From contig JANINQ010000006.1 of the NCBI GenBank assembly GCA_024508675.1, forward strand, positions 1 through 64,000: DNA of 64,000 bases, written 5' to 3'. Source of the DNA: Afipia sp. (GTDB lineage Bacteria; Pseudomonadota; Alphaproteobacteria; Rhizobiales; Xanthobacteraceae). How positions within the stretch are numbered: the first letter of the stretch is position 1; every line of letters begins with the position of its first letter. The position numbers and the translations under genes are program-made. The notes beneath the pieces are model-generated. The model made no database searches and was not told the DNA's origin. It was given only the letters and a program-made list of their open reading frames with translations. Shown one piece after another: positions 1-64,000 of this stretch.

Positions 1-67
1 CGCCCCACCGGCCCCAGTTCGAGAGCTTCTTCGCAGCTTCATAAATGGCAGCTCTATCGACCTTCAT
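1..67 (-). CDS. Cyclase family protein, N-terminal fragment (runs off window)
   Basis: Only the first 22 residues lie in the window, read on the minus strand from an ATG at 67. They end in NWGRWG, the conserved opening of the metal-dependent cyclase / kynurenine formamidase-like family, whose members usually continue with PDDxxGTLN. The gene is third in a same-strand row after the AraC regulator (547-1380) and the monooxygenase-like gene (215-544), though a 147-base gap separates it from the latter. The family call rests on this short motif alone, and the substrate cannot be guessed. Confidence 0.5.
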   Translation of the reverse strand, partial: MKVDRAAIYEAAKKLSNWGRWG

Positions 68-214
68 GTACTTATCTTCAACTTTCCATAGAACGTTGAC
101 CACGTCCGAAGGGACTGCATTTCACAAACACAGCCCTGCAAGACGATCGTCTTCGAGGTTTTCGATATCAATCGTTGGACGAACTTCCGCGACACCAGCA
201 ACACGCCAGGGTCG

Positions 215-544
215 TTACTCAGCAGACGAAATTCCAGTTGCCGCCAGAGTTGAGAAGAATCTTATGTCAGCGGGCCGCGCGAGTAGCGGCTCAAGCGACT
301 TCAGTGCGCTACCGACGGAGTCACGTCGCAGATGTTTGTTGCAAGCATCGCGATCTTTATAGATCTCGTACAAGACAAATCTGCTTGGGTCATTTTCTGG
401 CTTATGAACCGCGTACACGAGATTTCCGGGCTCATCACGGGTAACATCAACCAGCCCTCGTAAAATATCCTCCACCTTGCCGATGGATTCTGCTTTTGCT
501 TGTAGTTCTGCGAGAAGTAACAGCATCTTCGGCCTCACAATCAT
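215..544 (-). CDS. Antibiotic biosynthesis monooxygenase-type (ABM) protein, putative quinol monooxygenase
   Basis: A 109-residue protein with the compact ABM alpha/beta fold seen in YgiN-like quinol monooxygenases. The visible signature is a central stretch reading EPGNLVYAVHKPENDPSRFVLYE followed by Y-x-D-x-x-A-x-x-x-H, matching the family's E-x-G-x-x-x-Y and F-x-x-x-E-x-Y-x-D-x-x-A pattern. Such proteins act as cofactor-free oxygenases or heme-degrading enzymes on quinols and polyketides. The gene begins 2 bases after the upstream AraC stop codon, so the two are surely cotranscribed and probably translationally coupled. The C-terminal 20 residues are less family-like. The substrate is unknown. 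Confidence 0.8.
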   Translation of the reverse strand: MIVRPKMLLLLAELQAKAESIGKVEDILRGLVDVTRDEPGNLVYAVHKPENDPSRFVLYEIYKDRDACNKHLRRDSVGSALKSLEPLLARPADIRFFSTLAATGISSAE

Positions 545-546
545 CC

Positions 547-1380
547 TTATGCGGATTTTTTGTCAGAGCCGTTCCATGACGTATTGTAAAAATGCGACTT
601 GTTCCGCACATCGGCCAGGAAGCGCTGGGGTGAACCAAGACGCCAACTCGAGAATGTGTTGATAAAATGCGCCTGATCGTAAAATCCGTACTTTAGTGCA
701 GTCTCCAACATGTGCGACGGGTTATTAAGAAGAAGCTCGCGCATAACGTGCTGAACTCGACTAATTTTTCGAAATTCAACCGGCGTATGACCGGTAAGAG
801 CTTTGACTCTTCGCTGAAGTTCTCGTTCAGAGACACCCATCTTCTGGGCCACATCGCTGACCGAGATATTCGAACATCGCTTATAGATCTCTCCTACCGC
901 CTGCTCTACCAGAAGATCGGAAGAACCAGAATTCAGTTGGCTAGTTAGAAACTTCTCGATAATCGATATCGCGCTCGTGCGAGACCGCACATTCATTACG
1001 TCTTTCACTAACGAATGACCTGAGGCACCCCATAAATCCGTTACAGACATGGTGCTATCGATCAAATCTACGCCTGGGATCGCGGTGAATCTATGCAATC
1101 GACCAGCGCGAAATCGAATCGCGATGAACCCTATCGAACCTGACTGCTGAAGCTTAATCGGCCTTCCCCGCACGCAAATCATGTGAGCCGGATCGAATTG
1201 ATGCAAAACGCCCTCAATCTCTCCACGAAAGGGTTGTCGATAGTGAAAGAAGACTTCAGCTCCGGTTCCAGGCAGCAAGATAGGTAAGTTCAGGATTTCG
1301 TCATGATCGCTCTCCCAACCCCAAAGCCGCTCGATGTACGGGCTCAGTAGAGCGTTGGGGCGCACATTGAACGCCTTCAC
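547..1380 (-). CDS. AraC-family transcriptional regulator
   Basis: A 277-residue regulator. The C-terminal ~100 residues form the AraC double helix-turn-helix: the first HTH reads ISVSDVAQKMGVSERELQRRVKAL and the second has the usual A-x-x-x-G-F-x-D-Q-A-H-F motif. The N-terminal ~150 residues contain the P-Y-I-E-R-L-W opening of the AraC subfamily with a DUF6597-like ligand domain. It leads a short operon with the ABM protein and the cyclase, so it probably regulates that set. The ATG at 1380 gives a normal family length. The upstream 300 bases are AT-rich and presumably hold its promoter. Confidence 0.85.
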   Translation of the reverse strand: MKAFNVRPNALLSPYIERLWGWESDHDEILNLPILLPGTGAEVFFHYRQPFRGEIEGVLHQFDPAHMICVRGRPIKLQQSGSIGFIAIRFRAGRLHRFTAIPGVDLIDSTMSVTDLWGASGHSLVKDVMNVRSRTSAISIIEKFLTSQLNSGSSDLLVEQAVGEIYKRCSNISVSDVAQKMGVSERELQRRVKALTGHTPVEFRKISRVQHVMRELLLNNPSHMLETALKYGFYDQAHFINTFSSWRLGSPQRFLADVRNKSHFYNTSWNGSDKKSA

Positions 1381-1681
1381 AGGGAAGCCTCATAAGGAAT
1401 TTAAGCAATCGCTTAGCAAGTTCTCCAACGGGCATTATGAAGATTACAAATGCGGGAGCCCTGGACACTCAACTTTCAGCTTCGCTATCAATTAACTTCG
1501 GGATTCAGGGGTGAAAAATGAAGAATTCCAACTTAAAGGTGAAAGTAATTCACTTTATCGATTAAAATACCACCATGGAGCCCCTATACATGCAGCGTTT
1601 GACCTAAAATTCCGAGAGATGCCTCAATATTTTCGTCAATCTCTTCAGCGCAGATACCAAGCCGCGATGCCTCTGCGATTT
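1381..1681. other. AT-rich intergenic stretch with a possible truncated gene tail
   Basis: Between the AraC start and the IS3 remnant no complete gene is visible. On the minus strand roughly 1582-1681 is open and ends at TAG with a helix-like peptide (ending GILGQTLHV). It could be the 3' end of a gene cut by the insertion sequence that starts at 1682, but I do not recognise it. The remainder (1381-1580) is AT-rich and likely carries the AraC-operon promoter. No clear -35/-10 pair was assigned. Confidence 0.3.
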
Positions 1682-1920
1682 TGACCTGCACCTCGGATTG
1701 CCCTCGATTATAAGTAGACTCTGTTCTAGTTTTCACCACTGTTGGAGCGGTTGGCGAGCTCAGTCGGTGTGAGTCTGTATGCAGTTAGTTGATGTTGTAA
1801 TCGACCCTCCGGCCTTCGATGATCTGCCGGGCTTCGTTGAGACTGTCGAACAAGCGTTCGTTCAGGCACTCGTCACGCAGGCGACCACCGAAACTCTCGA
1901 CGAAGCCGTTCTGCATCGGT
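1682..1920 (-). mobile_element. IS3-family insertion sequence remnant (right end, orfB tail)
   Basis: Read on the minus strand, this encodes the C-terminus of an IS3-family OrfB (DDE transposase): [20 protein letters not shown], then a sequence like R-x-DYN. An in-frame stop (YNIN*) then interrupts what should continue as the PHTSL..L-T-P end. The outer edge at 1682 begins TGACCTGCACC, which looks like the terminal repeat. A second remnant with the same edge and the same orfB tail lies at 20370-20760. Only the 3' end of the element survives here and it cannot encode transposase. Same-strand orientation of both copies points to one ancestral element. Confidence 0.75.
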
Positions 1921-1922
1921 AG

Positions 1923-2090
1923 AAATCAGGGGACGGCGACACGGAAGTTTATCGAAAGCGGATCGGAATCATCGGTGACGCGCATATACGGGTCAACCTG
2001 CCGGTCGAGGTGTTCATTGAGGGCTATCGCTACGTCCTGCTTGAAAGTGCAGCACGGCTCTTGAAACCTCTAACCGAAACCCAACCGTAG
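1923..2090 (+). pseudogene. Unrecognised gene tail next to the IS remnant
   Basis: An open reading frame without its own start runs from the IS3 remnant edge to a TAG at 2088-2090. It contains an R-V-N-L-P-V-E-V-F-I-E-G-Y-R-Y-V-L-like segment, so it looks like genuine former coding sequence rather than noise. It ends 9 bases before the resolvase fragment. I do not recognise the family. The abutment with two mobile-element remnants suggests it came from a transposon or plasmid-derived segment that was truncated on its 5' side. Confidence 0.3.
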
Positions 2091-2099
2091 CATCGCGAC

Positions 2100-2396
2100 G
2101 TGGTGCTGGGTGCGCTGATCGGAATGGTGCTGGACGATCTCAAGAGTATCGTCGCCGCGTATAGCTACGCGATACGCATTAGGACGGCCGAGGGACGCGC
2201 CCAAGCTAAGGCCAAGGGTGTGAGGATGGGAAGGCCTGCGAAACTCAACCAGGCGCAGCGCAGTGAGGTGCTGGGATGCTTGCGTTCCGGCGCAGAGTGC
2301 GGAGAGCTGGCTGCACGCTACCAGGTGAGCAAACCCACAATTGCACAGATAGAACGTGCCGCTAGCCCGATGCAAACCATAGGACCACGCACGTAG
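2100..2396 (+). pseudogene. Serine resolvase/invertase C-terminal remnant
   Basis: The open frame of 98 residues carries the end of a Tn3-type serine recombinase: R-T-A-E-G-R-A-Q-A-K-A-K-G-V followed by GRPAKL and a C-terminal helix-turn-helix (ELAARYQVSKPTIAQIER). The catalytic N-terminal domain (Ser in Y-x-R-V-S) is absent, and the first ~25 residues do not fit the family, so the protein is not functional as a recombinase. Together with the flanking IS3 and IS5 tails it marks a decayed mobile segment. Confidence 0.75.
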
Positions 2397-2440
2397 CACC
2401 ATCAATGAAGTTATTCCGATCTACACTAGGCACCTCGCCG

Positions 2441-2556
2441 GGAGCTAGGCTGCGGACTCATTAAGGCGTAATCGAAGCGGAATAGCCGCGAGTTAAACAA
2501 AAGCAAGGTAGTCGGCGGCAAGCCTGTCGTAGCGCATTGCAATCCGACACGTCGGT
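2441..2556 (-). mobile_element. IS5-family transposase C-terminal remnant
   Basis: On the minus strand, a short stretch encodes RIAMRYDRLAADYLAFV followed by a stop, then LAAIPLRLRLNESAA in the same frame. This is the typical last segment of IS5-family DDE transposases (R-I-A-T-R-Y-D-K-L-A-x-N-F-L-A-F ... W-L-R-x-N-E-S), with an internal stop. Nothing of the rest of the transposase is present on either side. The element is dead and only locates old transposition activity. Confidence 0.65.
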
Positions 2557-3016
2557 CGTTCACCCGAGGAGCGCCACGCGGCTTGTTCGACAGCATGGGC
2601 TTGATGGCGATTCATTCATAATCGGCGAGTTCGTAGCGCATGATTCGAGCCCTCAGTTTGGAAGCTTGAATCACAGGGATCTGGCCAGACGTAACGCTTC
2701 TGGGCCATCCACGGTTAGACGATAAAGCGCATTGGCTAGGGGGGCATGCCTCGTTCAACACATCGATCCGGGAACGGAGACCGACAGAGCGCAGCGCACG
2801 TCAGAAAGACATCTCGCAGCGATGTCTTTGCTCAAGTAATATACACAAAACATAGTTTCGATCAAGAGTTGCTCTTTCAGCCTTCCTTCGCCAGTTTCCC
2901 GAAACCAAATACTTTTAGCGTCCATTCGTTCTCCAAGCAGCGTTGTCGCGCTGGGATCTTGATTGATCTCAACGCGAGCGAACGAGATCGTTTGTGCCCA
3001 TAACAGAGGTAAAACC
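2557..3016. other. Intergenic region, nothing recognised
   Basis: About 460 bases between the IS5-family remnant and the methyltransferase. Short ORFs occur on both strands but none has family features, a convincing ribosome binding site or protein-like composition. The final 20 bases carry AGAGGT 6 bases upstream of the methyltransferase ATG, which acts as its ribosome binding site. Confidence 0.5.
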
Positions 3017-3862
3017 ATGTACGAACGACAGCCAAGCCGGACAGCTCTCGGCGCAGCCGGATATCGGGCCGCCCATCAATTGTTGGAGGGCGGCAAGGTA
3101 TTCTCCGATCCTCTCGCCCGCACCATTCTTGGTGACGGCGCCGACGCCATCATCGCGGGATTATCCGCAAGTCCAGCACAACAGGGCATACGCATCTTCA
3201 TGGCGGCGCGCAGCCGGTTTGCCGAGGATTGCCTTGGCGTGACCGTGTCACGCGGCGTGCGGCAAGCGGTGGTTCTCGGCGCCGGCTTGGATACATTTGC
3301 GCTGCGCAATCCATATTCGAATTTAGGGTTGCGGGTTTTCGAGGTAGATCATCCCGCGACCCAAGCCTGGAAACGAAAACGTCTGTCGGAGGTCGGTCTC
3401 GCTATTCCGACGTCGCTGACCTTCGCGGCGATCGACTTCGAAAGCGACGATCTCGGTCGCGGATTACGTGATGCTGGCTTCGATCCTAATCGCCCTGCGT
3501 TTTTCATCTGGCTTGGCGTCGTGCCCTATCTCGGGCGAGCAGCTATAGCGGCTACGCTGCGTTACATTGCGAGTATCCCGGAATCCGTGGTGGTGTTCGA
3601 TTATAGCGAACCATTGGAGAATTATCCGCCGGAGCGGCGAGCCCAAATGGCTGAACTCGGGGCGTATACGGCTGAAATGGGTGAACCTTGGCTCAGTCAT
3701 TTTGATCCTGACGAGATCGCGCAAGAGCTCCACGGATACGGGTTCGGTGATATCGAAGACCTCGGCGTAACCCAAATGGCCGTCCGCTATCTGGGCGCAC
3801 CCACGGGCACCCCCGACGGTGGCCCCGGAGGACATGTGATCCGGGCGGCCCGTGCGCCGTGA
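3017..3862 (+). CDS. Class I SAM-dependent methyltransferase (leucine carboxyl methyltransferase-like)
   Basis: A 281-residue protein of the Ppm2/LCMT-like SAM methyltransferase family (TIGR00027 type). SAM motif I reads VVLGAGLDTFALR and the acidic post-I region V-F-E-V-D-H-P-x-T-Q-x-W-K. The family opening is S-R-T-A-x-x-x-A-x-x-R-A-A-H-Q with D-P-x-A. These enzymes are usually cytoplasmic O-methyltransferases with undefined small-molecule substrates. I chose the ATG at 3017, which has AGAGGT 6 bases upstream and starts the family's usual N-terminus; the frame is open back to 2963. It stands alone, between mobile remnants and a pseudogene, so its job is not shown by context. Confidence 0.85.
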   Translation: MYERQPSRTALGAAGYRAAHQLLEGGKVFSDPLARTILGDGADAIIAGLSASPAQQGIRIFMAARSRFAEDCLGVTVSRGVRQAVVLGAGLDTFALRNPYSNLGLRVFEVDHPATQAWKRKRLSEVGLAIPTSLTFAAIDFESDDLGRGLRDAGFDPNRPAFFIWLGVVPYLGRAAIAATLRYIASIPESVVVFDYSEPLENYPPERRAQMAELGAYTAEMGEPWLSHFDPDEIAQELHGYGFGDIEDLGVTQMAVRYLGAPTGTPDGGPGGHVIRAARAP

Positions 3863-4111
3863 ACATCTGGCTTGTCGTCGGCGTCTTCGTTTAGATTGCG
3901 AAGGGCCCGCTCGGGATCGAAGGCGCCATGCACGCCCCTTCCCCAATGATATACGCTGAGATGCATGAGTGTGCTTGTGGCCCATCGCGACATATACCCT
4001 GCGCAAAAATTTGGTCGGCATTGGTGAGCAACGGACATAGTCACCAGCCAGGTGACGCCGCCGCCGTATATAGGTAGACGACCTAATATTCCGAAGGAGC
4101 TTTCTATTGTG

Positions 4112-4512
4112 ATGTGTTCTATTCCCGCTCCGGTTGGCGCTATGCTCGTTGGCCTTCTTCTTTTCACAAATCCTGTCCTTGCCGCAAACATTCAGGTCAT
4201 GGACGGTGGAACGCTCGTTGTTGAGGGCCGGACGGTTCGACTTTCGGGAAATCGAGGCTCCTGCCGCCACGTAAACCTGCTTAACCGCAAGCGGACGCTC
4301 CTGGCCTTGCGGCATGCGTGCGCGTGACCAGCTTCGTTCGGCTGTTCAGGAAGATGGTCTGTCAGCCCAAGGCGGCGGGATTTGAAGTGTGCCGAGTCGC
4401 CGGATTCGATATCGGCGCGCTGCTGGTTAAGGAGGGCTTGGCCAAAGCGCGCGATGATTACCAGGAGCTGGAAGCGCGCGCTCGTACAGCGCGCATCGGA
4501 CTGTGGGAATGA
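4112..4512 (+). pseudogene. Frameshifted thermonuclease (SNase-like) gene
   Basis: The 5' part (from 4112) encodes a signal peptide and V-x-D-G-x-T-L-V-V-E-G-R-T-V-R-L-S-G, the opening of secreted staphylococcal-nuclease-like proteins. The coding then shifts frame: the next in-family block (I-E-A-P, then W-P-C-G-M-R-A-R-D-Q-L) is in another frame with a stop. The 3' part (VCRVAGFDIGALLVKEGLAKA ... ARTARIGLW) is in a third placement ending at 4512. At least two frame changes and an in-frame stop mean no intact nuclease is made. GGAG at 4096-4099 upstream would have been its ribosome binding site. Confidence 0.75.
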
Positions 4513-4670
4513 AGCGATCCCCGTACAATCACGGTAGTTTATACAATTGAGGCGCGTGCATAATGGTGTCGGGTACAATTCGCTATAATGAACAAGATTT
4601 CGCGCCATCTCAGGCCGCATATTCACCAGGGTGTGGTTCTTCCAAGACCATCCAAGTCTTCATCTTGCCG

Positions 4671-5489
4671 TCAAACGTCAAGTGTGCTGATCTCCTCTCG
4701 ACTGGTTTCAGATTTCGCGCCACGTCCAATGGTGACAGGCCGATCCGGGGGAGAAGGCCGCGGGTGGAGCCGGATGCCCTTCAGCCAAATCAGCAGCGCT
4801 TCCCAATGGATGCCCGCGATGACTTTGAATGTCAGGAGCGGATAAACGATGAAGGCGCGCGCGAGCGAGGCGTCGGTCAAATCTTGCCTGACGGCGTCCA
4901 GCCTGGCGATAATGAGCGGCCCATCGCCGTCGCGGCCAATAACCGAAACCGAGACATCCTTTCCCGGGGGTACGATAGAAAAGGAATAGACCATATCGGT
5001 GGACATGAAGGGCGAGACGTAGAACGATTTCTGGCTTTCCTGCCGGATCGGCCCCTCCGTGCCGGGAGCAACCGGAATAAGATAATTATGGCGCTGCCCG
5101 AAGGTGTTGTTGACCTCGTAGATGATCGCGGAAAGCGTCTCATCGGGCCTGTAGCAAAAATAGATGCTCAGCGGATTGAAGGCGTATCCCAGGATGCGCG
5201 GCATGGTGAGCAGCCGGATCGGGCCGCCGCATTCAATGCCGCCTTCGCGCAAGTGTCGTTCGATCCTGTCGCGCGGCGTCGTTGCCGCGCCCTCGCCATA
5301 GTCGCGATCGTAGAAGCTGAAAAGGTTGAAGCGGTTGCGTGAAAACAGGCGAAGCTTGGCGGCCAGCGCGTCTATTCGGTCAAGATCGAGCAGAAGATAG
5401 AAGATGCTGTAGCGCAGGCGGTGTTGCCTCGGCCGCAGCCTGTGATGAATCACTGAGCCGGCGTAGAGCCCTGATTGGACGTCGGGCAT
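4671..5489 (-). CDS. DUF1365 family protein
   Basis: A 272-residue DUF1365 protein, recognisable by L-Y-x-G-x-V-x-H-x-R near the N-terminus, H-R-L-R-Y-x-x-F-Y-L-L-L-D-L-D, and the block PRILGYAFNPLSIYFCY followed by Y-E-V-N-N-T-F-G-x-R-H-x-Y. In many proteobacteria this gene directly follows a flavin amine oxidase-like gene and lies near a CFA-synthase-like methyltransferase. In Rhodobacter sphaeroides the orthologous set belongs to the RpoE-ChrR singlet-oxygen response. Here its ATG overlaps the upstream gene's stop by one base (TGATG), so the pair is translationally coupled. Biochemical activity is not established; a role in modified fatty acid formation is inference from context. Confidence 0.85.
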   Translation of the reverse strand: MPDVQSGLYAGSVIHHRLRPRQHRLRYSIFYLLLDLDRIDALAAKLRLFSRNRFNLFSFYDRDYGEGAATTPRDRIERHLREGGIECGGPIRLLTMPRILGYAFNPLSIYFCYRPDETLSAIIYEVNNTFGQRHNYLIPVAPGTEGPIRQESQKSFYVSPFMSTDMVYSFSIVPPGKDVSVSVIGRDGDGPLIIARLDAVRQDLTDASLARAFIVYPLLTFKVIAGIHWEALLIWLKGIRLHPRPSPPDRPVTIGRGAKSETSREEISTLDV

Positions 5490-6883
5490 CAGGCGGCCTC
5501 CGCCTCCGTCAATCGAGAATCGCCGTCACGAACATAGATGCGCCCGGATTCACCCGAAACCGTCCAGGGGCGCCGGACGCCGCCGAGAGCTTCGGCGACC
5601 GCAAGCCCGGCTTGCAGCCCGTCTTCATGGAACCCCGCGCCAAAATAAGCGCCGCAGAACCAGGTGTTGCGGACGCCTTGCAGCGACCAAAGCTCCTTCT
5701 GCGCGTTCATCGTGACGGCATCGAAACGAGGATGGGTGTAACGCATCCGCTTCAGGATTTCGCCGGGTTCGATTTCTTTGTGGGGATTGAGCGTGACGAA
5801 CAGCGGCCGATCGCTTTCGAATCCCTGAAGGCGATTCATCCAGTAGGTGACTGCGAGCCGGCGGCCTTCAGGGTCCTCCCGCGTCATGTAGTTCCAGCTC
5901 GACCAGACCCGGCGCCGCTTCGGCATCAGGCGCGTATCGGAGTGGAGGACCGTATCGTTATCGATGTAGTCGAACGCACCAAGCAGACGCCGCTCTTCGC
6001 TGCTCGGATCGGCCAGCATGTCCAGGGCCTGGTCCGCATGCGAAGCGATGACGACGTGATCGAAACGGCGGCGCTGGCCATCGCGCCCGACGATCTCGGC
6101 GCCATTTTCAATGCGGCAAACCGATTTGATCGGATAGTTTGAAACAACTTCCGGTATCGCAGCGGAGAGCACCCTGACATAGGACCGGCTGCCGCCAGCA
6201 ACAGTCCGCCAGATGGGCCGGCCGACAAGTTTCAGAAGACCGTGGGTTTGGCAAAATCTTATGAACGAAGCAGCTGGATAGGCGCCGATCTTAGCCGCCG
6301 GGGTCGACCAGATCGCGGCTGCCATCGGATAGAGATGGTCATTGCGGAAACCGTCGCCATAACCCGCCGCATCGAGATATTCATCGAGGGTTATCATTCC
6401 CAGCGCCGCAACGTTTCGGGGCGCTTCGCGATAAAAGCGGACGAGATCGCGCAGCATCATCCAGAATCGCGGGCTGATGGCGTTTCGACGCTGCGCGAAA
6501 AGGCCCAGCAATCCGGTGCCGGAATATTCGAGACGCCCCTCGTCAAGAGACACGGCGAACGACATGTCGGAACGCTTGGTGGCGACGCCGATATGATCGA
6601 AAAGCGCCGTAAGATTCGGGTAGGTGCTCTCATTGAAGACGATAAAGCCGGTATCGACGGCCAAGCCTGCGACGTCGACCGTGTGGCTGTGCCCTCCCAG
6701 CCGGTCATCGGCTTCGTAAAGGACGACCCGATGCCGCTTCGAGAGCAGCCACGCGGCGGACAGGCCGGAAATACCACTGCCCACAACGGCGATATCGAGA
6801 CTTTGATCGGCCGAGGGGCCGGGTTCCGTCCCGCCAAACCAGTCCGTTGCTGCAATCTTTCCGATCAAAGGATTTCCCTCCAT
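5489..6883 (-). CDS. FAD-dependent amine oxidase-like oxidoreductase (COG2907 type)
   Basis: A 464-residue flavoprotein. The Rossmann FAD motif VVGSGISGLSAAW lies at about residues 33-45, followed by the E-A-D-x-R-L-G-G-H-S-x-T-V ribose/pyrophosphate region and D-T-G-F-I-V-F-N. In Rhodobacter-type clusters this protein acts with a CFA-like methylase on unsaturated phospholipid acyl chains (a desaturase-like step toward furan fatty acids), and the shared cluster suggests the same here. I place the start at the ATG at 6883. The frame is open to a GTG at 6898, but that codon lies against the -10 of the promoter at 6899-6928. First gene of a two-gene unit with the DUF1365 gene. Confidence 0.88.
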   Translation of the reverse strand: MEGNPLIGKIAATDWFGGTEPGPSADQSLDIAVVGSGISGLSAAWLLSKRHRVVLYEADDRLGGHSHTVDVAGLAVDTGFIVFNESTYPNLTALFDHIGVATKRSDMSFAVSLDEGRLEYSGTGLLGLFAQRRNAISPRFWMMLRDLVRFYREAPRNVAALGMITLDEYLDAAGYGDGFRNDHLYPMAAAIWSTPAAKIGAYPAASFIRFCQTHGLLKLVGRPIWRTVAGGSRSYVRVLSAAIPEVVSNYPIKSVCRIENGAEIVGRDGQRRRFDHVVIASHADQALDMLADPSSEERRLLGAFDYIDNDTVLHSDTRLMPKRRRVWSSWNYMTREDPEGRRLAVTYWMNRLQGFESDRPLFVTLNPHKEIEPGEILKRMRYTHPRFDAVTMNAQKELWSLQGVRNTWFCGAYFGAGFHEDGLQAGLAVAEALGGVRRPWTVSGESGRIYVRDGDSRLTEAEAA

Positions 6884-6898
6884 TCGCCAAACTGCCAC

Positions 6899-6928
6899 TA
6901 TTTACGGAACTGCTCGCGCGATAGATCA
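6899..6928 (-). promoter_or_regulatory. ECF sigma (RpoE/ChrR-type) promoter for the flavoprotein-DUF1365 unit
   Basis: On the minus strand the sequence reads TGATCT, then exactly 18 bases, then TAAATA. This matches the TGATCC-N18-TA pattern known for Rhodobacter-type RpoE promoters controlled by ChrR. The predicted transcript start falls about 8 bases before the ATG at 6883, so the leader would be very short. It lies back to back with an equivalent promoter on the other strand (6938-6967). No mapping data are available; the call rests on the motif, exact spacing and gene context. Confidence 0.72.
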
Positions 6929-6937
6929 CTCGGGGCG

Positions 6938-6967
6938 TGATCCGATTACGGAGTGCAGGCGTATGAA
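6938..6967 (+). promoter_or_regulatory. ECF sigma (RpoE/ChrR-type) promoter for the sigma-chrR operon
   Basis: TGATCC at 6938-6943 is followed by 18 bases and TATGAA at 6962-6967. The -35 is identical to the consensus recognised by RpoE sigma factors that pair with ChrR, and the spacing equals the other two sites in this window. It would make the sigma factor autoregulated. The predicted start of transcription is at about 6974, which coincides with an ATG, so translation may be leaderless. Confidence 0.72.
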
Positions 6968-6973
6968 GGGCAA

Positions 6974-7627
6974 ATGGATGCAGCAAGCTCATATTCCGGA
7001 ACCAGCAGTGCGCGGCAGGTCCGTCCCGCAGCCAGGCTCGTTGTTTTGAACGAAGCTAGGCAAAAAGAGGTGTCGCCCTCTGCTGAAGAACTGATCGGCC
7101 TTATCGATGCGGTTGCGCGAAAACAGGACCGGAATGCCTTCGCGCGGCTGTTCGGATATTTCGCGCCTCGCGTCAAAAGCTTCCTTATGCGATCGGGTCT
7201 TGCGGATTCCGCCGCGGAGGAAGTGACCCAGGAGGTCATGATCGCGTTGTGGCGAAAGGCGTCGTATTTCGACCCCGCCAAAGCCGGCGCATCGACCTGG
7301 GTCTTCACGATTGCGCGCAATCTGCAGATCGATCGGCTGCGCCGCACGCGCTCCCGGACGGCCGCCAATGTCCTTGATCCAAGCGACGAATCGGAGATGT
7401 CCCCGTCGGGCGAAGATATCACCCTTGTCGCCGAACGGGAGGACGGGGTGCGAAAGGCATTGGAAAGCCTGCCGGACGATCAGGCTGCCATTGTGAGGCT
7501 CTCGTTCTTCGCCGAGAAGCCACATGCGGAGATCGCGCAACAGCTGGGCATTCCGCTCGGCACCGTGAAATCCCGCGTGCGGCTTGCATTGAATCGGCTT
7601 CGGACCCTTTTGGATAGCGATATATGA
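6974..7627 (+). CDS. rpoE: ECF RNA polymerase sigma factor, RpoE of the ChrR-controlled group
   Basis: A 217-residue ECF sigma factor. Region 2 covers D-R-N-A-F-A-R-L-F-x-Y-F-A-P-R-V-K through V-T-Q-E-V-M-I-A-L-W and S-T-W-V-F-T-I-A-R-N. Region 4 is the C-terminal E-I-A-Q-Q-L-G-I-P-L-G-T-V-K-S-R-V-R helix-turn-helix. The Y-F-A-P-R-V-K segment and the adjoining chrR gene place it in the ECF11-type group that answers singlet oxygen in Rhodobacter. I set the start at 6974 because the alternative ATG at 6953 lies between the -35 and -10 of its own apparent promoter; a later in-frame GTG or TTG is also possible. It overlaps chrR by 4 bases (ATGA). Confidence 0.88.
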   Translation: MDAASSYSGTSSARQVRPAARLVVLNEARQKEVSPSAEELIGLIDAVARKQDRNAFARLFGYFAPRVKSFLMRSGLADSAAEEVTQEVMIALWRKASYFDPAKAGASTWVFTIARNLQIDRLRRTRSRTAANVLDPSDESEMSPSGEDITLVAEREDGVRKALESLPDDQAAIVRLSFFAEKPHAEIAQQLGIPLGTVKSRVRLALNRLRTLLDSDI

Positions 7628-8274
7628 CCATCACCCATCATCCCAGCGACGAAACGCTGATGCGTATGGCAAGTGGCACGTTGAGTGCCGGACCAGCGCT
7701 CGTGGTCTCCGTCCACCTTGAAGGATGCGCCGTCTGCCGCAACCGCCTGGCGAATTTCGAGGCCATGGGCGGAGCGATCCTGGACGAGATGCCACCCGCT
7801 CCGCTCGCAGCGGATCTGTTCGGACGGACCATGGAGTTGCTTGATATTGCGCCACCCCCTCGGACTAGCGAGCGGATCACGATGAAGCACCCGGAATTGG
7901 GACTGGAACTTCCACGGGCGATGCAGGATTGCGAGATCGGCCCATGGAAATGGTTGGGACCGGGCTTCCAGTGGAGCAAGATCAAGATCGCCGGCAGCCC
8001 GGACGCCAAGGTCATGCTGCTCAAAGGCAGAGCCGGGCTTCATCTCCCGGCGCATGGACATACCGGCCTCGAGTTCATGCAGATCCTATCCGGATCACTC
8101 GTGGATGAGCGAGGCCTGTATTTTCCGGGAGATCTCGACGAGGCGGACGACGATGTCGATCATCGTCCGGTCGTTGGGCATGAATCGGATTGCGTCTGTC
8201 TTGCCGCTCTCGAAGGTGACACGCGGCTTCATGGATTGCTGGGTCGTCTTCTGCGCCCATTCGTGGGTTTCTGA
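7624..8274 (+). CDS. chrR: ChrR-family zinc anti-sigma factor with cupin domain
   Basis: A 216-residue anti-sigma factor. The N-terminal anti-sigma domain carries His6, His31, Cys35 and Cys38, the four zinc ligands at the same residue numbers as in Rhodobacter sphaeroides ChrR. The C-terminal cupin domain carries H144-x-H146-x3-E150 and H180, matching the second metal site of ChrR with a constant +3 offset. In the known system the protein holds RpoE inactive and is degraded when singlet oxygen appears. Complete conservation of both metal sites argues that this copy is functional. ATGA overlap with the sigma gene implies coupled translation and balanced stoichiometry. Confidence 0.92.
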   Translation: MTITHHPSDETLMRMASGTLSAGPALVVSVHLEGCAVCRNRLANFEAMGGAILDEMPPAPLAADLFGRTMELLDIAPPPRTSERITMKHPELGLELPRAMQDCEIGPWKWLGPGFQWSKIKIAGSPDAKVMLLKGRAGLHLPAHGHTGLEFMQILSGSLVDERGLYFPGDLDEADDDVDHRPVVGHESDCVCLAALEGDTRLHGLLGRLLRPFVGF

Positions 8275-8298
8275 GTCCGGACCGTCGGCTGACAACAG

Positions 8299-8373
8299 AT
8301 GAACGCTTTTCCCTCCAGGCACATCGCGTCTCAGTCGCTTCAGGATTCGAAGGCTGTTCGGGGTGCCCCATGA
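8299..8373 (+). CDS. Possible 24-residue leader ORF before the DUF1295 gene
   Basis: A small open frame starts at ATG 8299 and ends at TGA 8371-8373, overlapping the DUF1295 start codon by ATGA. The peptide has no recognisable features. It might serve only to couple translation across the 95-base gap after chrR, or be chance. No strong ribosome binding site was seen upstream, so confidence is low. Confidence 0.2.
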   Translation: MNAFPSRHIASQSLQDSKAVRGAP

Positions 8374-9200
8374 CGGTTGCCATCGTCATTGCCGCACTCG
8401 CAGTTTGTCTATCGGGAACGATGACCGCCGCGTGGCTCGTGGCGCTTCGGACCGGCCGGTCCGGCTGGATCGATGCGATCTGGTCGTTCGCAACCGGTGT
8501 GTTCGGCGCAGGCGCAGCCCTTGTCCCCTTCTCCGGCAGCGGAATCTCGACGCGGCAGGTGCTCGTGGCAAGCCTGGCCCTGCTCTGGTCGCTGCGTCTT
8601 GGACTTCACATCACGGCGCGCACCGCCCATGGCGGCGATGACCCGCGCTACAAGCAATTGCGCGAAGACTGGGGACAAGCGTTCAACTCCCGCTTGTTTT
8701 GGTTCCTGCAGATCCAGGCGCTTGCGGCGCTGGCGCTTGGTCTGTCGATCATGCTCGCAGCCCACAATCCGACGCCTGCGCTAAATTCCTCCGACTGGCT
8801 CGGTGTCACCGTTCTGATCGTCGCGGTTGCCGGTGAGACAATCGCCGATCGCCAGCTTTCCGCATTTCGTTCCGACCCGCAGAACCGCGGCAGGGTTTGT
8901 GAGGTCGGGCTTTGGGGAATTTCGCGTCACCCGAATTATTTTTTTGAATGGATGGGCTGGCTCGCTTACGCGATCATCGCAATCGATCCTTTCGGTGCCT
9001 ATCCCTGGGGCTGGATCGCTCTTGCCGGGCCACTGCTAATGTATTGGCTGCTTGTGCACGCGTCCGGCATCCCGCCACTCGAAGCGCATATGGTGCGCTC
9101 GCGGGGCAAGGCATTTCGCGACTATCAACACCGCGTCAACGCATTCTGGCCCTGCCCGCAGCACGTCGCAAAGGCAAGTGTTGATGGAGATACCCGATGA
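8370..9200 (+). CDS. DUF1295 family membrane protein (steroid 5-alpha-reductase-like fold)
   Basis: A 276-residue polytopic membrane protein with about six hydrophobic segments. The DUF1295 signature is present: W-x-D-x-x-W, D-P-R-Y-K-Q-L-R-E-D-W-G in the N-terminal half, and G-x-x-R-H-P-N-Y-F-F-E-W near residue 190, the NADPH-binding signature of 5-alpha-reductase/ICMT-like folds. Homologues commonly sit beside flavin amine oxidase, DUF1365 and CFA-like methyltransferase genes. A reductase or other step in acyl-chain modification is inferred. Its stop overlaps the next gene's start (ATGA at 9197). Confidence 0.85.
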   Translation: MTVAIVIAALAVCLSGTMTAAWLVALRTGRSGWIDAIWSFATGVFGAGAALVPFSGSGISTRQVLVASLALLWSLRLGLHITARTAHGGDDPRYKQLREDWGQAFNSRLFWFLQIQALAALALGLSIMLAAHNPTPALNSSDWLGVTVLIVAVAGETIADRQLSAFRSDPQNRGRVCEVGLWGISRHPNYFFEWMGWLAYAIIAIDPFGAYPWGWIALAGPLLMYWLLVHASGIPPLEAHMVRSRGKAFRDYQHRVNAFWPCPQHVAKASVDGDTR

Positions 9201-10225
9201 GCCTGATTTCCACGGCGATCCGCGCAGCCGAACGCGCCCCGCTTCCCGACTCATTGGCACGTCTGGGCATCGAGTTTCTGGTCGGGCGGACGAAACGAAG
9301 ACTTGCAACTGAGCCGCAGCAGACAGAAAGCGACTTCGCGCATGCCATGAGCGAACACTTGATCGCCGAACATGCTGACGCGGCCAATACGCAACATTAT
9401 GAACTGCCGCCTGAGTTCTTCGCTCTCACGCTCGGCCCGCATCGCAAGTATTCCTGCTGCCTTTACCCGACCGGCCGGGAGACGCTGGCGGAAGCAGAGC
9501 GCCTCGCGCTTGAGGAAACGGTCGCTCATGCCGGCCTTGCCGATGGACAGACGATCCTCGAGCTCGGCTGCGGCTGGGGCTCGCTGACGCTTTTCATGGC
9601 AGAGCGGTTTCCGCATTCGACCATCACCGCTGTCTCAAACTCCAGGCCACAGCGGCTTTATATCGAGGCGCAGGCGGCCGAACGTAGCCTCGGCAATATT
9701 CGTGTCATCACAGCTGATATGAATAATTTCACGGCGGATGGCGTCTATGACAGGGTCGTCTCGATCGAGATGTTCGAGCACATGTCAAACTGGAAGGGGT
9801 TGCTCCAACGCATCAGGACGTGGCTCGACCCAGATAAGGGGCGGCTATTTATTCACGTTTTCACCCATAGGCACAGTCCATATCGCTTCGACCACATGAA
9901 CGAGGCGGACTGGATCGCTCAGCATTTCTTCACCGGAGGAATTATGCCGAGCCACGGCCTGCTGCGGCAGTTTCCCGACTGCTTTGCGGTCGAACAGGAC
10001 TGGCGCTGGAGCGGACGTCACTATCAGAAGACGGCGATGGACTGGCTGGCACGGTTCGATGCAAACCGAGAGCCGATCGATCGTATTCTCTGCGAGGTCT
10101 ATGGTGCCGATGCCATGCTCTGGCGCCAGCGCTGGCGTCTCTTTTATCTGGCAACGGCAGGGTTGTTCGGGCACGCTGACGGCGAGGAATGGGGCGTAAG
10201 CCACTCGCTCTTGCGTCCGGCCTAA
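9197..10225 (+). CDS. Cyclopropane-fatty-acyl-phospholipid synthase-like SAM methyltransferase (UfaM-like)
   Basis: A 342-residue SAM-dependent methyltransferase. SAM motif I (ILELGCGWGS) lies at residues 120-129, preceded by YSCCLYPTG with a family cysteine, and the catalytic-site block SIEMFEHM is at 189-196, corresponding to the carbonate-binding Glu/His region of CFA synthases. It acts on unsaturated phospholipid acyl chains at the membrane. Its neighbours (sigma/ChrR, flavoprotein, DUF1365, DUF1295) match gene sets tied to methylated furan fatty acid formation, where this type of enzyme adds the methyl group; a plain cyclopropane synthase is the alternative. About 40 residues shorter at the N-terminus than E. 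coli Cfa. Confidence 0.88.
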   Translation: MSLISTAIRAAERAPLPDSLARLGIEFLVGRTKRRLATEPQQTESDFAHAMSEHLIAEHADAANTQHYELPPEFFALTLGPHRKYSCCLYPTGRETLAEAERLALEETVAHAGLADGQTILELGCGWGSLTLFMAERFPHSTITAVSNSRPQRLYIEAQAAERSLGNIRVITADMNNFTADGVYDRVVSIEMFEHMSNWKGLLQRIRTWLDPDKGRLFIHVFTHRHSPYRFDHMNEADWIAQHFFTGGIMPSHGLLRQFPDCFAVEQDWRWSGRHYQKTAMDWLARFDANREPIDRILCEVYGADAMLWRQRWRLFYLATAGLFGHADGEEWGVSHSLLRPA

Positions 10226-10239
10226 CGCTAAGTGTTACG

Positions 10240-10821
10240 ATGGGTCTTGTTCGACGTATTTGGGATCGAGTTGTGGCCTACGTCGCGCATGACGATCCCA
10301 TGGTTTCCGCTTGCAATCTGATTGCCCTGACCGTCGCGTCCAACCAGCCATTTTATCCGCTCTATGTCTATTGGGCTGTCAGCGACCATGTCTGGCCAAC
10401 TTTCTTAACGTTCTTATCAACGCCGTTTTTCCTGGCGGTGCCGGCCGTTGCCAGGCGTTACTCCGAGACTGGCCGAGCGCTTCTTTCCATTGTCGGCCTG
10501 GCCAATACGATCTTGAGCGCCAAGGTATTTGGCCAGCCATCGGGCGTAGAGGTTTTTTTGATCCCTTGCGCCCTGATTGCAGCGACGTTCTTCAGATCTT
10601 CGGAGAGGCTTGTCGCGTGGATTTTGATTGGCGCGGCGTTGCTCATATATTTCGGGTTGAGTGGCGCATACCGATCACCGCTCCACACCTATTCGGCTTT
10701 CGAATACAAGGCATTTCTAAGACTAAATGCCATAAGCGCGGGAATGTTAACCGTCTTCGTGGGCCTTATCGCATCCGGCCTGATGAGCCAGATCAATTCG
10801 CGGAACTCAACGCTCGCGTGA
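10240..10821 (+). CDS. Polytopic membrane protein of unknown function
   Basis: About 193 residues from the ATG at 10240, with five to six hydrophobic segments and the motif SNQPFYPLYVYW early on. I do not recognise a functional family. The arrangement resembles membrane sensor halves found fused to cyclases in other proteins, but no output domain follows. The frame is open to 10189, which would overlap the preceding methyltransferase by 37 bases; 10240 avoids that. It is the last gene on the strand of the sigma-chrR operon, so RpoE control is likely. Its 3' end overlaps the convergent DUF2177 gene by 29 bases. Confidence 0.65.
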   Translation: MGLVRRIWDRVVAYVAHDDPMVSACNLIALTVASNQPFYPLYVYWAVSDHVWPTFLTFLSTPFFLAVPAVARRYSETGRALLSIVGLANTILSAKVFGQPSGVEVFLIPCALIAATFFRSSERLVAWILIGAALLIYFGLSGAYRSPLHTYSAFEYKAFLRLNAISAGMLTVFVGLIASGLMSQINSRNSTLA

Positions 10822-11203
10822 TTAAGAAGCCTGCCGTTGCTGCAACTGCAGTTAGGAAGGTCCCCCAGCAGAGATCGGCGACGGTCACCATAACCGGCCA
10901 ATTTTTGAGAGTCGCCTGGTTCGTCAGATCATAAGTTGCATATGCAAACAGCCCGAGAAACGCGCCGTACGACGTGGCTGTCGTCCATCGATCGCTCGCA
11001 AGCGCCGGGACAATCGCGAACACGACGATTCCTGCGATGTAGATGAGGTAAAATAGAGCCGCCGGTGCCAGTCTAAAACCTTCGACCAACATGTCGCCCA
11101 TCAAGGGGCGGTAGAGTCGTTGCGCCGCAATGGTCAACCAGATCGCGTCGATTGCAAGAAATACAAATGCTGTTGCGATGTAGGCAATGCCATAGGTTTT
11201 CAA
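10793..11203 (-). CDS. DUF2177 family membrane protein
   Basis: A 136-residue protein with four predicted membrane helices and the DUF2177 hallmarks: D-A-I-W-L near the N-terminus, Q-R-L-Y-R-P-L-x-G-D-M-L, and Y-A-T-Y-D-L-T-N-Q-A-T-L-K-N-W. The aspartate/tryptophan-rich motifs are family-conserved, but no activity has been assigned. Its own TGATCC-N18-TACTTA promoter at 11235-11264 puts it under the same sigma factor as the lipid-modification genes, which it faces convergently. Confidence 0.85.
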   Translation of the reverse strand: MKTYGIAYIATAFVFLAIDAIWLTIAAQRLYRPLMGDMLVEGFRLAPAALFYLIYIAGIVVFAIVPALASDRWTTATSYGAFLGLFAYATYDLTNQATLKNWPVMVTVADLCWGTFLTAVAATAGFLITRALSSAN

Positions 11204-11234
11204 GGTAACATCCTTTCAGCGCCGGGAACCACAC

Positions 11235-11264
11235 TAAGTACGCCGCGGTTCGCTTATCGGATCA
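11235..11264 (-). promoter_or_regulatory. Third ECF sigma (RpoE/ChrR-type) promoter, for the DUF2177 gene
   Basis: On the minus strand TGATCC is followed by exactly 18 bases and TACTTA. It sits 32 bases upstream of the DUF2177 ATG. Motif and spacing match the divergent pair at 6899-6967, so the regulon in this window has at least three promoters. Confidence 0.7.
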
Positions 11265-11706
11265 CACCGAGCTGTTGAGCGCGTCTATCTATTTCTGCGA
11301 CATTCATCGCCAGGATCTGCTAACGTATATAGCGAAGCAGGGATGCGCTCTAAGCGAGGGCGGAGGTATGTTGAAGCTGACGAACCGCGACGTGTTCTCA
11401 CGCGTCAGACCAACGGCTGACGCGTCGGGATTGCAAGCATTTTCTGGGGGAGTTTCGAGCAATTTTACCTATCGTCCGACGAGGTCGTGCTCGAAATTCT
11501 ACGCAAAACAGGAATTACACGTTACCAAAAAGTCCGCGGTTTTTTCAGCTCATGTAGGCCTTAAGGGCCTACTGACCGCCAAGGAACGGGACAAGCACCT
11601 CCCTCAGTCATCGTGTGTTCCTTCCGGCACGAGATGGCCGCAAGCGGCGACAATGTGAGATGTTACGTTTTGCGCAATAAAGCTCACGCTTTTCGCGACC
11701 TCCTCC
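11265..11706. other. Intergenic region with one hairpin, no gene recognised
   Basis: About 440 bases between the RpoE promoter and the GST gene. An open frame on the plus strand (to 11658) has no protein-like features. A perfect stem GTAGGCC / GGCCTAC with a 5-base loop lies at 11554-11572; it lacks a T-run and is not a standard terminator. The region may be decayed sequence at the border between the RpoE regulon and the catabolic block. Confidence 0.4.
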
Positions 11707-12360
11707 CTAGGCCGGTGCCGGCGCATTCTCGTCTCTTGCACGAATATAGGCCGGCCGCGCCACGATGCGGTCAAGATAAGGCTTGGCAACGTCGCATATC
11801 CCCACGCCGTAGGTGATCGCCCATTCGAGACATGTGGCGAGGAGAATGTCAGCGGTCGTAAACTGATCACCGATCAGATAGGTCCGGCCGTCGGATAACG
11901 CGGTCTCCACATGCTTGAGCTGATCACGGAAGTATTCGGCGGCGCGATCGACTACTTCGGGCGAGTGGCCATACAAATGAGCCAAGCCCTGGTTCACGCC
12001 ATGACGCCTCATCACATAAAGACTTGTGGAGTCCAGTTCTGTGACAATAAAGAAGCTCCACTCCAGCCATGTCGCGTACTCTTGACGATCTTCGGGGATA
12101 AACGACCGTTCCGGGCTACCGTACGTCCTGGCAAGATAGGCAACAATCGCAGCGCTTTCTCCGATGATGAAATTGCCGTCCTGCAGCAGCGGGACCTTCT
12201 GGCGAGGATTGAGCCGGGTGTATTCGGGTGTTTTGGTCTCTCCCGTTCGAGGCCCAATCGGTCTCTTTTCATACTTCAGACCGAGTTCATGCAATGCCCA
12301 GCAGGGCCGCATTGTGCGCGGCGTGCCTGCTCCCCAGAGGATGAGACCATTTGTCATCAC
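11707..12360 (-). CDS. Glutathione S-transferase family protein
   Basis: A 217-residue GST. The thioredoxin-like N-terminal domain contains L-N-P-R-Q-K-V-P-L-L-Q-D-G and the glutathione-binding E-S-A-A-I-V-A-Y-L motif. The C-terminal helical domain has T-T-A-D-I-L-L-A-T-C-L. It would conjugate or cleave with glutathione in the cytoplasm. Its start overlaps the upstream SDR stop by 4 bases, so it belongs to the operon with the CoA transferase and ABC importer, where a GST could remove a halide, open an ether or isomerise an intermediate. Substrate unknown. Confidence 0.88.
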   Translation of the reverse strand: MMTNGLILWGAGTPRTMRPCWALHELGLKYEKRPIGPRTGETKTPEYTRLNPRQKVPLLQDGNFIIGESAAIVAYLARTYGSPERSFIPEDRQEYATWLEWSFFIVTELDSTSLYVMRRHGVNQGLAHLYGHSPEVVDRAAEYFRDQLKHVETALSDGRTYLIGDQFTTADILLATCLEWAITYGVGICDVAKPYLDRIVARPAYIRARDENAPAPA

Positions 12361-13100
12361 CAGGTCTCCACTGATGGTCTCAGATCGAGTTCGTGCGTCC
12401 AGCCGTCGCGGCTTTGATGATGGGCGAACCAGTAGGCGTTCGCGATTGAAGATGTCTTCGTCAGGCTGTCTTCGGGAATTCCAGCGATATTGACGCCTGC
12501 AGCTTTCATCCGCTGGTGGATCGCCTCGCTATCAACACCCGCGTCAATAAGAAGGTGGATGACATGGACATTCCTCGGTCCGAGTTCGCGTGCCATCGCC
12601 TGCGCAACCGCGCGTAAACCGAACTTCGCCGACGAAAACGCCGCAAATCCCTTGCCGCCGCGTACACTTGCTGTTGCCCCAGTGAACAGGATGGTGCCGC
12701 GACCGCGAGGGACCATGTACTTTGCGGCTTCCCTGCCAACAAGAAAGCCGCCGTAGCAGGCCAGTTCCCATGCCTTGAAGAACAGTTTTTCAGTCGTATC
12801 CAGCAATGGTTTGGCAACGTTGGAGCCGGCATTATAGAGACAGACTTCGATCGGACCAATTTCGCGCTCCACCTTTGCAAAAAGCGCCTGCACATCTGCC
12901 TCCTGCCGTGCATCGACGCTCACCGCGCGCACATCCCGGCCGGCTTTTGTCAGCTCATTGACCAGTTCTCGGGATTTTTCCGCATCTCGCCGCGCGATAA
13001 CCACCTTGTAACCGCCATCGGCGAACCGCTGCGCGACCGCAGCACCGATTGCGTCTCCTGCTCCGACCAGCAGAACCACGCCGTCTTTCGTCCCGGACAT
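12357..13100 (-). CDS. SDR-family protein of the c10-like subgroup, catalytic Tyr replaced by Phe
   Basis: A 247-residue Rossmann-fold protein. The nucleotide motif is altered (LVGAGDAIGAA instead of TGxxxGIG), the N-A-G motif is present at 90-92, and the active-site Y-x-x-x-K reads F155-S-S-A-K159. A Phe in place of the catalytic Tyr with the Lys kept is the known trait of SDR subgroup c10, which may not work as an ordinary dehydrogenase. The frame is open upstream to 13310, but that would overlap the CoA transferase; the ATG at 13100 fits the family start. The 40-base gap to the CoA transferase and the 4-base overlap with GST show operon membership. Confidence 0.85.
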   Translation of the reverse strand: MSGTKDGVVLLVGAGDAIGAAVAQRFADGGYKVVIARRDAEKSRELVNELTKAGRDVRAVSVDARQEADVQALFAKVEREIGPIEVCLYNAGSNVAKPLLDTTEKLFFKAWELACYGGFLVGREAAKYMVPRGRGTILFTGATASVRGGKGFAAFSSAKFGLRAVAQAMARELGPRNVHVIHLLIDAGVDSEAIHQRMKAAGVNIAGIPEDSLTKTSSIANAYWFAHHQSRDGWTHELDLRPSVETW

Positions 13101-13140
13101 CACACACTCCAATGCTTCGATAGATAAGTTGAACTGTTGC

Positions 13141-14352
13141 CTAACCGGCAACCCTGACAGCCTTGCTTGTAACCATCTGGTCGATGGCGGCGTCGGCATA
13201 ACCGAGCTCGCGCAGGACGTCGCGCGAATGTTCGCCGACGCGTGGCGCCGGACCGCCGATGGCGGCCTTATTGAGCTCGAAGATCGCCGCGGGCTTCGGC
13301 TGGCGCACACGGCCCACCGTCGGCTGGTCGAATTCCTCGATCAGGCCGCGCGCCACCACCTGGTCGTTATTGATGATCTCGGCCCGGCGCAGGATCGGCG
13401 AACACGGCACATCGGCCGCGTCCAGACGCTCGAGCCATTCGGCGGTAGTGCGCTGGCTGATATATTCCTGCATCTTGTTGATGCGCGCGGTGGCGTTGAT
13501 AAATCGCGCGCTCGGCGTCGCGAAGCGCTCGTCCTTCGCAAGCTCCGGATCTCCGGAGGCCTTGCAGAAGCCCTGCCACTCCGAATCCGAAATGGTGCCG
13601 GCGGTGATGTAGCCATCCAGCGTCTGGAACACGAGATCAGGCCGGTCGTTGGGATCGCCGACAGCTGCCTCCTGCCCCACCACCGTGTACTGCATCATGC
13701 CTTCCGGCCACAGATACGAGATCATGGTGTCCAGCATCGCGACCTGAATGTGGTCGCCCTGCCCGGTCTTCTCGCGCGCATAAAGAGCCGACGACACCGC
13801 CTGCGCGGTGAACACCGATGTGGTCTTGTCGCAGACAATGGTACGGATCATCTGCGGCCGGTTGGTCACCGGCTGCGACTGGATGTCGGCGAAACCCGAC
13901 AGGCCCTGAATAATCGGATCGTAGACCCGCTTCTTGACATAAGGCCCGCTGTCGCCCACGCCGCTGATCGAGACATAGATCAGCCGCGTATACTTCTTGC
14001 GTAATTCCTCGTGGCCGAGGCCGAGCCGCTCCATGGTGCCGGGACGGAAGTTCTGCACCAGCACGTCCGCCTGCGATGCCAGTTTGGCCAAAACCTCGCG
14101 GCCAACCTCGCTCTTGATGTCGATGGAGAGCGAGCGCTTGCCGCGATTGCACGACACGAACAGCGCGGAGAATTCCCCCGCCGCGTCGATCAGGTTCCGG
14201 CTTCGCCGCGTGCCGTCGCCGCTGATCGGCTCGATCTTGAGCACGTCCGCGCCCTGATCCGCCAGAAACATCGTGGCGTAAGGGCCGGACACCACCGCCG
14301 TCAGATCAAGAACGCGAACACCATTCAATGGACCGGACATACTTTTCCTCAT
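13141..14352 (-). CDS. Class III (CaiB/BaiF) CoA transferase
   Basis: A 403-residue class III CoA transferase. Characteristic blocks are GVRVLDLTAVVSGPYATMFL, G-A-D-V-L-K-I-E-P, R-G-K-R-S-L-S-I-D-I-K, N-F-R-P-G-T-M-E-R-L-G, and Q-V-A-M-L-D-T with the catalytic Asp. It activates an imported carboxylic acid by transferring CoA from a donor thioester. Its place directly before a LivFGMHK-type importer suggests that importer and enzyme handle the same acid. An alternative ATG four codons in (14340) is possible. Family length is normal. Confidence 0.92.
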   Translation of the reverse strand: MRKSMSGPLNGVRVLDLTAVVSGPYATMFLADQGADVLKIEPISGDGTRRSRNLIDAAGEFSALFVSCNRGKRSLSIDIKSEVGREVLAKLASQADVLVQNFRPGTMERLGLGHEELRKKYTRLIYVSISGVGDSGPYVKKRVYDPIIQGLSGFADIQSQPVTNRPQMIRTIVCDKTTSVFTAQAVSSALYAREKTGQGDHIQVAMLDTMISYLWPEGMMQYTVVGQEAAVGDPNDRPDLVFQTLDGYITAGTISDSEWQGFCKASGDPELAKDERFATPSARFINATARINKMQEYISQRTTAEWLERLDAADVPCSPILRRAEIINNDQVVARGLIEEFDQPTVGRVRQPKPAAIFELNKAAIGGPAPRVGEHSRDVLRELGYADAAIDQMVTSKAVRVAG

Positions 14353-14388
14353 ATTCCAACGCCCGGCGAAAGCACCCGGCTCACTCGG

Positions 14389-15090
14389 TCAGACGTTCAG
14401 ATAGGTGCGCCTGACATCTTCATTCACCAACAGCGCCCCGGTTTCCCCGGCGAACTGCACGCGCCCTTGACTGAGCACATAGACGTAGTCCGCCAAACGT
14501 GTCGCAAGATGGTAATTCTGTTCAACAAGCAGGATCGGAATGCCGGACGCCTTCACATCCACCAAAACACGTTCCAGCGTCTCGACGATCACCGGCGCAA
14601 GGCCTTCGCTTGGTTCATCGAGAACCATCAAATCGGGAGCCGCGATCAGCGCGCGTCCCACCGCCAGCATTTGCTGCTCGCCGCCGGACAGTTGGCCGCC
14701 GAGACTGTGACGACGTTCAGCCAGACGCGGAAACACCTCATAGACATGTTCAATTGGCTTCCGCGCAGGCCGGTGGCTGGCGGCACTGCGCGCAATGGCA
14801 AGATGTTCTTCCACGGTCACATTGGCGAATATCCCGCGATTCTCGGGCACAAAGGCAATTCCCAGACGCACGATGCGATGGGTCGCCGCACGCGTAATAT
14901 CCTGTCCCTTGAACCTGATCTGTCCTTGCCGCGCCGGGACAAGTCCGAGGATCGAGCGGAGCGTCGTCGTCTTGCCAGCGCCATTGCGGCCGAGAATAGC
15001 AACGCAACGGGATGACGCGACATCGAGATCAATGCCTTGAAGGATATGACTCTCGCCGTAGTAGGCATGAACATTTCTGAGCTCAAGCAT
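14389..15090 (-). CDS. livF: Branched-chain/carboxylate ABC transporter ATP-binding protein (LivF type)
   Basis: A 233-residue ABC ATPase. Walker A is GRNGAGKTT, the signature motif LSGGEQQML, Walker B LMVLDEPSEGLAP, and the C-terminal L-V-E-Q-N-Y switch region. Start H-A-Y-Y-G-E-S-H-I-L-Q-G is typical for LivF. It powers import together with the LivG, LivM, LivH and substrate-binding proteins encoded upstream. It overlaps livG by 8 bases. Its coupling to a CoA transferase rather than amino-acid genes suggests an aromatic or other organic acid as substrate. Confidence 0.92.
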   Translation of the reverse strand: MLELRNVHAYYGESHILQGIDLDVASSRCVAILGRNGAGKTTTLRSILGLVPARQGQIRFKGQDITRAATHRIVRLGIAFVPENRGIFANVTVEEHLAIARSAASHRPARKPIEHVYEVFPRLAERRHSLGGQLSGGEQQMLAVGRALIAAPDLMVLDEPSEGLAPVIVETLERVLVDVKASGIPILLVEQNYHLATRLADYVYVLSQGRVQFAGETGALLVNEDVRRTYLNV

Positions 15091-15832
15091 GATGATGCTG
15101 TCCCAGATACGCCTCGATCACCCGAGGATTGGACTGAACTTCATCCTTGGTGCCTGTCGCCAGCACTTTGCCGTAGCTGAGCACAGTGATGATCTCGCAA
15201 ATTCCGAACACGACATCCATGTCGTGCTCCACCAAAATGATCGTCAGATTGCGCGGCAACCCGTTAATCAGTGCGATCAACCGCTCGCGCTCATCTGGCG
15301 ACGTTCCGGCCGCAGGCTCATCCATCAGCAGGATTTTCGGCTCAGCGCATAGGGCGATGGCAACTTCAAGTTGCCGCTTCTGGCCGTAGGAGAGTTCGCC
15401 GACTTTCCGATCCAGACAGGATTCAAGATGCATCTGCGCCGCAATGCGGCGCGCTTTCTCGATGATGTCGGGAAACTTGCTTTTGGAACGGAGCAGCGAG
15501 CGCCGCGACGGATGCAAGGCCTGACAGGCAATCCGGAGATTCTCGAGAACAGTCAAATTCTCCAGCAGCATGTTCTTCTGAAACGAGCGCGACAAGCCTC
15601 TGCGCGTCACCGCATCCGGATGACCCGGCTTCAACTGCTGCCCGTGAATCATGATCTCGCCGCTGGTCGGAGACATCCAGCCTGTGACCAGATTGAAAAG
15701 CGTCGTCTTGCCTGCCCCGTTCGGCCCGATCACCGCGTGGCGCTGGCCTTTCGGAATACAAAGATTGAAATTGGAGATGACCTCAAGCCCGCCGAAGGCT
15801 TTGCGGAGGTTCCTGATCTCAAGGGCGTTCAT
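15083..15832 (-). CDS. livG: Branched-chain/carboxylate ABC transporter ATP-binding protein (LivG type)
   Basis: A 249-residue LivG-type ATPase: E-I-R-N-L-R-K-A-F-G-G-L opening, Walker A GPNGAGKTT, LSYGQKRQLE signature, Walker B LLMDEPAAG, and the E-H-D-M-D-V-V-F switch. The ATG at 15832 overlaps the livM stop by 4 bases; a longer frame opens at 15847 but lacks support. Second ATPase of the same importer. Confidence 0.92.
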   Translation of the reverse strand: MNALEIRNLRKAFGGLEVISNFNLCIPKGQRHAVIGPNGAGKTTLFNLVTGWMSPTSGEIMIHGQQLKPGHPDAVTRRGLSRSFQKNMLLENLTVLENLRIACQALHPSRRSLLRSKSKFPDIIEKARRIAAQMHLESCLDRKVGELSYGQKRQLEVAIALCAEPKILLMDEPAAGTSPDERERLIALINGLPRNLTIILVEHDMDVVFGICEIITVLSYGKVLATGTKDEVQSNPRVIEAYLGQHHHA

Positions 15833-16815
15833 CGCCGCCGCTCCCACAGGGTCCGGAATGCTCCGCCGATACCTCCTCGGAAGAACGCCACCACCAGCAT
15901 GAAGAAAATGCCGAAGAAAAGATTGTACTCTTCGGTCACCTGACTGAGCAGGCTCTTCACCATGACGAACACAAATGCACCGATGAACGGCCCGAGAACA
16001 ACATTGAGGCCGCCGATAATGGCCATGAGGATGCCCTCACCGCTCATCTGCCAGCTCATCGAATCGGGATTGATGAAATAGGTATACTGAGCCTGGAGGA
16101 TGCCCGCCACCGCGCACACTATGCCCGCGACCGCGAAGGAACCTATCTTGTAGCTCGGGACCGAGTATCCCATCGCGGTGACGCGGGATTCGTTCTCACG
16201 TATGCCGATCAATACACTCCCGAACGGTGAATTGACGATTTTCCAGACAAGAAGAAGGACTATCGCCGCGATGCCAAGCACGTAGTAATAGAATACAGCC
16301 GGATCGTCGGCGCTCAGTCCCAGCAGCGACAGATCGGGCCGTGGAATTCCCGTCATACCATCCGAACCGTTGGTCCAGCGCATCTTGACCGCCGCACCGT
16401 AGAACATCTGCGAGAACGCCAGCGTAATCAGCAAAAACTCTACGCCGCGCGTCCGCGTACAGATTGCGCCGATCAAAACCGCCATCAGGCCGGAGACAAC
16501 CAACGTCACAGGGACAGACACCCACAACGGCCAGCCCAACAATGCCGTTCCCATCGCGATGCCGTATCCGCCGAAGCCAAGAAACATGGCCTGCCCGAGC
16601 GAAACCATGCCCGTATATCCGACGAGCAAATTGATGCCCGAGGCAAATACGCCGGCAATGAGAACCTCTACAGCCAGCGTCATTCTGTATGTCGAGGCCA
16701 TGAGAGGGAAGGCAAGCAACCCGGCCGCCGTGAGCAGCAAGCCGGATATCCTGAGCAGTCCGGCCTTGTTCACGTCGCGGTCCGCGACTTCAGGCAGCCC
16801 GGAGTCCATGATCAT
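15829..16815 (-). CDS. livM: Branched-chain/carboxylate ABC transporter permease (LivM type)
   Basis: A 328-residue inner-membrane permease with about eight to ten hydrophobic segments. LivM hallmarks are the N-L-L-V-G-Y-T-G-M-V-S-L-G-Q-A-M-F-L-G-F-G-G-Y segment and the G-I-R-E-N-E-x-R coupling motif in the cytoplasmic loop. It pairs with LivH, whose gene it overlaps by 4 bases. Confidence 0.92.
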   Translation of the reverse strand: MIMDSGLPEVADRDVNKAGLLRISGLLLTAAGLLAFPLMASTYRMTLAVEVLIAGVFASGINLLVGYTGMVSLGQAMFLGFGGYGIAMGTALLGWPLWVSVPVTLVVSGLMAVLIGAICTRTRGVEFLLITLAFSQMFYGAAVKMRWTNGSDGMTGIPRPDLSLLGLSADDPAVFYYYVLGIAAIVLLLVWKIVNSPFGSVLIGIRENESRVTAMGYSVPSYKIGSFAVAGIVCAVAGILQAQYTYFINPDSMSWQMSGEGILMAIIGGLNVVLGPFIGAFVFVMVKSLLSQVTEEYNLFFGIFFMLVVAFFRGGIGGAFRTLWERRR

Positions 16816-17690
16816 GCGACTCTCCCGGCGACGCCGAACAGCCCGCGGGGCCGGAAGATCATCACGATAATCAGCAGCGCATAAATGGCGAACAGTTCGA
16901 CTTCGGGAAGGAAAGCCTGCGCGAACGTATCCGTCATGCCAACGATCAGCGCGGCATAGAACGATCCGCGGAGATTCCCTAGGCCGCCAACAACCACCAC
17001 GACAAAGGTCGTCACCACGATCCCGATGCCCATGTTGGAGTAAATGCTCATAACGGGCGCAGCAACGATTCCGGCGAGGCCAGCCAGTGCCGAACCGAGG
17101 CCGAACACAAGCCCGAAGACCACGTTGATGTTGATACCGAGCGCGGTCACCATCTCGCGATTGTCGACGCCCGCCCGCAAAATTGCGCCGATCAGTGTGC
17201 GATCAATCAGCAGCGTCAGTGCGACGGCGACAAGCAACCCGATGCCAATGATGAAGAGGCGATAGACCGGATATTCCATCCCAAGCAGTGCAACGCGCCC
17301 TTTCAGAAGGTCCGGAAGCGCAATGCTGTAGAAGGCCGAACCATAGATATACTCGACGGCACCCGCGGTCGCGAACAGCAGCCCGAACGTGAGAAGCGCC
17401 AAATCGAGATGCGTGGATCGTCCCCGTTGTGCCAGCGGCTGCAGCACGAAGTATTGCAGGATGAACCCGAGCACGAACGGAAGCAGCGGCCCGATCAGCA
17501 ACGCGAGCCAGAACGTATGGGTCGCGTTGGCGACGACCAACCCGAAATAGGCACCGATGGTAAAAAACGCCCCATGCGCCAGATTCAGCGTGTCCATCAA
17601 TCCGAAGATCAACGTCAGTCCAACGGCCAGAAGAAACACCAGCATGCTCAACTGAATTCCGTTGAGAATTTGAACCAGGAAAATCTGCAT
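16812..17690 (-). CDS. livH: Branched-chain/carboxylate ABC transporter permease (LivH type)
   Basis: A 292-residue inner-membrane permease with about eight hydrophobic segments. LivH features are L-F-G-L-M-D-T-L-N-L-A-H-G-A-F-F-x-I-G-A-Y near the N-terminus and the R-A-G-V-D-N-R-E-M coupling loop with G-L-G-S-A-L-A-G-L-A-G. It lies 55 bases downstream of the substrate-binding protein gene and overlaps livM. Confidence 0.92.
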   Translation of the reverse strand: MQIFLVQILNGIQLSMLVFLLAVGLTLIFGLMDTLNLAHGAFFTIGAYFGLVVANATHTFWLALLIGPLLPFVLGFILQYFVLQPLAQRGRSTHLDLALLTFGLLFATAGAVEYIYGSAFYSIALPDLLKGRVALLGMEYPVYRLFIIGIGLLVAVALTLLIDRTLIGAILRAGVDNREMVTALGININVVFGLVFGLGSALAGLAGIVAAPVMSIYSNMGIGIVVTTFVVVVVGGLGNLRGSFYAALIVGMTDTFAQAFLPEVELFAIYALLIIVMIFRPRGLFGVAGRVA

Positions 17691-17745
17691 GTCTCACACG
17701 AAGTCAAGAGAACGGGGCTCCGCTCCGGCGGAGCCCGCCTTTCGG

Positions 17746-18963
17746 CTAGAACGACTTGGTGCAGCCCGGCAGATCGCCCGCGCCAGGGAATTCATCCAGC
17801 CCCTTGCGCTGCAGTTTCCCATCCGCGCCCTTGACGATCTCAACCAGATAGACCTTTTCAAGCTGAGCGCTATTTTGCGCGTTGAACCGGATCTTGCCCC
17901 GCGGAGCATCAAACGTGAGACCGCGCATGGTGGAAATAAACTTCGCTCGATCTTCCGGAATCTTGCCGCCCAGCTTCTCCAGCGTCAGCATGATGGCCTT
18001 GCCGTTGTCGTAACCAAGCTCGGCGCTGACGTCCGGCTCCATTTTAAACTTGTCCTGATACGCCTTGACGAACTTGCGGTTCACCTCGGTCGGAACGCCC
18101 GGATAATGCGTCGCGACATGTCGCGCATTGATGACGAGGTCTCCGAGCGCTGGCCACAGCGCTTCGTCATAAACCCAGTGGTCGCCGATCAGCGGAACCT
18201 TGCTCCGCAGCCCGAAATCGGCATGCTGCTTGACCACCTGGATGGCCTCAGCACCGGCGTAGAAAGCGTAAATAATCTCGGCGTTGGCATTGGCAGCCTG
18301 AGTCAAAGCCGCGCTGTAGTCCTTGGTCTTCTGGAAGGGCGTCCAGATTTGCTCGACAACCTTGCCGCCATTCTCCTCGAAGCCTCGCTTGAAGCCGTCG
18401 ATAAACGCGCGTCCGGCCGTGTAGTCAGGGCCCATCGTTACAGCGGTCTTGGTCCCCTTGCTGGCCCAATACTTGCCCGAGGCGTATTCAAACCCGTTGG
18501 CGCTGAAAGATGTCCGCGCGATATACGGGCTGCAGAATTTTCCGGTAATCTCGTCCGCGAAGGCGTTCGCGAACACCAGAGGGACCTTATTCTTTTCCGC
18601 AAGCTCGGAAATCGCGATACCGACATTGGAGCCAATAATGCCGGCGACGATGTCAACCTTGTCACCCTGCACCAGCTTGTTGAACTTCTGCACACCGACA
18701 CTCGGCGTCAGTTCGTCATCGGCGCGGATCACCTCGATGGGACGGCCGTTGCTCTTGTTGCCAAATTCTTCGAGCGCAAGCTGGAAGCCGCGATCGATAC
18801 TTTCCGCCGGAAGCGCATAGACGCCCTTGTAAGGCAACATCAAGCCGATTTTGATCGGCGCCTGATCCTGCGCGCGGATGGGTGTGGTCGCAGCTGCTGC
18901 CAGGAGCGCTGCGGCTCCCGCGCCCGCGGCAAAGCGCGTATATGCTTTGAATGAAAAGGCCAT
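17746..18963 (-). CDS. ABC transporter periplasmic substrate-binding protein (LivK-like)
   Basis: A 405-residue type I periplasmic binding protein. The signal peptide covers the first ~33 residues and ends A-T-T-P-I-R-A-Q-D, followed by the mature start P-I-K-I-G-L-M-L-P-Y-K-G. The sequence continues with the Leu/Ile/Val-binding-protein family pattern (E-x-I-R-A-D-D-E). The ATG at 18963 is chosen because GGAGGGAAC directly precedes it; the frame is open to 19008. It is the first gene of the importer block and probably the most strongly expressed. Ligand unknown; relatives bind aromatic acids, amides or amino acids. Confidence 0.9.
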   Translation of the reverse strand: MAFSFKAYTRFAAGAGAAALLAAAATTPIRAQDQAPIKIGLMLPYKGVYALPAESIDRGFQLALEEFGNKSNGRPIEVIRADDELTPSVGVQKFNKLVQGDKVDIVAGIIGSNVGIAISELAEKNKVPLVFANAFADEITGKFCSPYIARTSFSANGFEYASGKYWASKGTKTAVTMGPDYTAGRAFIDGFKRGFEENGGKVVEQIWTPFQKTKDYSAALTQAANANAEIIYAFYAGAEAIQVVKQHADFGLRSKVPLIGDHWVYDEALWPALGDLVINARHVATHYPGVPTEVNRKFVKAYQDKFKMEPDVSAELGYDNGKAIMLTLEKLGGKIPEDRAKFISTMRGLTFDAPRGKIRFNAQNSAQLEKVYLVEIVKGADGKLQRKGLDEFPGAGDLPGCTKSF

Positions 18964-19168
18964 GTTCCCTCCTGACATGAAAGGGTGGACCATCTCCGCC
19001 CACCGCAAGCCCCGGCTTTGATCATCCTTTCGGAGCGATCTGCCCGGATTGTTATGGGTCAGCAGTAAGGGAGGAGCGCCATGGCTGGCTTGCGCATTAG
19101 TGCCGTAACCTACGAAAGAACGTCATGTTCTGGAGTCTGGCGAGGCGAATGCGCCAATCCCCCGGCTC

Positions 19169-20104
19169 TCAGCACGAAATGCGCTGGCGGTAGGATGACG
19201 GCGTCTCGCCGGTCATATTGCGGAAACTGGTCGAGAAATGCTGGGCATGACCGAAACCGGCGGCCAGCGCCACATCAGTTATGCTGGCATCCGATTCCGC
19301 CAGTTTCTGCTTCGCTTCCTCGATCCGAAGGCCAAGCACGTACTTATAAGGTGTCTTTCCGACACTCTCCTGAAACGCGCGCAGGAAGTGGCGCTTACTG
19401 AGGCCGGCAATCTGCGAGAGTTCTCCAAGCGAGATGGATTGCGAAAGATTCTCACGAACAAAATCCTCGATCCGCTTGAGGCTTCGCGCTGACAAACCAC
19501 CCTTCACGCCAGAGGTTTGGGGTCGCTGCCGTTCACTGACGCGCGCGATATGGGCCAGCGCCTGGATCGACCAGCCTTCAGCCATTAGGTCGAAAACATT
19601 GTCGGGTGTCGCCGCCTCCCGGCATAGCTCCGCGAGACTGCGCATGAGACTCGGATGTTCAAATGCGATTGTCGAACTTGTAATAGCCGTCCGCAGCCGC
19701 TCGGTCACGAATGCCGGATTGAGAAAAACAACGGTATAATCGAGTTCGGGTCCCACATCCCATTCGCCCTCGATTTCAACCGCTGCCGGAAAAATCGCCA
19801 ACTGGGACTTTCCTACAAATTTGCAATCCACCGAACGGCCGTCGACGGTCGCGTTTAAACGTCCGGCCCCCTTGGCAAACCAGAACAGCGACAGTTCGGG
19901 CTGCTTGAAGTGCCAGTACATCCTCCCCTGGCATTCACGGCGAAGAACTTCGATGCGCATGCTCGTTGTATCGGTGATGACTGACGACACCAGGTCCCCA
20001 CCGACCACGCGAACATATTCTTCTCCGGCCCGTCCCATGCCGTCCTCCAATCGCGCGATCGAGCGCCTAAAAGACGTCGGCACGTTGAATACCTTAGGTT
20101 CCAA
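19169..20104 (-). CDS. AraC-family transcriptional regulator of the importer/CoA-transferase block
   Basis: A 311-residue regulator with the AraC HTH pair at the C-terminus: I-S-L-G-E-L-S-Q-I-A-G-L-S-K-R-H-F-L-R-A-F and I-T-D-V-A-L-A-A-G-F-G-H-A-Q-H-F-S-T-S-F-R. The N-terminal ~190 residues are a cupin-like sensing region (AraC_binding_2-like). It lies directly upstream of the importer on the same strand with a 205-base gap, a usual arrangement for an activator of the adjacent catabolic operon. Ligand unknown. Confidence 0.88.
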   Translation of the reverse strand: MEPKVFNVPTSFRRSIARLEDGMGRAGEEYVRVVGGDLVSSVITDTTSMRIEVLRRECQGRMYWHFKQPELSLFWFAKGAGRLNATVDGRSVDCKFVGKSQLAIFPAAVEIEGEWDVGPELDYTVVFLNPAFVTERLRTAITSSTIAFEHPSLMRSLAELCREAATPDNVFDLMAEGWSIQALAHIARVSERQRPQTSGVKGGLSARSLKRIEDFVRENLSQSISLGELSQIAGLSKRHFLRAFQESVGKTPYKYVLGLRIEEAKQKLAESDASITDVALAAGFGHAQHFSTSFRNMTGETPSSYRQRISC

Positions 20105-20369
20105 AGAAGAATGGACTAAACGAGGCCGAAAATCGAGTGCTTTCGCGGCGTCTTATCTGCCCCTTTTATGCTGCATTGCAACAATTGATTACATGCAAGA
20201 CTCTAAGGGTTGATGAGGGAGTTAGCGCTTTGCTGAACCTCGCCAAAGGGCTTGCACCTGCTTCCTTTGAACCTGATCATCTGCATATCTTCCAGCGGAG
20301 AAAAGTCGTTCTTGCCGCTCTCGTGCAGCATCTAACGATGCTAGGGATTGAGTTAAAAAAGATGTTTCG

Positions 20370-20760
20370 TGACCTGCACCCCTGATTGCCCTCGTTTATA
20401 AGTAGACTCTGTCCTGGTTTTCGCCCCTGCTGGAGCGGTTGGCGAACTCAATCGGTGTAAGCCCTTTGAGGCTCGTGTGGGGTCAGTTGGTGTTGTAGTC
20501 GATCCTCCAGTCCTCGATGCACGTCTCCGCAAACTGGGCGTCAGAATTTTTTCGAGCATCTCCTTCAGCGTAGACACGTCGAGGATCGACTCTGCCAGCG
20601 GCTTTTCAGCTTGCGGTTCTCCTCCTCCAGCGCCTCAGCTTCCGCGCTTCCGAGATTTCCATGCAGGCGCAGCACGAACGCCACTTGTAGAAGGTCGCAT
20701 CGCGATGCTTTCTGTCGAACTCATACTGGCGGGCAGACTCCAGGATAGCACCAAGTAAAG
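20370..20760 (-). mobile_element. IS3-family insertion sequence remnant, internally deleted
   Basis: The right edge starts TGACCTGCACC, as at 1682. On the minus strand the outer part encodes the orfB end (R-I-D-Y-N-T-N*PHTSLKGLTPIEFANRSS, ending at TAA in CTTATAAACG). The inner part (about 20530-20760) encodes an orfA piece: KHRDATFYKWRS, MEISEARKL, then after a frameshift LAESILDVSTLKEMLEK. So orfA is fused directly to the last 40 codons of orfB, and most of the transposase is deleted. It cannot transpose by itself. The pattern fits the IS407/IS401-type group of IS3. Confidence 0.8.
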
Positions 20761-20867
20761 CTGGGGCCGGAGTGCTTTCGTTAAACGTAGCTCGCCGCAG
20801 TAGCTGCTCGGCTCATCTGGTAAAGGGCAACACGCGCTGTCGCATTCCATAACGCATCATTACGCGA

Positions 20868-21145
20868 GTGTTAACTGTGCTTACCGGCGCAGAGACGGTT
20901 CCAAAGATCGACGAACTTCGAGTTGTCACGGTCGTTGTTAAACTCGATAGCGCTCGTTTCTGCGATCATTACAAAATCCCGCATACCCGTGTAGGTAACT
21001 TGAATCCCGAAGAATGGGATGTGCCACCGAAGCCAAATGGATGCGGTGGCACACCTACAACCGGCACGTGGCACGGTATGACCGCTATGAAGCGATTCTC
21101 GACTACGGCTGCATTGCATTGGTCGCGAAATGGCTTGGCAAATAA
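20868..21145 (+). pseudogene. Short unrecognised gene with a one-base frameshift
   Basis: The frame from 20868 reads sensibly to about 21038 (E-E-W-D-V-P-P-K-P). An adjacent frame then continues K-W-M-R-W-H-T-Y-N-R-H-V-A-R-Y-D-R-Y-E-A-I-L-D-Y-G-C-I-A-L-V-A-K-W-L-G-K to a TAA at 21143. A single missing base in ...CCGAAGCCAAATGG would join them. This looks like a recently broken small protein gene next to the IS remnant. I cannot name the family. Confidence 0.4.
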
Positions 21146-21175
21146 CCTCCAGCAAAATCAACGGAACGACCAATG

Positions 21176-22405
21176 TTAGCCAACAGATTTCGATTCAGTC
21201 GAAATCCCCCCGCCGTCTTTTCTCGACCACCACAGAGCTATCGGCCCTAGGGCGATGCCTGCGCTTAGAACCGCAAATGCTGCCAGCCATCCGGTTCCGC
21301 TTGTCGTACCTCCAGCGGCGTCTAGAGCGGCTCCGACTCCCCAAGAACCGAGCGCTGATAGACCAAACCCTACAGTTGAGTGCATCGCCATTGTAGCACC
21401 ACGATAGTCAGGGTTCGCCGCCATCGTCATCCCAGCGGTGAGGGCGCCGGAGTCTGCCGGAACCGTGAGCGCGTATAACGCGACCAAGGGCAACAAGACC
21501 CACAATGACCCGCCTGAAAAAAGACCGATCAGAAGCGCCACGGCTGCCGAACTGAGCATGATCGTGGTTATGGCTCGGTGGCGACCAATCTTGATTGCTA
21601 TCTCATTGCCGATGACGCTTGCGGGCATCGCCAACAGGGAAAACACGAAGCTAACCGCGATAGGTGAAATAAGGGACGAACCGCCGTTGCTCGCCGCAAC
21701 AAAGGTCCAAAACGCAACAAGCCAGGTTCTAACGCCATAGAGTTCGAAACAGTGAGCCCCATATCCGAGCACAAAACCCATTGCTGGCTTGTTTCGAACC
21801 ACGGGACCGAAATCGAGAAGATGCCCGGATGCAGACTTAGGTTTTACCGGCCGCAGCAGCAAACAAACCACAATCATCGCCACCGGACCCATGGCGGTGA
21901 TGAAAAATGCATTGCGCCACCCGAGACTTTCCGCCACTAACTGTGAAACGAGGAATGAAAAGCCGACGCCTATTGAGAAGGCCGAAGTGTAGAGAGTGAC
22001 AGCCCGCGATGAATCGCCGGGCGCGAGCCGGTCAGTGAGAGCCTTAAGACCCGGCATGTAGGCTCCGGCAAAGCCGACGCCCGCGACGCTCCAAAGCGCC
22101 GCGCCAGACCACAATCCTTGAGCAAAAAATCCGAACAGGATCGTAGCAAACGCACTGAGCGCCGATCCGGCCAACAGTATCAAACGAGCATCTATACGAT
22201 CTGTGAGCGTAGCTAACACCGGCACAGCCAGCATGTATCCCGCAGCATAGGACCCCGCCAGCAACCCGGCTTGCGCTGCCGTCAAACCCCACTCAGGAAT
22301 CAGAAATTGAGCAAGAATCGACGGCACGACAACATGCGGCAGCAAGCTACCAAGCTGAGCAAGAGACATTCCCCAAACGACGGAACGACCTTTTAACCGG
22401 GTCAC
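21176..22405 (-). CDS. MFS transporter in the ars-like operon
   Basis: A 409-residue major facilitator with 12 hydrophobic segments, the loop 2-3 motif (L-A-T-L-T-D-R-I-D-A-R) and duplicated six-helix halves. It follows the Cys-tailed flavoprotein by 15 bases and is in one operon with an As(III)-type ArsR, so export of an arsenic species or of a flavoprotein product is the likely role. MFS proteins known in ars operons include ArsJ and ArsK; assignment to either is not supported by what I can see. Confidence 0.85.
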   Translation of the reverse strand: MTRLKGRSVVWGMSLAQLGSLLPHVVVPSILAQFLIPEWGLTAAQAGLLAGSYAAGYMLAVPVLATLTDRIDARLILLAGSALSAFATILFGFFAQGLWSGAALWSVAGVGFAGAYMPGLKALTDRLAPGDSSRAVTLYTSAFSIGVGFSFLVSQLVAESLGWRNAFFITAMGPVAMIVVCLLLRPVKPKSASGHLLDFGPVVRNKPAMGFVLGYGAHCFELYGVRTWLVAFWTFVAASNGGSSLISPIAVSFVFSLLAMPASVIGNEIAIKIGRHRAITTIMLSSAAVALLIGLFSGGSLWVLLPLVALYALTVPADSGALTAGMTMAANPDYRGATMAMHSTVGFGLSALGSWGVGAALDAAGGTTSGTGWLAAFAVLSAGIALGPIALWWSRKDGGGISTESKSVG

Positions 22406-22420
22406 TTCTTGAGCCCCGCG

Positions 22421-23785
22421 TCAACCGCAACCACAGCCCGCCTTCCCTTCGCTCTTAGCCACCGCATCGTCTGCACAGCAGGCGCTAGCGTCCACAGCGG
22501 GACCACCGCAACAACCATCAGCTGTTGCATTAGGCGCACTGACTCGGCTGCATACCCCTGTTTCGGGCAAAACCAGTTCGACCCGCTGAGCCGCCTCGTG
22601 GTCGCCCGCAATATCAGCAGCGATAGAGCGCACCTGTTCATATCCCGTAAGCATGAGAAACGTAGGAGCGCGGCCATAGGACTTGATGCCAGCGAAATAG
22701 AAACCCGGCTCATTCTGCGCAAGTTCTCGCGCACCGTGCGGCCTTACAGTGCCGCAGCTATGCTCGTTCGGATCGATGAGAGGAGCTAACGCTATCGGGC
22801 ATTCAATCGCAGAATCAAGTTGTATCCGCAATTCGCGAACGAAATCGAGATTGGTACGAAAACCCGTGGCAACAACAAGCTCGTCAACAATGACGTTCTT
22901 ACCACAACAGCCAGAGCCAGCACTTAAGCGAAGTCTTCCGCCATCCGAACTTACGTGACTAACCGGAAATTCGATCTCGGTTCTAATCGCGCCTGCCGAC
23001 ACAAGCGCCGCAAATGCAGTGCCAAGTTCGCCACGGGCAACCAGCTTGTCATTGACACCGCCGCCAAAAGCCTTCGCCGGATTGCTCCCTCGCAAAAGCC
23101 ATATCACTTCGGTGTTGGGTACCTCCCTTTTCAAGCTAGCAAGATCAATCAATGTGCCTATCGCGGAATGTCCCGAGCCGAGTACGGCCACCGACTTGCC
23201 AGCGTATCGCGAGCGTTCCTTGCCAAGAACATCCGGCATTCCATAGGCAATGTTTCGTGCGTGCTCTTTCTCACCGATTGCAGATAGTCCGTTAGCGCCC
23301 GCCGGATTGGGGCTGAACCATGTTCCCGACGCATCAATAATCGCGTCGGCAAGGATGGACTTAGGGCCTTGTCCATTTTGATAGCGAATCTCGAAAGGCG
23401 CAGCTTCGCGCCCCTTCGTTTTGAGTTTATCGAACCCTACGCGGCTAATATCTGTGACGCGGCTGGAAGTATGAATGTAGCTAGCAAGCGCCGTCTTGCT
23501 CGCAAGTGGCTGAAGATAACGCTCCAGCAATTCAGACCCGGTGGGATAAACGTCAGGCTCTGGACTATTCCAGCCTGTAGGCGCGAGAAGCCGCCTCGCC
23601 GCTTCATCCACATTGTATTCCCACGGTGAAAATAACTGGACATGCTGCCATTGCCGAAGCGCGTGGCCAATGTCTGGCCCTGCCTCCAGCACCACCGGAA
23701 CCATGCCGCGTTCGAGGAGGTGCGCAGCAGCCGCGAGCCCTACCGGCCCAGCACCAATAACGGCAACCCGCTTTGCTTTTGACAT
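22421..23785 (-). CDS. FAD/NAD(P)-binding flavoprotein with Cys-rich tail, arsenic-operon type (ArsO-like)
   Basis: A 454-residue flavoprotein monooxygenase-like protein. The FAD motif VIGAGPVGLAAAAHLLERG is at the N-terminus, and a second Rossmann motif (VLGSGHSAIG) for NADPH is mid-protein. The last 34 residues form a cysteine-rich tail with Cys pairs at 425-426 and 436-437 and Cys at 451 and 453, suited to binding a thiophilic metalloid. The ATG at 23785 has AGGAG 7 bases upstream; the frame is open to 23881. It sits between arsR and an MFS gene. Relatives in ars operons are called ArsO; CzcO-like naming also occurs. Exact reaction unknown. Confidence 0.85.
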   Translation of the reverse strand: MSKAKRVAVIGAGPVGLAAAAHLLERGMVPVVLEAGPDIGHALRQWQHVQLFSPWEYNVDEAARRLLAPTGWNSPEPDVYPTGSELLERYLQPLASKTALASYIHTSSRVTDISRVGFDKLKTKGREAAPFEIRYQNGQGPKSILADAIIDASGTWFSPNPAGANGLSAIGEKEHARNIAYGMPDVLGKERSRYAGKSVAVLGSGHSAIGTLIDLASLKREVPNTEVIWLLRGSNPAKAFGGGVNDKLVARGELGTAFAALVSAGAIRTEIEFPVSHVSSDGGRLRLSAGSGCCGKNVIVDELVVATGFRTNLDFVRELRIQLDSAIECPIALAPLIDPNEHSCGTVRPHGARELAQNEPGFYFAGIKSYGRAPTFLMLTGYEQVRSIAADIAGDHEAAQRVELVLPETGVCSRVSAPNATADGCCGGPAVDASACCADDAVAKSEGKAGCGCG

Positions 23786-23832
23786 TTTGTTCTCCTGTAA
23801 AACTAGAAATATCGAATTAACGGACGAAAAGA

Positions 23833-24150
23833 TTACGCCGCAGACTGTGATGCGTTGCATTCCACCGCGTCGGCGCAGCATTCCGCAACGAGGAAATCAA
23901 CCAGACCTTGCATGACTGGATAGTTGGCGTGACAGACCAACGTGGTCGCTTCTCGGACCTGATTTATCAATCCTGCTACCACCAGCGCCTTGACGTGGTG
24001 CGAGAGCGTTGAAGGGGCGATCTTTAGTTTGTCCTGCAATCGCCCTACAGGCATTCCCACGTCACCCGCTCGCACCAAGGCGCGATAGATTTTCAACCGC
24101 GTGGGATTTCCCAACGCTTCAAGTTTCGCCGCTGCATCCTCTATTTTCAT
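23833..24150 (-). CDS. arsR: ArsR/SmtB-family repressor with C-terminal As(III) site
   Basis: A 105-residue winged-helix repressor: E-A-L-G-N-P-T-R-L-K-I-Y-R-A-L, then P-S-T-L-S-H-H-V-K-A-L as recognition helix. It lacks the ELCVCDL-type Cys site in helix 3 but has Cys91, Cys92 and Cys98 near the C-terminus. The C-C-x5-C spacing is identical to the As(III) site of Acidithiobacillus ferrooxidans ArsR (Cys95, Cys96, Cys102). It should release DNA upon As(III) or Sb(III) binding. First gene of the operon; probably autoregulated through the palindromes just upstream. Confidence 0.9.
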   Translation of the reverse strand: MKIEDAAAKLEALGNPTRLKIYRALVRAGDVGMPVGRLQDKLKIAPSTLSHHVKALVVAGLINQVREATTLVCHANYPVMQGLVDFLVAECCADAVECNASQSAA

Positions 24151-24166
24151 GTTTCGAACCCTGCGC

Positions 24167-24210
24167 CTCTCTTAAACGAGAGTCAAGACTATTTCGAATA
24201 TCATCGAAAT
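24167..24210 (-). promoter_or_regulatory. Candidate ArsR operator region (two inverted repeats)
   Basis: Two inverted repeats lie upstream of arsR: CTCTC-TTAAAC-GAGAG at 24167-24182, and ATTTCGA-ATATCA-TCGAAAT at 24191-24210. The latter is perfect over 7 bases per arm and is AT-rich like known ArsR operators. Positions 17-60 bases before the start codon suit repressor binding at the promoter. Which of the two is the ArsR site cannot be told from sequence alone. Confidence 0.5.
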
Positions 24211-24268
24211 ATAAAGTCTGTTTCTATAAATCGGTGGCGCGCTCAGGTCAAAAAAATTGCGGAATGAC

Positions 24269-24406
24269 GTGAGCCCTCACGCTGCGTTGAGGAGATACCG
24301 AAAATTTATTGGTGAAACCGCCGAGATTCGGCAAGCGATACTCGAATCTGCGGAAGCCTGCGAAACGGAGATACAGAACGCAACAGACCGCGCTCACGGC
24401 AAGTGA
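24269..24406 (+). CDS. Possible 45-residue ORF, unrecognised
   Basis: A GTG-started frame reads through a helical, charged peptide (R-R-Y-R-K-F-I-G-E-T-A-E-I-R-Q-A-I-L-E-S-A-E) to TGA at 24404. The frame remains open upstream without a clear start, so it could be the tail of a decayed gene. Composition is protein-like, but there is no family assignment or evident ribosome binding site. Confidence 0.2.
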   Translation: MSPHAALRRYRKFIGETAEIRQAILESAEACETEIQNATDRAHGK

Positions 24407-25192
24407 CATGAATTGAAGAACTTGCGAGCTCGTGGGGCACCTAAATGAAATTGTTGGTCTTGGGAGTTCGAATTGCCGCGCTCAGAAAGGGTGTCAACCT
24501 TTTGTATCGGTTTTCGACAGAAACTCTATCAGCCCGTCGCGAGTTGTTCGATCATTTGCTAAAGCATGTAGTTGTGGTCGTTCCATACTGGCGTCGAGAC
24601 CCGCTTTGCTGGGAAGGATTCGAACTACGAAATGGCAGAGGTCCGCTTCGGGTCAACAGCTGCGTATCGAAGAGAGGCGCAGTTGAGACGGAAATTTATC
24701 GACGTTCTGGCCAGCACTCAGTGCTATCGAACCCGTCTCTGGCCTAGGTTCTCTGAAAACGGGAATATTTTGTTAGACGGCCGGAGAATACTGGTCGATT
24801 ACATGCGCGCTGGCGGAAAAACGGTCTCTGCAGAGAATGCCCTCGCGTGAAAAGCCCGCTATTGGCGGCCCTTTTCCGCAACTTAGAGAGAAATTCGCTA
24901 AATCACGCACTAGATGGCTGCCTTGGAAGAGATCGAACCAGCACATTCCCGAACTAAATCCTCCCTTTGATTTCAAAAGGAAATTTCGCATTTTTTGAGA
25001 GATTTCGAGGGCGGAGAAAATGTCAGCAAATGCCGGGGGAAACAAGTGCACCCGCCCGCCAAGTCCGCGCTATTGTGTGTTGGCGGGACAATCCGCAATG
25101 TCAACAATATTGCTTGATATGACCCATCGAGAGTTGCCAAGGCCCTGCATCATCTTCTCCCTCACAATAGATTCTCTTCTCGGTAGCAAGGT
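24407..25192. other. Gene-poor stretch containing a decayed tRNA-Gln 3' region
   Basis: Nearly 800 bases without a supported gene. ORFs of 80-100 codons on the plus strand overlap one another and the repeat copy (24735-24960), so they are not believable. A palindromic core CAATATTG within TCAACAATATTGCTTGA lies about 90 bases before the MarR gene and may be its operator; this is speculative. Confidence 0.4.
24735..24960 (-). repeat. Imperfect direct repeat of the tRNA-Gln 3' flank, decayed copy
   Basis: This stretch matches 32690-32937 in order and orientation. Shared blocks are GAAAACGGGAAT, GGTCTC(T/C)GxAGAGA, AAGCCCGC(T/C)ATTGGCGG, AGAAATTC, then TGGCTG followed by GATCGAACC, the last two corresponding to the CCA end and T-loop of tRNA-Gln. 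The tRNA part no longer folds. The copy lies about 8 kb from the intact tRNA, flanking the block with the two-component system and the lipid-type genes, as expected for an old integration duplicate. Confidence 0.6.
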
Positions 25193-25657
25193 ATGGCAAT
25201 GGCACCTGCGAAGCTGAAGCGGCCAGCATCTGCGCCTGTCGCGCGGCTTCTCGATCAGGTCGCCCGTGCAATGCACTCGATCGGTCACGATGGCGGTCTC
25301 TTTCCGGCACAATGGACGGCACTGCGCTACTTTCGTGATGCCGCCGCGCCACATAACACCGCGATGGGACTGGCCCGCTTTCAAGGGCTGGCGTTCGGAC
25401 CGGTTTCTCGTTCGGTACGGACCCTGATTGAAAAAGGTTTACTGCGTAAAGCCGGGTCCGCCGGACGCGGCCGCTCGGAGAGCGTGGAACTGACAAGCAT
25501 GGGCCGCGCTCTGCTCAAGGCAGATCCGTTGCTCGTGGTGGTGCGGGCAATCGAAGCAATGCCACCGGAACAGGCCGAAAGTCTGGCGATGGCATGTGAA
25601 GCCATCATCGCTGCTGTGCAGGCGCAAAAGCATGAGTCGACACAGGCGGCTGAATAA
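25193..25657 (+). CDS. MarR-like winged-helix transcriptional regulator
   Basis: A 154-residue regulator. The core reads F-P-A-Q-W-T-A-L-R-Y-F, then G-P-V-S-R-S-V-R-T-L-I-E-K-G-L-L-R-K (recognition helix) and a wing with R-S-E-S-V-E-L-T-S-M-G-R-A-L. It is the only DNA-binding protein in the 25-33 kb block and so a candidate for binding the palindromes at 28392-28412 and 30584-30606. It converges with the response-regulator gene, 6 bases apart. Ligand unknown. Confidence 0.8.
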   Translation: MAMAPAKLKRPASAPVARLLDQVARAMHSIGHDGGLFPAQWTALRYFRDAAAPHNTAMGLARFQGLAFGPVSRSVRTLIEKGLLRKAGSAGRGRSESVELTSMGRALLKADPLLVVVRAIEAMPPEQAESLAMACEAIIAAVQAQKHESTQAAE

Positions 25658-25663
25658 CGGACC

Positions 25664-26041
25664 TCAGTTCTCCTCCATCAAAGCCTCGACCAGAAGCGAC
25701 TCATCGAAGGGCTTGAGGAAAACCTTTTCGGCCCCCCAGATTTCGGCAATCGACGTCGCTGCCTCCAGTGTCAGGCGAGGCCCGCCGCCGGTAATTGCAA
25801 AGACCCGGAGCGACATCTGCTCCTGCCTTATCCGCTTGATAAGACCGAGTCCGTCCATTTCCGGCATCCAAAGATCGGTGACGACCGCATCGAATGAGCC
25901 GGCGATAATGCGCTCAAGCGCCTCCTTGCCATTCTCGGCATAGGAGGGTCGATGCCCGGCCGCACTCAACGCGGCACCGATGGACTCCCGCATGGCTGGA
26001 ACATCGTCGACAACCAGAATACTCAGTGGTCCACTTTTCAC
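25664..26041 (-). CDS. Single-domain response regulator (receiver only)
   Basis: A 125-residue CheY-like receiver domain. The acidic pair is in VVDDV, the phosphoacceptor Asp56 is in V-V-T-D-L-W-M-P-E-M-D-G, and the conserved Lys is in V-F-L-K-P-F. There is no output domain, so it must act through a protein partner or in a phosphorelay. Its start overlaps the histidine kinase stop by 4 bases (ATGA), showing they form one two-component pair. Confidence 0.92.
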   Translation of the reverse strand: MKSGPLSILVVDDVPAMRESIGAALSAAGHRPSYAENGKEALERIIAGSFDAVVTDLWMPEMDGLGLIKRIRQEQMSLRVFAITGGGPRLTLEAATSIAEIWGAEKVFLKPFDESLLVEALMEEN

Positions 26042-28380
26042 GTCTGCCCCTCCCCCGAGCGAAAGGTAATCGTCACCCTCGTTCCCTGCCGGGGTTCCGA
26101 TTGGATATCAAGCACCGCATTCCAGCTCTTAACCAGCCCGTAAACCACATAGAGGCCAAGGCCGGTGCCTTCATTGGCCTTCCTGGTGGTAAAGAAAGGA
26201 TCGAGCGCCTGTTGCAGGGTTTCCGCGTCCATGCCCTCACCCTCGTCGGTGACGGTGAGTACCGTGGCGTCCAATCCCTCGTATCGGCTGGTCCGCACAT
26301 CCAGACTGACCTTCCCGCCCCCTTGCGAAGCGTGAACCGCGTTCGCAACCAGATTGACGACAATCTGAAAAACCTCATGCACAGGCAGTACAGGACCCGG
26401 GGCTCCATCACCCGTCAGGTCCAGACGAATCCCGTGCGGCAAGACATTGCGAACAGAATCCAGTGCGCGCGTGACGCTCTCGAACAGCGGCGCCGTTGCC
26501 GCTGTCTCGGACGCCGGCCGCACATTGTTCAGCAAGGCTCTCACGATTTCGGCCGCGCGCTTTCCCGAGTCCACAACCACGTCAAGCCAGCGGCGCTTTT
26601 CATCGTCCTGCTCTGTCTGTTCGGCCACGCGACGGGACAGATTGATGATGGGATGGAGCAGATTGTTGATTTCGTGCGCAACGCCTCCTGCGAGCTGGCC
26701 CATGGCCGCAAGTTTTTGCTGCTGGGTCTGCCGCCGCTGGTCGAGAATATCCCGCGTGATGTCCGTCGCGATGCCTCTGTATCCCAACAGGGCTCCATCG
26801 GACGCAAACCGCGCTGAACCGCGCAGGTCGATGTAACTGCCAGGACTGCCGTGCTGCCCGGCCAGGTGGAGAATGTGCCGCAGCGGCGCTCCGCTCGCGA
26901 CACTGGAGGAACCATCTGGCTTGAGATGTGCATCCGGCTTTCCCGCTTGCACGATCTCCAGAAAAGAACGCCCCGGACGGATGCCGGCACGGTCAGCCGC
27001 CGGTCCGGTTGCGAAAGTAACGCATCCGCTATCATCTGTTTCCCAGAAGCTGTCCGACGCGCTGTGAGCGAAATCCCTGAGACGGTCGGTCGTCGCTTCG
27101 ACCGAAGCCCTCAAGGCGCGCTCACGCCGATGCGCTTCAACCGACGTGATGATCCCGAAAACCGCGAAACAGAAACATGTCGCCACGTAGGTGGCGTTGA
27201 GCGCATAGGCGTTGCTGCCAATTGCCGGCACCACATCGTGCAGCATGCGGGCAATGCCGGCGGCAAGACCGACCGCCCAGCACAGCAGGAAGATCGTCGT
27301 ACGCCTGCGTTCGAGTTTGAACATCGCTGCGGCGATCCCGATTCCGAACAGCAGCGAACCGATACCGACGATGGAGGTGAATCGCCTGAGAAAACGCCAT
27401 TCGAACAGCACGGCAATCGCGGTTGCTATCGCAAACAGGAGGCAAAAAAGCGCGACGCCTCTTGCGATCCGCGACAGCAACGGGCGACGGCTCGCGACCC
27501 TGAGATAGCCGTCCGTAAAGAACAACCACCAGGAAAACAGAAGCGTACTGGAGAATATGGAAAGAACCCGCGAGACGCTCAAGGCGCCCGGCATCAAATG
27601 CGACTCCAGAAATGCCTGATGAGTGAGGATATAAATCAGATAGGTCAGTGTGAAAGCCGACAAGATCAAGGTCGTCCGGTCCGATGTCGCGATCCCGTTG
27701 GCGAAGAGATAGAGTGCGAGAATACCGAGAAGCCCCGATGCCACACCGAACAGAAAGCCTTGCGTGCCGTAGGCGACCGCAAAATCCATATCGCTTTGCA
27801 GCCTGACCGTCGCCCGCATGGAGGATGCGGTGTCGATACGCAGGAAAACCGTGCGTCCGGAAATGATATTTGCCGGCACCACGATCGCCGGGTACCGCGT
27901 CGTGGATACCGACGGGTTGGCATGCTGCTCCCCGCTCCAGGTAAAGCTCCTGCCTTCGGACGGCACGAACAGGTCCACTCGCCGAATCCGCGTCTCCACA
28001 ACAGACATGACCCAATCCTGCGCATCAGAACCAGTCAGGGCCGGGATCGGTATCCTTAGCCAAAGGGCTGCAGCGCTGTTTGGCTGCGGTCCGTAATTGG
28101 CAGGAGTGCCATTGGCGGGAGTGAACTGCGTTGCAATCGCCGGGGCTGTCACATCGGCGATGGAGAGTTTTCCGGTCAAGTCGAGCAGATGATCCGCGAC
28201 AGGACCGAGTTCATACGTAGCCGCCGCGGCATTTTGGAGGATCGCGGACTGGAACAGCACAGCGACGACCGCAGCAAGGAGAAACGCCGCGGCCCGCGCA
28301 CGCCGAACCGGGCATTCGCGGGCGCTGTGGCCCGGCTTCTTCCATCCTGATTGTGTGAGCCGCAGGGAACGAGAAATCAT
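26038..28380 (-). CDS. Membrane histidine kinase, 7TMR-DISM type with PAS domain
   Basis: A 780-residue sensor kinase. An N-terminal signal/TM segment is followed by an extracellular 7TMR-DISM-like beta domain (about 50-205, with the W-L-R-I-P and F-L-R-I-D strands), seven hydrophobic helices (about 205-420), a PAS domain (about 440-555), a HisKA helix with H569 in G-G-V-A-H-E-I-N-N, and a HATPase with the N box (N680), D-E-G-E-G-M-D and G-T-G-L-G-L. 7TMR-DISM domains bind extracellular carbohydrates or lipids. It follows the alpha-oxoamine synthase by 55 bases, with a palindrome between, so it may sense a product or precursor of that module. Confidence 0.88.
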   Translation of the reverse strand: MISRSLRLTQSGWKKPGHSARECPVRRARAAAFLLAAVVAVLFQSAILQNAAAATYELGPVADHLLDLTGKLSIADVTAPAIATQFTPANGTPANYGPQPNSAAALWLRIPIPALTGSDAQDWVMSVVETRIRRVDLFVPSEGRSFTWSGEQHANPSVSTTRYPAIVVPANIISGRTVFLRIDTASSMRATVRLQSDMDFAVAYGTQGFLFGVASGLLGILALYLFANGIATSDRTTLILSAFTLTYLIYILTHQAFLESHLMPGALSVSRVLSIFSSTLLFSWWLFFTDGYLRVASRRPLLSRIARGVALFCLLFAIATAIAVLFEWRFLRRFTSIVGIGSLLFGIGIAAAMFKLERRRTTIFLLCWAVGLAAGIARMLHDVVPAIGSNAYALNATYVATCFCFAVFGIITSVEAHRRERALRASVEATTDRLRDFAHSASDSFWETDDSGCVTFATGPAADRAGIRPGRSFLEIVQAGKPDAHLKPDGSSSVASGAPLRHILHLAGQHGSPGSYIDLRGSARFASDGALLGYRGIATDITRDILDQRRQTQQQKLAAMGQLAGGVAHEINNLLHPIINLSRRVAEQTEQDDEKRRWLDVVVDSGKRAAEIVRALLNNVRPASETAATAPLFESVTRALDSVRNVLPHGIRLDLTGDGAPGPVLPVHEVFQIVVNLVANAVHASQGGGKVSLDVRTSRYEGLDATVLTVTDEGEGMDAETLQQALDPFFTTRKANEGTGLGLYVVYGLVKSWNAVLDIQSEPRQGTRVTITFRSGEGQT

Positions 28381-28391
28381 CGGACAATCAA

Positions 28392-28412
28392 TTTTTGCTC
28401 ACTGAGCTAATA
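28392..28412. promoter_or_regulatory. Palindromic operator candidate, copy 1 (upstream of the histidine kinase)
   Basis: TTTTTGCTCA / TGAGCTAATA around a central C, located 12 bases before the kinase start codon and just after the alpha-oxoamine synthase stop. The core GCTCACTGAGC is identical to the better palindrome at 30584-30606. Two copies at the two promoter positions of the same gene block indicate a shared regulator. Confidence 0.55.
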
Positions 28413-28435
28413 AAGGGAGTCGAACATCTACGTCT

Positions 28436-29650
28436 TCAAACAGACTCGCTCCGCGCCGCATCATAACTCACCGAGGCGCGGTTTATCAGCGTCTCCAGCG
28501 CGCGCGAAATGTCGCGATCCTCATGCAATGCCGAAATGAAGAATCGCAACCGGGGCTTTTCTTTCGGCACACCGATCCTGACGATGGGCGGAACATAATA
28601 GCCGGCCTGCTTGAGCAACTCGGACGCTTCCAGCACGGCCTGTTCGTTCTTCATCAGCACCGGCACGACGCCGATGCCGATGGCTGGTCCCGTATCGAGA
28701 CCGAGCCGTTCGGCCTCGCGCAGAAAGTGCCGGGACTTTTCCCTCAATATCTCCGTTAACGCCGGCTCGCGTTTCAGCACACGCAATGCCGACAGCGCGG
28801 AAGCCGCAACGCTGGGTGCGAGGCCTACGCTGAAGACGAATCCCGGCAACGTATACCGAAGCCACCGGATGACTGCGCCATGTCCCGCGATGAATCCGCC
28901 CGATGAGACGAACGCCTTGGAGAGCGTACCGACGATCAGATCGACATCGGCAACATCAACATTACAATGTTCGCAAAGCCCCCGGCCGCTGCTTCCAAGC
29001 GTTCCGATGGAATGAGCCTCGTCGACCATCAGCCAGCAATCGTGCTCGTCCTTGATCTCCACAAGCTCCGGCAGGTCGGCGACGTCGCCATCCATGCTGT
29101 AGAGACCCTCGACCACGATCAGGCATCGCTTGTAGCGGCCTCGCATGGCGGCGAGTTTCCGGCGGAGATCGGACAGATCGTTATGAGCGAACGGGTGCGA
29201 GTCGCATCGCGCCGCTCGCGTTCCCACGACAATGCTGTTGTGGCAAAGTTCATCGTACAGGATCAGGTCCTGCGACGACATCAGGTGAGCCAGCAAGGTA
29301 ACATTAGTCAAATAGCCGCTGACCAGCGTCAGCGCGGCCTCCGTCCCGACGAACGCGGCAAGTTCCTCCTCAAGATCGCCGTGCAGCATGCGCTCGCCGC
29401 CGACCATCCGCGACGCGGACACCGACGGACCCAGGCTGTCCAGCATCCTGTGTGCGCTCATCACAACATCGGGGTGCGTGGATAATCCCAAATAATCGTA
29501 GTGCGCGAAGCTGACCACCGATTGGCCTTCACGCTCGCGGGACAGGCGAAAACCATCGACCGGCAGAAAGAACGGATCGCGGCCCGAAATGAGATTCGCT
29601 CCCGCGAGCCGATACCTGCTCAATGCATGATCAACAAGCGAGCGCGACAT
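28436..29650 (-). CDS. PLP-dependent alpha-oxoamine synthase (serine palmitoyltransferase / BioF / CqsA superfamily)
   Basis: A 404-residue fold-type I PLP enzyme that condenses an amino acid with an acyl thioester. Family blocks are N-x-L-G-like Y-D-Y-L-G-L, G-G-E-R-M-L-H-G-D-L-E-E-E-L-A-A-F-V-G, D210-E-A-H213-S and the PLP lysine K245 in G-T-L-S-K-A-F. The GGxRxxxG-x-x-x-x-H-x-x-L pattern is nearer to serine palmitoyltransferase-like and KBL enzymes than to CqsA. The ATG at 29650 overlaps the SDR stop by one base; the frame runs on to 29953, antiparallel to nothing but inside the SDR gene, so I reject the longer form. With the SDR and the acyltransferase-like gene at 31458 it suggests a sphingoid-base pathway. 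Confidence 0.82.
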   Translation of the reverse strand: MSRSLVDHALSRYRLAGANLISGRDPFFLPVDGFRLSREREGQSVVSFAHYDYLGLSTHPDVVMSAHRMLDSLGPSVSASRMVGGERMLHGDLEEELAAFVGTEAALTLVSGYLTNVTLLAHLMSSQDLILYDELCHNSIVVGTRAARCDSHPFAHNDLSDLRRKLAAMRGRYKRCLIVVEGLYSMDGDVADLPELVEIKDEHDCWLMVDEAHSIGTLGSSGRGLCEHCNVDVADVDLIVGTLSKAFVSSGGFIAGHGAVIRWLRYTLPGFVFSVGLAPSVAASALSALRVLKREPALTEILREKSRHFLREAERLGLDTGPAIGIGVVPVLMKNEQAVLEASELLKQAGYYVPPIVRIGVPKEKPRLRFFISALHEDRDISRALETLINRASVSYDAARSESV

Positions 29651-30501
29651 TATCGAATATCCAGTTGTGCGGAGGAGGAGTCGGCCGTGCCCGCGGTTAC
29701 ACGCTCCGGCTGACCGGCAGCACGATAGGGGCTCGCGTCCAGACCAAATTTCGACGACAGCCAGACAGCAAATCCGGCCGGCACAAATTTGAGGATGAAG
29801 CACGCGGCTGCGTATTGGAACGGAATGATGGCGAGCGCCCGCTTCCTGGCGATGCAGGCCATGATCGCTTTTGCTGCCGCGTCCGGCTTCATCTGGAACG
29901 GCTTGAACGTATTCAGCCGCGCGCTCATGGGTGTATCGACATATCCCGGGCATATTACCGAAACAGCGATGCCATGTCCGCGAAGCGCCGCGTTTAGCGA
30001 CAGGGCAAAGGCATTCAACCCCGCCTTCGAGGCGGCGTAACCCGCAGCCATGGGCAGCGGCACAAAGGCCGCGACCGAACTGATCATCGCGATTGCGCCG
30101 CCCTCACCGCGCACGATCATCCGCTCGGCAATCAGGCTGGCACCAGCCGCCGGACCGCGAAGATTGATATCAAGAAGGCGGACAATCTGTTGCGGCGTCT
30201 CGGTCTGCTGAAGCGGCGCGCGCGTATCGCCGACGCCGGCGTTAAAGATCACGAGATCGAAGCACCAGTGCCGGTCCAGCTCTGACAGTGCATCGAGAAA
30301 TCCGTCCGTGTCGGCGATGTCATGGACTGATTTGACAACGCACGCCCCCTTGTCGCGGCACACAGAGGAAACACGCGAAAGCCGCTCTTCATTTCGCCCC
30401 ATCAGCACGAGCGTCACCTGCTCGCGCGCGTAGGCCGTAGCAAGCGACGCGCCGATCCCGCTCGAGGCGCCGGTAATGAGGATGGTGCGAGGAGAGGTCA
30501 T
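29650..30501 (-). CDS. SDR-family reductase with hydrophobic C-terminus (3-ketosphinganine-reductase-like candidate)
   Basis: A 283-residue classical SDR: cofactor motif TGASSGIG at 10-17, N-A-G at 87-89, active-site Ser near 142 and Y155-A-A-S-K159. Residues about 223-249 are strongly hydrophobic and may anchor it to the membrane, as in ketosphinganine reductases. It overlaps the alpha-oxoamine synthase by one base, so both are made together; reducing the keto group that the synthase creates is the simplest role. The ATG at 30501 follows GGTAGCTTC and is the family start; a start at 30549 is less likely. Confidence 0.82.
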   Translation of the reverse strand: MTSPRTILITGASSGIGASLATAYAREQVTLVLMGRNEERLSRVSSVCRDKGACVVKSVHDIADTDGFLDALSELDRHWCFDLVIFNAGVGDTRAPLQQTETPQQIVRLLDINLRGPAAGASLIAERMIVRGEGGAIAMISSVAAFVPLPMAAGYAASKAGLNAFALSLNAALRGHGIAVSVICPGYVDTPMSARLNTFKPFQMKPDAAAKAIMACIARKRALAIIPFQYAAACFILKFVPAGFAVWLSSKFGLDASPYRAAGQPERVTAGTADSSSAQLDIR

Positions 30502-30542
30502 GAAGCTACCGAAATACCACCAGCGGTTACGGACCACGGCCC

Positions 30543-30568
30543 CGGTCACGTACTTAAATCTGTGACCG
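30543..30568. promoter_or_regulatory. Inverted repeat CGGTCAC-N12-GTGACCG
   Basis: A perfect 7-base inverted repeat with a 12-base spacer lies in the divergent region between the SDR (start 30501) and the outer-membrane protein gene (start 30647). The centre-to-centre distance is near two helical turns, typical of a dimer operator. It is distinct from the neighbouring GCTCACTGAGC palindrome, so two regulators may act here. Confidence 0.5.
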
Positions 30569-30583
30569 TTGCAGAAGAGTTAC

Positions 30584-30606
30584 ATAATAGCTCACTGAGC
30601 TATTAT
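30584..30606. promoter_or_regulatory. Palindromic operator candidate, copy 2 (upstream of the outer-membrane protein)
   Basis: ATAATAGCTCA / TGAGCTATTAT around a central C: a perfect 11-base-per-arm palindrome. It overlaps an AT-rich stretch that could serve as -10 (TATTAT) for the outer-membrane protein gene, with a weak TTGCAG -35 at 30569. Its core recurs at 28397-28407. A repressor binding here would block the plus-strand promoter and could also affect the divergent SDR promoter. Confidence 0.62.
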
Positions 30607-30646
30607 ATAGGAAGGATACCGGTTTTCAGTGGTTGGGGAAATTTCA

Positions 30647-31336
30647 ATGTTCAAAAAAGTTGTTCTGGCTGGCGTGATTGCAGCCGTTGCCGCGTCCGGA
30701 GCCGCCGCCGCGGATCTTTATGTCAAAGCCAAGCCGATGCCCGTGGTTTCGGCCTATAACTGGACCGGCTTCTATGTCGGCGGCCATGTCGGCTATCTCT
30801 GGGGCGATGTCACCGGCACCTCTTTCGCGCGAAATGGCAATGACGTCATTGACCCAAAGGGCTATCTCGCCGGCGTTCAGGGCGGCTATCGCTATCAGTT
30901 CGCCAACCGGCTTGTACTCGGGTTTGAGGTCAACGCACCCGTTGCCTTCCAGAAGCAGACCGTTCAGTCGGCGTTGATTCCCGGCGTCTCCTACACCGCG
31001 GACGTCAAATATGCCGTCTCTGCGATCGGCACCTTAGGCTACGCTTTCGACCGCTGGCTGCCTTATATCGGCGGCGGCATCGGGACTGCTGAGGTCAAGG
31101 GCGGCGCGATCTTTGGTCCCGGCGTCACCGAGTACCAGACCCAACAGCACACGCTGGGGCAGTTTGTTGCCGGCGTGAACTACGGCATCACGGACAACCT
31201 TGTCGCGGGCGTGCGATATACCTATCAGGTCGCGGAAAAATCCACCTATCCGTTTGCTTGCTGCAGCGTGCCGCTTCCGGTCACTTACGGACTCGAATCC
31301 AGCGCCGTGGTTGGAACGCTGGAATTCAAGTTCTGA
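30647..31336 (+). CDS. Outer-membrane beta-barrel protein (Omp25/Omp31 type)
   Basis: A 229-residue protein with a signal peptide (MFKKVVLAGVIAAVAASGAAAA, cleavage about residue 22) and the rhizobial porin-like layout: Y-N-W-T-G-F-Y-V-G-G-H-V-G-Y-L-W, G-G-Y-R-Y-Q-F, and a terminal strand ending L-E-F-K-F with the C-terminal Phe of outer-membrane barrels. It likely forms an eight-stranded barrel. It is transcribed divergently from the SDR/synthase unit with shared operators, so it may be a membrane change tied to the lipid product. A short Cys pair near residue 205 is unusual. Confidence 0.88.
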   Translation: MFKKVVLAGVIAAVAASGAAAADLYVKAKPMPVVSAYNWTGFYVGGHVGYLWGDVTGTSFARNGNDVIDPKGYLAGVQGGYRYQFANRLVLGFEVNAPVAFQKQTVQSALIPGVSYTADVKYAVSAIGTLGYAFDRWLPYIGGGIGTAEVKGGAIFGPGVTEYQTQQHTLGQFVAGVNYGITDNLVAGVRYTYQVAEKSTYPFACCSVPLPVTYGLESSAVVGTLEFKF

Positions 31337-31457
31337 TGGAAAACACTCTTGCGGGCGGTTGAATCGGGACATCGGTTCAGCCGCCTGAAAGCAACAGCGA
31401 GACCATGACCGCCTTGAATCTGAATCGGCGGCGTGTCACTCCAGCCGAGACGCGGCA

Positions 31458-32597
31458 ATGATCGCCGTCACACCCGTTGCATCCCGAAAAGACTTGCAGG
31501 ACTTCCTGCGCCTTCCACGAGTACTTTATCGCGGCATGCAGGGATACTCCGCTCCACTCGACATGGAGCGCGAACAGACGTTGTCGCCGAAAAAGTCGCC
31601 TTTTTTCCAAAACAATGAGGCCGTGTTTTTTCTCGCACGCCTCGAGGGAAAAGCCGTAGGGCGGATATCAGCGCAGATATTAGGTGATACACCGGCGCAG
31701 TGGCCGCTCAAAACCGGCTTGTTCGGATGTTTGGATGCGATCGACGATCCGCGCGTGATCTGCGCCTTGCTTGACGAAGCAGGACGATGGCTTCAAGCGC
31801 GCGGAATGGATCGGATGCGCGGGCCGTTCAACCTGTCGTCGAACGGCGAGACCGGTCTTCAGGTCGGCGGACAATCACATACTCCGATGGTGATGACACC
31901 ATGGCATCCGCCCTATCTCGCAGCGCATGTTGAGGCCTTGAACCTCGAACCGATCAAGGATGTCGTGTCTTATAGCCTCGACCTGGCGCGGCTCGGACCG
32001 TCCGACTTGAAACGCCATCGGGCCCTGACAGCAAGGGCGACCGGCGATCTCAAGGTCCGCGGCCTCGATCTGCGACATCTGCGCCGCGACATCCGGATCA
32101 TCACAACCATCTATAATGATGCATGGTCCAGCAACTGGGGCTTTACACCGATATCCAATGCCGAATCCTTGGCGATGGCGGACTCGCTCAAAGCGATCAT
32201 CCAGCAAGACATGGCGGTCATTGTCGAACGCGGCGGCATGCCTATCGCCGTCGCATTGTGGATCCCCAACATCCAGGAGATGGTTGCCGATATGGACGGC
32301 CGTCTGATGCCATTCAACTGGATCAGGTTTCTCTGGCGCGCTCGGCGCCGCGCTTATTCCAGTTGCCGTGTCATTCTGCTGGGAGTTGCTCAATCGGAGC
32401 GGGGAAATCCCTCAAATCTTGGCCTGCCCGCCATGATGATCGGTGAACTCGTGCACCGGTCGATCAATCACAAGATTCGTCAGGTCGAACTTGGCTGGGT
32501 TCTCGAGGACAACATGGGTCTGCGGCGCACCATCGAACGTATCGGCGGAACGATGTCGACTACACATCGGATCTATGAAATCGGACTATCGGTCTAA
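31458..32597 (+). CDS. GNAT-like acyltransferase resembling bacterial ceramide synthase (bCerS)
   Basis: A 379-residue protein of the family often misnamed dATP pyrophosphohydrolase. Its members include the Caulobacter bacterial ceramide synthase. Recognisable blocks are D-F-L-R-L-P-R-V-L-Y-R, K-x-P-F-F-x-x-N-E-A-x-F-F-L-A-R, V-G-R-I-S-A-Q, R-G-P-F-N-L-S-S-N-x-E-T-G, Y-N-D-A-W-S-x-N-W-G-F and G-W-V-L-E-D-N-x-G-M/L-R. bCerS N-acylates a sphingoid base with acyl-CoA. Presence 1.8 kb from an alpha-oxoamine synthase and an SDR is the main argument for a sphingolipid-like module here. Other family members may acylate other amines. Confidence 0.75.
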   Translation: MIAVTPVASRKDLQDFLRLPRVLYRGMQGYSAPLDMEREQTLSPKKSPFFQNNEAVFFLARLEGKAVGRISAQILGDTPAQWPLKTGLFGCLDAIDDPRVICALLDEAGRWLQARGMDRMRGPFNLSSNGETGLQVGGQSHTPMVMTPWHPPYLAAHVEALNLEPIKDVVSYSLDLARLGPSDLKRHRALTARATGDLKVRGLDLRHLRRDIRIITTIYNDAWSSNWGFTPISNAESLAMADSLKAIIQQDMAVIVERGGMPIAVALWIPNIQEMVADMDGRLMPFNWIRFLWRARRRAYSSCRVILLGVAQSERGNPSNLGLPAMMIGELVHRSINHKIRQVELGWVLEDNMGLRRTIERIGGTMSTTHRIYEIGLSV

Positions 32598-32798
32598 AGG
32601 CGAGATGAGCCAGCCACCGTTTGTAAGCAGAGAAAGTTCGATTCAACTACGTGGACATCGCGCAGTGGTTTTATTCTTCCGTCTCTGGAACGAGACTCTA
32701 GAAAACGGGAATTCTTCAATGGATGAGTGGAGACTGGCCCCGGATTTCGGAATGTAATGGTTCGAATCCGGTCTCCGTAGAGACTCAGCATGCGCAAG

Positions 32799-32819
32799 AA
32801 GCCCGCCATTGGCGGGCTT
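32799..32819. terminator. Terminator hairpin downstream of tRNA-Gln
   Basis: AAGCCCGCC-ATT-GGCGGGCTT, a perfect 9-base stem, followed on the plus strand by TTCTC. It lies 44 bases past the CCA end of the minus-strand tRNA and about 200 bases after the plus-strand acyltransferase gene, so it could serve both directions. Confidence 0.65.
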
Positions 32820-32862
32820 TTCTCGCACGAAAGAAAGAAATTCTCCGAAATCCGCACTTGCT

Positions 32863-32937
32863 GGCTGGGGCGGGAGGGATCGAACCTCCGAATGGGGGAA
32901 TCAAAATCCCCTGCCTTACCGCTTGGCTACGCCCCAA
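32863..32937 (-). tRNA. tRNA-Gln (anticodon TTG), CCA encoded
   Basis: On the minus strand the gene runs from TGGGGCG (32937) to GCCCCAG-CCA (32863), 75 bases with the encoded CCA. The acceptor stem pairs TGGGGCG with the complementary 3' strand, the D arm contains AGCCAAGCGGTAAGGC, the anticodon stem-loop is GGGGA-TTTTGAT-TCCCC with TTG, and the T arm has GGAGG-TTCGATC-CCTCC. The fold is complete. Its 3' region is duplicated at 24735-24960. Confidence 0.96.
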
Positions 32938-33334
32938 CAGCGCAACGGGCGATGCATGATGAAACAGCCGCGACGGCCCGGTGCTGTTCCCTGTCGGCGC
33001 GGCGCGATGCCGTCCTGAGTCGCCTGATCGGCAGGTCTTAGAGCATTTGCAGCAACGGGGAAACCCGCTTTTCCACCCGCCAATGGCGCGCCGCCTGCTC
33101 CCCGGCAACCCCGTGGCATGCCTGCTGCGACACCTTCTGCCCTGCGGCGGGAGTTGAGGACAGCGGATTTTCGTGGGAAGACAGGATCGGTCAGGCAGCC
33201 TTCGACAAGAGCCACCGGCCAGAGGAAAACTGAATACCGGCCAATAACTTGCGTGTGCCGCCGCCCCGCCAACAGGCCGTTGGATCGCCGCGCGGCCCGC
33301 CTGACGTATCTGCTCGAACAGCGAGACCCTGACC
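32938..33334. other. Intergenic region between tRNA-Gln and the acyl-CoA dehydrogenase
   Basis: About 400 bases with no supported gene. It must hold the tRNA-Gln promoter (minus strand) and the promoter of the acyl-CoA dehydrogenase (plus strand), but neither is obvious. A long minus-strand open frame here runs through the tRNA gene and is not real. Confidence 0.5.
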
Positions 33335-35119
33335 ATGACCTACCGCGCCCCGATCAACGACATGCTCCTCTCCCTCAATCATGGCGCCGGCCTTTTGGCC
33401 GCCGTGGAGGCAGGACATTATAATGGCTACGATCCGGAGTTCTCCGCTTCGGTGATCGAGGAAGCCGGCAAGTTCGCCACCGATGTGCTCGAGCCGCTGA
33501 ACCAGCCCGGCGACCGCGCCGGCATCAAGCTCACCGACAACGGCGTCGTCACCGCGCCGGGCTGGCCCGATGCCTACAAGCGCTGGTGCGAAGGCGGCTG
33601 GAATGCGGTGTCCGGCTCGGAAGATTTCGGCGGACAGGGCCTGCCGCTGGCGGTGCACTCCGCTGTGAATGAAATCTGGAGCGCATCGAACCTCGCCTTC
33701 GGTCTTTGTCCGCTGCTGACGCTGAGCGCGATCGACGCGCTCGACGCCCATGGCAGCGAAGAGCTGAAGAACATCTATCTTGAAAAGCTGATCTCCGGCG
33801 AATGGCCCGGCACCATGCAGCTCACCGAGCCGCAGGCCGGCACCGACGTCGGTGCGCTGCGCACCCGCGCGGAGAAGCAGCCCGACGGCAGCTATCGCCT
33901 GTTTGGCACGAAAATCTTCATCACCTACGGCGACCACGACATGAGCGACAACATCGTTCATTTCATTCTGGCCCGCCTGCCCGGCTCGCCTCCCGGCTCA
34001 AAGGGCATCACGCTGTTTCTCGCGCCGAAATATCTCGTCAATGCCGATGGCTCGCTCGGCGCACGCAACGACATTTACGCCAGCGGCATCGAGCACAAGC
34101 TCGGCATCCATGCCTCGCCGACCTGCACCATGACCATGGGCGACAAGGGCGGCACCATCGCCTGGCTGGTCGGCAAGGAGAACGGTGGCATGGCCGCGAT
34201 GTTCACCATGATGAATCAGGCGCGCCTCGGCGTCGGCCTGCAGGGTGTCGGCCTCGCGGATCGCGCCTACCAGCGCGCACTGGCCTACGCGCAGGAGCGC
34301 AAGCAGGGCAAGGCACTCGGCAGCCAGAACACCGGCTCCGATCCGATCATCATGTATCCGGACGTGAAGCGTAACCTGATGCTGATGCGCGGCATGACCG
34401 CGGCGGCACGCACCATCTGCTATGCCACCGCTGTTGCCATCGACGTGTCGCACCGTGCCACCGATCCAAAGGTGCGCGAGAAGGCGGCGGCGCGCGGCGC
34501 ACTGCTGACGCCGATGGCGAAGGCCTTCTCCACCGACATCGGCAACGAAGTCGCGGGCATCGGCGTGCAGGTGCACGGCGGCATGGGTTTCATGGAAGAA
34601 ACCGGCGCGGCGCAGTACGTCCGCGACGCGCGCATTCTCACCATCTATGAAGGCACCAACGGCGTGCAGGCCAACGACCTTCTGATGCGCAAGCTGCAGA
34701 TGTCCGGCGGCGAAGCGGTGTGGGACCTGCTGGCTGAACTGAAAGAGATCGTCTCCAAGGTCGAAGCTTCGAACGATCCGGCCTTCGGCACCACCGGCGC
34801 GAAGCTGCGCGATGCGGTCGACTCGGTCGAGCGCAGCAGCAAGTGGCTCTTGGAAAAGATCGCAACCTCGCCCGCCGAAGCTCTGGCCGGTGCGACGCCG
34901 TACCTGCGGCTGTTCTCGACCACGCTCGGCGGCTGCTCCCTGGCGAAGGAAGCACTTGCCGCACGCACCGACGAGACACATCAGAACGATGTGCAGCGTT
35001 ATGTCACGCTGGCGCGCTTCTTCGCGGAGAACGTCACAGTGCAGTCCGGCGCGTTCGAACGCACCATCATGGACGCCGCCACGGCGACCACCGGCGCAGA
35101 TACGGTGCTGACAGCCTGA
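33335..35119 (+). CDS. Acyl-CoA dehydrogenase (about 600-residue, DmdC/FadE-like class)
   Basis: A 594-residue FAD enzyme of the long acyl-CoA dehydrogenase class with an N-terminal extension and a C-terminal extra domain. Visible are M-Q-L-T-E-P-Q-A-G-T-D-V-G (FAD/substrate motif), F-I-T-Y-G-D-H-D, G-I-G-V-Q-V-H-G-G-M-G-F and the I-Y-E-G-T-N-G-V-Q segment carrying the catalytic Glu. It introduces the alpha-beta double bond in an acyl-CoA and passes electrons to ETF. Relatives include DmdC and FadE5-like enzymes; chain specificity is not evident. A terminator hairpin follows the stop. Confidence 0.92.
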   Translation: MTYRAPINDMLLSLNHGAGLLAAVEAGHYNGYDPEFSASVIEEAGKFATDVLEPLNQPGDRAGIKLTDNGVVTAPGWPDAYKRWCEGGWNAVSGSEDFGGQGLPLAVHSAVNEIWSASNLAFGLCPLLTLSAIDALDAHGSEELKNIYLEKLISGEWPGTMQLTEPQAGTDVGALRTRAEKQPDGSYRLFGTKIFITYGDHDMSDNIVHFILARLPGSPPGSKGITLFLAPKYLVNADGSLGARNDIYASGIEHKLGIHASPTCTMTMGDKGGTIAWLVGKENGGMAAMFTMMNQARLGVGLQGVGLADRAYQRALAYAQERKQGKALGSQNTGSDPIIMYPDVKRNLMLMRGMTAAARTICYATAVAIDVSHRATDPKVREKAAARGALLTPMAKAFSTDIGNEVAGIGVQVHGGMGFMEETGAAQYVRDARILTIYEGTNGVQANDLLMRKLQMSGGEAVWDLLAELKEIVSKVEASNDPAFGTTGAKLRDAVDSVERSSKWLLEKIATSPAEALAGATPYLRLFSTTLGGCSLAKEALAARTDETHQNDVQRYVTLARFFAENVTVQSGAFERTIMDAATATTGADTVLTA

Positions 35120-35139
35120 TTCATCCGAACGGCAGGAAA

Positions 35140-35175
35140 AAGCCCGGTCGCCTCGTGTAACAGGCGATCGGGCTT
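35140..35175. terminator. Bidirectional terminator hairpin
   Basis: AAGCCCGgTCGCCT-cgtgtaac-AGGCGAtCGGGCTT: a long stem with one mismatch, A-run before and T-containing sequence after. It sits between the convergent acyl-CoA dehydrogenase and small secreted protein genes and can end both transcripts. Confidence 0.75.
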
Positions 35176-35190
35176 CTCATGTTCTGAGGT

Positions 35191-35439
35191 TCAGCGCGTA
35201 CCGCTCTTCGGGCCGCCGCGATACATGACCGGATTTGCCGAGATGACCGGCGCAGAATAATTCGCGCTGGCCTGCGCATCGAATACAGACCCATTCGCAC
35301 GCACGCTCGATGCATGAATCTCGTTCGGCCAGGACTGCCGATCAGTAATCGTGGCACCGGCGAAAGCCGCGCCCGAAACGGTGAACACCGACGCGGCAAC
35401 AAACGCCGCGGTTGCGAACTTGCGGACCGAAATTCTCAT
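35191..35439 (-). CDS. Small secreted protein of unknown function
   Basis: An 82-residue protein with a clear signal peptide (M-R-I-S-V-R-K-F-A-T-A-A-F-V-A-A-S-V, cleavage after A-F-A near residue 27). The mature ~55 residues are rich in Ser, Asn and Ala and end R-G-G-P-K-S-G-T-R. No domain is recognised. GGAGAAG lies close upstream of the ATG. Probably a small periplasmic protein of the kind common in Bradyrhizobium relatives. Confidence 0.7.
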   Translation of the reverse strand: MRISVRKFATAAFVAASVFTVSGAAFAGATITDRQSWPNEIHASSVRANGSVFDAQASANYSAPVISANPVMYRGGPKSGTR

Positions 35440-35601
35440 GATCTTCTCCAGTGAGTGTTTCCAGCGAAAGGCACGATGCCCTCCGTCATGCTCACAGGTT
35501 CGGATCGCCGGACGCGAATATTACGCCATCACGCACAGGTGAAGAGCCACGTAACGGCCGCACGTGTCACTGCTCGACAATTCATCAACTCAAGAAACTG
35601 C

Positions 35602-36549
35602 TCAATTGAGCGGCTTCAGTCCCGCTTCGATTTCCCTGCGGCGGGGTTCGAGGAATGGCGGCAGCGCCAGCTTTTCGCCGAGCTTTTCCATCGGCTCGTC
35701 GGTCGCGAAGCCCGGCCCGTCGGTCGCGATCTCGAACAGGATGCCGTTCGGCTCGCGGAAATAGAGACTGCGGAAATAGAAGCGGTCGATCTCGCCGCTG
35801 GAATGAATGCCGAACTCCGACAAGCGCACGGTCCAGGCGTGATACTGTTCTTCGTTCGGCGTGCGCAGCGCGACATGATGCACCCCGCCCGCGCCTTGCC
35901 GCGCCGCAGGCAGATCCTTCTGCTCGAGCACATGCAACTCCGCTGCGGGTCCGCCTCCGCCCATCGAGAACACATCGATGCGATGCTCGCCATCTGGCGA
36001 GGCATAGTCACGCACGCGTTTCATGTTCAGCACGTCCGTCAGCAGGCGCGCGGTGCGCGCAAGCTCCGGCACATTCAGCACGATCGGGCCGAGACCACGG
36101 ATCTGATGCTCCGCCGGCACCGGACTTTTCTCCCATGGATGCGCCTCGCCGCGGCCGCCGTCATCGACCAGCACCAGCCGCTGGCCTTCCGGGTCCTCGA
36201 ACGGCAGCGTGAGGCGGCCATCGACTTCCGTCACCTTGCCGACATGCGCGCCGAGCTGGATCAGCCGCTGCTGCCAGAAGCCCAGCGCCTTCTCGCCATT
36301 CACCCGCAAGCCGGTGCGCGAGACGCTGCGGGTGCCGCGATGTTCCCGCGCCGCGGGCCAATCGAAGAAGGTCAGGTCCGTGCCCGGATTGGCTTTCCCG
36401 TCCGCATAGAACAGGTGGTAGGCGCTCACATCGTCCTGATTGACGGTCTTTTTCACCAGCCGCATACCCAGCACGCCGGTATAGAACGCCAGATTCCCCT
36501 TGGCGTGCGCCGAAATCGCCGTCAGATGATGAATGCCGGTGAGTTGCAT
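35602..36549 (-). CDS. Ring-cleaving dioxygenase-like VOC (glyoxalase-fold) protein
   Basis: A 315-residue protein with two vicinal-oxygen-chelate modules. The first opens [12 protein letters not shown]; the second contains [12 protein letters not shown] and [14 protein letters not shown]. The two His and the final Glu are the Fe(II)/Mn(II) ligands expected for MhqO/LinE-like hydroquinone dioxygenases. The annotated substrates in the family are catechol- or hydroquinone-type, but many members are uncharacterised. It stands alone, divergent from the enoyl-CoA hydratase. Confidence 0.88.
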
Positions 36550-36686
36550 GGCAGCGTCCCTTTATGAAATTGGGCCGTAAATCGGCTGGCCAAGATTGCC
36601 GTTCTGGCCATGATGTAGGATGAAGAAACGGGTGGCGCCAGCCATCTCCCACGCTGCAGCGCCTTCACACTTCCGGGGAAACGACC

Positions 36687-37451
36687 ATGACCGACCATGT
36701 AATCATCACCGACGAGGACAACACGCGCACCATCACCATGCGCCGGCCAGACAAGAAGAATGCGCTGACACAGGGCATGTATACGTCGATGGCGGAGGCG
36801 ATCAAATCCGCGCAGTCCGATCCGGACGTCCGCAGCATCGTGATTTCCGGTGGCTCCGGGGTGTTCACCGCGGGCAACGATCTTGAGGATTTCGCGCGGG
36901 CCAACACCGCCAACAGCGATGATGCGCGCCCGACAGCTGCGGGGCATTTTCTGAAAGCGCTGGCCTATAACGAGAAGCCGCTGATCGGCGCGGTAGATGG
37001 CATTGCGGTGGGCGTCGGCACCACCATGCTGTTTCACTGCGACTACGTGCTCGCGTCAACCACTGCAACATTCTCGACACCGTTCATCCATCTAGGCCTC
37101 GTGCCGGAAGCCGCATCCAGCCTGCTCGCGCCGCGCGTGATGGGGCATCAGCGCGCCTTCTCCATGCTGGTGATGGGCCGCACCGTCACGGCAGACGAGG
37201 CCCGCGAAGCCGGGTTCGTCAATGTCATCGTTGCACCCGGGCACACCGAGGTCGAGGCGCACAAGGTCGCGCGGGAAATCGCCTCCCTGCCGAAGGATGC
37301 CGTGGCGCTGACCCGCAAGCTGCTCAAGCCAGCACGGGAAGACATCCTGCGCCGGATGGACGAGGAATCGCATCATTTCGGCGAACGCCTGAAATCCGAC
37401 GAGGCGCGAAACGCCTTCGCAGCCTTCTTCTCTCGCAAGAAGAAGGCCTGA
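36687..37451 (+). CDS. Enoyl-CoA hydratase/isomerase (crotonase) family protein
   Basis: A 254-residue crotonase-fold protein. R-P-D-K-K-N-A-L-T opens the fold, V-I-S-G-G-S-G-V-F-T-A-G-N-D-L-E-D-F forms the first oxyanion-hole loop, and A-V-D-G-I-A-V-G-V-G-T-T-M-L-F-H-C-D the second. F-T-A-G-N-D instead of F-C-A-G-x-D is common in this group. The active-site Glu pair of classic hydratases is not obvious, so isomerase or other crotonase chemistry is possible. TTCCGGGGAAACGACC precedes the ATG. Confidence 0.88.
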   Translation: MTDHVIITDEDNTRTITMRRPDKKNALTQGMYTSMAEAIKSAQSDPDVRSIVISGGSGVFTAGNDLEDFARANTANSDDARPTAAGHFLKALAYNEKPLIGAVDGIAVGVGTTMLFHCDYVLASTTATFSTPFIHLGLVPEAASSLLAPRVMGHQRAFSMLVMGRTVTADEAREAGFVNVIVAPGHTEVEAHKVAREIASLPKDAVALTRKLLKPAREDILRRMDEESHHFGERLKSDEARNAFAAFFSRKKKA

Positions 37452-37588
37452 GCGCCGTTATCGGCGCTTTCCGGTCTTCACCTAATCTCGAAGTCAAGCC
37501 CAGATGCCCGGGACAAACCCGGGCATCACGCGTTATTATGGGTCACTCGCAAGGAATTGCTTCGGCACCAGAAGAAAGACAACGGTCC

Positions 37589-38518
37589 ATGCCGACACTT
37601 TATTACCACACCGCCGCTGGCCTGAATCATCTGACGGCCCCCGGCCATCCCGAACGGCCGGACCGCCTGCGTGCGATCGAGCAGGGACTGTCGGCGGAGC
37701 CCTTCACCAATCTCGTGCGCGTCGAAGCGCCAGAAGCGGATCTCGATGTGGTCGCGCTGTGTCACAGCAACGAGTATATCGACGAGCTGCGCCACATCTC
37801 GCCGAAGGAAGGCATCGTCTATCTCGACGGCGACACCTCGATGTCGCCGGGCACATGGGAAGCAGCGCTGCGCGCCACCGGCGGCGCCGTTGCTGCCGTC
37901 GATGCAGTGATGAAGAACAAGCGCACCAACGCATTCGTTGGCACCCGCCCGCCGGGGCATCATGCGGAAACGTCGCGCCCGATGGGCTTCTGCTTCTTCG
38001 ACAGCGCCGCCATCGCCGCGCGCTATGCACAGCGCAAGTACGGCATCTCGCGCGCCTGCGTGGTCGATTTCGACGTGCACCACGGCAACGGCAGCCAGGA
38101 AATCTTCTGGGCCGACCCGACCGTGATGTATGCCTCGACCCATCAGATGCCGCTGTTTCCCGGCACCGGCAGTACGCAGGAGCGCGGCGATCAGGATACC
38201 GTGGTCAACGCGCCGCTACGCGCCGGCAACGGCAGCCGCGAATTCCGCGAAGCCTTCGACCTCGCCATCCTGCCGCGCCTCGAAGCCTTCGAACCGGAAC
38301 TGATCGTGATTTCCGCCGGCTTCGATGCGCACTGGCGCGATCCGCTCGGCAGCCTCGAACTGCGTGAAGAGGACTACGCATGGGTCACGCGCAAGCTGAT
38401 GGAAATCGCCGACAAGTCCGCTGAAGGGCGGATCGTCTCCGTGCTCGAGGGCGGCTACGATCTGCAGGGTCTGCGCGACTCCGTCGCCGTGCATGTCGCG
38501 GCGCTGATGAATAACTAG
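37589..38518 (+). CDS. Histone deacetylase-like amidohydrolase (acetylpolyamine/acetoin utilisation type)
   Basis: A 309-residue arginase/deacetylase-fold protein. Zinc and active-site motifs: R-P-P-G-H-H-A (tandem His), V-D-F-D-V-H-H-G-N-G (Asp and His ligands), S-A-G-F-D-A-H (third ligand) and L-E-G-G-Y-D. It would remove acetyl groups from a small amine or a lysine. The ATG at 37589 gives the conserved start L-Y-Y-H-T-A; the frame is open to 37538 but that part is not conserved-looking. The following order HDAC-like, xseB, dxs is typical of Bradyrhizobium relatives. Confidence 0.92.
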   Translation: MPTLYYHTAAGLNHLTAPGHPERPDRLRAIEQGLSAEPFTNLVRVEAPEADLDVVALCHSNEYIDELRHISPKEGIVYLDGDTSMSPGTWEAALRATGGAVAAVDAVMKNKRTNAFVGTRPPGHHAETSRPMGFCFFDSAAIAARYAQRKYGISRACVVDFDVHHGNGSQEIFWADPTVMYASTHQMPLFPGTGSTQERGDQDTVVNAPLRAGNGSREFREAFDLAILPRLEAFEPELIVISAGFDAHWRDPLGSLELREEDYAWVTRKLMEIADKSAEGRIVSVLEGGYDLQGLRDSVAVHVAALMNN

Positions 38519-38528
38519 CGCATTTTTC

Positions 38529-38610
38529 GTCGTTGCGAGGAGCACTTGCGACGAAGCAATCCAGCTTCCTTCCCGTTGCCATGGATTGCTTCGCTTCGCT
38601 CGCAATGACG
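38529..38610. repeat. Palindromic intergenic repeat (CGTC-TTGCGAGGAGC type)
   Basis: The ends CGTCGTTGCGAG and CTCGCAATGACG form an inverted repeat, with inner arms GCGACGAAGCAATCC and GGATTGCTTCGCTTCGC also pairing. A related copy is at 51615-51727. Such elements are spread through genomes of this family and can fold into stable RNA hairpins between genes. Confidence 0.8.
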
Positions 38611-38722
38611 AGAGATCGCTTCCCCCGCCGCTGCAAATCGCGCTACATTGCCGCCACATTGCGCCCGCAAATCGCTCCTAGATTCCGCAGGCTTCCACCG
38701 ATCACGACAACGGAAAATAACC

Positions 38723-38974
38723 ATGGCCGACACCTCTCATGCGGACGTCAAGAAGCTCAGCTTCGAACACGCGATCGAGGAACTGGAGTCGATCGTGAAG
38801 CGCCTTGAGGATGGCAAGGTGCCGCTGGAGGAATCGGTCGCGATCTATGAGCGCGGCGAGAGTCTCAAGCGCCGCTGCGAGGAACTGCTGCGTCAGGCCG
38901 AAGCACGCGTCGACAAGATTACCACCGACGCATCGGGCCAGGCTGCAGGGACCGAACCGCTCGACGTTCAGTAA
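38723..38974 (+). CDS. xseB: Exodeoxyribonuclease VII small subunit
   Basis: An 83-residue protein with the XseB core: L-S-F-E-H-A-I-E-E-L-E-S-I-V-K-R-L-E-D-G-K-V-P-L-E-E-S-V-x-x-Y-E-R-G, then C-x-E-L-L-R-Q-A-E-A-R-V. It forms the exonuclease VII complex with XseA (not in this window) and degrades single-stranded DNA. The ATG at 38723 starts the conserved length; upstream in-frame codons belong to the intergenic region. xseB before dxs is a widely conserved order. Confidence 0.95.
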   Translation: MADTSHADVKKLSFEHAIEELESIVKRLEDGKVPLEESVAIYERGESLKRRCEELLRQAEARVDKITTDASGQAAGTEPLDVQ

Positions 38975-39009
38975 GCTCACCCGGCAACGCAGAATTTCTC
39001 TTCATGTTC

Positions 39010-39131
39010 TCCCCGCGCAGGCGGGGACCCATATCCCCTAGATGCTGTGTCATTTACGGGATCGAGGGGACGCGGCCATCCTGCGAAATCGGTAGCTCTG
39101 GGAGTATGGGTCTCCGCATGCGCGGGGACGA
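39010..39131. repeat. Palindromic intergenic repeat (CCCCGC-GGGGACCCAT type)
   Basis: CCCCGCGCAGGCGGGGACCCAT at the left and ATGGGTCTCCGCATGCGCGGGGACGAT at the right form an imperfect inverted repeat around about 70 bases. It belongs to the same family as the elements at 43399-43518 and 57125-57248. The remaining 39132-39339 holds the dxs upstream region with TTGGCA (39233) and TATAAG (39254) as a weak promoter guess with a short 15-base spacer. Confidence 0.75.
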
Positions 39132-39339
39132 TGCCGCAGAAGTAGCCACGCCAGCGCCAGATCGGCCGCTGTGAACCGGTTTCGACCCTCTAATGCCTGA
39201 AAAGTGAGACTTTTCGCGCCTGCCTAACGGATTGGCATCGTTTTGGAATTGGTATAAGTCACGGGTCCGTTTCGGACCTCTCCGGGCATTTTCTGACTTG
39301 CCGGGCCGGACGCCCCCAAATCATTGCGGATCAATTCAC

Positions 39340-41262
39340 GTGTCAAATTCGAGCAAGACTCCTCTCCTCGACGCTGCGCCTACTCCGGACCTGCTGCGCA
39401 AGCTGAAGCCCGAGCAGCTGCGCCAGTTCGCCGACGAGCTGCGGCTTGAAACCATCGACACCGTGTCGGTGACCGGCGGCCATTTCGGCGCGGGTCTCGG
39501 CGTGGTCGAGCTGACCACCGCGCTTCACTACGTGTTCAACACCCCGAACGACCGCATCATCTGGGACGTCGGCCATCAGGCCTATCCGCACAAGATTCTC
39601 ACCGGACGCCGCGACCGCATCCGCACGCTGCGCACCGGCGGCGGCCTCTCCGGCTTTACCAAGCGCGCCGAGAGCCCCTACGATCCGTTCGGCGCGGCGC
39701 ATTCTTCGACCTCGATTTCCGCCGGCCTCGGCATGGCCGTGGCGCGCGACCTCACTGGCAAGGCGAATAACGTGATCGCCGTGATCGGCGACGGCTCGAT
39801 GTCCGCCGGCATGGCCTATGAAGCCATGAACAATGCCGGCGCGATGCAATCGCGCCTGATCGTCATTCTCAACGACAACGACATGTCGATTGCGCCGCCG
39901 GTCGGCGCGATGTCGGCCTATCTTGCGCGGCTGCTTTCCGGAAAGACTTACGGCTCCGCCCGCGAGGCGCTGAAAAACCTTGCGCACAGGCTGCCGAAAT
40001 TCTTCGAGGACCGGGCATTGCGCGCCGAGGAATATGCGCGCGGCATGGTCACCGGCGGCACGCTGTTCGAAGAGCTCGGCTTCTTCTATGTCGGCCCGAT
40101 CGACGGCCACAACCTCGATCACCTGCTGCCGGTGCTGACCAATGTCCGTGATGCCGGCAACGGCCCGGTGCTGATCCACGTCGTGACGCAGAAGGGCAAG
40201 GGCTATGGCCCGGCTGAAGCCTCCGACGACAAGTATCACGCTGTCGCGAAGTTCGATGTCGAGACCGGCAAACAGGCCAAGGCGAAATCCAACGCGCCGT
40301 CCTATACCGCCGTGTTCGGCCAGAGCCTGATCAAGGAAGCGCAGAAGGACGACAAGATCGTCGCCATCACCGCGGCGATGCCCGGCGGCACCGGCGTCGA
40401 CCTGTTCGAGAAAGTCTTCCCGGAACGCACCTTCGACGTCGGCATCGCGGAGCAGCATGCTGTGACCTTCGCGGCTGGTCTTGCCACCGAAGGTTTCAAG
40501 CCGTTCTGCGCGATCTACTCGACATTCCTGCAGCGCGGCTACGATCAGGTCGTGCATGACGTCGCGATCCAGCGCCTGCCGGTGCGTTTCGCCATTGACC
40601 GCGCCGGTCTTGTCGGCGCCGATGGCCCGACCCATGCCGGCTCGTTCGACAACGCCTATCTCGGCTGCCTCCCCGGCTTCGTCATCATGGCCGCAGCCGA
40701 TGAAGCCGATCTCGTCCACATGGTCGCGACGCAGGTCGCCCTTGACGATGCGCCAAGCGCCCTGCGCTATCCGCGCGGCGAAGGCCGCGGCGTCGAGATG
40801 CCGGAAGTCGGCGTGCCGCTGCCGATTGGCAAGGGCCGCATCATGCGCGAAGGTTCGAAGGTTGCGCTGCTGTCGTTCGGCGCGCGACTCGGCGAATGCC
40901 TCAAGGCCGCCGACGAACTCGAAACGCTGGGCCTGTCGGCCACCGTAGCCGACGCCCGCTTCATGAAGCCGCTCGATCTCGACATGATCCTGAAGCTGGC
41001 GCGCGAGCATGAAGTCCTCATCACCATCGAGGAAGGCTCCATCGGCGGCTTCGGCACCCATGTGCTGCAGACGCTGGCCGATCATGGCGTGCTGGATCGC
41101 GGCTTGCGCGTGCGCAACATGGTGCTGCCCGATACGTTCATTGACCACGACTCGCCGGCGGCGATGTATGCGCAGGCCGGTCTCGACGCCAAGGGCATTG
41201 TCGCCAAGGTGTTCGAGGCGCTGGGCAAGGACGTGAAGACCGAGACGGTAAAACTGGCCTGA
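39340..41262 (+). CDS. dxs: 1-deoxy-D-xylulose-5-phosphate synthase
   Basis: A 640-residue thiamine-diphosphate enzyme making DXP from pyruvate and glyceraldehyde 3-phosphate, the first step of the MEP isoprenoid pathway. The ThDP motif G-D-G-S-M (150-154) ... N-N is present, with catalytic His in V-T-G-G-H-F-G-A and the transketolase-like domain [14 protein letters not shown] use the GTG at 39340, which begins S-N-S-S-K-T-P-L-L and gives the typical length; an open frame continues to 39232 without family support. No strong ribosome binding site is seen before the GTG. Confidence 0.97.
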
Positions 41263-41272
41263 ACTTCGGTAA

Positions 41273-41380
41273 GCCGTCACCCTGAGGCCCCGTAGCGAAG
41301 CGGAGGCCTCGAAGGGCGACGGCGTTTGATAGCCCGCCATCCTTCGAGGCTCGCAAAAGCTCGCACCTCAGGATGACGGC
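41273..41380. repeat. Palindromic intergenic repeat (GCCGTCA-CCTGAGG type)
   Basis: GCCGTCACCCTGAGG at the left and CCTCAGGATGACGGC at the right are inverted copies; the inside contains GGCCTCGAAGG and CCTTCGAGGCTC, also paired. A short relative, CGTCATCCTGAGGTGCGAGC...GCCTCGAAGGATGACG, lies at 57284-57328. It fills most of the dxs-tlyA gap. Confidence 0.8.
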
Positions 41381-41400
41381 CTTAACGACGAGCGCGATTG

Positions 41401-42132
41401 ATGACCGCACGCAAGCGCGCAGATGTTCTTCTCGTGGAGCGCGGCCTGTTCGAAAGCCGCGCCCGCGCACAGGCGGCCATCGAGGCGGGCAGCGTCGCCG
41501 CGAACGGTAAGCCGGTCACGAAGGCCTCGGAAACGCTTCCCGCCGACGCCGAACTCGTTGCCGAACCTGCGCACCCCTGGGTGTCGCGGGGCGGCGTCAA
41601 GCTCGCCGGTGCGCTGGAGCAATATCCCATCGAGATCGAGGATCATGTCTGCGTCGATGTCGGCGCGTCGACCGGTGGGTTCACCGAAGTGCTTCTCGCC
41701 AATGGCGCCAGCCTTGTCTACGCCATCGATGTCGGACGCGGGCAGTTGCATCCAAGCCTGCATGGCCATCCGAAAATCGTCTCTATGGAAGAGACCGACA
41801 TTCGCTCGCTTGCGGGCAAGCGTCTCGAAATCAGGCCCGATGTGATCGTGATCGATGTCAGCTTCATCTCGCTAAAACTTGTGCTTCCCGCCGTGCTGCC
41901 GATTGCAGCTGCACCGACGCACCTCCTGGCGCTGATCAAGCCGCAGTTCGAGGCCGACCGCAAACATTCAAAGAAAGGCATCATCCGCGACGCCGCCGTG
42001 CACAAGGCCGTTTGCGATGACATCGTCGCATTCGCGGAAGAACTCGGCTGCACCGAGATCAAGGTGTTTCCATCGTCCATCGCGGGCGGTGATGGCAACA
42101 CCGAATTTTTCCTCGGCGCACGGCGCGGCTAA
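41401..42132 (+). CDS. tlyA: TlyA-family rRNA 2'-O-methyltransferase
   Basis: A 243-residue protein with an N-terminal S4 RNA-binding domain ([16 protein letters not shown]-x-A-Q-A) and an FtsJ-like SAM domain ([14 protein letters not shown]). K-D-K-E catalytic residues are plausible, with the D in [10 protein letters not shown]. Family members methylate 16S/23S rRNA ribose; older annotation as hemolysin is historical. It follows dxs as in many proteobacteria. The next gene starts 5 bases after its stop, so they are one operon. Confidence 0.92.
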
Positions 42133-42137
42133 ATTCC

Positions 42138-43376
42138 ATGACTGAACGCCACACCATCGATCATGTCGGACATTTCGGCGACGGCGTAGCGCTCGCCGAT
42201 GGCGCGAGCATCTATGTGCCCTATGCGCTCGGCGGCGAGACCGTCGATGTGCTGCCCTCGCCCGGTCATCCCGAACGCCGCACTCTGGCGCATATCGTGA
42301 CACCAAGCCCGCAGCGCATCAATCCGTTCTGCCCGCATTTCGGCAACTGCGGCGGCTGCGCCATCCAGCACTGGCAGCCGGACGCCTATCGGAACTGGAA
42401 GCGCCAGCTCGTGATCGACACGCTCAATCATGCAGGAATCGATTGCGAGGTCGATGAGCTGATCGACGCGCACGGCACCGGCCGCCGCCGGATGACGCTG
42501 CATGCGCGGCAGAGCCAGCAGGATGTTCTGCGTGTCGGCTTCGCCGCCGCAGGCCGCCACGAGATCATCGCCATCGATCACTGTCCGATCCTCGATCCGG
42601 CGATGCATGGCGCGATTGAAGCCGCGAACGAGATCGCCGAACTGCTGCGCCCCGTGAGCAAGCCCCTCGATATCCAGATCACGGCGGCGGACAACGGCCT
42701 CGATGTCGATGTGCGCGGCTCCGGCCCGCTCGGCACATCGCTCCTCACATCGCTGTCGAAACTCGCCGAGAAGCACAATCTCGCGCGGCTCACCCGCCAT
42801 GGCGAACTGGTGATCATGCGCAAGCCGCCGGTCGTGCAGGTCGGCAAGGCGCAGGTCACGCTGCCGCCCGGCTCGTTCATGCAGCCGACCGCCGTGGGCG
42901 AGGAAACCCTCGCAGCGCTTGCGTTCGACCGCTGCAAGGGCGCAAAGCATATCGCCGACCTGTTCTGTGGTTTCGGTCCCTTCGCTTTCCGCCTTGCAGA
43001 GAAATTCAGGGTCGCAGCCTTCGACAGCGATGCGGGCGCCATCACGGCACTGCAGAATGCGGCGAAGCAGACGCAGAGCCTCAAACCGATCAAGGCCGAG
43101 ATGCGCGACCTGTTTCGCCGCCCGCTGGTGCCGCAGGAACTGCGCGATTACGATTGCGTGGTGTTCGATCCGCCGCGTCAGGGCGCACAGGCGCAGTCGC
43201 AGCAGCTCGCCGCTAGCAAGATCGCGCTGGCCGTCGCGGTGTCGTGCAACCCCGCCACTTTCGCGCGCGATGCACGGATTCTGATCGATGCAGGATTCAG
43301 GATCGACCGCGTCACGCCAGTGGACCAGTTCCGCCACACGCCGCATGTGGAACTGGTGGCAAGATTCAGAAGGTAA
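42138..43376 (+). CDS. RumA/TrmA-type RNA (uracil-5-)-methyltransferase
   Basis: A 412-residue SAM-dependent RNA methyltransferase. The N-terminus resembles a TRAM domain; C65, C71 and C74 in [11 protein letters not shown] are the 4Fe-4S cluster ligands; the SAM region reads [12 protein letters not shown]; the C-terminal [10 protein letters not shown] motif carries the catalytic Cys. Target is most likely a 23S rRNA uridine (RlmC/RlmD-like). It is cotranscribed with tlyA. Confidence 0.92.
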
Positions 43377-43398
43377 CTGAAGTTATATCTCTCAACAG

Positions 43399-43518
43399 GT
43401 CGTCCCGGCGAAGGCCGGGACCCATCATCCCTGTCGAGATTTTTTGACAAGAGACCCGCAACAACATTCCTTCAAAGAGAATCCTGTGGTTATGGGTCCC
43501 GGCCTTCGCCGGGACGAC
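43399..43518. repeat. Composite intergenic element with 27-base perfect inverted ends
   Basis: The left end GTCGTCCCGGCGAAGGCC(GGGACCCAT) and the right end are exact reverse complements over 27 bases, each also self-complementary (CCCGGC / GCCGGG). About 65 bases lie between. Same family as 57125-57248 and 39010-39131. It sits between the convergent RNA methyltransferase and DUF1194 genes and may act as a terminator. Confidence 0.85.
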
Positions 43519-43559
43519 ATTGTCTCCGTTGCCGAGGTCATGCTTCACGGCCCAGCCAA

Positions 43560-44393
43560 CTACCTTCCCCACCGCTCCTGCCAGATCTTCTCGCCGATCA
43601 GGCATGAGACGCGCGGCTCGCGTGCCGCGGCAGGGATAACGCGCGGCTCGGGCACCTGATGCGCGACCTCCATCACCAGCTTGGTGCGGATCGCTTCCCT
43701 GAATTTCTCCCTGGTCTTAATCGGTACCACGAACGAGCCCGCACCGCCGATCACGCAATCCTCGTAATAAAGATCGAGATTCTCGATATCCATCGTGGCG
43801 TAGTTGGTTTCCTTGGCCATGATCGGCAGGCCGTTGATAGTGATGCCCTTGGCCAGCGCGGCGTCGCGCGCCACGGTCACCGGCTCGCCGTTGTTGTTCG
43901 GCCCGTCGCCCGAAATATCGATCACACGCCGCAGCCCCTGATACTCATTGGCCTCGAACAGCGGCATGGCGAAATTGATCGCGCCGGAGATCGAGGTCCG
44001 TGAGGCGCGGCGCAGCGGCGCTTTCAGGATTTCCTCGGCCAGCGCCCCGGCGGATTCCGGGCCGTCGATCACCCGCCACGGCACCACAATCTTCTGGTCG
44101 GTCGAGGCGGCCCACTCGAAATAGGTCACCGCGACCTTGCCGGTCGGCCCGGTCTTCAGCGCCTGCAGAAATTCCTTGGAGGTGACCGCGAGGGCATAGC
44201 CCTCCCGCTGCAGGGCCAGTTCATCCATGTCCATAGAGTAGGAGACGTCCACCGCCAGGATCAGTTCGACATCGACCTTGGCCTCGGCGGCGGCTGGCGA
44301 GGACGGCGCGGCCGGCGCCGCAAGGCCGGGAACATCGCCGCCGGCGATCGCACCCGCCACCAGCACCGCTCCGATCGAGACACACCATCGCAT
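43560..44393 (-). CDS. DUF1194 family protein with von Willebrand factor A domain, secreted
   Basis: A 277-residue protein with a signal peptide and one VWA domain. The MIDAS metal site is D-V-S-Y-S-M in [15 protein letters not shown]; further family blocks are [12 protein letters not shown] and [11 protein letters not shown] use the ATG at 44393 because GGGAGG lies 6 bases upstream; the ATG at 44414 has none. Probably periplasmic, mediating metal-dependent protein contact. Role unknown. Confidence 0.88.
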
Positions 44394-44728
44394 GGCGGAC
44401 CTCCCGTCGTTCATGTCGCAATCGTGACACGGCCCGCCTCAGCCGGAAAGCCGAAACCCGGACCGCCTCCGCACTGTGCACAGCAACCCGCCTTCCCGCC
44501 CTTTTTCGGGCCGGATGCCCGATCCGGAGGCATTTACCAACATTTCACGGAATTTATTTACGTTTACAGAGCGGACGCCCTGCCAAGAGAACGGGTCGCC
44601 GACTGGAAATTGCCATACCGCCACGCCTTTCAGGCGTCGAAGTCATTTTCGACGACCAGACCCCTGTGTCTGGTTCGTCGCGCGTTTTCTTGAGCGAGGT
44701 CAGAAAGACCTCGAAAGGACTGTTTGAA

Positions 44729-46411
44729 ATGCTCTCCCGGCTCTCCATTCGTACAAAACTCGTCGCCCTTGTCTCCATTCTGCTCGTTGCCCTCACCGCC
44801 ATGGGCCTGTTCGCCATCGTGGAGATGCGCGCGATCAACGCTTCGGCGCAGGACATCAAGACGAGCTGGCTGCCGAGCGTGCGCCTGCTTGGCGAACTGC
44901 GCACCCAGTCGGCGCGCTACCGGGCAGTGCTGCGCGACTACCTCACCGAGCCGGACGAGAAGTTCATGGCCGACATCCAGCGCAATCTCGATGCTCGCGC
45001 CAAGGACTACGAGACCGCGAACAAGGCCTATGAGCCGCTGATTTCCTCGCCGCAGGAAGCCGCGCTTTACAAGGAGCTGTCGGCGACCTGGAAGAACTTC
45101 CGCGAAGCCTCCGATGAGGTCATTGCCCACGCTCGCAAAAAGGAAGTCGCTCAGGCCCGCGCCATCAACGCCCAGCGAGCAACCATCGCGGGCCGCAGCA
45201 TGGATGCGGTGCTGGCGAAACTCGTCGAGATGAACGACAAGGGCGCGGCAGCATCCGGCCAGAAGGCGGAAAATGACTATGACATGGGGTTACGAGTCGT
45301 GCTCGGCGCCCTCATTGCCATGGTGCTGGCCGGGCTTTGCGCCGCAGTGCTGATCGTGCGCGATGTCGCACGCGGGATCGGTTCGGTGCTGACCCCGATG
45401 CGCTCGCTGGCGACCGGCGACCTGACCACGAGTGTTCCCCATCAGGGCGAAGCTACCGAGATTGGCCAGATCGCCGATACGGTGCAGGTCTTCAAGGATG
45501 CCATGATCGCCAAGAAGGCCGCCGACGAAGCCGCAGCTGCGGATGCTGCTGTCAAGATGCGCCGGGCCGAGGTCCTCGACAAGGCCACCGGCAATTTCGA
45601 AGGCATGATCGGCGAACTGATCAGCTCGCTCTCCTCGGCCTCGACCGAGATGGAAGCCACCGCAGGCACCCTGACCAACGCCGCCGACAACACCCGGCAA
45701 TTGTCCAGCGCAGCCGCCAATGCCTCGCAGGACGTCTCCGAGAGCATCCAGTCCACCGCAACGGCCACCGAGGAAATCACCTCGTCGGTCCAGGAGATCG
45801 GCCGTCAGGTGCTGGAATCCAGCCGTGTCGCACAGGTCGCCGTGCAACAGGCTGAGAAGACCGACGCGAGCATTGGCGAACTATCGAAGGCGGCCAACCG
45901 GATCGGCGATGTGGTCAAGCTGATCACCGCCATCGCCGACCAGACCAACCTGCTCGCGCTCAACGCCACCATCGAGGCTGCCCGCGCCGGAGAGGCTGGC
46001 CGCGGCTTCGCCGTGGTCGCCTCCGAGGTGAAGGCGCTCGCCTCCCAGACCGCGAAAGCAACCGACGAGATCACCGCGCAGATCTCGGACATGCAGGTTG
46101 CTACCAGCGACTCGGTGCTGACCATCAAGGAGATCAGCAGCACCATCAACCTGATGTCGGAAATCTCGTCGACGATCGCGGCTGCGGTCGAGGAACAGGG
46201 CGCAGCGACACAGGAGATCGCCCGCAATGTTCAGCAGGCCGCCGAGCTCAGCATGCGCGTTGCGGACAACATCAGCGAATCCGATCGCAGCAATGCCGAG
46301 ACCGGCGCAGCGTCGGCGCAGGTGCTCACTGCGGCACAGTCGCTGTCCAAGGAGAGCAACCACCTGCAGATGGAAGTCCGCAACTTCCTCTCCACCATTC
46401 GCGCCGCCTAA
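44729..46411 (+). CDS. Methyl-accepting chemotaxis protein (paralogue 1)
   Basis: A 560-residue chemoreceptor: N-terminal TM helix (about 10-32), a four-helix-bundle periplasmic domain (4HB_MCP type, E-M-R-A-I-N-A-S-A-x-D-I-x-T-S-W-L-P-S-V), second TM (about 190-212), HAMP domain (R-S-L-A-T-G-D-L-T), and a signalling domain with the hairpin tip [24 protein letters not shown]. The ATG at 44729 follows GAAAGGA. Next to its paralogue at 46714; signal unknown. The 44415-44728 gap has no other gene and shares GGTCAGAAAGAC with the leader of the paralogue. Confidence 0.93.
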
Positions 46412-46436
46412 CAGATTCGCCTGGCGAACATTTTCG

Positions 46437-46468
46437 AAGCCGGCGATGCAAAGCATCGCCGGCTTTTT
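46437..46468 (+). terminator. Rho-independent terminator after the first chemoreceptor
   Basis: AAGCCGGCGATGC-AAA-GCATCGCCGGCTT followed by TTTC: a perfect 13-base stem with a 3-base loop, ending the paralogue 1 transcript 26 bases after its stop. The tandem paralogue is therefore probably transcribed from its own promoter in 46469-46713, which has no other recognised feature. Confidence 0.92.
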
Positions 46469-46713
46469 CATGTGTAAGGCGCAGCAACGGCGCTATGCGA
46501 GCAACGCTTTCCGACGCGACGCCATGACTCCAACGCAGCGCTAAATTGTCGCGTTTTTACGAACATTTCACTTCGTTCAGCGAAATTGGAAAGGTGCAAC
46601 CGCACCGCCATGAAGTGGTCGAGACCTAACGAACCAAAACCATCGGTGACTGGATATCGCCCCTTCAACCCGGCCTCTTCGCCAGACTGGTCAGAAAGAC
46701 TCAGGATCCAAAA

Positions 46714-48405
46714 ATGCTTTCCAGAATGTCCATCCGCACCAAGATCACCGCCGTTATTGCTTTCATGCTTGTAACCATCGCCGTGCTGGGAGTGTTCTCG
46801 ATCCGGCAGATGCAGGCGATCAACGCCAACGCCGTCGATCTGCAGACCAACTGGCTGCCGAGCGTCCAGGCCCTCGGCGACCTGCGCTCGAACGTCCTCA
46901 CCTATCGCAACGTGGTGCGTCAGCACTTGCTGGTGGAATCGCTGGAAGAGAAACAGGCCCAGGAAAAGCTGGTCGACCGGGTTGTGGAAGCCAACACCGC
47001 CACGCGGGCAAAATACGAAAAGATGATCGTCTCGGCGGAAGAACGGGCACTCTACAACGAATGGGTTCAGTTGTGGGAAAGCTACAAGAAAGCTGCGCAG
47101 GAAGTGATGACAATGTCGCGCCAGCACGCCGGCAGATTCTCGCGTGAAGCTCAGGAGCTGAACGCAAAGCATGCCAACCCAATCGGCATCAAGGCCGACG
47201 AAGTCCTGCAGAAGGACGTTGATTTCAACAACAAGGGCGCCGAGACCGCAGGGAAAGACGCCAACGACAGCTTCGCCCTCGCGTTCAAGCTTGTCATTGC
47301 GGCGATCTCCGCCGTCATTCTCGCAGGTATCGCCATCGGATTTTTCCTTGTGCGCGATGTCTCAACCGGTATCGCCTCGATTGTGAAGCCGATGAAGGCG
47401 CTGGGCGAAGGCGATCTCACCGCTATCGTTCCGCATCAGGGCGAAAAGACTGAAATCGGCTCCATGGCCGATACCCTGCAGGTGTTCAAGGACGCTCTGA
47501 TCGCGAAGAAGGCTGCTGATGAAGCAGCAGCAGCCGACGCCGAAGCCAAGATCGCACGCGGCCAGCGTGTTGACGCCATCACCCGCGACTTCGAAAAGCT
47601 AATCGGCGAACTGGTCGGCTCGCTGTCTTCGTCCTCCACCGAACTGGAAGCCGCGGCCAACACGCTGACTTCCACCGCGGAAGTGACCGGTCGGACCTCG
47701 GGCGAAGCCGCCCAGGCCTCGCAGGACGTGTCCAGCAATGTGCAGTCGGTTGCGGTCGCGACGGAAGAGATCACCTCCTCAGTCGGCGAGATCAGCCGTC
47801 AGGTGCAGGAATCCAGCCGTATCGCCACCGATGCCGTGCGTCAGGCGCAGAAGACGGACACCAGCATTACCGAACTGTCGCAGGCTGCGGCGCGCATCGG
47901 CGATGTGGTGAAGCTGATCACCGCCGTCGCCGAGCAGACCAACTTGCTGGCCCTGAACGCAACCATCGAAGCGGCTCGTGCCGGTGACGCAGGACGCGGC
48001 TTCGCCGTGGTTGCTTCGGAGGTGAAGGCGCTGGCAGCTCAGACTGCGAAGGCCACCGACGAAATCAGCACCCAGATCGCGGGCATGCAGACTGCGACGG
48101 AAGAGTCGGTCTCGACCATTAAGGAAATCAGCAAGACCATCACGCTGATCTCAGAAATCTCGCAGACCATCGCAGCCGCCGTTGAGGAACAGGGTGCGGC
48201 GACGCAAGAAATCTCACGCAACGTGCAGCAGGCAGCTTCGCTGAGCGGCGAAGTCGCCAACAGCATCGCTGATGTCAGCCGCGGCGCGGGTGAAACCGGC
48301 GCGGCCTCGGGACAGGTCCTCTCGGCAGCACAAATGCTCTCCACCGACAGCAACCGCCTTAAGATCGAGGTCGAGAAGTTCCTCACCAACGTCCGCGCCG
48401 CCTGA
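46714..48405 (+). CDS. Methyl-accepting chemotaxis protein (paralogue 2)
   Basis: A 563-residue chemoreceptor with the same domain order as paralogue 1: TM helix, 4HB-type ligand domain, TM at about 192-212, HAMP (M-K-A-L-G-E-G-D-L-T), and signalling domain with [24 protein letters not shown]. The cytoplasmic halves are closely similar, the ligand domains much less so, indicating duplication with changed signal specificity. CAGGATCC lies upstream of the ATG. Neither receptor ends in a CheR-binding pentapeptide. Confidence 0.93.
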   Translation: MLSRMSIRTKITAVIAFMLVTIAVLGVFSIRQMQAINANAVDLQTNWLPSVQALGDLRSNVLTYRNVVRQHLLVESLEEKQAQEKLVDRVVEANTATRAKYEKMIVSAEERALYNEWVQLWESYKKAAQEVMTMSRQHAGRFSREAQELNAKHANPIGIKADEVLQKDVDFNNKGAETAGKDANDSFALAFKLVIAAISAVILAGIAIGFFLVRDVSTGIASIVKPMKALGEGDLTAIVPHQGEKTEIGSMADTLQVFKDALIAKKAADEAAAADAEAKIARGQRVDAITRDFEKLIGELVGSLSSSSTELEAAANTLTSTAEVTGRTSGEAAQASQDVSSNVQSVAVATEEITSSVGEISRQVQESSRIATDAVRQAQKTDTSITELSQAAARIGDVVKLITAVAEQTNLLALNATIEAARAGDAGRGFAVVASEVKALAAQTAKATDEISTQIAGMQTATEESVSTIKEISKTITLISEISQTIAAAVEEQGAATQEISRNVQQAASLSGEVANSIADVSRGAGETGAASGQVLSAAQMLSTDSNRLKIEVEKFLTNVRAA

Positions 48406-48432
48406 CACGCGGCACACCGATCGCAGAACACG

Positions 48433-48463
48433 AACGGCGGCTTCACAGCCGCCGTTTTCTTTT
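48433..48463 (+). terminator. Rho-independent terminator after the second chemoreceptor
   Basis: AACGGCGGCT-TCAC-AGCCGCCGTT followed by TTCTTTT: a 10-base perfect stem with a 4-base loop and a T-rich tail, 27 bases after the stop. It also faces the convergent cyclase gene. Confidence 0.9.
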
Positions 48464-48515
48464 GGGCTGAGGAGCAGCGCCTTCAGGAAAACCCGAGCCA
48501 GCCGGGATGACTGCC

Positions 48516-49709
48516 CTAACCTGCGCCGGCCGAAGGCACCTCGTCCGCCAGCCCATAGACGCGCTCGGCAGCGGCGAACCCCGCCACCGAAAACAGACCG
48601 AGGTCGGTCCACCCGGCATCGACCTTGCCCGCGAAGGCGGTGGACGCCAGCACCGTGCGGTTGAGCCGCCCCGCGATTTTCTCGATGCGCGCGGCAAGAT
48701 TCACCGCAGGCCCGATGCAGGTGAAATCGAGCCGGTCGCCGCCGCCGATATTGCCGTACAGGACCTTGCCGATATGCAGCGCCAGCCCGAACCTGAAATC
48801 CCGAAGGATTTCACTCTCATATGAATAGGTCATCGCCGCCACGCTGGCGCGGCATTCACGCGCGGCCTCCAGCACGCGCCGGCACACGGTCTCCGCATCG
48901 CCCTCCTGATCGGAAATCGGAAACACCGCGAGCAGGCCATCGCCCATGAATTTCAGCACCTCGCCGCCGTGATTGAGGATCGCGGGCACCTGACAGTCGA
49001 AATAGGTGTTGAGCACATCGACCACCGCTTCCGGCGACAGGCGATCCGACAGCGGCGTGAATCCGCGCAGGTCCGACAACCAGATCGCCGCATTCATGGA
49101 CTCGGTGTGACCGCGGCGGATCTGGCCTGCGAGAATCCGCGCACCGGCGCGCGCGCCGACATAGTTATCGAGCAATCCTGCCGCCGTCCGCCGCAGCAGC
49201 CAGACCTCGATCATGCGCGTGAGATACGGCATGAACAGGCGAAGGTCGGCGAGCTGCGCTTCGGTGAATCCGTCGGGATGCCGCGTGATCCAGCTCACGG
49301 CATGGATCGTTCCGTCCGACATCAGGAGCGGCAGCGCGATGTAATCCGTCGCGCCCTCTTCCCGGATCTCGGCGAAGAACGGCACATTGCCCGCGCCGGC
49401 ATCGAGCCGTCTGCGCACTTCCTGTCCCTGCTCAAACACGATGGCGAGCGGGCTTGAGAGAAAGTAATCTTCCATCTCGTCGCCATGGGCCATCGAACCC
49501 ATCGCGACGCCCTCATCCCTGCGCCAGACGAAATTGCGGCCGAGCATGTTGGGATGCAGCGTGCGGACGAACACGCCGACACGCCAGAGCGGCAGGCCGC
49601 ACGCGATCATCTGCTCGCAGGTCTGGGTCACGAACTGATCGACCCGTGCCGCCGATCGCGCCCCGGCGACCAGCCAGTCGATCACGCTCTGGAGACTATT
49701 GGCTTGCAT
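48516..49709 (-). CDS. Class III adenylate/guanylate cyclase
   Basis: A 397-residue soluble cyclase. The N-terminal ~200 residues look like a GAF-type sensing region. The cyclase homology domain (about 205-385) has W-L-S-D-L-R-G-F-T with the first metal Asp, V-L-K-F-M-G-D-G-L-L-A-V-F with the second, and N-L-A-A-R-I-E in the C-terminal part (transition-state Asn/Arg). It would make cAMP or cGMP in the cytoplasm. No membrane segment is seen. Single-gene unit. Confidence 0.92.
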   Translation of the reverse strand: MQANSLQSVIDWLVAGARSAARVDQFVTQTCEQMIACGLPLWRVGVFVRTLHPNMLGRNFVWRRDEGVAMGSMAHGDEMEDYFLSSPLAIVFEQGQEVRRRLDAGAGNVPFFAEIREEGATDYIALPLLMSDGTIHAVSWITRHPDGFTEAQLADLRLFMPYLTRMIEVWLLRRTAAGLLDNYVGARAGARILAGQIRRGHTESMNAAIWLSDLRGFTPLSDRLSPEAVVDVLNTYFDCQVPAILNHGGEVLKFMGDGLLAVFPISDQEGDAETVCRRVLEAARECRASVAAMTYSYESEILRDFRFGLALHIGKVLYGNIGGGDRLDFTCIGPAVNLAARIEKIAGRLNRTVLASTAFAGKVDAGWTDLGLFSVAGFAAAERVYGLADEVPSAGAG

Positions 49710-49790
49710 GAGGTCCGTTTTGCGACGATGGACCGCATTCGGTCAAGCTGTCTGCTTCCTCTCCCGGAAAGGGGAAAGGTGAAGACCATC

Positions 49791-50873
49791 TCAGCCGCCG
49801 ACCTGCCCGCGATGACGCAGCAGATGATCGGCGATCACGCAGGCCATCATCGCTTCGCCCACCGGCACCGCGCGGATGCCGACGCAGGGATCGTGGCGGC
49901 CCTTGGTCAGGATGTCGGTGTCCGCGCCTGATTTGTCGATGGTTCGGCGCGGCGTCAGGATCGACGAGGTCGGCTTCACAGCAAAGCGCGCCACCACCGG
50001 CTGTCCGGTGGAGATGCCGCCGAGAATGCCGCCGGCATGGTTCGACAGGAACACCGGACCGTTGTTGCCCATGCGCATTTCGTCCGCGTTGTCTTCACCA
50101 TGCAATTCTGCCGCGCCAAAACCTGCACCGATCTCGACGCCCTTCACCGCGTTGATGCTCATCATCGCCATGGCAAGATCGCTGTCGAGCTTGCCATAGA
50201 TCGGCGCGCCGAGACCCGCAGGCACGCCTTCGGCCACGACCTCGATCACCGCACCGATGGACGATCCCTTCTTGCGGATGTCGTCGAGATACTCGGCGAA
50301 GAATGCAGCCTTGGCCTTGTCGGGGCAGAAGAACGGATTGCGTCCGACCTCGTCCCAGTCCCAGTTGGCACGGTCGATCTTGTGCGGGCCCATCTGCACC
50401 AGTGCGCCGCGCACTCTCACATCGGGAATGATTTTCCGCGCCACCGCACCAGCGGCAACACGCGCGGCGGTCTCGCGCGCAGATGAGCGTCCGCCGCCAC
50501 GATAATCGCGCAGTCCGTACTTTGCCTCATAGGTGAAGTCGGCATGGCCGGGACGAAACTTGTCCTTGATCTCCGAATAGTCCTTCGAGCGCTGATCGGT
50601 GTTCTCGATCATCAGCGCGATCGGCGTGCCGGTGGTGACCTGGCCGCGCTCGGTGTCCATCACACCCGAGAGGATTTTGACCTGATCGGCTTCCTGCCGC
50701 TGGGTGGTGTATTTGCTCTGGCCGGGGCGGCGGCGGTCGAGATCGAGTTGGATCTCCTCGACCGTCAGCGGGATCTGCGGCGGGCAGCCGTCGACCACGC
50801 AGCCAAGCGCCACCCCGTGGCTTTCGCCAAAGGTCGTGACGCGAAACATATGGCCGAAGGTGTTGAAGGACAT
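49791..50873 (-). CDS. aroC: Chorismate synthase
   Basis: A 360-residue enzyme of normal length converting EPSP to chorismate with reduced FMN, last step of the shikimate pathway. The three signatures are present: [11 protein letters not shown], the [11 protein letters not shown]-x-R-V-A-A-G-A block, and R[16 protein letters not shown] in the C-terminus (here written R-H-D-P-C). It stands alone between the cyclase and a phosphatase on the same strand. Confidence 0.97.
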
Positions 50874-50989
50874 AGGAAATTACTCGACGGACCAAACGGC
50901 CCCTATTCGCGAAAATTGACGTGAAGTCGTAACGCGCGAGCTCATTGGGGTCAAATCTGAGGTACTTAATGTACCGCCTTAACGAAGCA

Positions 50990-51589
50990 TTAACTATGTT
51001 TCGTCACCTGCCCGTCGCAGAATACATAAACCACGCCCTGCTCAACCGTCAGGTCCGCAGCGCCCACCGGCGTCTCGACATCCAGAGCCACCAGCAGCGC
51101 CCGCATCGAGCCGCCATGAGACACCGCCACCGTGTCCTGGATCAGCGAGTCGTACCACTCACGCATGCGGATGGTGACCGAGGCGTAACTCTCGCCGCCC
51201 GGCGGCGGCACGCCCCACTTGTCGACCTGGCGCTGCGCGAAAACTTCCGGATGCGACTGTTCCATCTGCGGCAGGGTCGAGCCTTCCCAGTGGCCATAGC
51301 CGATCTCGCGGAGGCGGTCATCGAGTTCATAGCCGTGCGGCGGCACACCGAGCACACCGCGCAGCAACTCCATGGTGTTGCGCGCGCGGCCGAGCGGCGA
51401 CGACACAAACGGAACCTTGGCGGGATCGAGTTCGTCGCGCGCGAGAATGTCAGTCAAAAGTTCGCCGGAGCGGATCGCCTGCCCCTTGCCGATCTCGTTC
51501 AGCGGAATGTCCTGCGAGCCCTGAAAGCGGCCGGTGGCGTTCCATTCGGTCTGGCCGTGACGAATGAAGTAAACGGTGGGAGATAGCAT
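50990..51589 (-). CDS. Histidine phosphatase (phosphoglycerate-mutase-like) family protein
   Basis: A 199-residue histidine phosphatase. The R-H-G-Q-T-E-W-N motif with catalytic His is at the N-terminus, F-V-S-S-P-L-G-R-A-R-N-T-M follows, the acid Glu is in R-E-I-G-Y-G-H-W-E-G, and the second His in V-A-V-S-H-G-G. Substrate could be a sugar phosphate or nucleotide. The 116-base gap to aroC leaves room for separate control. Confidence 0.88.
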   Translation of the reverse strand: MLSPTVYFIRHGQTEWNATGRFQGSQDIPLNEIGKGQAIRSGELLTDILARDELDPAKVPFVSSPLGRARNTMELLRGVLGVPPHGYELDDRLREIGYGHWEGSTLPQMEQSHPEVFAQRQVDKWGVPPPGGESYASVTIRMREWYDSLIQDTVAVSHGGSMRALLVALDVETPVGAADLTVEQGVVYVFCDGQVTKHS

Positions 51590-51614
51590 GAGACAACAAC
51601 TCTGAGTTCAAGTT

Positions 51615-51727
51615 GTCATTGCGAGGAGCAGTTGCGACGAAGCAATCCATCTTTCCGTTGTGCCGGATTGCTTCGCGGAGCCTGTCATCGGGCGGCGCTT
51701 CGCGCCGACCCGTTGGCTCGCAATGAC
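51615..51727. repeat. Palindromic intergenic repeat (GTCATTGCGAGGAGC type)
   Basis: GTCATTGCGAGGAGC at the left end and GGCTCGCAATGAC at the right end are inverted copies. The inside GCGACGAAGCAATCC / GGATTGCTTCGC pairs too, plus a small extra hairpin GGCGGCGCTTCGCGCC. Same family as 38529-38610. The remaining bases to 51931 hold the sigma factor upstream region; no firm promoter was assigned. Confidence 0.8.
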
Positions 51728-51931
51728 GATATTTTCTGTTCCTTCCCACCGAGCACAATGTCCGGTGCGTGCGGCGCTAAAGAGACGCCCCTCATGACAT
51801 AGCCACCCAGACCGTTCAACCCGGCACGCGGCGAGGCCTTCATCTTAACCGGCGAAATTGCCGGAATACCCGCCGGTTTGCGGTGTTTTTGAGTGTAGAA
51901 CGGCAAATGCGGCCGTGCTGGACGAACGGGA

Positions 51932-52423
51932 ATGACCAACGATTTTCGCCATAACGTCGAGACCATGATCCCGGCCCTGCGGCGCTATGCGCGAGCGCTG
52001 GCGCGGGACACAGACATCGCCGACGACCTGGTGCAGGACACCTTGGTGCGAGCGCTGCGTTCGGAGAAACTGTTTCTCGGCGGCGACCTGCGGGCGTGGC
52101 TCTATACGATCCTGACCAATCTCAATCGCAACCGCCGCCGCTCGCTGGCGCGGCAACCCGCGATGATGGAACTGCACGACACCACCGCCGATGCTTCCGG
52201 CACAGAGGCGGAGAGCCGCGATATTTCCCGCGCGCTCGCCACGCTCGCGGAAGACCAGCGCGCCGTTCTTCTGCTGGTGATTTTGGAAGGCCTCAGCTAC
52301 CGCGATGTCGCCGACATTCAGGGCGTGCCGATCGGCACCGTGATGTCGCGGCTTGCCCGCGCACGGGCGCATGTGCGCGCCGTGATTGAGGGCGAGCGCC
52401 CGGCGCTGCGGCGGGTGAAGTGA
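51932..52423 (+). CDS. ECF-type RNA polymerase sigma factor
   Basis: A 163-residue small sigma factor with region 2 (Y-A-R-A-L-A-R-D-T-D-I-A-D-D-L-V-Q-D-T-L-V-R-A-L, then L-R-A-W-L-Y-T-I-L-T-N) and region 4 (Y-R-D-V-A-D-I-Q-G-V-P-I-G-T-V-M-S-R-L-A-R-A-R). It is paired with the membrane-bound anti-sigma-like protein at 52632, so probably a cell-envelope or general stress regulator of the alphaproteobacterial ECF type. Different subgroup from the ChrR-linked factor at 6974. Confidence 0.92.
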   Translation: MTNDFRHNVETMIPALRRYARALARDTDIADDLVQDTLVRALRSEKLFLGGDLRAWLYTILTNLNRNRRRSLARQPAMMELHDTTADASGTEAESRDISRALATLAEDQRAVLLLVILEGLSYRDVADIQGVPIGTVMSRLARARAHVRAVIEGERPALRRVK

Positions 52424-52534
52424 AGACGATGGGACCGACGATGAATTTGACGCGCGATGAATGGGGCGACCCGCTTTCTTCTCCCTCTCCCGCGTGGAGA
52501 GGGCGGCGCGCTGAACGCCATGCGGTTGGCGCGC

Positions 52535-52575
52535 GGGGTGGAGGCAGACTCTGTACCTTGCGTAGCCTCCACCCC
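52535..52575. repeat. Inverted repeat in the sigma/anti-sigma gap
   Basis: GGGGTGGAGGC at 52535-52545 and GCCTCCACCCC at 52565-52575 are perfect inverted copies around 19 bases. A second short hairpin CTCTCC-CGCGT-GGAGAG precedes at about 52485-52501. The 208-base gap between the sigma and anti-sigma genes is thus filled by repeat sequence, a later insertion into an ancestral operon by inference. Confidence 0.7.
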
Positions 52576-52631
52576 ACTTGCACGCTGGCATAATTGCCGC
52601 CGGATGATTTGAAGACGAGAGACAAAGACCG

Positions 52632-53405
52632 ATGACCGACGACCACAACATTCCCGTCACCGAGGACGAGCTTCACGCCTACGTGGACAACGAGCTTCCG
52701 GCGGAACGGCGCGCGGCGGTCGAGTCCTGGATCGCGGCGCATCCCGACGATGCGGCGCGTGTGGCATCATGGCGCGCGATGAGCGACGCGCTGCATGCGA
52801 AATACGACTCCGTCGCGGACGAGCCGGTGCCCACCCGCCTGTCGGTGGATCGCCTGTCGCGCACACCGCGCCGCTGGATGATGGGCGCCATCGCCGCGTC
52901 GCTGCTGATGTTCGCAGCCGGCGGCGGCGCCGGCTGGATGGCCCGCGGGGCAAGCGCCACGCCGTCGGTATTCGCGAATTTCACCGGCGATGCGCTGGAA
53001 GCCCACAGGCTTTATGTGGTCGAGGTGCGTCATCCGGTCGAAGTGGGGGGCAATGACCGCGCACACCTGCAGCAGTGGCTGACAAAACGCTGCGGCTATG
53101 AAGTGAAGGCGCCTGAACTCGACGCGACAGGACTGAAGCTGGTCGGCGGCCGCCTGCTGCCCGGCCCCACCGGTCCTGCCGCATTTCTGATGTACGAGAC
53201 CGCCTCGGGCGAACGCTTCACGATCTATGCATCGCGCGCGGCGACAGAGACCACGCAGATGCGCTATGCCAGCAATGGCAGCAACGGCGCGCTGTTCTGG
53301 GCCGACCGCGGTGTCGGCTATGTGGTGAGCGGCACCACCGATCGCGACCGCCTCGAACGCGTCGCGCGGCTGGTTTACGACCAGAACGAGAAGGTGGGAC
53401 TTTGA
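52632..53405 (+). CDS. Membrane-anchored anti-sigma factor
   Basis: A 257-residue protein. The N-terminal anti-sigma domain reads V-T-E-D-E-L-H-A-Y-V-D-N-E-L-P-A-E-R-R-A, without the H-x3-C-x2-C zinc site. One TM helix lies at about 83-104 (M-M-G-A-I-A-A-S-L-L-M-F-A-A-G-G-G-A-G), followed by a ~150-residue periplasmic part. It should hold the adjacent sigma factor at the membrane until the periplasmic domain senses stress. The D-E-L-H-A-Y-V-D opening is shared by RsgI/ChrR-like anti-sigma proteins of this family. Confidence 0.88.
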   Translation: MTDDHNIPVTEDELHAYVDNELPAERRAAVESWIAAHPDDAARVASWRAMSDALHAKYDSVADEPVPTRLSVDRLSRTPRRWMMGAIAASLLMFAAGGGAGWMARGASATPSVFANFTGDALEAHRLYVVEVRHPVEVGGNDRAHLQQWLTKRCGYEVKAPELDATGLKLVGGRLLPGPTGPAAFLMYETASGERFTIYASRAATETTQMRYASNGSNGALFWADRGVGYVVSGTTDRDRLERVARLVYDQNEKVGL

Positions 53406-53438
53406 CGGATCGCGCGGCAGTCACCGCTGCCGCGCACG

Positions 53439-53852
53439 TTACATCCCGGCCGGCACCAAGAGCGTATCGCCCACCGCGAGCAACTTTCCCGGCTCATCGA
53501 GACTGGTCAGTTCGGCCTGCGTGAAAACCTGCTGCTTGCCGGGCTTCAGCACCCGGGCCTTGACCACGAACACCTGCGCTACAGCGGGGCGCAGGCACTT
53601 GACCGAATATTGTGACGCGAGCGACGGACCAACCATCGTGTAGGCGGCAAAGCCGCACGCCGTATCCAGCAACGCGCCGATCACACCGGCATGGAGAAAC
53701 CCCGAATACTGCCCAAGCTCCTTGCGCCAGGGCAGCCGCAATTCGACTTCTCCGACAGACGCAGCCGCAACCTCAACACCGAGCCAGTTGTTGAATTCCG
53801 CGCGCCCGCTGATGCTCTTGAGCTGAGCAACAAAATCGACCGACTCCGACAT
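53439..53852 (-). CDS. PaaI-family hotdog thioesterase
   Basis: A 137-residue hotdog-fold protein. Family motifs: H-A-G-V-I-G-A-L-L-D-T-A-C-G-F-A-A after the N-x-L-G region, with the Asp as catalytic residue, and Y-S-V-K-C-L-R-P. It hydrolyses an acyl- or phenylacetyl-type CoA. The ATG at 53852 is chosen for family length; an open frame continues to 53897 without support. Confidence 0.88.
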   Translation of the reverse strand: MSESVDFVAQLKSISGRAEFNNWLGVEVAAASVGEVELRLPWRKELGQYSGFLHAGVIGALLDTACGFAAYTMVGPSLASQYSVKCLRPAVAQVFVVKARVLKPGKQQVFTQAELTSLDEPGKLLAVGDTLLVPAGM

Positions 53853-54063
53853 CACGAATGTCCCCCGCTTGCCACGCCTCCATCCGGATGGCGACAAAGC
53901 GGATACGCGACGTCACGGGTGGCAGCAACGGCGCAGTCGTGTAACGGGCCGCGCGGCTGCTATGCCGTTTGCAATCGCGGCTGTTTCAAACAAGCGAGGT
54001 CATTCCCCGCTCGCCAGCACGGCTTGACCGCCGCCGTCATTGGCGTAGCATCCTCGCGATGTT

Positions 54064-54135
54064 GATGGGGATGGAGTCCCCCGATAACCGCCGGATGGCT
54101 GATGACTCCTACCGGGCGCAACGCGCCGGTAGGAG
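54064..54135 (+). promoter_or_regulatory. Fluoride riboswitch (crcB motif) with ribosome-site-sequestering hairpin
   Basis: The aptamer has the conserved GGGGATGG-AGTC-CCC, GATAACCGCC and GGCTGATGACTCCTAC elements of the crcB RNA. The pseudoknot can form between GGAGTC (54073-54078) and GACTCC (54104-54109). Downstream, CTCCTACCGG (54106-54115) pairs perfectly with CCGGTAGGAG (54126-54135), which contains the AGGAG ribosome site of the next gene (ATG 54141). The two pairings share CTCC, so they exclude each other: fluoride binding would free the ribosome site. It controls translation, and the downstream crcB fits the assignment. Confidence 0.93.
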
Positions 54136-54140
54136 ATTGC

Positions 54141-54371
54141 ATGTCCGCCGGTTCGTTGCCTCTCACACAGGGGCAACTGATGAAAAAATTTCCACTCTCA
54201 CACCTCCCGCCATCTCTCTCCATCGCATTGTGGCTCGTGGCCGCGCTGTGGCTTGTGGCCATCGCAGCCTACGCGCTGAACGCACCTGCCGAGATCGTCC
54301 ACGCGGCCTTCGTGGTCGGCCTGCTCTGCGGCGTCGTGGAATGGTTCGCAATCCGGGGACACCGCCGATGA
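54141..54371 (+). CDS. Small membrane protein under fluoride riboswitch control
   Basis: A 76-residue protein with two hydrophobic segments (about 24-42, S-I-A-L-W-L-V-A-A-L-W-L-V-A-I, and 48-66, I-V-H-A-A-F-V-V-G-L-L-C-G-V-V). AGGAG from the riboswitch hairpin lies 5 bases before the ATG at 54141, so this is the gene directly controlled. Its stop overlaps the crcB start by ATGA, coupling the two. I do not recognise a family. Its position between riboswitch and exporter suggests a part in fluoride export or tolerance. Confidence 0.75.
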   Translation: MSAGSLPLTQGQLMKKFPLSHLPPSLSIALWLVAALWLVAIAAYALNAPAEIVHAAFVVGLLCGVVEWFAIRGHRR

Positions 54372-54751
54372 ATCTGCAATTGATCGCCGCCGTCGCACTG
54401 GGCGGCGCTATCGGGTCCGTGGCACGCTATCTGGTCGGGATCGGCTCGGGCCGCCTGTTCGGCATGGCGTTCCCGTGGGGCACGCTGATCATCAACGTCA
54501 CCGGCTCATTCCTGATCGGCACGTTCATCGCGCTGTTCGCGATCCGATGGGATCTGTCACAGGCCGCACGCGTGTTTCTCACCGTGGGCATCTGCGGCGG
54601 CTACACCACCTTCTCGACCTTTTCGCTCGACGCCTTCTATCTGATGGAGCGCGGCGAACTGCTGTCGTCCGCCGCCTACATGATCGCATCCGTCGTCATG
54701 TCGGTTGCTGCGCTCGTCGCAGCGATCCATCTCGTCCGCACGGTGGGATAG
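54368..54751 (+). CDS. crcB: Fluoride channel/exporter CrcB (Fluc)
   Basis: A 127-residue four-helix membrane protein. Fluc signatures: G-G-A-I-G-S-V-A-R-Y, W-G-T-L-I-I-N-V-T-G-S-F-L-I-G and G-I-C-G-G-Y-T-T-F-S-T-F-S, the last lining the fluoride pore and sodium site. It forms a dual-topology dimer that lets fluoride leak out. Translation is coupled to the preceding small protein and hence to the fluoride riboswitch. Length is typical. Confidence 0.96.
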   Translation: MNLQLIAAVALGGAIGSVARYLVGIGSGRLFGMAFPWGTLIINVTGSFLIGTFIALFAIRWDLSQAARVFLTVGICGGYTTFSTFSLDAFYLMERGELLSSAAYMIASVVMSVAALVAAIHLVRTVG

Positions 54752-54753
54752 AC

Positions 54754-56025
54754 CTATTCCCTGCTGGCTAGCACCTTGTCGATGCGGCGGCCGTCAAGGT
54801 CGACCACCTCGAAGCGCCAGCCGTCCGCATTGATGCTTTGGCCGACCGACGGGATCGCGCCGAACTTGTCGAGCAGATAGCCCGCACAGGTCTGGTAGGG
54901 GCGCGAGGGCGGCAGCGGAATGTCGAGCAGCCGCGCGAATTCCAGCGCGGGCATCCATCCGGCGACAAGATACGAACCGTCATCGCGTTTGACGAATGCG
55001 GGCTCTGCCGGCCCTTCCTCGGTGTGGAAACTTCCGACGATCGACTCCAGAATATCGGCAGTGGTCACCACGCCCTGAAACGTGCCGTACTCGTCATGCA
55101 CCAGCCCCATATGCACGGGAGAGTCGCGCAGGATCGCGACCACATCCCGCGCATCCACGGTTTCGGGAATGACCGGCGCTTCGCGGATCAGCTTGCGGAT
55201 GTCGGGCGTCTCGCCCGCAAGATACGCGTCCAGCATGTCCTTTGACTGCACGATACCGAGCGTCTCCTCGCCGTCGAACACCGGCAGGCGTGAATGCGTA
55301 CTGGTCCTGAACGCGAGGCGGATCGCCTCATCCGGCTCCGACAGATTGATCGTGGTGACCTCGTGGCGTGGCGTCATCACCGCGCCGACCGGCAGATCGC
55401 CGAGCCGCATCACGCCCGCGATCATCTCCTTCTCGCCGGGTTCGAGCACGCCGGCATTCTCGGCCTCGACAACGAGCGTATGGATTTCCTCCTCGCTCAC
55501 CTTCTCCTCGGCCTCGCCGCGCTGGCCAAGCACCCACAACAGCGCCTTGCCGGAGCGATCGAGAATCCAGACCAGCGGCAGCGATATTTTCGAGAGCACC
55601 ACCATCGCAGGCGCGACCCTCACCGCCATCGCTTCGGGATCGCGCAGCGCGATCTGCTTTGGCACCAGTTCGCCGACGATAAGCGACGCGTAGGTGATCA
55701 GCGTCACTACCGCACCGACGCCCACTGCATCGGCGACGCCCTGTGACAATCCCAAAGTGACAAGCCAGGCAGAGAGACGCGCGCCGAGCGTGGCGCCGGA
55801 AAATGCGCCGGACAGCACGCCGACAAGCGTGATGCCGATCTGCACGGTGGAGAGAAATTTTCCGGGATCGGACGCCAGCGCGAGCGCGCGGCGCGAGCCG
55901 GTGACACCTTTTTCAACAAGAGCCGCCAGCCGCGCGGGACGGCTTGAGACAACGGCAAGCTCCGACATCGCCAAAAGACCATTGATGACGATGAGAACGG
56001 CAACAATTCCAAGTTCGAGTAACAA
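54754..56025 (-). CDS. CNNM/CorC-type membrane protein with CBS domains (hemolysin family)
   Basis: A 423-residue protein: N-terminal DUF21/CNNM membrane domain with 3-4 helices (M-S-E-L-A-V-V-S-S-R, I-V-G-E-L-V-P-K), a tandem CBS pair in the middle (V-M-T-P-R-H-E-V ... S-R-L-P-V-F-D-G), and a C-terminal CorC_HlyC domain. Such proteins are Mg2+/Co2+ efflux-related transporters, not true hemolysins. Ends 2 bases from the convergent crcB stop. Different from crcB in control; no riboswitch seen upstream. Confidence 0.92.
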   Translation of the reverse strand: MLLELGIVAVLIVINGLLAMSELAVVSSRPARLAALVEKGVTGSRRALALASDPGKFLSTVQIGITLVGVLSGAFSGATLGARLSAWLVTLGLSQGVADAVGVGAVVTLITYASLIVGELVPKQIALRDPEAMAVRVAPAMVVLSKISLPLVWILDRSGKALLWVLGQRGEAEEKVSEEEIHTLVVEAENAGVLEPGEKEMIAGVMRLGDLPVGAVMTPRHEVTTINLSEPDEAIRLAFRTSTHSRLPVFDGEETLGIVQSKDMLDAYLAGETPDIRKLIREAPVIPETVDARDVVAILRDSPVHMGLVHDEYGTFQGVVTTADILESIVGSFHTEEGPAEPAFVKRDDGSYLVAGWMPALEFARLLDIPLPPSRPYQTCAGYLLDKFGAIPSVGQSINADGWRFEVVDLDGRRIDKVLASRE

Positions 56026-56115
56026 GCTGTTCCTTTGTGGTAATATCGGACGGAAAGATGGATAGCACGCTGGAGTTCCGCACGCAGCATCGGCATTGCC
56101 GCAGTCGTTGCGCTG

Positions 56116-56988
56116 TCACGCCCGTTGCAACGCCAGTGTGACACCGCCAAGTGTGAAGGCCATCGCGAAAATCTCGCGCAGACCGAGCGGTTCCCCGACC
56201 ATCATCGCCGCCGAAACCACGCCGACAATCGGAACCAGCAGCATGCCGGTGGATGCCGTCGCGGGCGGCAGGCGGCGCAGGGTTTCGAACCACGTCAGAT
56301 AGCAGATGCCCATCGGAATGATCGTCATGTACGCCATCAGCGCCCAGCCGTTGAGCGACACATCAGGGAAATCCGGCTTCTCGAACAGCAAGCCGAACAC
56401 AAGCATTGCAAGACAGCCGAGCCCCACCTGCCATGCCACCAGCGCGACCGGCGGCACGGGGATCGGCGCGCGATTGAGAACGTTGCCGAGCGCAAAGAGG
56501 ATCGCGGCGGACAGCGCCAGTGCTGCGCCCGCCAGCTTTTCGGGCGTGAAGGAAAAACCATCGCCGCCGAACAGGATCACGGTTCCGATGACGCCGAGGC
56601 ACAGCGCGAGCACGTCACGGAACGTCGGCCGCGTGCCGAGCAGTGGCCAGGCGAACAGCGTCGCCCAGATCGGCATGGTGTAGGCGAGCAGCGCGCCTTC
56701 ACCAACGCTGACCCATTTCATCGCGACGGTTCCGAACCCCATCCATGCGATGACATTGGTGAATGTCGCGAACAACAGGCGCGGAATGGCCGCGCGCGGC
56801 ACACTCAGCCGCTCGCTGCGACTCAGTGCGACCACCGCCAGAATGAGCGACGCGGTCACACCTGCGAGTCCGCGCGCGGACAGCGGCGGCAATTCGCGCA
56901 GCAGGAGTTTCATGAAAGGCCAGTTCAGGCCCCAGCCGAACGCCGTGATGCCGAGGCAAACCACGCCGATCCATCGCGCGTTAGCCAT
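56116..56988 (-). CDS. EamA/DMT-family membrane transporter
   Basis: A 290-residue protein with ten hydrophobic segments in two EamA repeats. Motifs: A-F-G-W-G-L-N-W-P-F-M-K, G-E-G-A-L-L-A-Y-T-M-P-I-W-A-T-L-F-A-W-P and P-I-V-G-V-V-S-A-A. Family members export metabolites such as amino acids; the substrate cannot be read. Monocistronic, upstream of the CNNM gene on the same strand with a 90-base gap. Confidence 0.9.
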   Translation of the reverse strand: MANARWIGVVCLGITAFGWGLNWPFMKLLLRELPPLSARGLAGVTASLILAVVALSRSERLSVPRAAIPRLLFATFTNVIAWMGFGTVAMKWVSVGEGALLAYTMPIWATLFAWPLLGTRPTFRDVLALCLGVIGTVILFGGDGFSFTPEKLAGAALALSAAILFALGNVLNRAPIPVPPVALVAWQVGLGCLAMLVFGLLFEKPDFPDVSLNGWALMAYMTIIPMGICYLTWFETLRRLPPATASTGMLLVPIVGVVSAAMMVGEPLGLREIFAMAFTLGGVTLALQRA

Positions 56989-57124
56989 GAACCATGCCGG
57001 TGCTGATGTGATGGATCGTCATGCGTTGACGTTACAGATTCAGCGGACCGGGGCAACTGCCGGGGTAACTGCGCAGCTATGATCCTGCACGACTTCACTT
57101 GCCTGACGCCGCACCACATTCAAT

Positions 57125-57248
57125 CGTCGTCCCGGCGAAGGCCGGGACCCATAACCACCGAACGTCATGATGGAAGCGGGAAGGACGCTCTGGGACCTTC
57201 CACACTTGAAACCCAGGGAGTATGGGTCCCCGCTTTCGCGGGGACGAC
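57125..57248. repeat. Composite intergenic palindromic repeat (GTCGTCCC type)
   Basis: CGTCGTCCCGGCGAAGGCCGGGACCCAT at the left and ATGGGTCCCCGCTTTCGCGGGGACGAC at the right are imperfect inverted copies, each self-complementary. Same family as 43399-43518. Lies 3' of the DnaJ-like gene in the 350-base gap to the EamA gene (56989-57337), which otherwise holds no gene. Confidence 0.8.
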
Positions 57249-57283
57249 CGAAGGGAGATCACGAACAACGCGAAGATCGGATC

Positions 57284-57328
57284 GCCGTCATCCTGAGGTG
57301 CGAGCGAAACAAGCCTCGAAGGATGACG
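57284..57328. repeat. Short palindromic repeat (CGTCATCCTGAGG type)
   Basis: CGTCATCCTGAGGTGCGAGC and GCCTCGAAGGATGACG pair as a hairpin. It is a shortened relative of the element at 41273-41380. It lies just after the DnaJ-like gene and may act as its terminator. Confidence 0.7.
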
Positions 57329-57337
57329 CAGCACACC

Positions 57338-58345
57338 TCACTCAAAATCCTTGCGCGGATTGGCCGGATGCTCGGTGCGCCACTTTTCCATCAGCGCCTC
57401 AAGCTCGGCGTCGTTGGCGTCCGACAGCACGATGCGCGTGGTGACATAGAGATCGCCCGTGCCATCGGCTCCCGACACGCCCTTGATCGGCATGCCCTTG
57501 CCCTTCAGACGGAATGTGCGCCCGCTCGACGTATTCTTCGGAATCGAGAGCTGCACCGCGCCGTCGAGCGTCGGAACGCGCACCTTCGCCCCTAACACCG
57601 CTTCATAGAGCGTAACCGGAAGATCGAGCCGCAGGTCGTTGCCGTCGATCTTGAAGTACGGATGCGGCGCGATGTTCACCGTGATCAGTACGTCGCCGGG
57701 ACGATGCCCGGGCGCGGTGTCGCCCTGCCCCTTGAGCCGGATCTGCTGACCGGCGGCAACACCCGCCGGAATCTTGACGTTCAGTTCCTTGCCGTTGGGC
57801 AGCCGCACCCGCCGCGTCGCGCCGTTGATGGCTTCCTCAAGCGCGACCGTCATAGTGACGGCAACATCGAGATCGGTGGCGAACGGCGTGTCATACTCGA
57901 ACGTGCCCGCACCGCCGCGCGGACCGCCGCCCATTCCAGCACCCATGCCGGCGCCAGCTTGGCCGCCGAACATACTCTTGAGAATGTCCTCGAATGCGCC
58001 GCCGCTGGCGAAGCCGCCCGCGCCGGGGCCTCCGGTACGGAAGGAATATTCAAACCCGCCCGGTCCCGCGCGGCGTGCGCCGCCGCCTCCGGGGAAGCCG
58101 CCTTCGAAGCCCTGAAACTTCGGTTTGCCCTCGGCATCGATCTCGCCGCGATCGAACTGCTTGCGCTTGTCCTCGTCGCCAAGGATTTCATTCGCCATGT
58201 TCAGTTCGGAAAAGCGTTCCGCCGCTTTGGGGTCGCCCTTGTTGGCATCGGGGTGGTGCTTCTTGGCGAGCTTGCGATAGGCGCTCTTGATCGCCGCAGC
58301 ACTGGCACTCCGCTGCACCCCCAGGACCTCGTAGGGGTCGCGCAT
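57338..58345 (-). CDS. DnaJ-type co-chaperone without zinc finger (CbpA-like)
   Basis: A 335-residue protein. J domain at the N-terminus with the H-P-D motif (K-K-H-H-P-D-A), a Gly/Phe-rich linker (about 80-150), then two C-terminal beta domains ([11 protein letters not shown]-x-R and [10 protein letters not shown]-x-I-P). The Cys-rich zinc domain of DnaJ is missing, which fits CbpA/DjlA-type co-chaperones. It would stimulate DnaK ATPase. The 58346-58495 gap has no other gene. Confidence 0.92.
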
Positions 58346-58495
58346 CCGTCAGGTCTCCTTGCAGGAATTCAGGTGAGGATCGAATGATCCTTTGCCCTGA
58401 TGTGGGGTTTTCGTGACAATCCTGCAACGGGTTCCACCCGCCGCGAGGCTCAAAACTGCGATCAGCCCGGCGATTCTGGCCAGCTTTTAGATTAA

Positions 58496-59029
58496 TTAGC
58501 TTCGCTTCCAGGGCTTCATGTGGCGGATTTCCCAGGGACCTTTGGCCTCGCCCTTGTTCTGCTGGCAGGCTTCGCCCTGTAGCCAGCCTTCATTGGTACC
58601 GCGCACATAGCTGGCGAGGAAATCCCGGCAGACCCGGCCTTCCGAAGTGTAGGTGGAGGCCAGCGGCGTGACCGAGCCGCGCGCACCGGTTTCCGGATTT
58701 TCCCAGGGCTGGCTGACGTCCTTCTGCCCCCGGGTCAGCACATCGGACGCCGCATTACGGGCCAGAGCGAGGTCGGCATCGGTGAGATTGGTGTCGTCGT
58801 GGGACCGCAGGATCGGCCCGATTGAGCCGGTGACGTCCGAGGCGTCATCCTTCTTGGGGTCCTTGCTGAACATGGTCCCCATGCTGCAGCCCCCGGCCGA
58901 GCAGCCGAAGGCCACCAGCGACAGAGCAGCCACGACACGCCCGATACGCGATAGGCCACGGCCCCCGGTTACCCTATATAGGGAACGCTCGAGAACAGGC
59001 TTGGCACGTAAGGGCGCCAGGATACGCAA
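58496..59029 (-). CDS. RT0821/Lpp0805-family surface lipoprotein
   Basis: A 177-residue protein ending in the family block [12 protein letters not shown] ... G-E-A-C-Q. After an N-terminal hydrophobic stretch (about 29-41), the Cys in F-G-C-S-A-G-G-C is a lipobox candidate. The given ATG lies only 16 bases from the divergent pdxH start and opposite the palindrome CCCTATATAGGG (58972-58983). An internal GTG start (V-A-A-L-S-L-V) near 58930 would leave room for promoters and a normal lipoprotein signal; I think that likely. Function unknown; some members are called 17 kDa surface antigens. Confidence 0.75.
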
Positions 59030-59044
59030 TCGGATACTCCAGAC

Positions 59045-59686
59045 ATGAACGGTCCAGACACCATCAAAACCTCAGGTGAGTTAATTTCCGGTGATTTTAC
59101 CGCTGCCGGGGAACCCTTGGGACTTTTTGCCGCCTGGCTGACCGAGGCGGAGAAGTCCGAGCCCAACGATCCGAATGCCATGGCGCTCGCCACCGTGGAT
59201 AGCGGCGGGCTTCCGGACGTCCGCATGGTGCTGCTGAAGGGCTACGATGCCGACGGTTTCGTGTTCTACAGCCACATCGACAGCGCCAAGGGGCGCGAAC
59301 TCGCCGCCAACCCGAAGGCTGCGCTGCTGTTTCACTGGAAGTCGCTGCGCCGGCAGGTCCGTATCCGCGGCACCGTCAGCCGGGTGACCGACGCCGAGGC
59401 CGATGCCTATTTCGCCACGAGGCCGAAGCAGGCGCAGATCGGCGCCTGGGCCAGCAAGCAGTCGCAGCCGCTGGAAAGCCGCATGGCCTTCGAAAAAGCG
59501 ATCGCGCTGAACGCCGCGAAATATGTCCTCGGTGACGTCCCCCGCCCCCCCGGCTGGAGCGGCTGGCGCATCACGCCGCAGGCGATCGAATTCTGGCATG
59601 ATCGCCCGTTCCGCCTGCACGACCGCATCACCTTCACGCGCGACGCACCCGGCGCGGCGTGGGGCAAGACGCGCCTCTATCCCTGA
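59045..59686 (+). CDS. pdxH: Pyridoxamine/pyridoxine 5'-phosphate oxidase
   Basis: A 213-residue FMN enzyme making pyridoxal 5'-phosphate. Features: [10 protein letters not shown] (FMN binding), [20 protein letters not shown], and the C-terminal [19 protein letters not shown] with the conserved W-x-x-R region. Length is typical. Divergent from the surface lipoprotein gene. Confidence 0.96.
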
Positions 59687-59725
59687 TCACGATTTTCCGA
59701 AACGCCGAAGGCGAGATCCCATTCC

Positions 59726-60490
59726 ATGCCGAACTCAACGCCTGCCGAGTCCAACGCGCCCAAGCGCACCCTTCTGCTGACGGGCGCCAGCCGCGGCATC
59801 GGCCACGCCACCGTGATCCGTTTTTCCAGCGCGGGCTGGCGCGTCATCACGTGCTCGCGTCATCCCTTCCCTGAACAATGCCCGTGGGGCGCCGGACCGG
59901 AAGACCACATCCAGGTGGACCTCGCGGACCACAAGGACACTGCGCGCGCCATTGATGTGATCCGCGAGCGGCTGGACGGCGGCGGACTGCATGCGCTGGT
60001 CAACAACGCCGCGATTTCTCCGAAAGGCGCCAACGGCGCGCGGCTCGGCTCCATCGACACCGACGTCGAGGCATGGAGCCATGTGTTCCGCGTCAACTTC
60101 TTCGCACCAATCATGATGGCGCGCGGGCTGATCGACGAATTGAAATCGGTGAAGGGATCGGTGGTGAACGTCACCTCGATCGCAGGTTCGCGCGTGCATC
60201 CCTTCGCGGGCGCAGCTTATGCCACATCGAAAGCGGCGCTCGCGGCGCTGACTCGCGAGATGGCGTCCGACTTCGGCCGCGTCGGCGTGCGCGTCAACGC
60301 CATCGCACCGGGCGAGATCGACACATCGATCCTCTCACCCGGCACCGACAAGATCGTTCACGAGCAGATTCCGATGGACCGGCTGGGCACGCCGGATGAG
60401 GTCGCGAAAATCATTTACGTGCTGTGCACGGAGACAAGCTCCTACGTGAACGGCGCCGAGATTCACATCAACGGCGGCCAGCACGTCTGA
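59726..60490 (+). CDS. Classical SDR oxidoreductase
   Basis: A 254-residue SDR with T-G-A-S-R-G-I-G-H-A (cofactor), N-N-A-A-I (90s), S in V-T-S-I-A-G and Y-A-T-S-K (about 167-171). C-terminal N-G-G-Q-H-V is typical of FabG-like enzymes. A pdxH-SDR order 40 bases apart suggests cotranscription. Substrate unknown; it might act on a sugar or aldehyde. Confidence 0.88.
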   Translation: MPNSTPAESNAPKRTLLLTGASRGIGHATVIRFSSAGWRVITCSRHPFPEQCPWGAGPEDHIQVDLADHKDTARAIDVIRERLDGGGLHALVNNAAISPKGANGARLGSIDTDVEAWSHVFRVNFFAPIMMARGLIDELKSVKGSVVNVTSIAGSRVHPFAGAAYATSKAALAALTREMASDFGRVGVRVNAIAPGEIDTSILSPGTDKIVHEQIPMDRLGTPDEVAKIIYVLCTETSSYVNGAEIHINGGQHV

Positions 60491-60505
60491 CGAAAGCACA
60501 AAACG

Positions 60506-60535
60506 AAAAGAGCGGAGCCAAGGCCCCGCTCTTTT
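60506..60535. terminator. Bidirectional terminator between SDR and ohr
   Basis: AAAAGAGCGG-agccaaggc...CCGCTCTTTT: a stem of about 10 bases flanked by A-run and T-run, placed between two convergent genes 15 and 18 bases away. It ends both transcripts. Confidence 0.85.
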
Positions 60536-60553
60536 GCAGAAACAATCCGGCTA

Positions 60554-60979
60554 TCAGACGACGGTGATCTTCACGTCGAGATTGTTGCGGGTCGCGTTGG
60601 AATACGGGCAGACCTGATGGGCGACGGCGACGAGCTTCTCGGCATCGGCACGATCGACACCCGGCAGCGACACAGCCAGCGCGACGTCGAGGCCAAAGCC
60701 GCCTTCGGAACGCGGGCCGATGCCGACATCAGCCGTCACGGTCGCATCCGCCGGAACCTTGACGCCCACCGTGCTCGAAACCGCCTTCATCGCGCCGATG
60801 AAACAGGCTGAATAGCCGGCCGCGAAAAGCTGTTCGGGATTGTTGCCGGCTCCGCCCGCCCCGCCAAGCTCCTTCGGGGTCGACAGGTTGACTTGGAACG
60901 TGCCGTCCGTGGTGGAGGCCTTGCCGTCGCGGCCGCCGGTTGCAGTGGCCTGGGTGCGATAGAGAACTTTCGTGGGCAT
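60554..60979 (-). CDS. ohr: Organic hydroperoxide resistance protein Ohr
   Basis: A 141-residue thiol peroxidase of the Ohr/OsmC fold. The reactive Cys59 lies in G-Y-S-A-C-F and the resolving Cys124 in H-Q-V-C-P-Y-S-N. It reduces fatty-acyl hydroperoxides with dihydrolipoamide as reductant. The ATG at 60979 gives the family start P-T-K-V-L-Y-R-T; the long upstream extension open to 61285 is not conserved. Divergent from ohrR across 208 bases with operator candidates. Confidence 0.95.
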
Positions 60980-61060
60980 GCGCTTTCTCCTTGGTTGCCT
61001 CTCCCGAGGACTGGACCCTAACAGCCTTCCGCCTGCGTGGACCGGAAGGAATGATGGATA

Positions 61061-61093
61061 TATATCGTGCGCGATATAATCGTGCAATATATA
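61061..61093. promoter_or_regulatory. OhrR operator candidates between ohr and ohrR
   Basis: A perfect inverted repeat TATATCG-TGCG-CGATATA (61061-61078) is followed by a partial second copy ATA-ATCGTGCA-ATAT (to 61093). AT-rich inverted repeats of this size in the ohr-ohrR gap are the usual OhrR binding sites; the repressor could regulate both directions. Confidence 0.65.
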
Positions 61094-61187
61094 TTTTGAC
61101 GGGCAGCCATGCAAAAATGCCTTGCGCGATTCAATCGTGAACGCCTTAAATGACAATCCTGAGACCGGATCGCGGTGAGGATGGATA

Positions 61188-61646
61188 ATGGGTAAGGCTC
61201 CGACGGCAGACGATCTGCTGAAGATCGACAACTTCATCTGCTTTGCGCTGTATTCGGCGGGGCACGCCTTTACGCGGCTATACAAGCCGCTGCTCGATCC
61301 GCTGGGACTGACTTATCCGCAATATCTGGTGATGGCCGTGCTGTGGGAAAAAGACGGACGCACCGTCGGCGAGATCGGCGAGAAGCTGCTGCTGGAATCG
61401 AGCACGCTCACGCCCCTGCTCAAACGGCTTGAGACCGCTGGTATGCTTCGCCGGACCCGCGATCAGAACGACGAGCGCGTGGTGCGCATTCAGCTTACGC
61501 CGAAAGGCGCAGCGCTGAAGCAGAAGGCCGCCGAGATTCCGCAAGCGATCGGCTGCGCGACCAACATCACGGTTCCGGAGGTGATGAAACTAACCTCGGA
61601 GATCAAGGCCCTGCGTGAAAAGCTGCTGGCCGCACAGGCAGCCTGA
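61188..61646 (+). CDS. ohrR: OhrR, MarR-family organic hydroperoxide sensor
   Basis: A 152-residue MarR-type repressor. The reactive Cys18 is in [11 protein letters not shown], and Cys123 is present near the C-terminus; their 105-residue separation equals that of Cys22/Cys127 in Xanthomonas OhrR, so this is a 2-Cys OhrR forming a disulfide after oxidation. The winged-helix region reads [13 protein letters not shown]. It represses ohr until organic peroxides appear. Confidence 0.94.
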
Positions 61647-61705
61647 CGTGATTTTTTACGGGCATGGCTCTCCCGAAAGCCGGTACGCCCCTTTGGGATC
61701 ATGCC

Positions 61706-62578
61706 CTAACCGGCCTTGCGATGCCGTGCCGTTGACCGGCCTGCTTTCTTCGCGGCACGCGGAGCCGGACGCGATGTTTGCGCAGAACGCCGCGCGGGGG
61801 TCTTGCCCTTCAGGCTCTGCTTGAGCGCATCCATCAGGCTGATGACGTTACCCGGCTTCTCGGCGGGTTCCGGCGCCTTGATGGTCTTGCCTGCTGCCTT
61901 CTGCTTCACCAGCGCCTTCAGCGCATTTTCGTATTCATCGTCAAACTTCGATGGATCGAAATGCGATGCCTTGGTGTCGAGGATGTGCACCGCGAGTTCG
62001 ACCATGTCCTTCGAGATTTTCGGCGTCTTGATGTCGCCGAAGAAATCCTCCTCGTCGCGCACCTCATAGTCATAGCGCAACGTGGTGGCGAGCAGGCCCT
62101 TGCCGAGCGGCTCGATCGACATGATGCGTTCCCGGTTCGACAGGACGACGCGCGCCAGCGCCACGCGGTCCTGATCTTTCATCGCATCGCGGATCACCGC
62201 GAAGGCATCGATGCCCGCATTGCCGTCAGGAACGAGGTAATAGGGACTGTCGAGATATCTGCGATCGATCTCGTCGCGCGGAACGAAGTTGTCGATATCG
62301 ATGGTGTGGTTGCTTTCCAGCTGAACCGCATCCAGCTCTTCCTTGTCGATCTGAACGTACTCGCCCTTGGCAACTTCGTAGCCGCGGCCCTTCTGCTCCT
62401 TCTCGACCACCTCGCCGGTCTCGGAATCCACCATCTGCTGCTTCAGCCGGTTACCGGTTTCGATGTTGATCATGTGAAAGCGGGTGCGCTCGGCAGTGCT
62501 GGAGGCCGGATAAAGCGCGACGGGACACGTAACCAACGACAGTTTCAGTGAGCCTTTCCAATACGCACGCGGCAACAT
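61706..62578 (-). CDS. ku: Ku protein, non-homologous end joining
   Basis: A 290-residue bacterial Ku. The N-terminus reads M-L-P-R-A-Y-W-K-G-S-L-K-L-S-L-V-x-C-P-V-A-L-Y, and the core beta-barrel has H-M-I-N-I-E-T-G-N-R-L-K-Q-Q. The C-terminus is a basic tail rich in Lys, Arg, Ala and Pro that binds LigD. As a homodimer it clamps DNA ends. Divergent from ligD with a 102-base gap, the standard NHEJ arrangement in rhizobia. Confidence 0.96.
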   Translation of the reverse strand: MLPRAYWKGSLKLSLVTCPVALYPASSTAERTRFHMINIETGNRLKQQMVDSETGEVVEKEQKGRGYEVAKGEYVQIDKEELDAVQLESNHTIDIDNFVPRDEIDRRYLDSPYYLVPDGNAGIDAFAVIRDAMKDQDRVALARVVLSNRERIMSIEPLGKGLLATTLRYDYEVRDEEDFFGDIKTPKISKDMVELAVHILDTKASHFDPSKFDDEYENALKALVKQKAAGKTIKAPEPAEKPGNVISLMDALKQSLKGKTPARRSAQTSRPAPRAAKKAGRSTARHRKAG

Positions 62579-62680
62579 GACTGGTCTCCTGCCCTCAACG
62601 CATTACAATGGAACTTCAACGGCGGTGCCGGGTTTTCGTTCCTGGGGCGAGGCCCCTTGCGTTCACGCGATGGGTGATCC

Positions 62681-64000
62681 GTGGCCCTGAAAAGTCTCAA
62701 GACCTACCGGACAAAACGCGATTTCACCAAAACGGCGGAGCCGAGCGGCAAGGTCGCGGTGGCTTCGTCCAGGGTCCGGCGTTTCGTGATCCAGAAACAC
62801 GATGCCACCCGCCTCCATTACGACCTCCGGCTTGAATATGGCGGCGTGTTCAAATCATGGGCCGTGACGCGCGGCCCTTCACTCGATCCAAGGGACAAGC
62901 GCCTCGCGGTCGAGGTGGAGGATCATCCGCTCGACTATGGCGACTTCGAAGGCACCATTCCCAAGGGCCAGTACGGTGGCGGCACAGTCATGGTCTGGGA
63001 TCGGGGGTACTGGCTGTCCGACGATCCAGAGCAAGGCTTCAAGAAAGGGGATCTGAAATTCGCACTGGAAGGCGAGAAGCTGCACGGCGAATGGGTGCTG
63101 GTGCGCATGAAGAACGACCGCACCGGCGGCAAGCGTACCAACTGGCTGCTGATCAAACATCGTGACGAATACGCACGCGAAGGCAAGGCCAACGACATTC
63201 TCGATGAGGACACCTCGGCCGCATCCGGGCGCACCATGGAGCAGATCGCCGAAGGCAAGGGCCGCGCACCCAAACCCTTCATGCTGAAAGCATCCACCCG
63301 CGCCAGGGCGGCGCAGGTCTGGGATTCGAACAAGGGCCTCGCCGCCGACGAGCGGCGCACGAAAACGACGACTAAGAAAACAACAGTAAAAAAGGCCACC
63401 GCAAAAACATCTGCAAAGAAAGCTCGTGTCGCACGGCTGAGAACCAGAACCGCAACGAAAAGCGCGGCGGTCAAAAGCAAGCGCGCTGCAAAGCTCCCGG
63501 ACTTCATCGCGCCGCAGCTTTGCGTGCTGGTGGACCGGCCGCCGGCAGGCGACGGCTGGGTGCACGAAATCAAATTCGACGGTTATCGCATCCAGATGCG
63601 GATCGAAGATGGTGCAGTCTCGCTAAAAACCCGCAAGGGCATGGACTGGACGGAGAAATTCCCGGCGATTGCAAAACAAGCAAGCAAGCTCCCCGACGCC
63701 ATCATCGACGGCGAAATCGTCGCGCTCGACCACAACGGCCATCCCGATTTCGCGTCGATGCAGGCCGCGCTGTCCGACGGCAAGACCGATGATTTGATCT
63801 TCTATGCCTTCGATCTGCTGTTTGCCGATGGCGATGACTTGCGAAAGCAGCCGCTTTCCGAGCGCAAGTCCCGGCTGCAAACGCTGCTCGACGGCAAGCG
63901 CAAGCACGACGAAGGCGTGATCCGTTATGTCGAGCATTTCGAGACCGGCGGCGACGCCATCCTGCAGTCAGCCTGCAAGCTTTCGCTGGAAGGCATCGTC
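62681..64000 (+). CDS. ligD: LigD, ATP-dependent DNA ligase for NHEJ (partial, 5' part)
   Basis: The first 440 codons are in the window. After a short lead comes the 3'-phosphoesterase domain (about 35-155: R-F-V-I-Q-K-H-D-A-T-R-L-H-Y-D-L-R-L and H-P-L-D-Y-G-D-F-E-G), a Lys/Ala/Thr-rich linker (about 225-275), then the ligase domain with the nucleotidyl Lys298 in E-I-K-F-D-G-Y-R and D-G-E-I-V-A-L-D. The polymerase domain, if any, lies beyond the end. GTG at 62681 is the start by homology. It works with Ku on double-strand breaks. Confidence 0.95.
   Translation, partial: MALKSLKTYRTKRDFTKTAEPSGKVAVASSRVRRFVIQKHDATRLHYDLRLEYGGVFKSWAVTRGPSLDPRDKRLAVEVEDHPLDYGDFEGTIPKGQYGGGTVMVWDRGYWLSDDPEQGFKKGDLKFALEGEKLHGEWVLVRMKNDRTGGKRTNWLLIKHRDEYAREGKANDILDEDTSAASGRTMEQIAEGKGRAPKPFMLKASTRARAAQVWDSNKGLAADERRTKTTTKKTTVKKATAKTSAKKARVARLRTRTATKSAAVKSKRAAKLPDFIAPQLCVLVDRPPAGDGWVHEIKFDGYRIQMRIEDGAVSLKTRKGMDWTEKFPAIAKQASKLPDAIIDGEIVALDHNGHPDFASMQAALSDGKTDDLIFYAFDLLFADGDDLRKQPLSERKSRLQTLLDGKRKHDEGVIRYVEHFETGGDAILQSACKLSLEGIV

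Follow-up and report, generated by a model that had tools for sequence, protein, structure and literature searches.

Which product do the enzymes of this locus make, and does the histidine kinase beside them belong to the same system? The canonical proteobacterial ceramide pathway, known from Caulobacter and E. coli BL21, comprises Spt, AcpR, AasR, CerR, and bCerS. A 64,000-nucleotide stretch of an Afipia sp. genome (the window) holds genes for an alpha-oxoamine synthase, an SDR, and a GNAT-like protein, together with an outer-membrane barrel, a kinase, and a receiver (Table 1). An earlier note on this DNA proposed that the three enzymes make an N-acylated sphingoid-type lipid and that the kinase is their own sensor; all of the genes it named are open frames at the positions it gave, and the one-base overlap it reported between the synthase and SDR frames is seen. 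These two genes are transcribed divergently from those for the barrel and the GNAT-like protein, so the three enzymes do not form a single operon.

Table 1. Features of the locus, with the basis of each assignment
Feature	Position	Strand	Basis or remark
Left direct repeat	24852..24939		77% identical to 32799-32886
Block common to A. clevelandensis	24900..32616		92% DNA identity; 7,720 alignment columns
Single-domain response regulator	25664..26041	-	Pfam; neighbour on shared block
7TMR-DISM histidine kinase	26038..28380	-	Pfam; neighbour on shared block
Alpha-oxoamine synthase, 404 aa	28436..29650	-	PKS-free clade; candidate serine palmitoyltransferase; profile and PDB searches, trees, AU test, PLP-site residues
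Classical SDR, 283 aa	29650..30501	-	Candidate 3-keto sphingoid reductase; adh_short 140 bits
Omp25-type outer-membrane barrel	30629..31336	+	OMP_b-brl 45 bits; neighbour, not conserved with module
bCerS/YghO-family N-acyltransferase (GNAT-like), 379 aa	31458..32597	+	YghO homology, conserved positions, tree, predicted GNAT-type fold
Right direct repeat	32799..32886		Runs into tRNA-Gln gene
tRNA-Gln gene	32862-32936	-	Overlapped by right direct repeat

The three enzymes

In trees the synthase falls in a supported PKS-free clade that is sister to a clade of mostly PKS-linked synthases of the RkpG/SgaB type (support for the joint clade, 100/97 and 100/98 in two trees). Placement in the canonical Spt clade is rejected (AU p 2.7e-96), which rules out a plain canonical Spt label, and the synthase scores below the cut-offs of curated NCBIfam models for Spt (279/640, 274/500, and 191/670 bits); in the NF047599 control, two reference Spt pass the cut-off. 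It also scores below the curated cut-offs for BioF, KBL, and HemA (335/426, 283/460, and 234/339 bits). Cut-offs and trees together exclude BioF/KBL identity, and the grouping with BioF/KBL that the earlier note had named as counting against its reading did not occur. Residues H137, D210, H213, and K245 of the PLP site align with those of Spt; these are common to the whole superfamily and therefore do not discriminate Spt. The genome has only three alpha-oxoamine synthases: that of the window, one above the ALAS cut-off, and one whose best match is bioF, below its cut-off.

SDRs that occupy the corresponding position in two Acetobacteraceae loci are 48% and 40% identical to the SDR of the window. 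It has no meaningful match to two CerR-type proteins; the best CerR match elsewhere in the genome scores 72 bits, where reference genomes give 195 and 162, and a clear CerR was not found in the genome. Among the 60 PDB SDR matches listed for this protein, no KDSR is named. In methanotroph operons the SDR is not adjacent to the synthase. The earlier note cited a keto-reducing/epimerase enzyme from Caulobacter; the reductase candidate here belongs to the classical SDRs and does not resemble CerR, which is of the epimerase type.

The resemblance of the GNAT-like protein to bCerS is borne out. The comparison covered two sources: E. coli YghO, whose gene lies in an Spt-ACP-epimerase-AMP-ligase cluster, aligns with 99% of the query at 33% identity, and Roseomonas cluster members are 37-39% identical. 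Of 50 positions conserved among 26 homologues from canonical-Spt settings, the protein retains 46; at position 368 it has threonine where all 26 have lysine. In a tree it falls among bCerS homologues. No NCBIfam model matches at E 1e-5 and no Pfam model at 0.01, and the GNAT label is owed to homologues and to the predicted fold: the best Foldseek matches of an AlphaFold model (pLDDT 86, pTM 0.85) are N-acetyltransferases, tandem GNATs among them. By homology, then, this protein is a member of the bCerS/YghO family with a predicted role in N-acylation.

Distribution of the module

Among 198 genomes of the family, the GNAT-like protein occurs in 8 and the window's synthase type in 30; the six genomes with both always carry them on the same contig, within 4 kb, and the pairing exceeds chance (hypergeometric P = 1.7e-4, for co-occurrence alone). 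The other 24 genomes with this synthase type are without bCerS, and in the nine of them that were inspected a PKS-sized frame adjoins the synthase. Across the class, bCerS is found in 44 of 337 genomes, 41 of which have canonical Spt; the three others are this genome (G000) and G531, each with a window-type synthase beside bCerS, and G232, with a divergent synthase. In 80 related loci from named genomes, bCerS is linked to the synthase in 45; no bCerS is seen in the remaining 35, of which 28 are in an inositol-phosphate-synthase operon. The gene set therefore co-occurs in relatives, as the earlier note had asked (six of the eight bCerS genomes in the family sample, 45 of the 80 named loci, and G531). 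A single clade of all bCerS-linked PKS-free synthases is ruled out (AU p 1.1e-4).

One Methylocystis operon encodes the synthase, bCerS, a sphingolipid-desaturase-like (DES-type) protein, and a hydroxylase. Relatives of the desaturase gave no match at 1e-8 in six genomes including that of the window, a search that had no positive control and so shows little. In G117 an AMP ligase, a carrier domain, and a synthase are fused, and this synthase belongs to the PKS-linked clade. A search for viral relatives gave nine pattern matches, none of them a relative, and a literature search for Afipia and sphingolipid, judged from titles and the start of abstracts, gave nothing relevant among the papers listed.

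A predicted route and its alternatives

The probable product of the module is a (dihydro)ceramide-type lipid, reached by a compact non-canonical route. Homology, clade, and co-occurrence all support the N-acylated sphingoid-type lipid proposed earlier, a product predicted from genes. The synthase would form a 3-keto sphingoid base by condensing an acyl thioester with an amino acid, of which L-serine is the most likely. Reduction of the keto group, carried out in Caulobacter by CerR, would fall to the SDR whose frame overlaps that of the synthase, and the bCerS-family protein would acylate the amine with a second chain. A search of this genome at 1e-40 finds no relative of AasR, the dedicated acyl-ACP ligase, whereas the matches in G356 and G362 reach 1e-186 and 1e-183; acyl-CoA or a general acyl-ACP is therefore the probable acyl donor. 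The order of these reactions and any head group are likewise matters of prediction. The pathway appears unusual at two of the three steps usual in bacteria.

Control of the module by the kinase and receiver, in response to lipid or envelope state, is doubtful. They share one block with the synthase, SDR, barrel, and GNAT-like genes, and this block is common to A. clevelandensis while its flanks do not align, except at 32623-32868 (82%) and in two short repeat matches; however, one block shared by two close genomes counts as one observation. Among the 80 loci the kinase is matched in only two, A. clevelandensis (92%) and one other at 25% identity, the receiver in one, and the barrel in A. clevelandensis; kinase and receiver accompany the module only in the two Afipia genomes, inside the 7.7-kb block, and Pfam shows no output domain in the receiver. 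The lack of conservation rules out a sensor as a conserved part of the module, and the claim that the module has its own sensor is not upheld; the two genes adjoin the module on one block without being established members of the pathway.

Rather unlikely is a ceramide-like lipid not derived from serine (a 1-deoxy or other amino-acid base), for which the synthase would have to take alanine, glycine, or a different amino acid. The substrate pocket departs from that of known Spt at positions ~270-276 and 354-362, and synthases acting on other amino acids, such as cysteate acyltransferase, are among the PDB matches; against this, PfSgaB, which is of the sister-clade type, is virtually exclusive for serine over alanine and glycine (PMC12134224), and the Methylocystis relatives adjoin the sphingolipid-type desaturase and hydroxylase.

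A further, improbable alternative follows the proposal for rkpGH: synthase and SDR would supply the lipid anchor of a capsule or other surface glycan, and bCerS would merely acylate this anchor. Sister-clade relatives in S. meliloti and Shinella lie by PKS and capsule genes, and in Acidisoma the same three-gene layout stands beside capsular genes and glycosyltransferases; yet the window synthase sits outside the PKS-linked clade, inspection of open frames finds no PKS-sized frame in window positions 20-42 kb, and the SDR is only 26% identical to the SDR at the RkpH position. The anchor and ceramide readings are compatible if the anchor is itself a sphingolipid.

The earlier note's alternative, a CqsA/LqsA-like alpha-hydroxyketone signal with the kinase as receptor, is scarcely credible and is rejected on HMM and PDB scores (the trees having been built without CqsA/LqsA): the superfamily is the same and the CqsA model matches at 178 bits, but its cut-off is 428 bits, PDB searches give 100 bits for CqsA against 228 for an Spt, the synthase is partnered by a bCerS-family N-acyltransferase, and the kinase is not conserved.

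Relation to known systems

The ceramide-type module of the window resembles the canonical pathway in having an alpha-oxoamine synthase, a reductase, and a bCerS-family N-acyltransferase, the last homologous over its full length. It differs in that its synthase, 34-36% identical to two canonical Spt, belongs to another clade, its reductase is a classical SDR, and AasR is without a match; no ACP was recognised among the scanned proteins. The synthase/SDR pair of S. meliloti, which we take to be the RkpG/RkpH capsule pair, is similar in that the SDR directly follows the synthase (46% synthase identity), but there PKS and a capsule gene adjoin and no bCerS is seen. The SgaA/SgaB/SgaC PKS-linked sphinganine cluster of Pseudomonas fluorescens MYb115, which includes a KDSR-like SDR and whose PfSgaB has been assayed and shows SPT activity (PMC12134224), is compared here through a Pseudomonas plasmid relative as a stand-in: its sister-clade synthase is 44% identical to that of the window, and a classical SDR in the stand-in cluster, which may or may not be SgaC, is 35% identical. 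Unlike that cluster, the module has no adjoining PKS and includes bCerS.

We lean towards the broader view that Alphaproteobacteria (Afipia, Acetobacteraceae, Methylocystis, Methylosinus, Beijerinckia, and others) have a second, PKS-free lineage of serine palmitoyltransferase that lies apart from the canonical Spt clade and is used for ceramide synthesis. This lineage would pair with bCerS without AasR; in the Afipia and Acetobacteraceae versions a classical eukaryote-like SDR would replace CerR, and the methanotroph version would feed a Delta4-desaturase-like enzyme and a hydroxylase. If so, sphingosine- or phytosphingosine-type ceramides are predicted in methanotrophs, for which literature searches found no sphingolipid reports. 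PMC11087976 treats the order of reduction and N-acylation as an open question, and the compact gene set would be suited to asking whether reduction comes before or after N-acylation. A bCerS-pairing clade outside canonical Spt would add alphaproteobacterial producers, including methanotrophs and Afipia, and would be evidence that three parts of the pathway (its first step, acyl activation, and reduction) are exchangeable while the N-acyltransferase remains.

Layout and setting of the module

The genes named in the earlier note proved to be genuine open frames at the coordinates listed in the table. The enzymes form two divergent groups, because the synthase and SDR genes, which overlap by one base, lie on the minus strand and the barrel and GNAT-like genes on the plus strand. 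Synthase and GNAT-like genes are both present in 2 of 12 same-genus genomes (family-sample listing, own genome counted), so the module is accessory; the A. clevelandensis synthase is 95% identical to that of the window.

Features of the module, its surroundings and a related operon
Feature	Coordinates	Strand	Remarks
Synthase	28436-29650	-	alpha-oxoamine synthase, class I/II aminotransferase fold (family models)
SDR	29650-30501	-	classical short-chain dehydrogenase; adh_short, 140 bits
GNAT-like gene	31458-32597	+	
Left direct repeat	24852-24939		77% identity to right copy over 90 columns
Right direct repeat	32799-32886		extends into tRNA-Gln gene
tRNA-Gln gene	32862-32936	-	
Operon lacking bCerS (e.g. 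Shimia sp.)	L159:8983-17095		synthase, DUF4833, inositol-phosphate synthase, SDR, CTP transferase, two LptF/LptG, glycosyltransferase

The interval 24900-32616 aligns with A. clevelandensis as a single stretch of 7,720 columns (92% identity); outside it, alignment is limited to 32623-32868 (82%) and two short repeat matches. In A. clevelandensis related repeats lie on both sides of the block and no tRNA was called within 20 kb. Among the six block proteins scanned against families, no integrase was noticed. From its sequence the block looks like an old tRNA-linked island, which would explain the kinase, receiver and barrel beside the module in Afipia and not elsewhere. The earlier reading of the kinase as the module's own sensor is not supported: of 80 named loci the kinase matched in A. 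clevelandensis and, at 25%, in one other, and the receiver in one. The left repeat resembles a tRNA remnant. Transporter, flavin-type oxidoreductase and small ArsR-like regulator frames at 21176-24150 look by eye like an arsenic gene group.

A PKS-free clade of synthases

Eleven NCBIfam models match the window synthase at 1e-5, and it scores below the curated threshold of each. Identity as CqsA (178 vs 428 bits), ALAS (234 vs 339), glycine C-acetyltransferase (283 vs 460) or BioF (335 vs 426) was rejected on these scores, as was Spt by three models (279/640, 274/500 and 191/670, score/cut-off); for comparison, two Spt of ceramide-type clusters clear NF047599 (625 and 600 vs 500 bits). A first tree reduced 123 sequences to 76 rows (thinned at 82% identity, listed rows always kept, same-genome repeats removed), and a second of 60 rows comprised the first minus 21 plus five. 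In both, canonical Spt is a single group to which Bacteroidota-type Spt, KBL and BioF lie close, and the window synthase lies within a PKS-free clade (support 100/99 in each). This clade is sister to mostly PKS-linked synthases, among them those of the RkpG type, named after the S. meliloti RkpG/RkpH capsule pair; the joint clade is supported at 100/97 (76 rows) and 100/98 (60 rows). Constraining the two Afipia synthases to group with canonical Spt lowers the log-likelihood by 193 units (AU p 2.7e-96), which together with the cut-offs and trees rules out canonical Spt.

Within the clade the nearest group consists of two Acetobacteraceae loci (98/87 in the 60-row tree, only 94/34 in the 76-row tree), both with the module's layout, synthase-SDR and divergent bCerS. 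The Spt residues of the PLP site have aligned counterparts in H137, D210, H213 and K245. Positions 270-276 are unlike Spt and mostly as in the PKS-linked clade, and positions 354-362 are also unlike Spt. A single clade for bCerS-linked PKS-free synthases was rejected (AU p 1.1e-4), a point against the ceramide reading.

Acylation, acyl supply and reduction

Judged by sequence, the GNAT-like protein is a member of the bacterial ceramide synthase (bCerS) family. It matches 44 plasmid records (E 1e-3) and shares 33% identity with E. coli YghO over 99% of the query. YghO neighbours a synthase, an ACP, an epimerase-family gene, a fatty-acyl-AMP ligase and LptF/LptG genes, and the Roseomonas homologues lie in the same cluster type; five dihydroceramide genes are reported as clustered in E. 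coli BL21 and Caulobacter (PMC9386255). The reference set, 26 sequences thinned at 80% identity from 31 (two Roseomonas and one E. coli cluster members plus 28 class-sample loci from canonical-Spt genomes), has 50 positions conserved at ≥90%, with which the window protein agrees at 46; against this, position 368 is threonine where all 26 have lysine. The references and the partners of window-type synthases intermingle in a tree of 65 rows. An AlphaFold model (pLDDT 86, pTM 0.85) has as top Foldseek matches N-acetyltransferases, including tandem GNATs.

Spt is reported to co-occur with AcpR and AasR in alpha-, beta- and gamma-proteobacteria (PMC9386255). Queried with a Roseomonas fatty-acyl-AMP ligase assumed to be AasR, the window's genome (G000), G197, G021, G051, G531 and G232 show no relative at 1e-40; the same query reached 1e-186 in G356 and 1e-183 in G362, with weaker relatives in G117. 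One of the latter, an AMP ligase, shares a single frame (L042:5117-8398) with a PKS-clade synthase and a phosphopantetheine domain, the domain weak at 21.7 bits against a cut-off of 20.8 in a scan of that segment by itself; the fusion adjoins an SDR and a divergent bCerS.

A Roseomonas CerR-type query gave a top match of only 72 bits in G000, against 195 in G362 and 162 in G356; the latter two each hold a second, weaker CerR-like copy, and the weak copy is taken as a putative housekeeping relative. Identity of the window SDR is 48% and 40% with the same-position SDRs of the two Acetobacteraceae loci, 35% with an SDR from the Pseudomonas plasmid cluster and 26% with the SDR in the RkpH position; comparison with CerR gave no meaningful match. 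Because the CerR match in G000 is weak and the SDR is unlike CerR, reduction is probably done by the classical SDR. Caulobacter CerR is described as periplasmic, and in that organism N-acylation is proposed to precede reduction (PMC11087976).

Partner genes and predicted lipids

Four lines argue for a sphingolipid: likeness to PfSgaB, a partner rule, linkage and neighbouring genes. SPT activity was measured for PfSgaB, from a PKS cluster of Pseudomonas fluorescens MYb115, and the enzyme prefers serine almost exclusively; its cluster holds a KDSR-like SDR, a step called unusual for bacteria (PMC12134224). The PKS-synthase pair of a Pseudomonas plasmid, standing in for PfSgaB, groups inside the PKS-linked clade.

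In the class sample, bCerS (E 1e-20) occurs in 44/337 genomes and canonical Spt (NF047603 at E 1e-100; only four exceed its curated cut-off) in 42/337, with both in 41; the one canonical-Spt genome without bCerS is 82% complete. Three genomes have bCerS without canonical Spt: in G000 and G531 it adjoins a window-type synthase, and in G232 a divergent synthase lies 0.7 kb away. With PKS-linked forms counted, the synthase type is present at E 1e-70 in 16/337 and accompanied by bCerS in eight, adjacent in three (G000, G531, G356) and on separate contigs in five, all five of which have canonical Spt.

The earlier note asked whether the gene set co-occurs in relatives, and synthase and bCerS do: in the family sample bCerS is found in 8/198 genomes, the synthase type in 30 and both in six (P 1.7e-4, hypergeometric, co-occurrence alone), always ≤4 kb apart on the same contig. 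The synthases of G117 and G176, two of the six, are of the PKS-clade form; those of the remaining two bCerS genomes (G015, G043) reach 385 and 373 bits with the Spt model. Twenty-four genomes have the synthase but no bCerS; in all nine of them that were inspected, the synthase adjoins a PKS-sized frame. In G356 (L098) and G176 (L038), bCerS and an RkpG-type synthase lie with a PKS-sized frame, a combination suggestive of PKS-derived ceramides.

Related loci in named genomes number at least 546; among the best 80 of them, bCerS lies in the fetched stretch of 45 (44 within 4 kb, one about 8 kb off; four are genomes already sampled). That it was not seen in the other 35 of these 80 counts against the ceramide reading. 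Twenty-eight of the 35 (compiled by hand from gene clusters, one representative checked by Pfam) share an inositol-phosphate-synthase operon in which a same-clade synthase is the first gene; the remaining seven, some of them on short contigs, were assigned to no group. Judging by its genes, this Shimia-type operon possibly makes an inositol-based sphingolipid for export to the outer membrane.

Glycosyltransferase family 21 includes ceramide glucosyltransferases, and proteins of this family adjoin bCerS in G015 and G051. By BLAST cluster, a desaturase occurs in 34 and a hydroxylase in 24 of 88 loci (three repeat a genome; one desaturase and two hydroxylases were checked by Pfam). Earlier work covers bCerS, Spt, CerR and the PKS-linked SgaB. 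In the open-access literature searched, outside which most subscription journals lie, no report turned up on the PKS-free clade or its pairing with bCerS, nor on Afipia or Methylocystis as makers of sphingolipids. In methanotroph operons the SDR is not adjacent to the synthase, which counts against the reading. The Methylocystis rosea operon (L150:8989-13146) runs synthase, bCerS, desaturase, FA_hydroxylase, the desaturase matching Pfam 'Sphingolipid Delta4-desaturase (DES)' at 36 bits (cut-off 23); unsaturated or hydroxylated ceramides are therefore predicted in a methanotroph.
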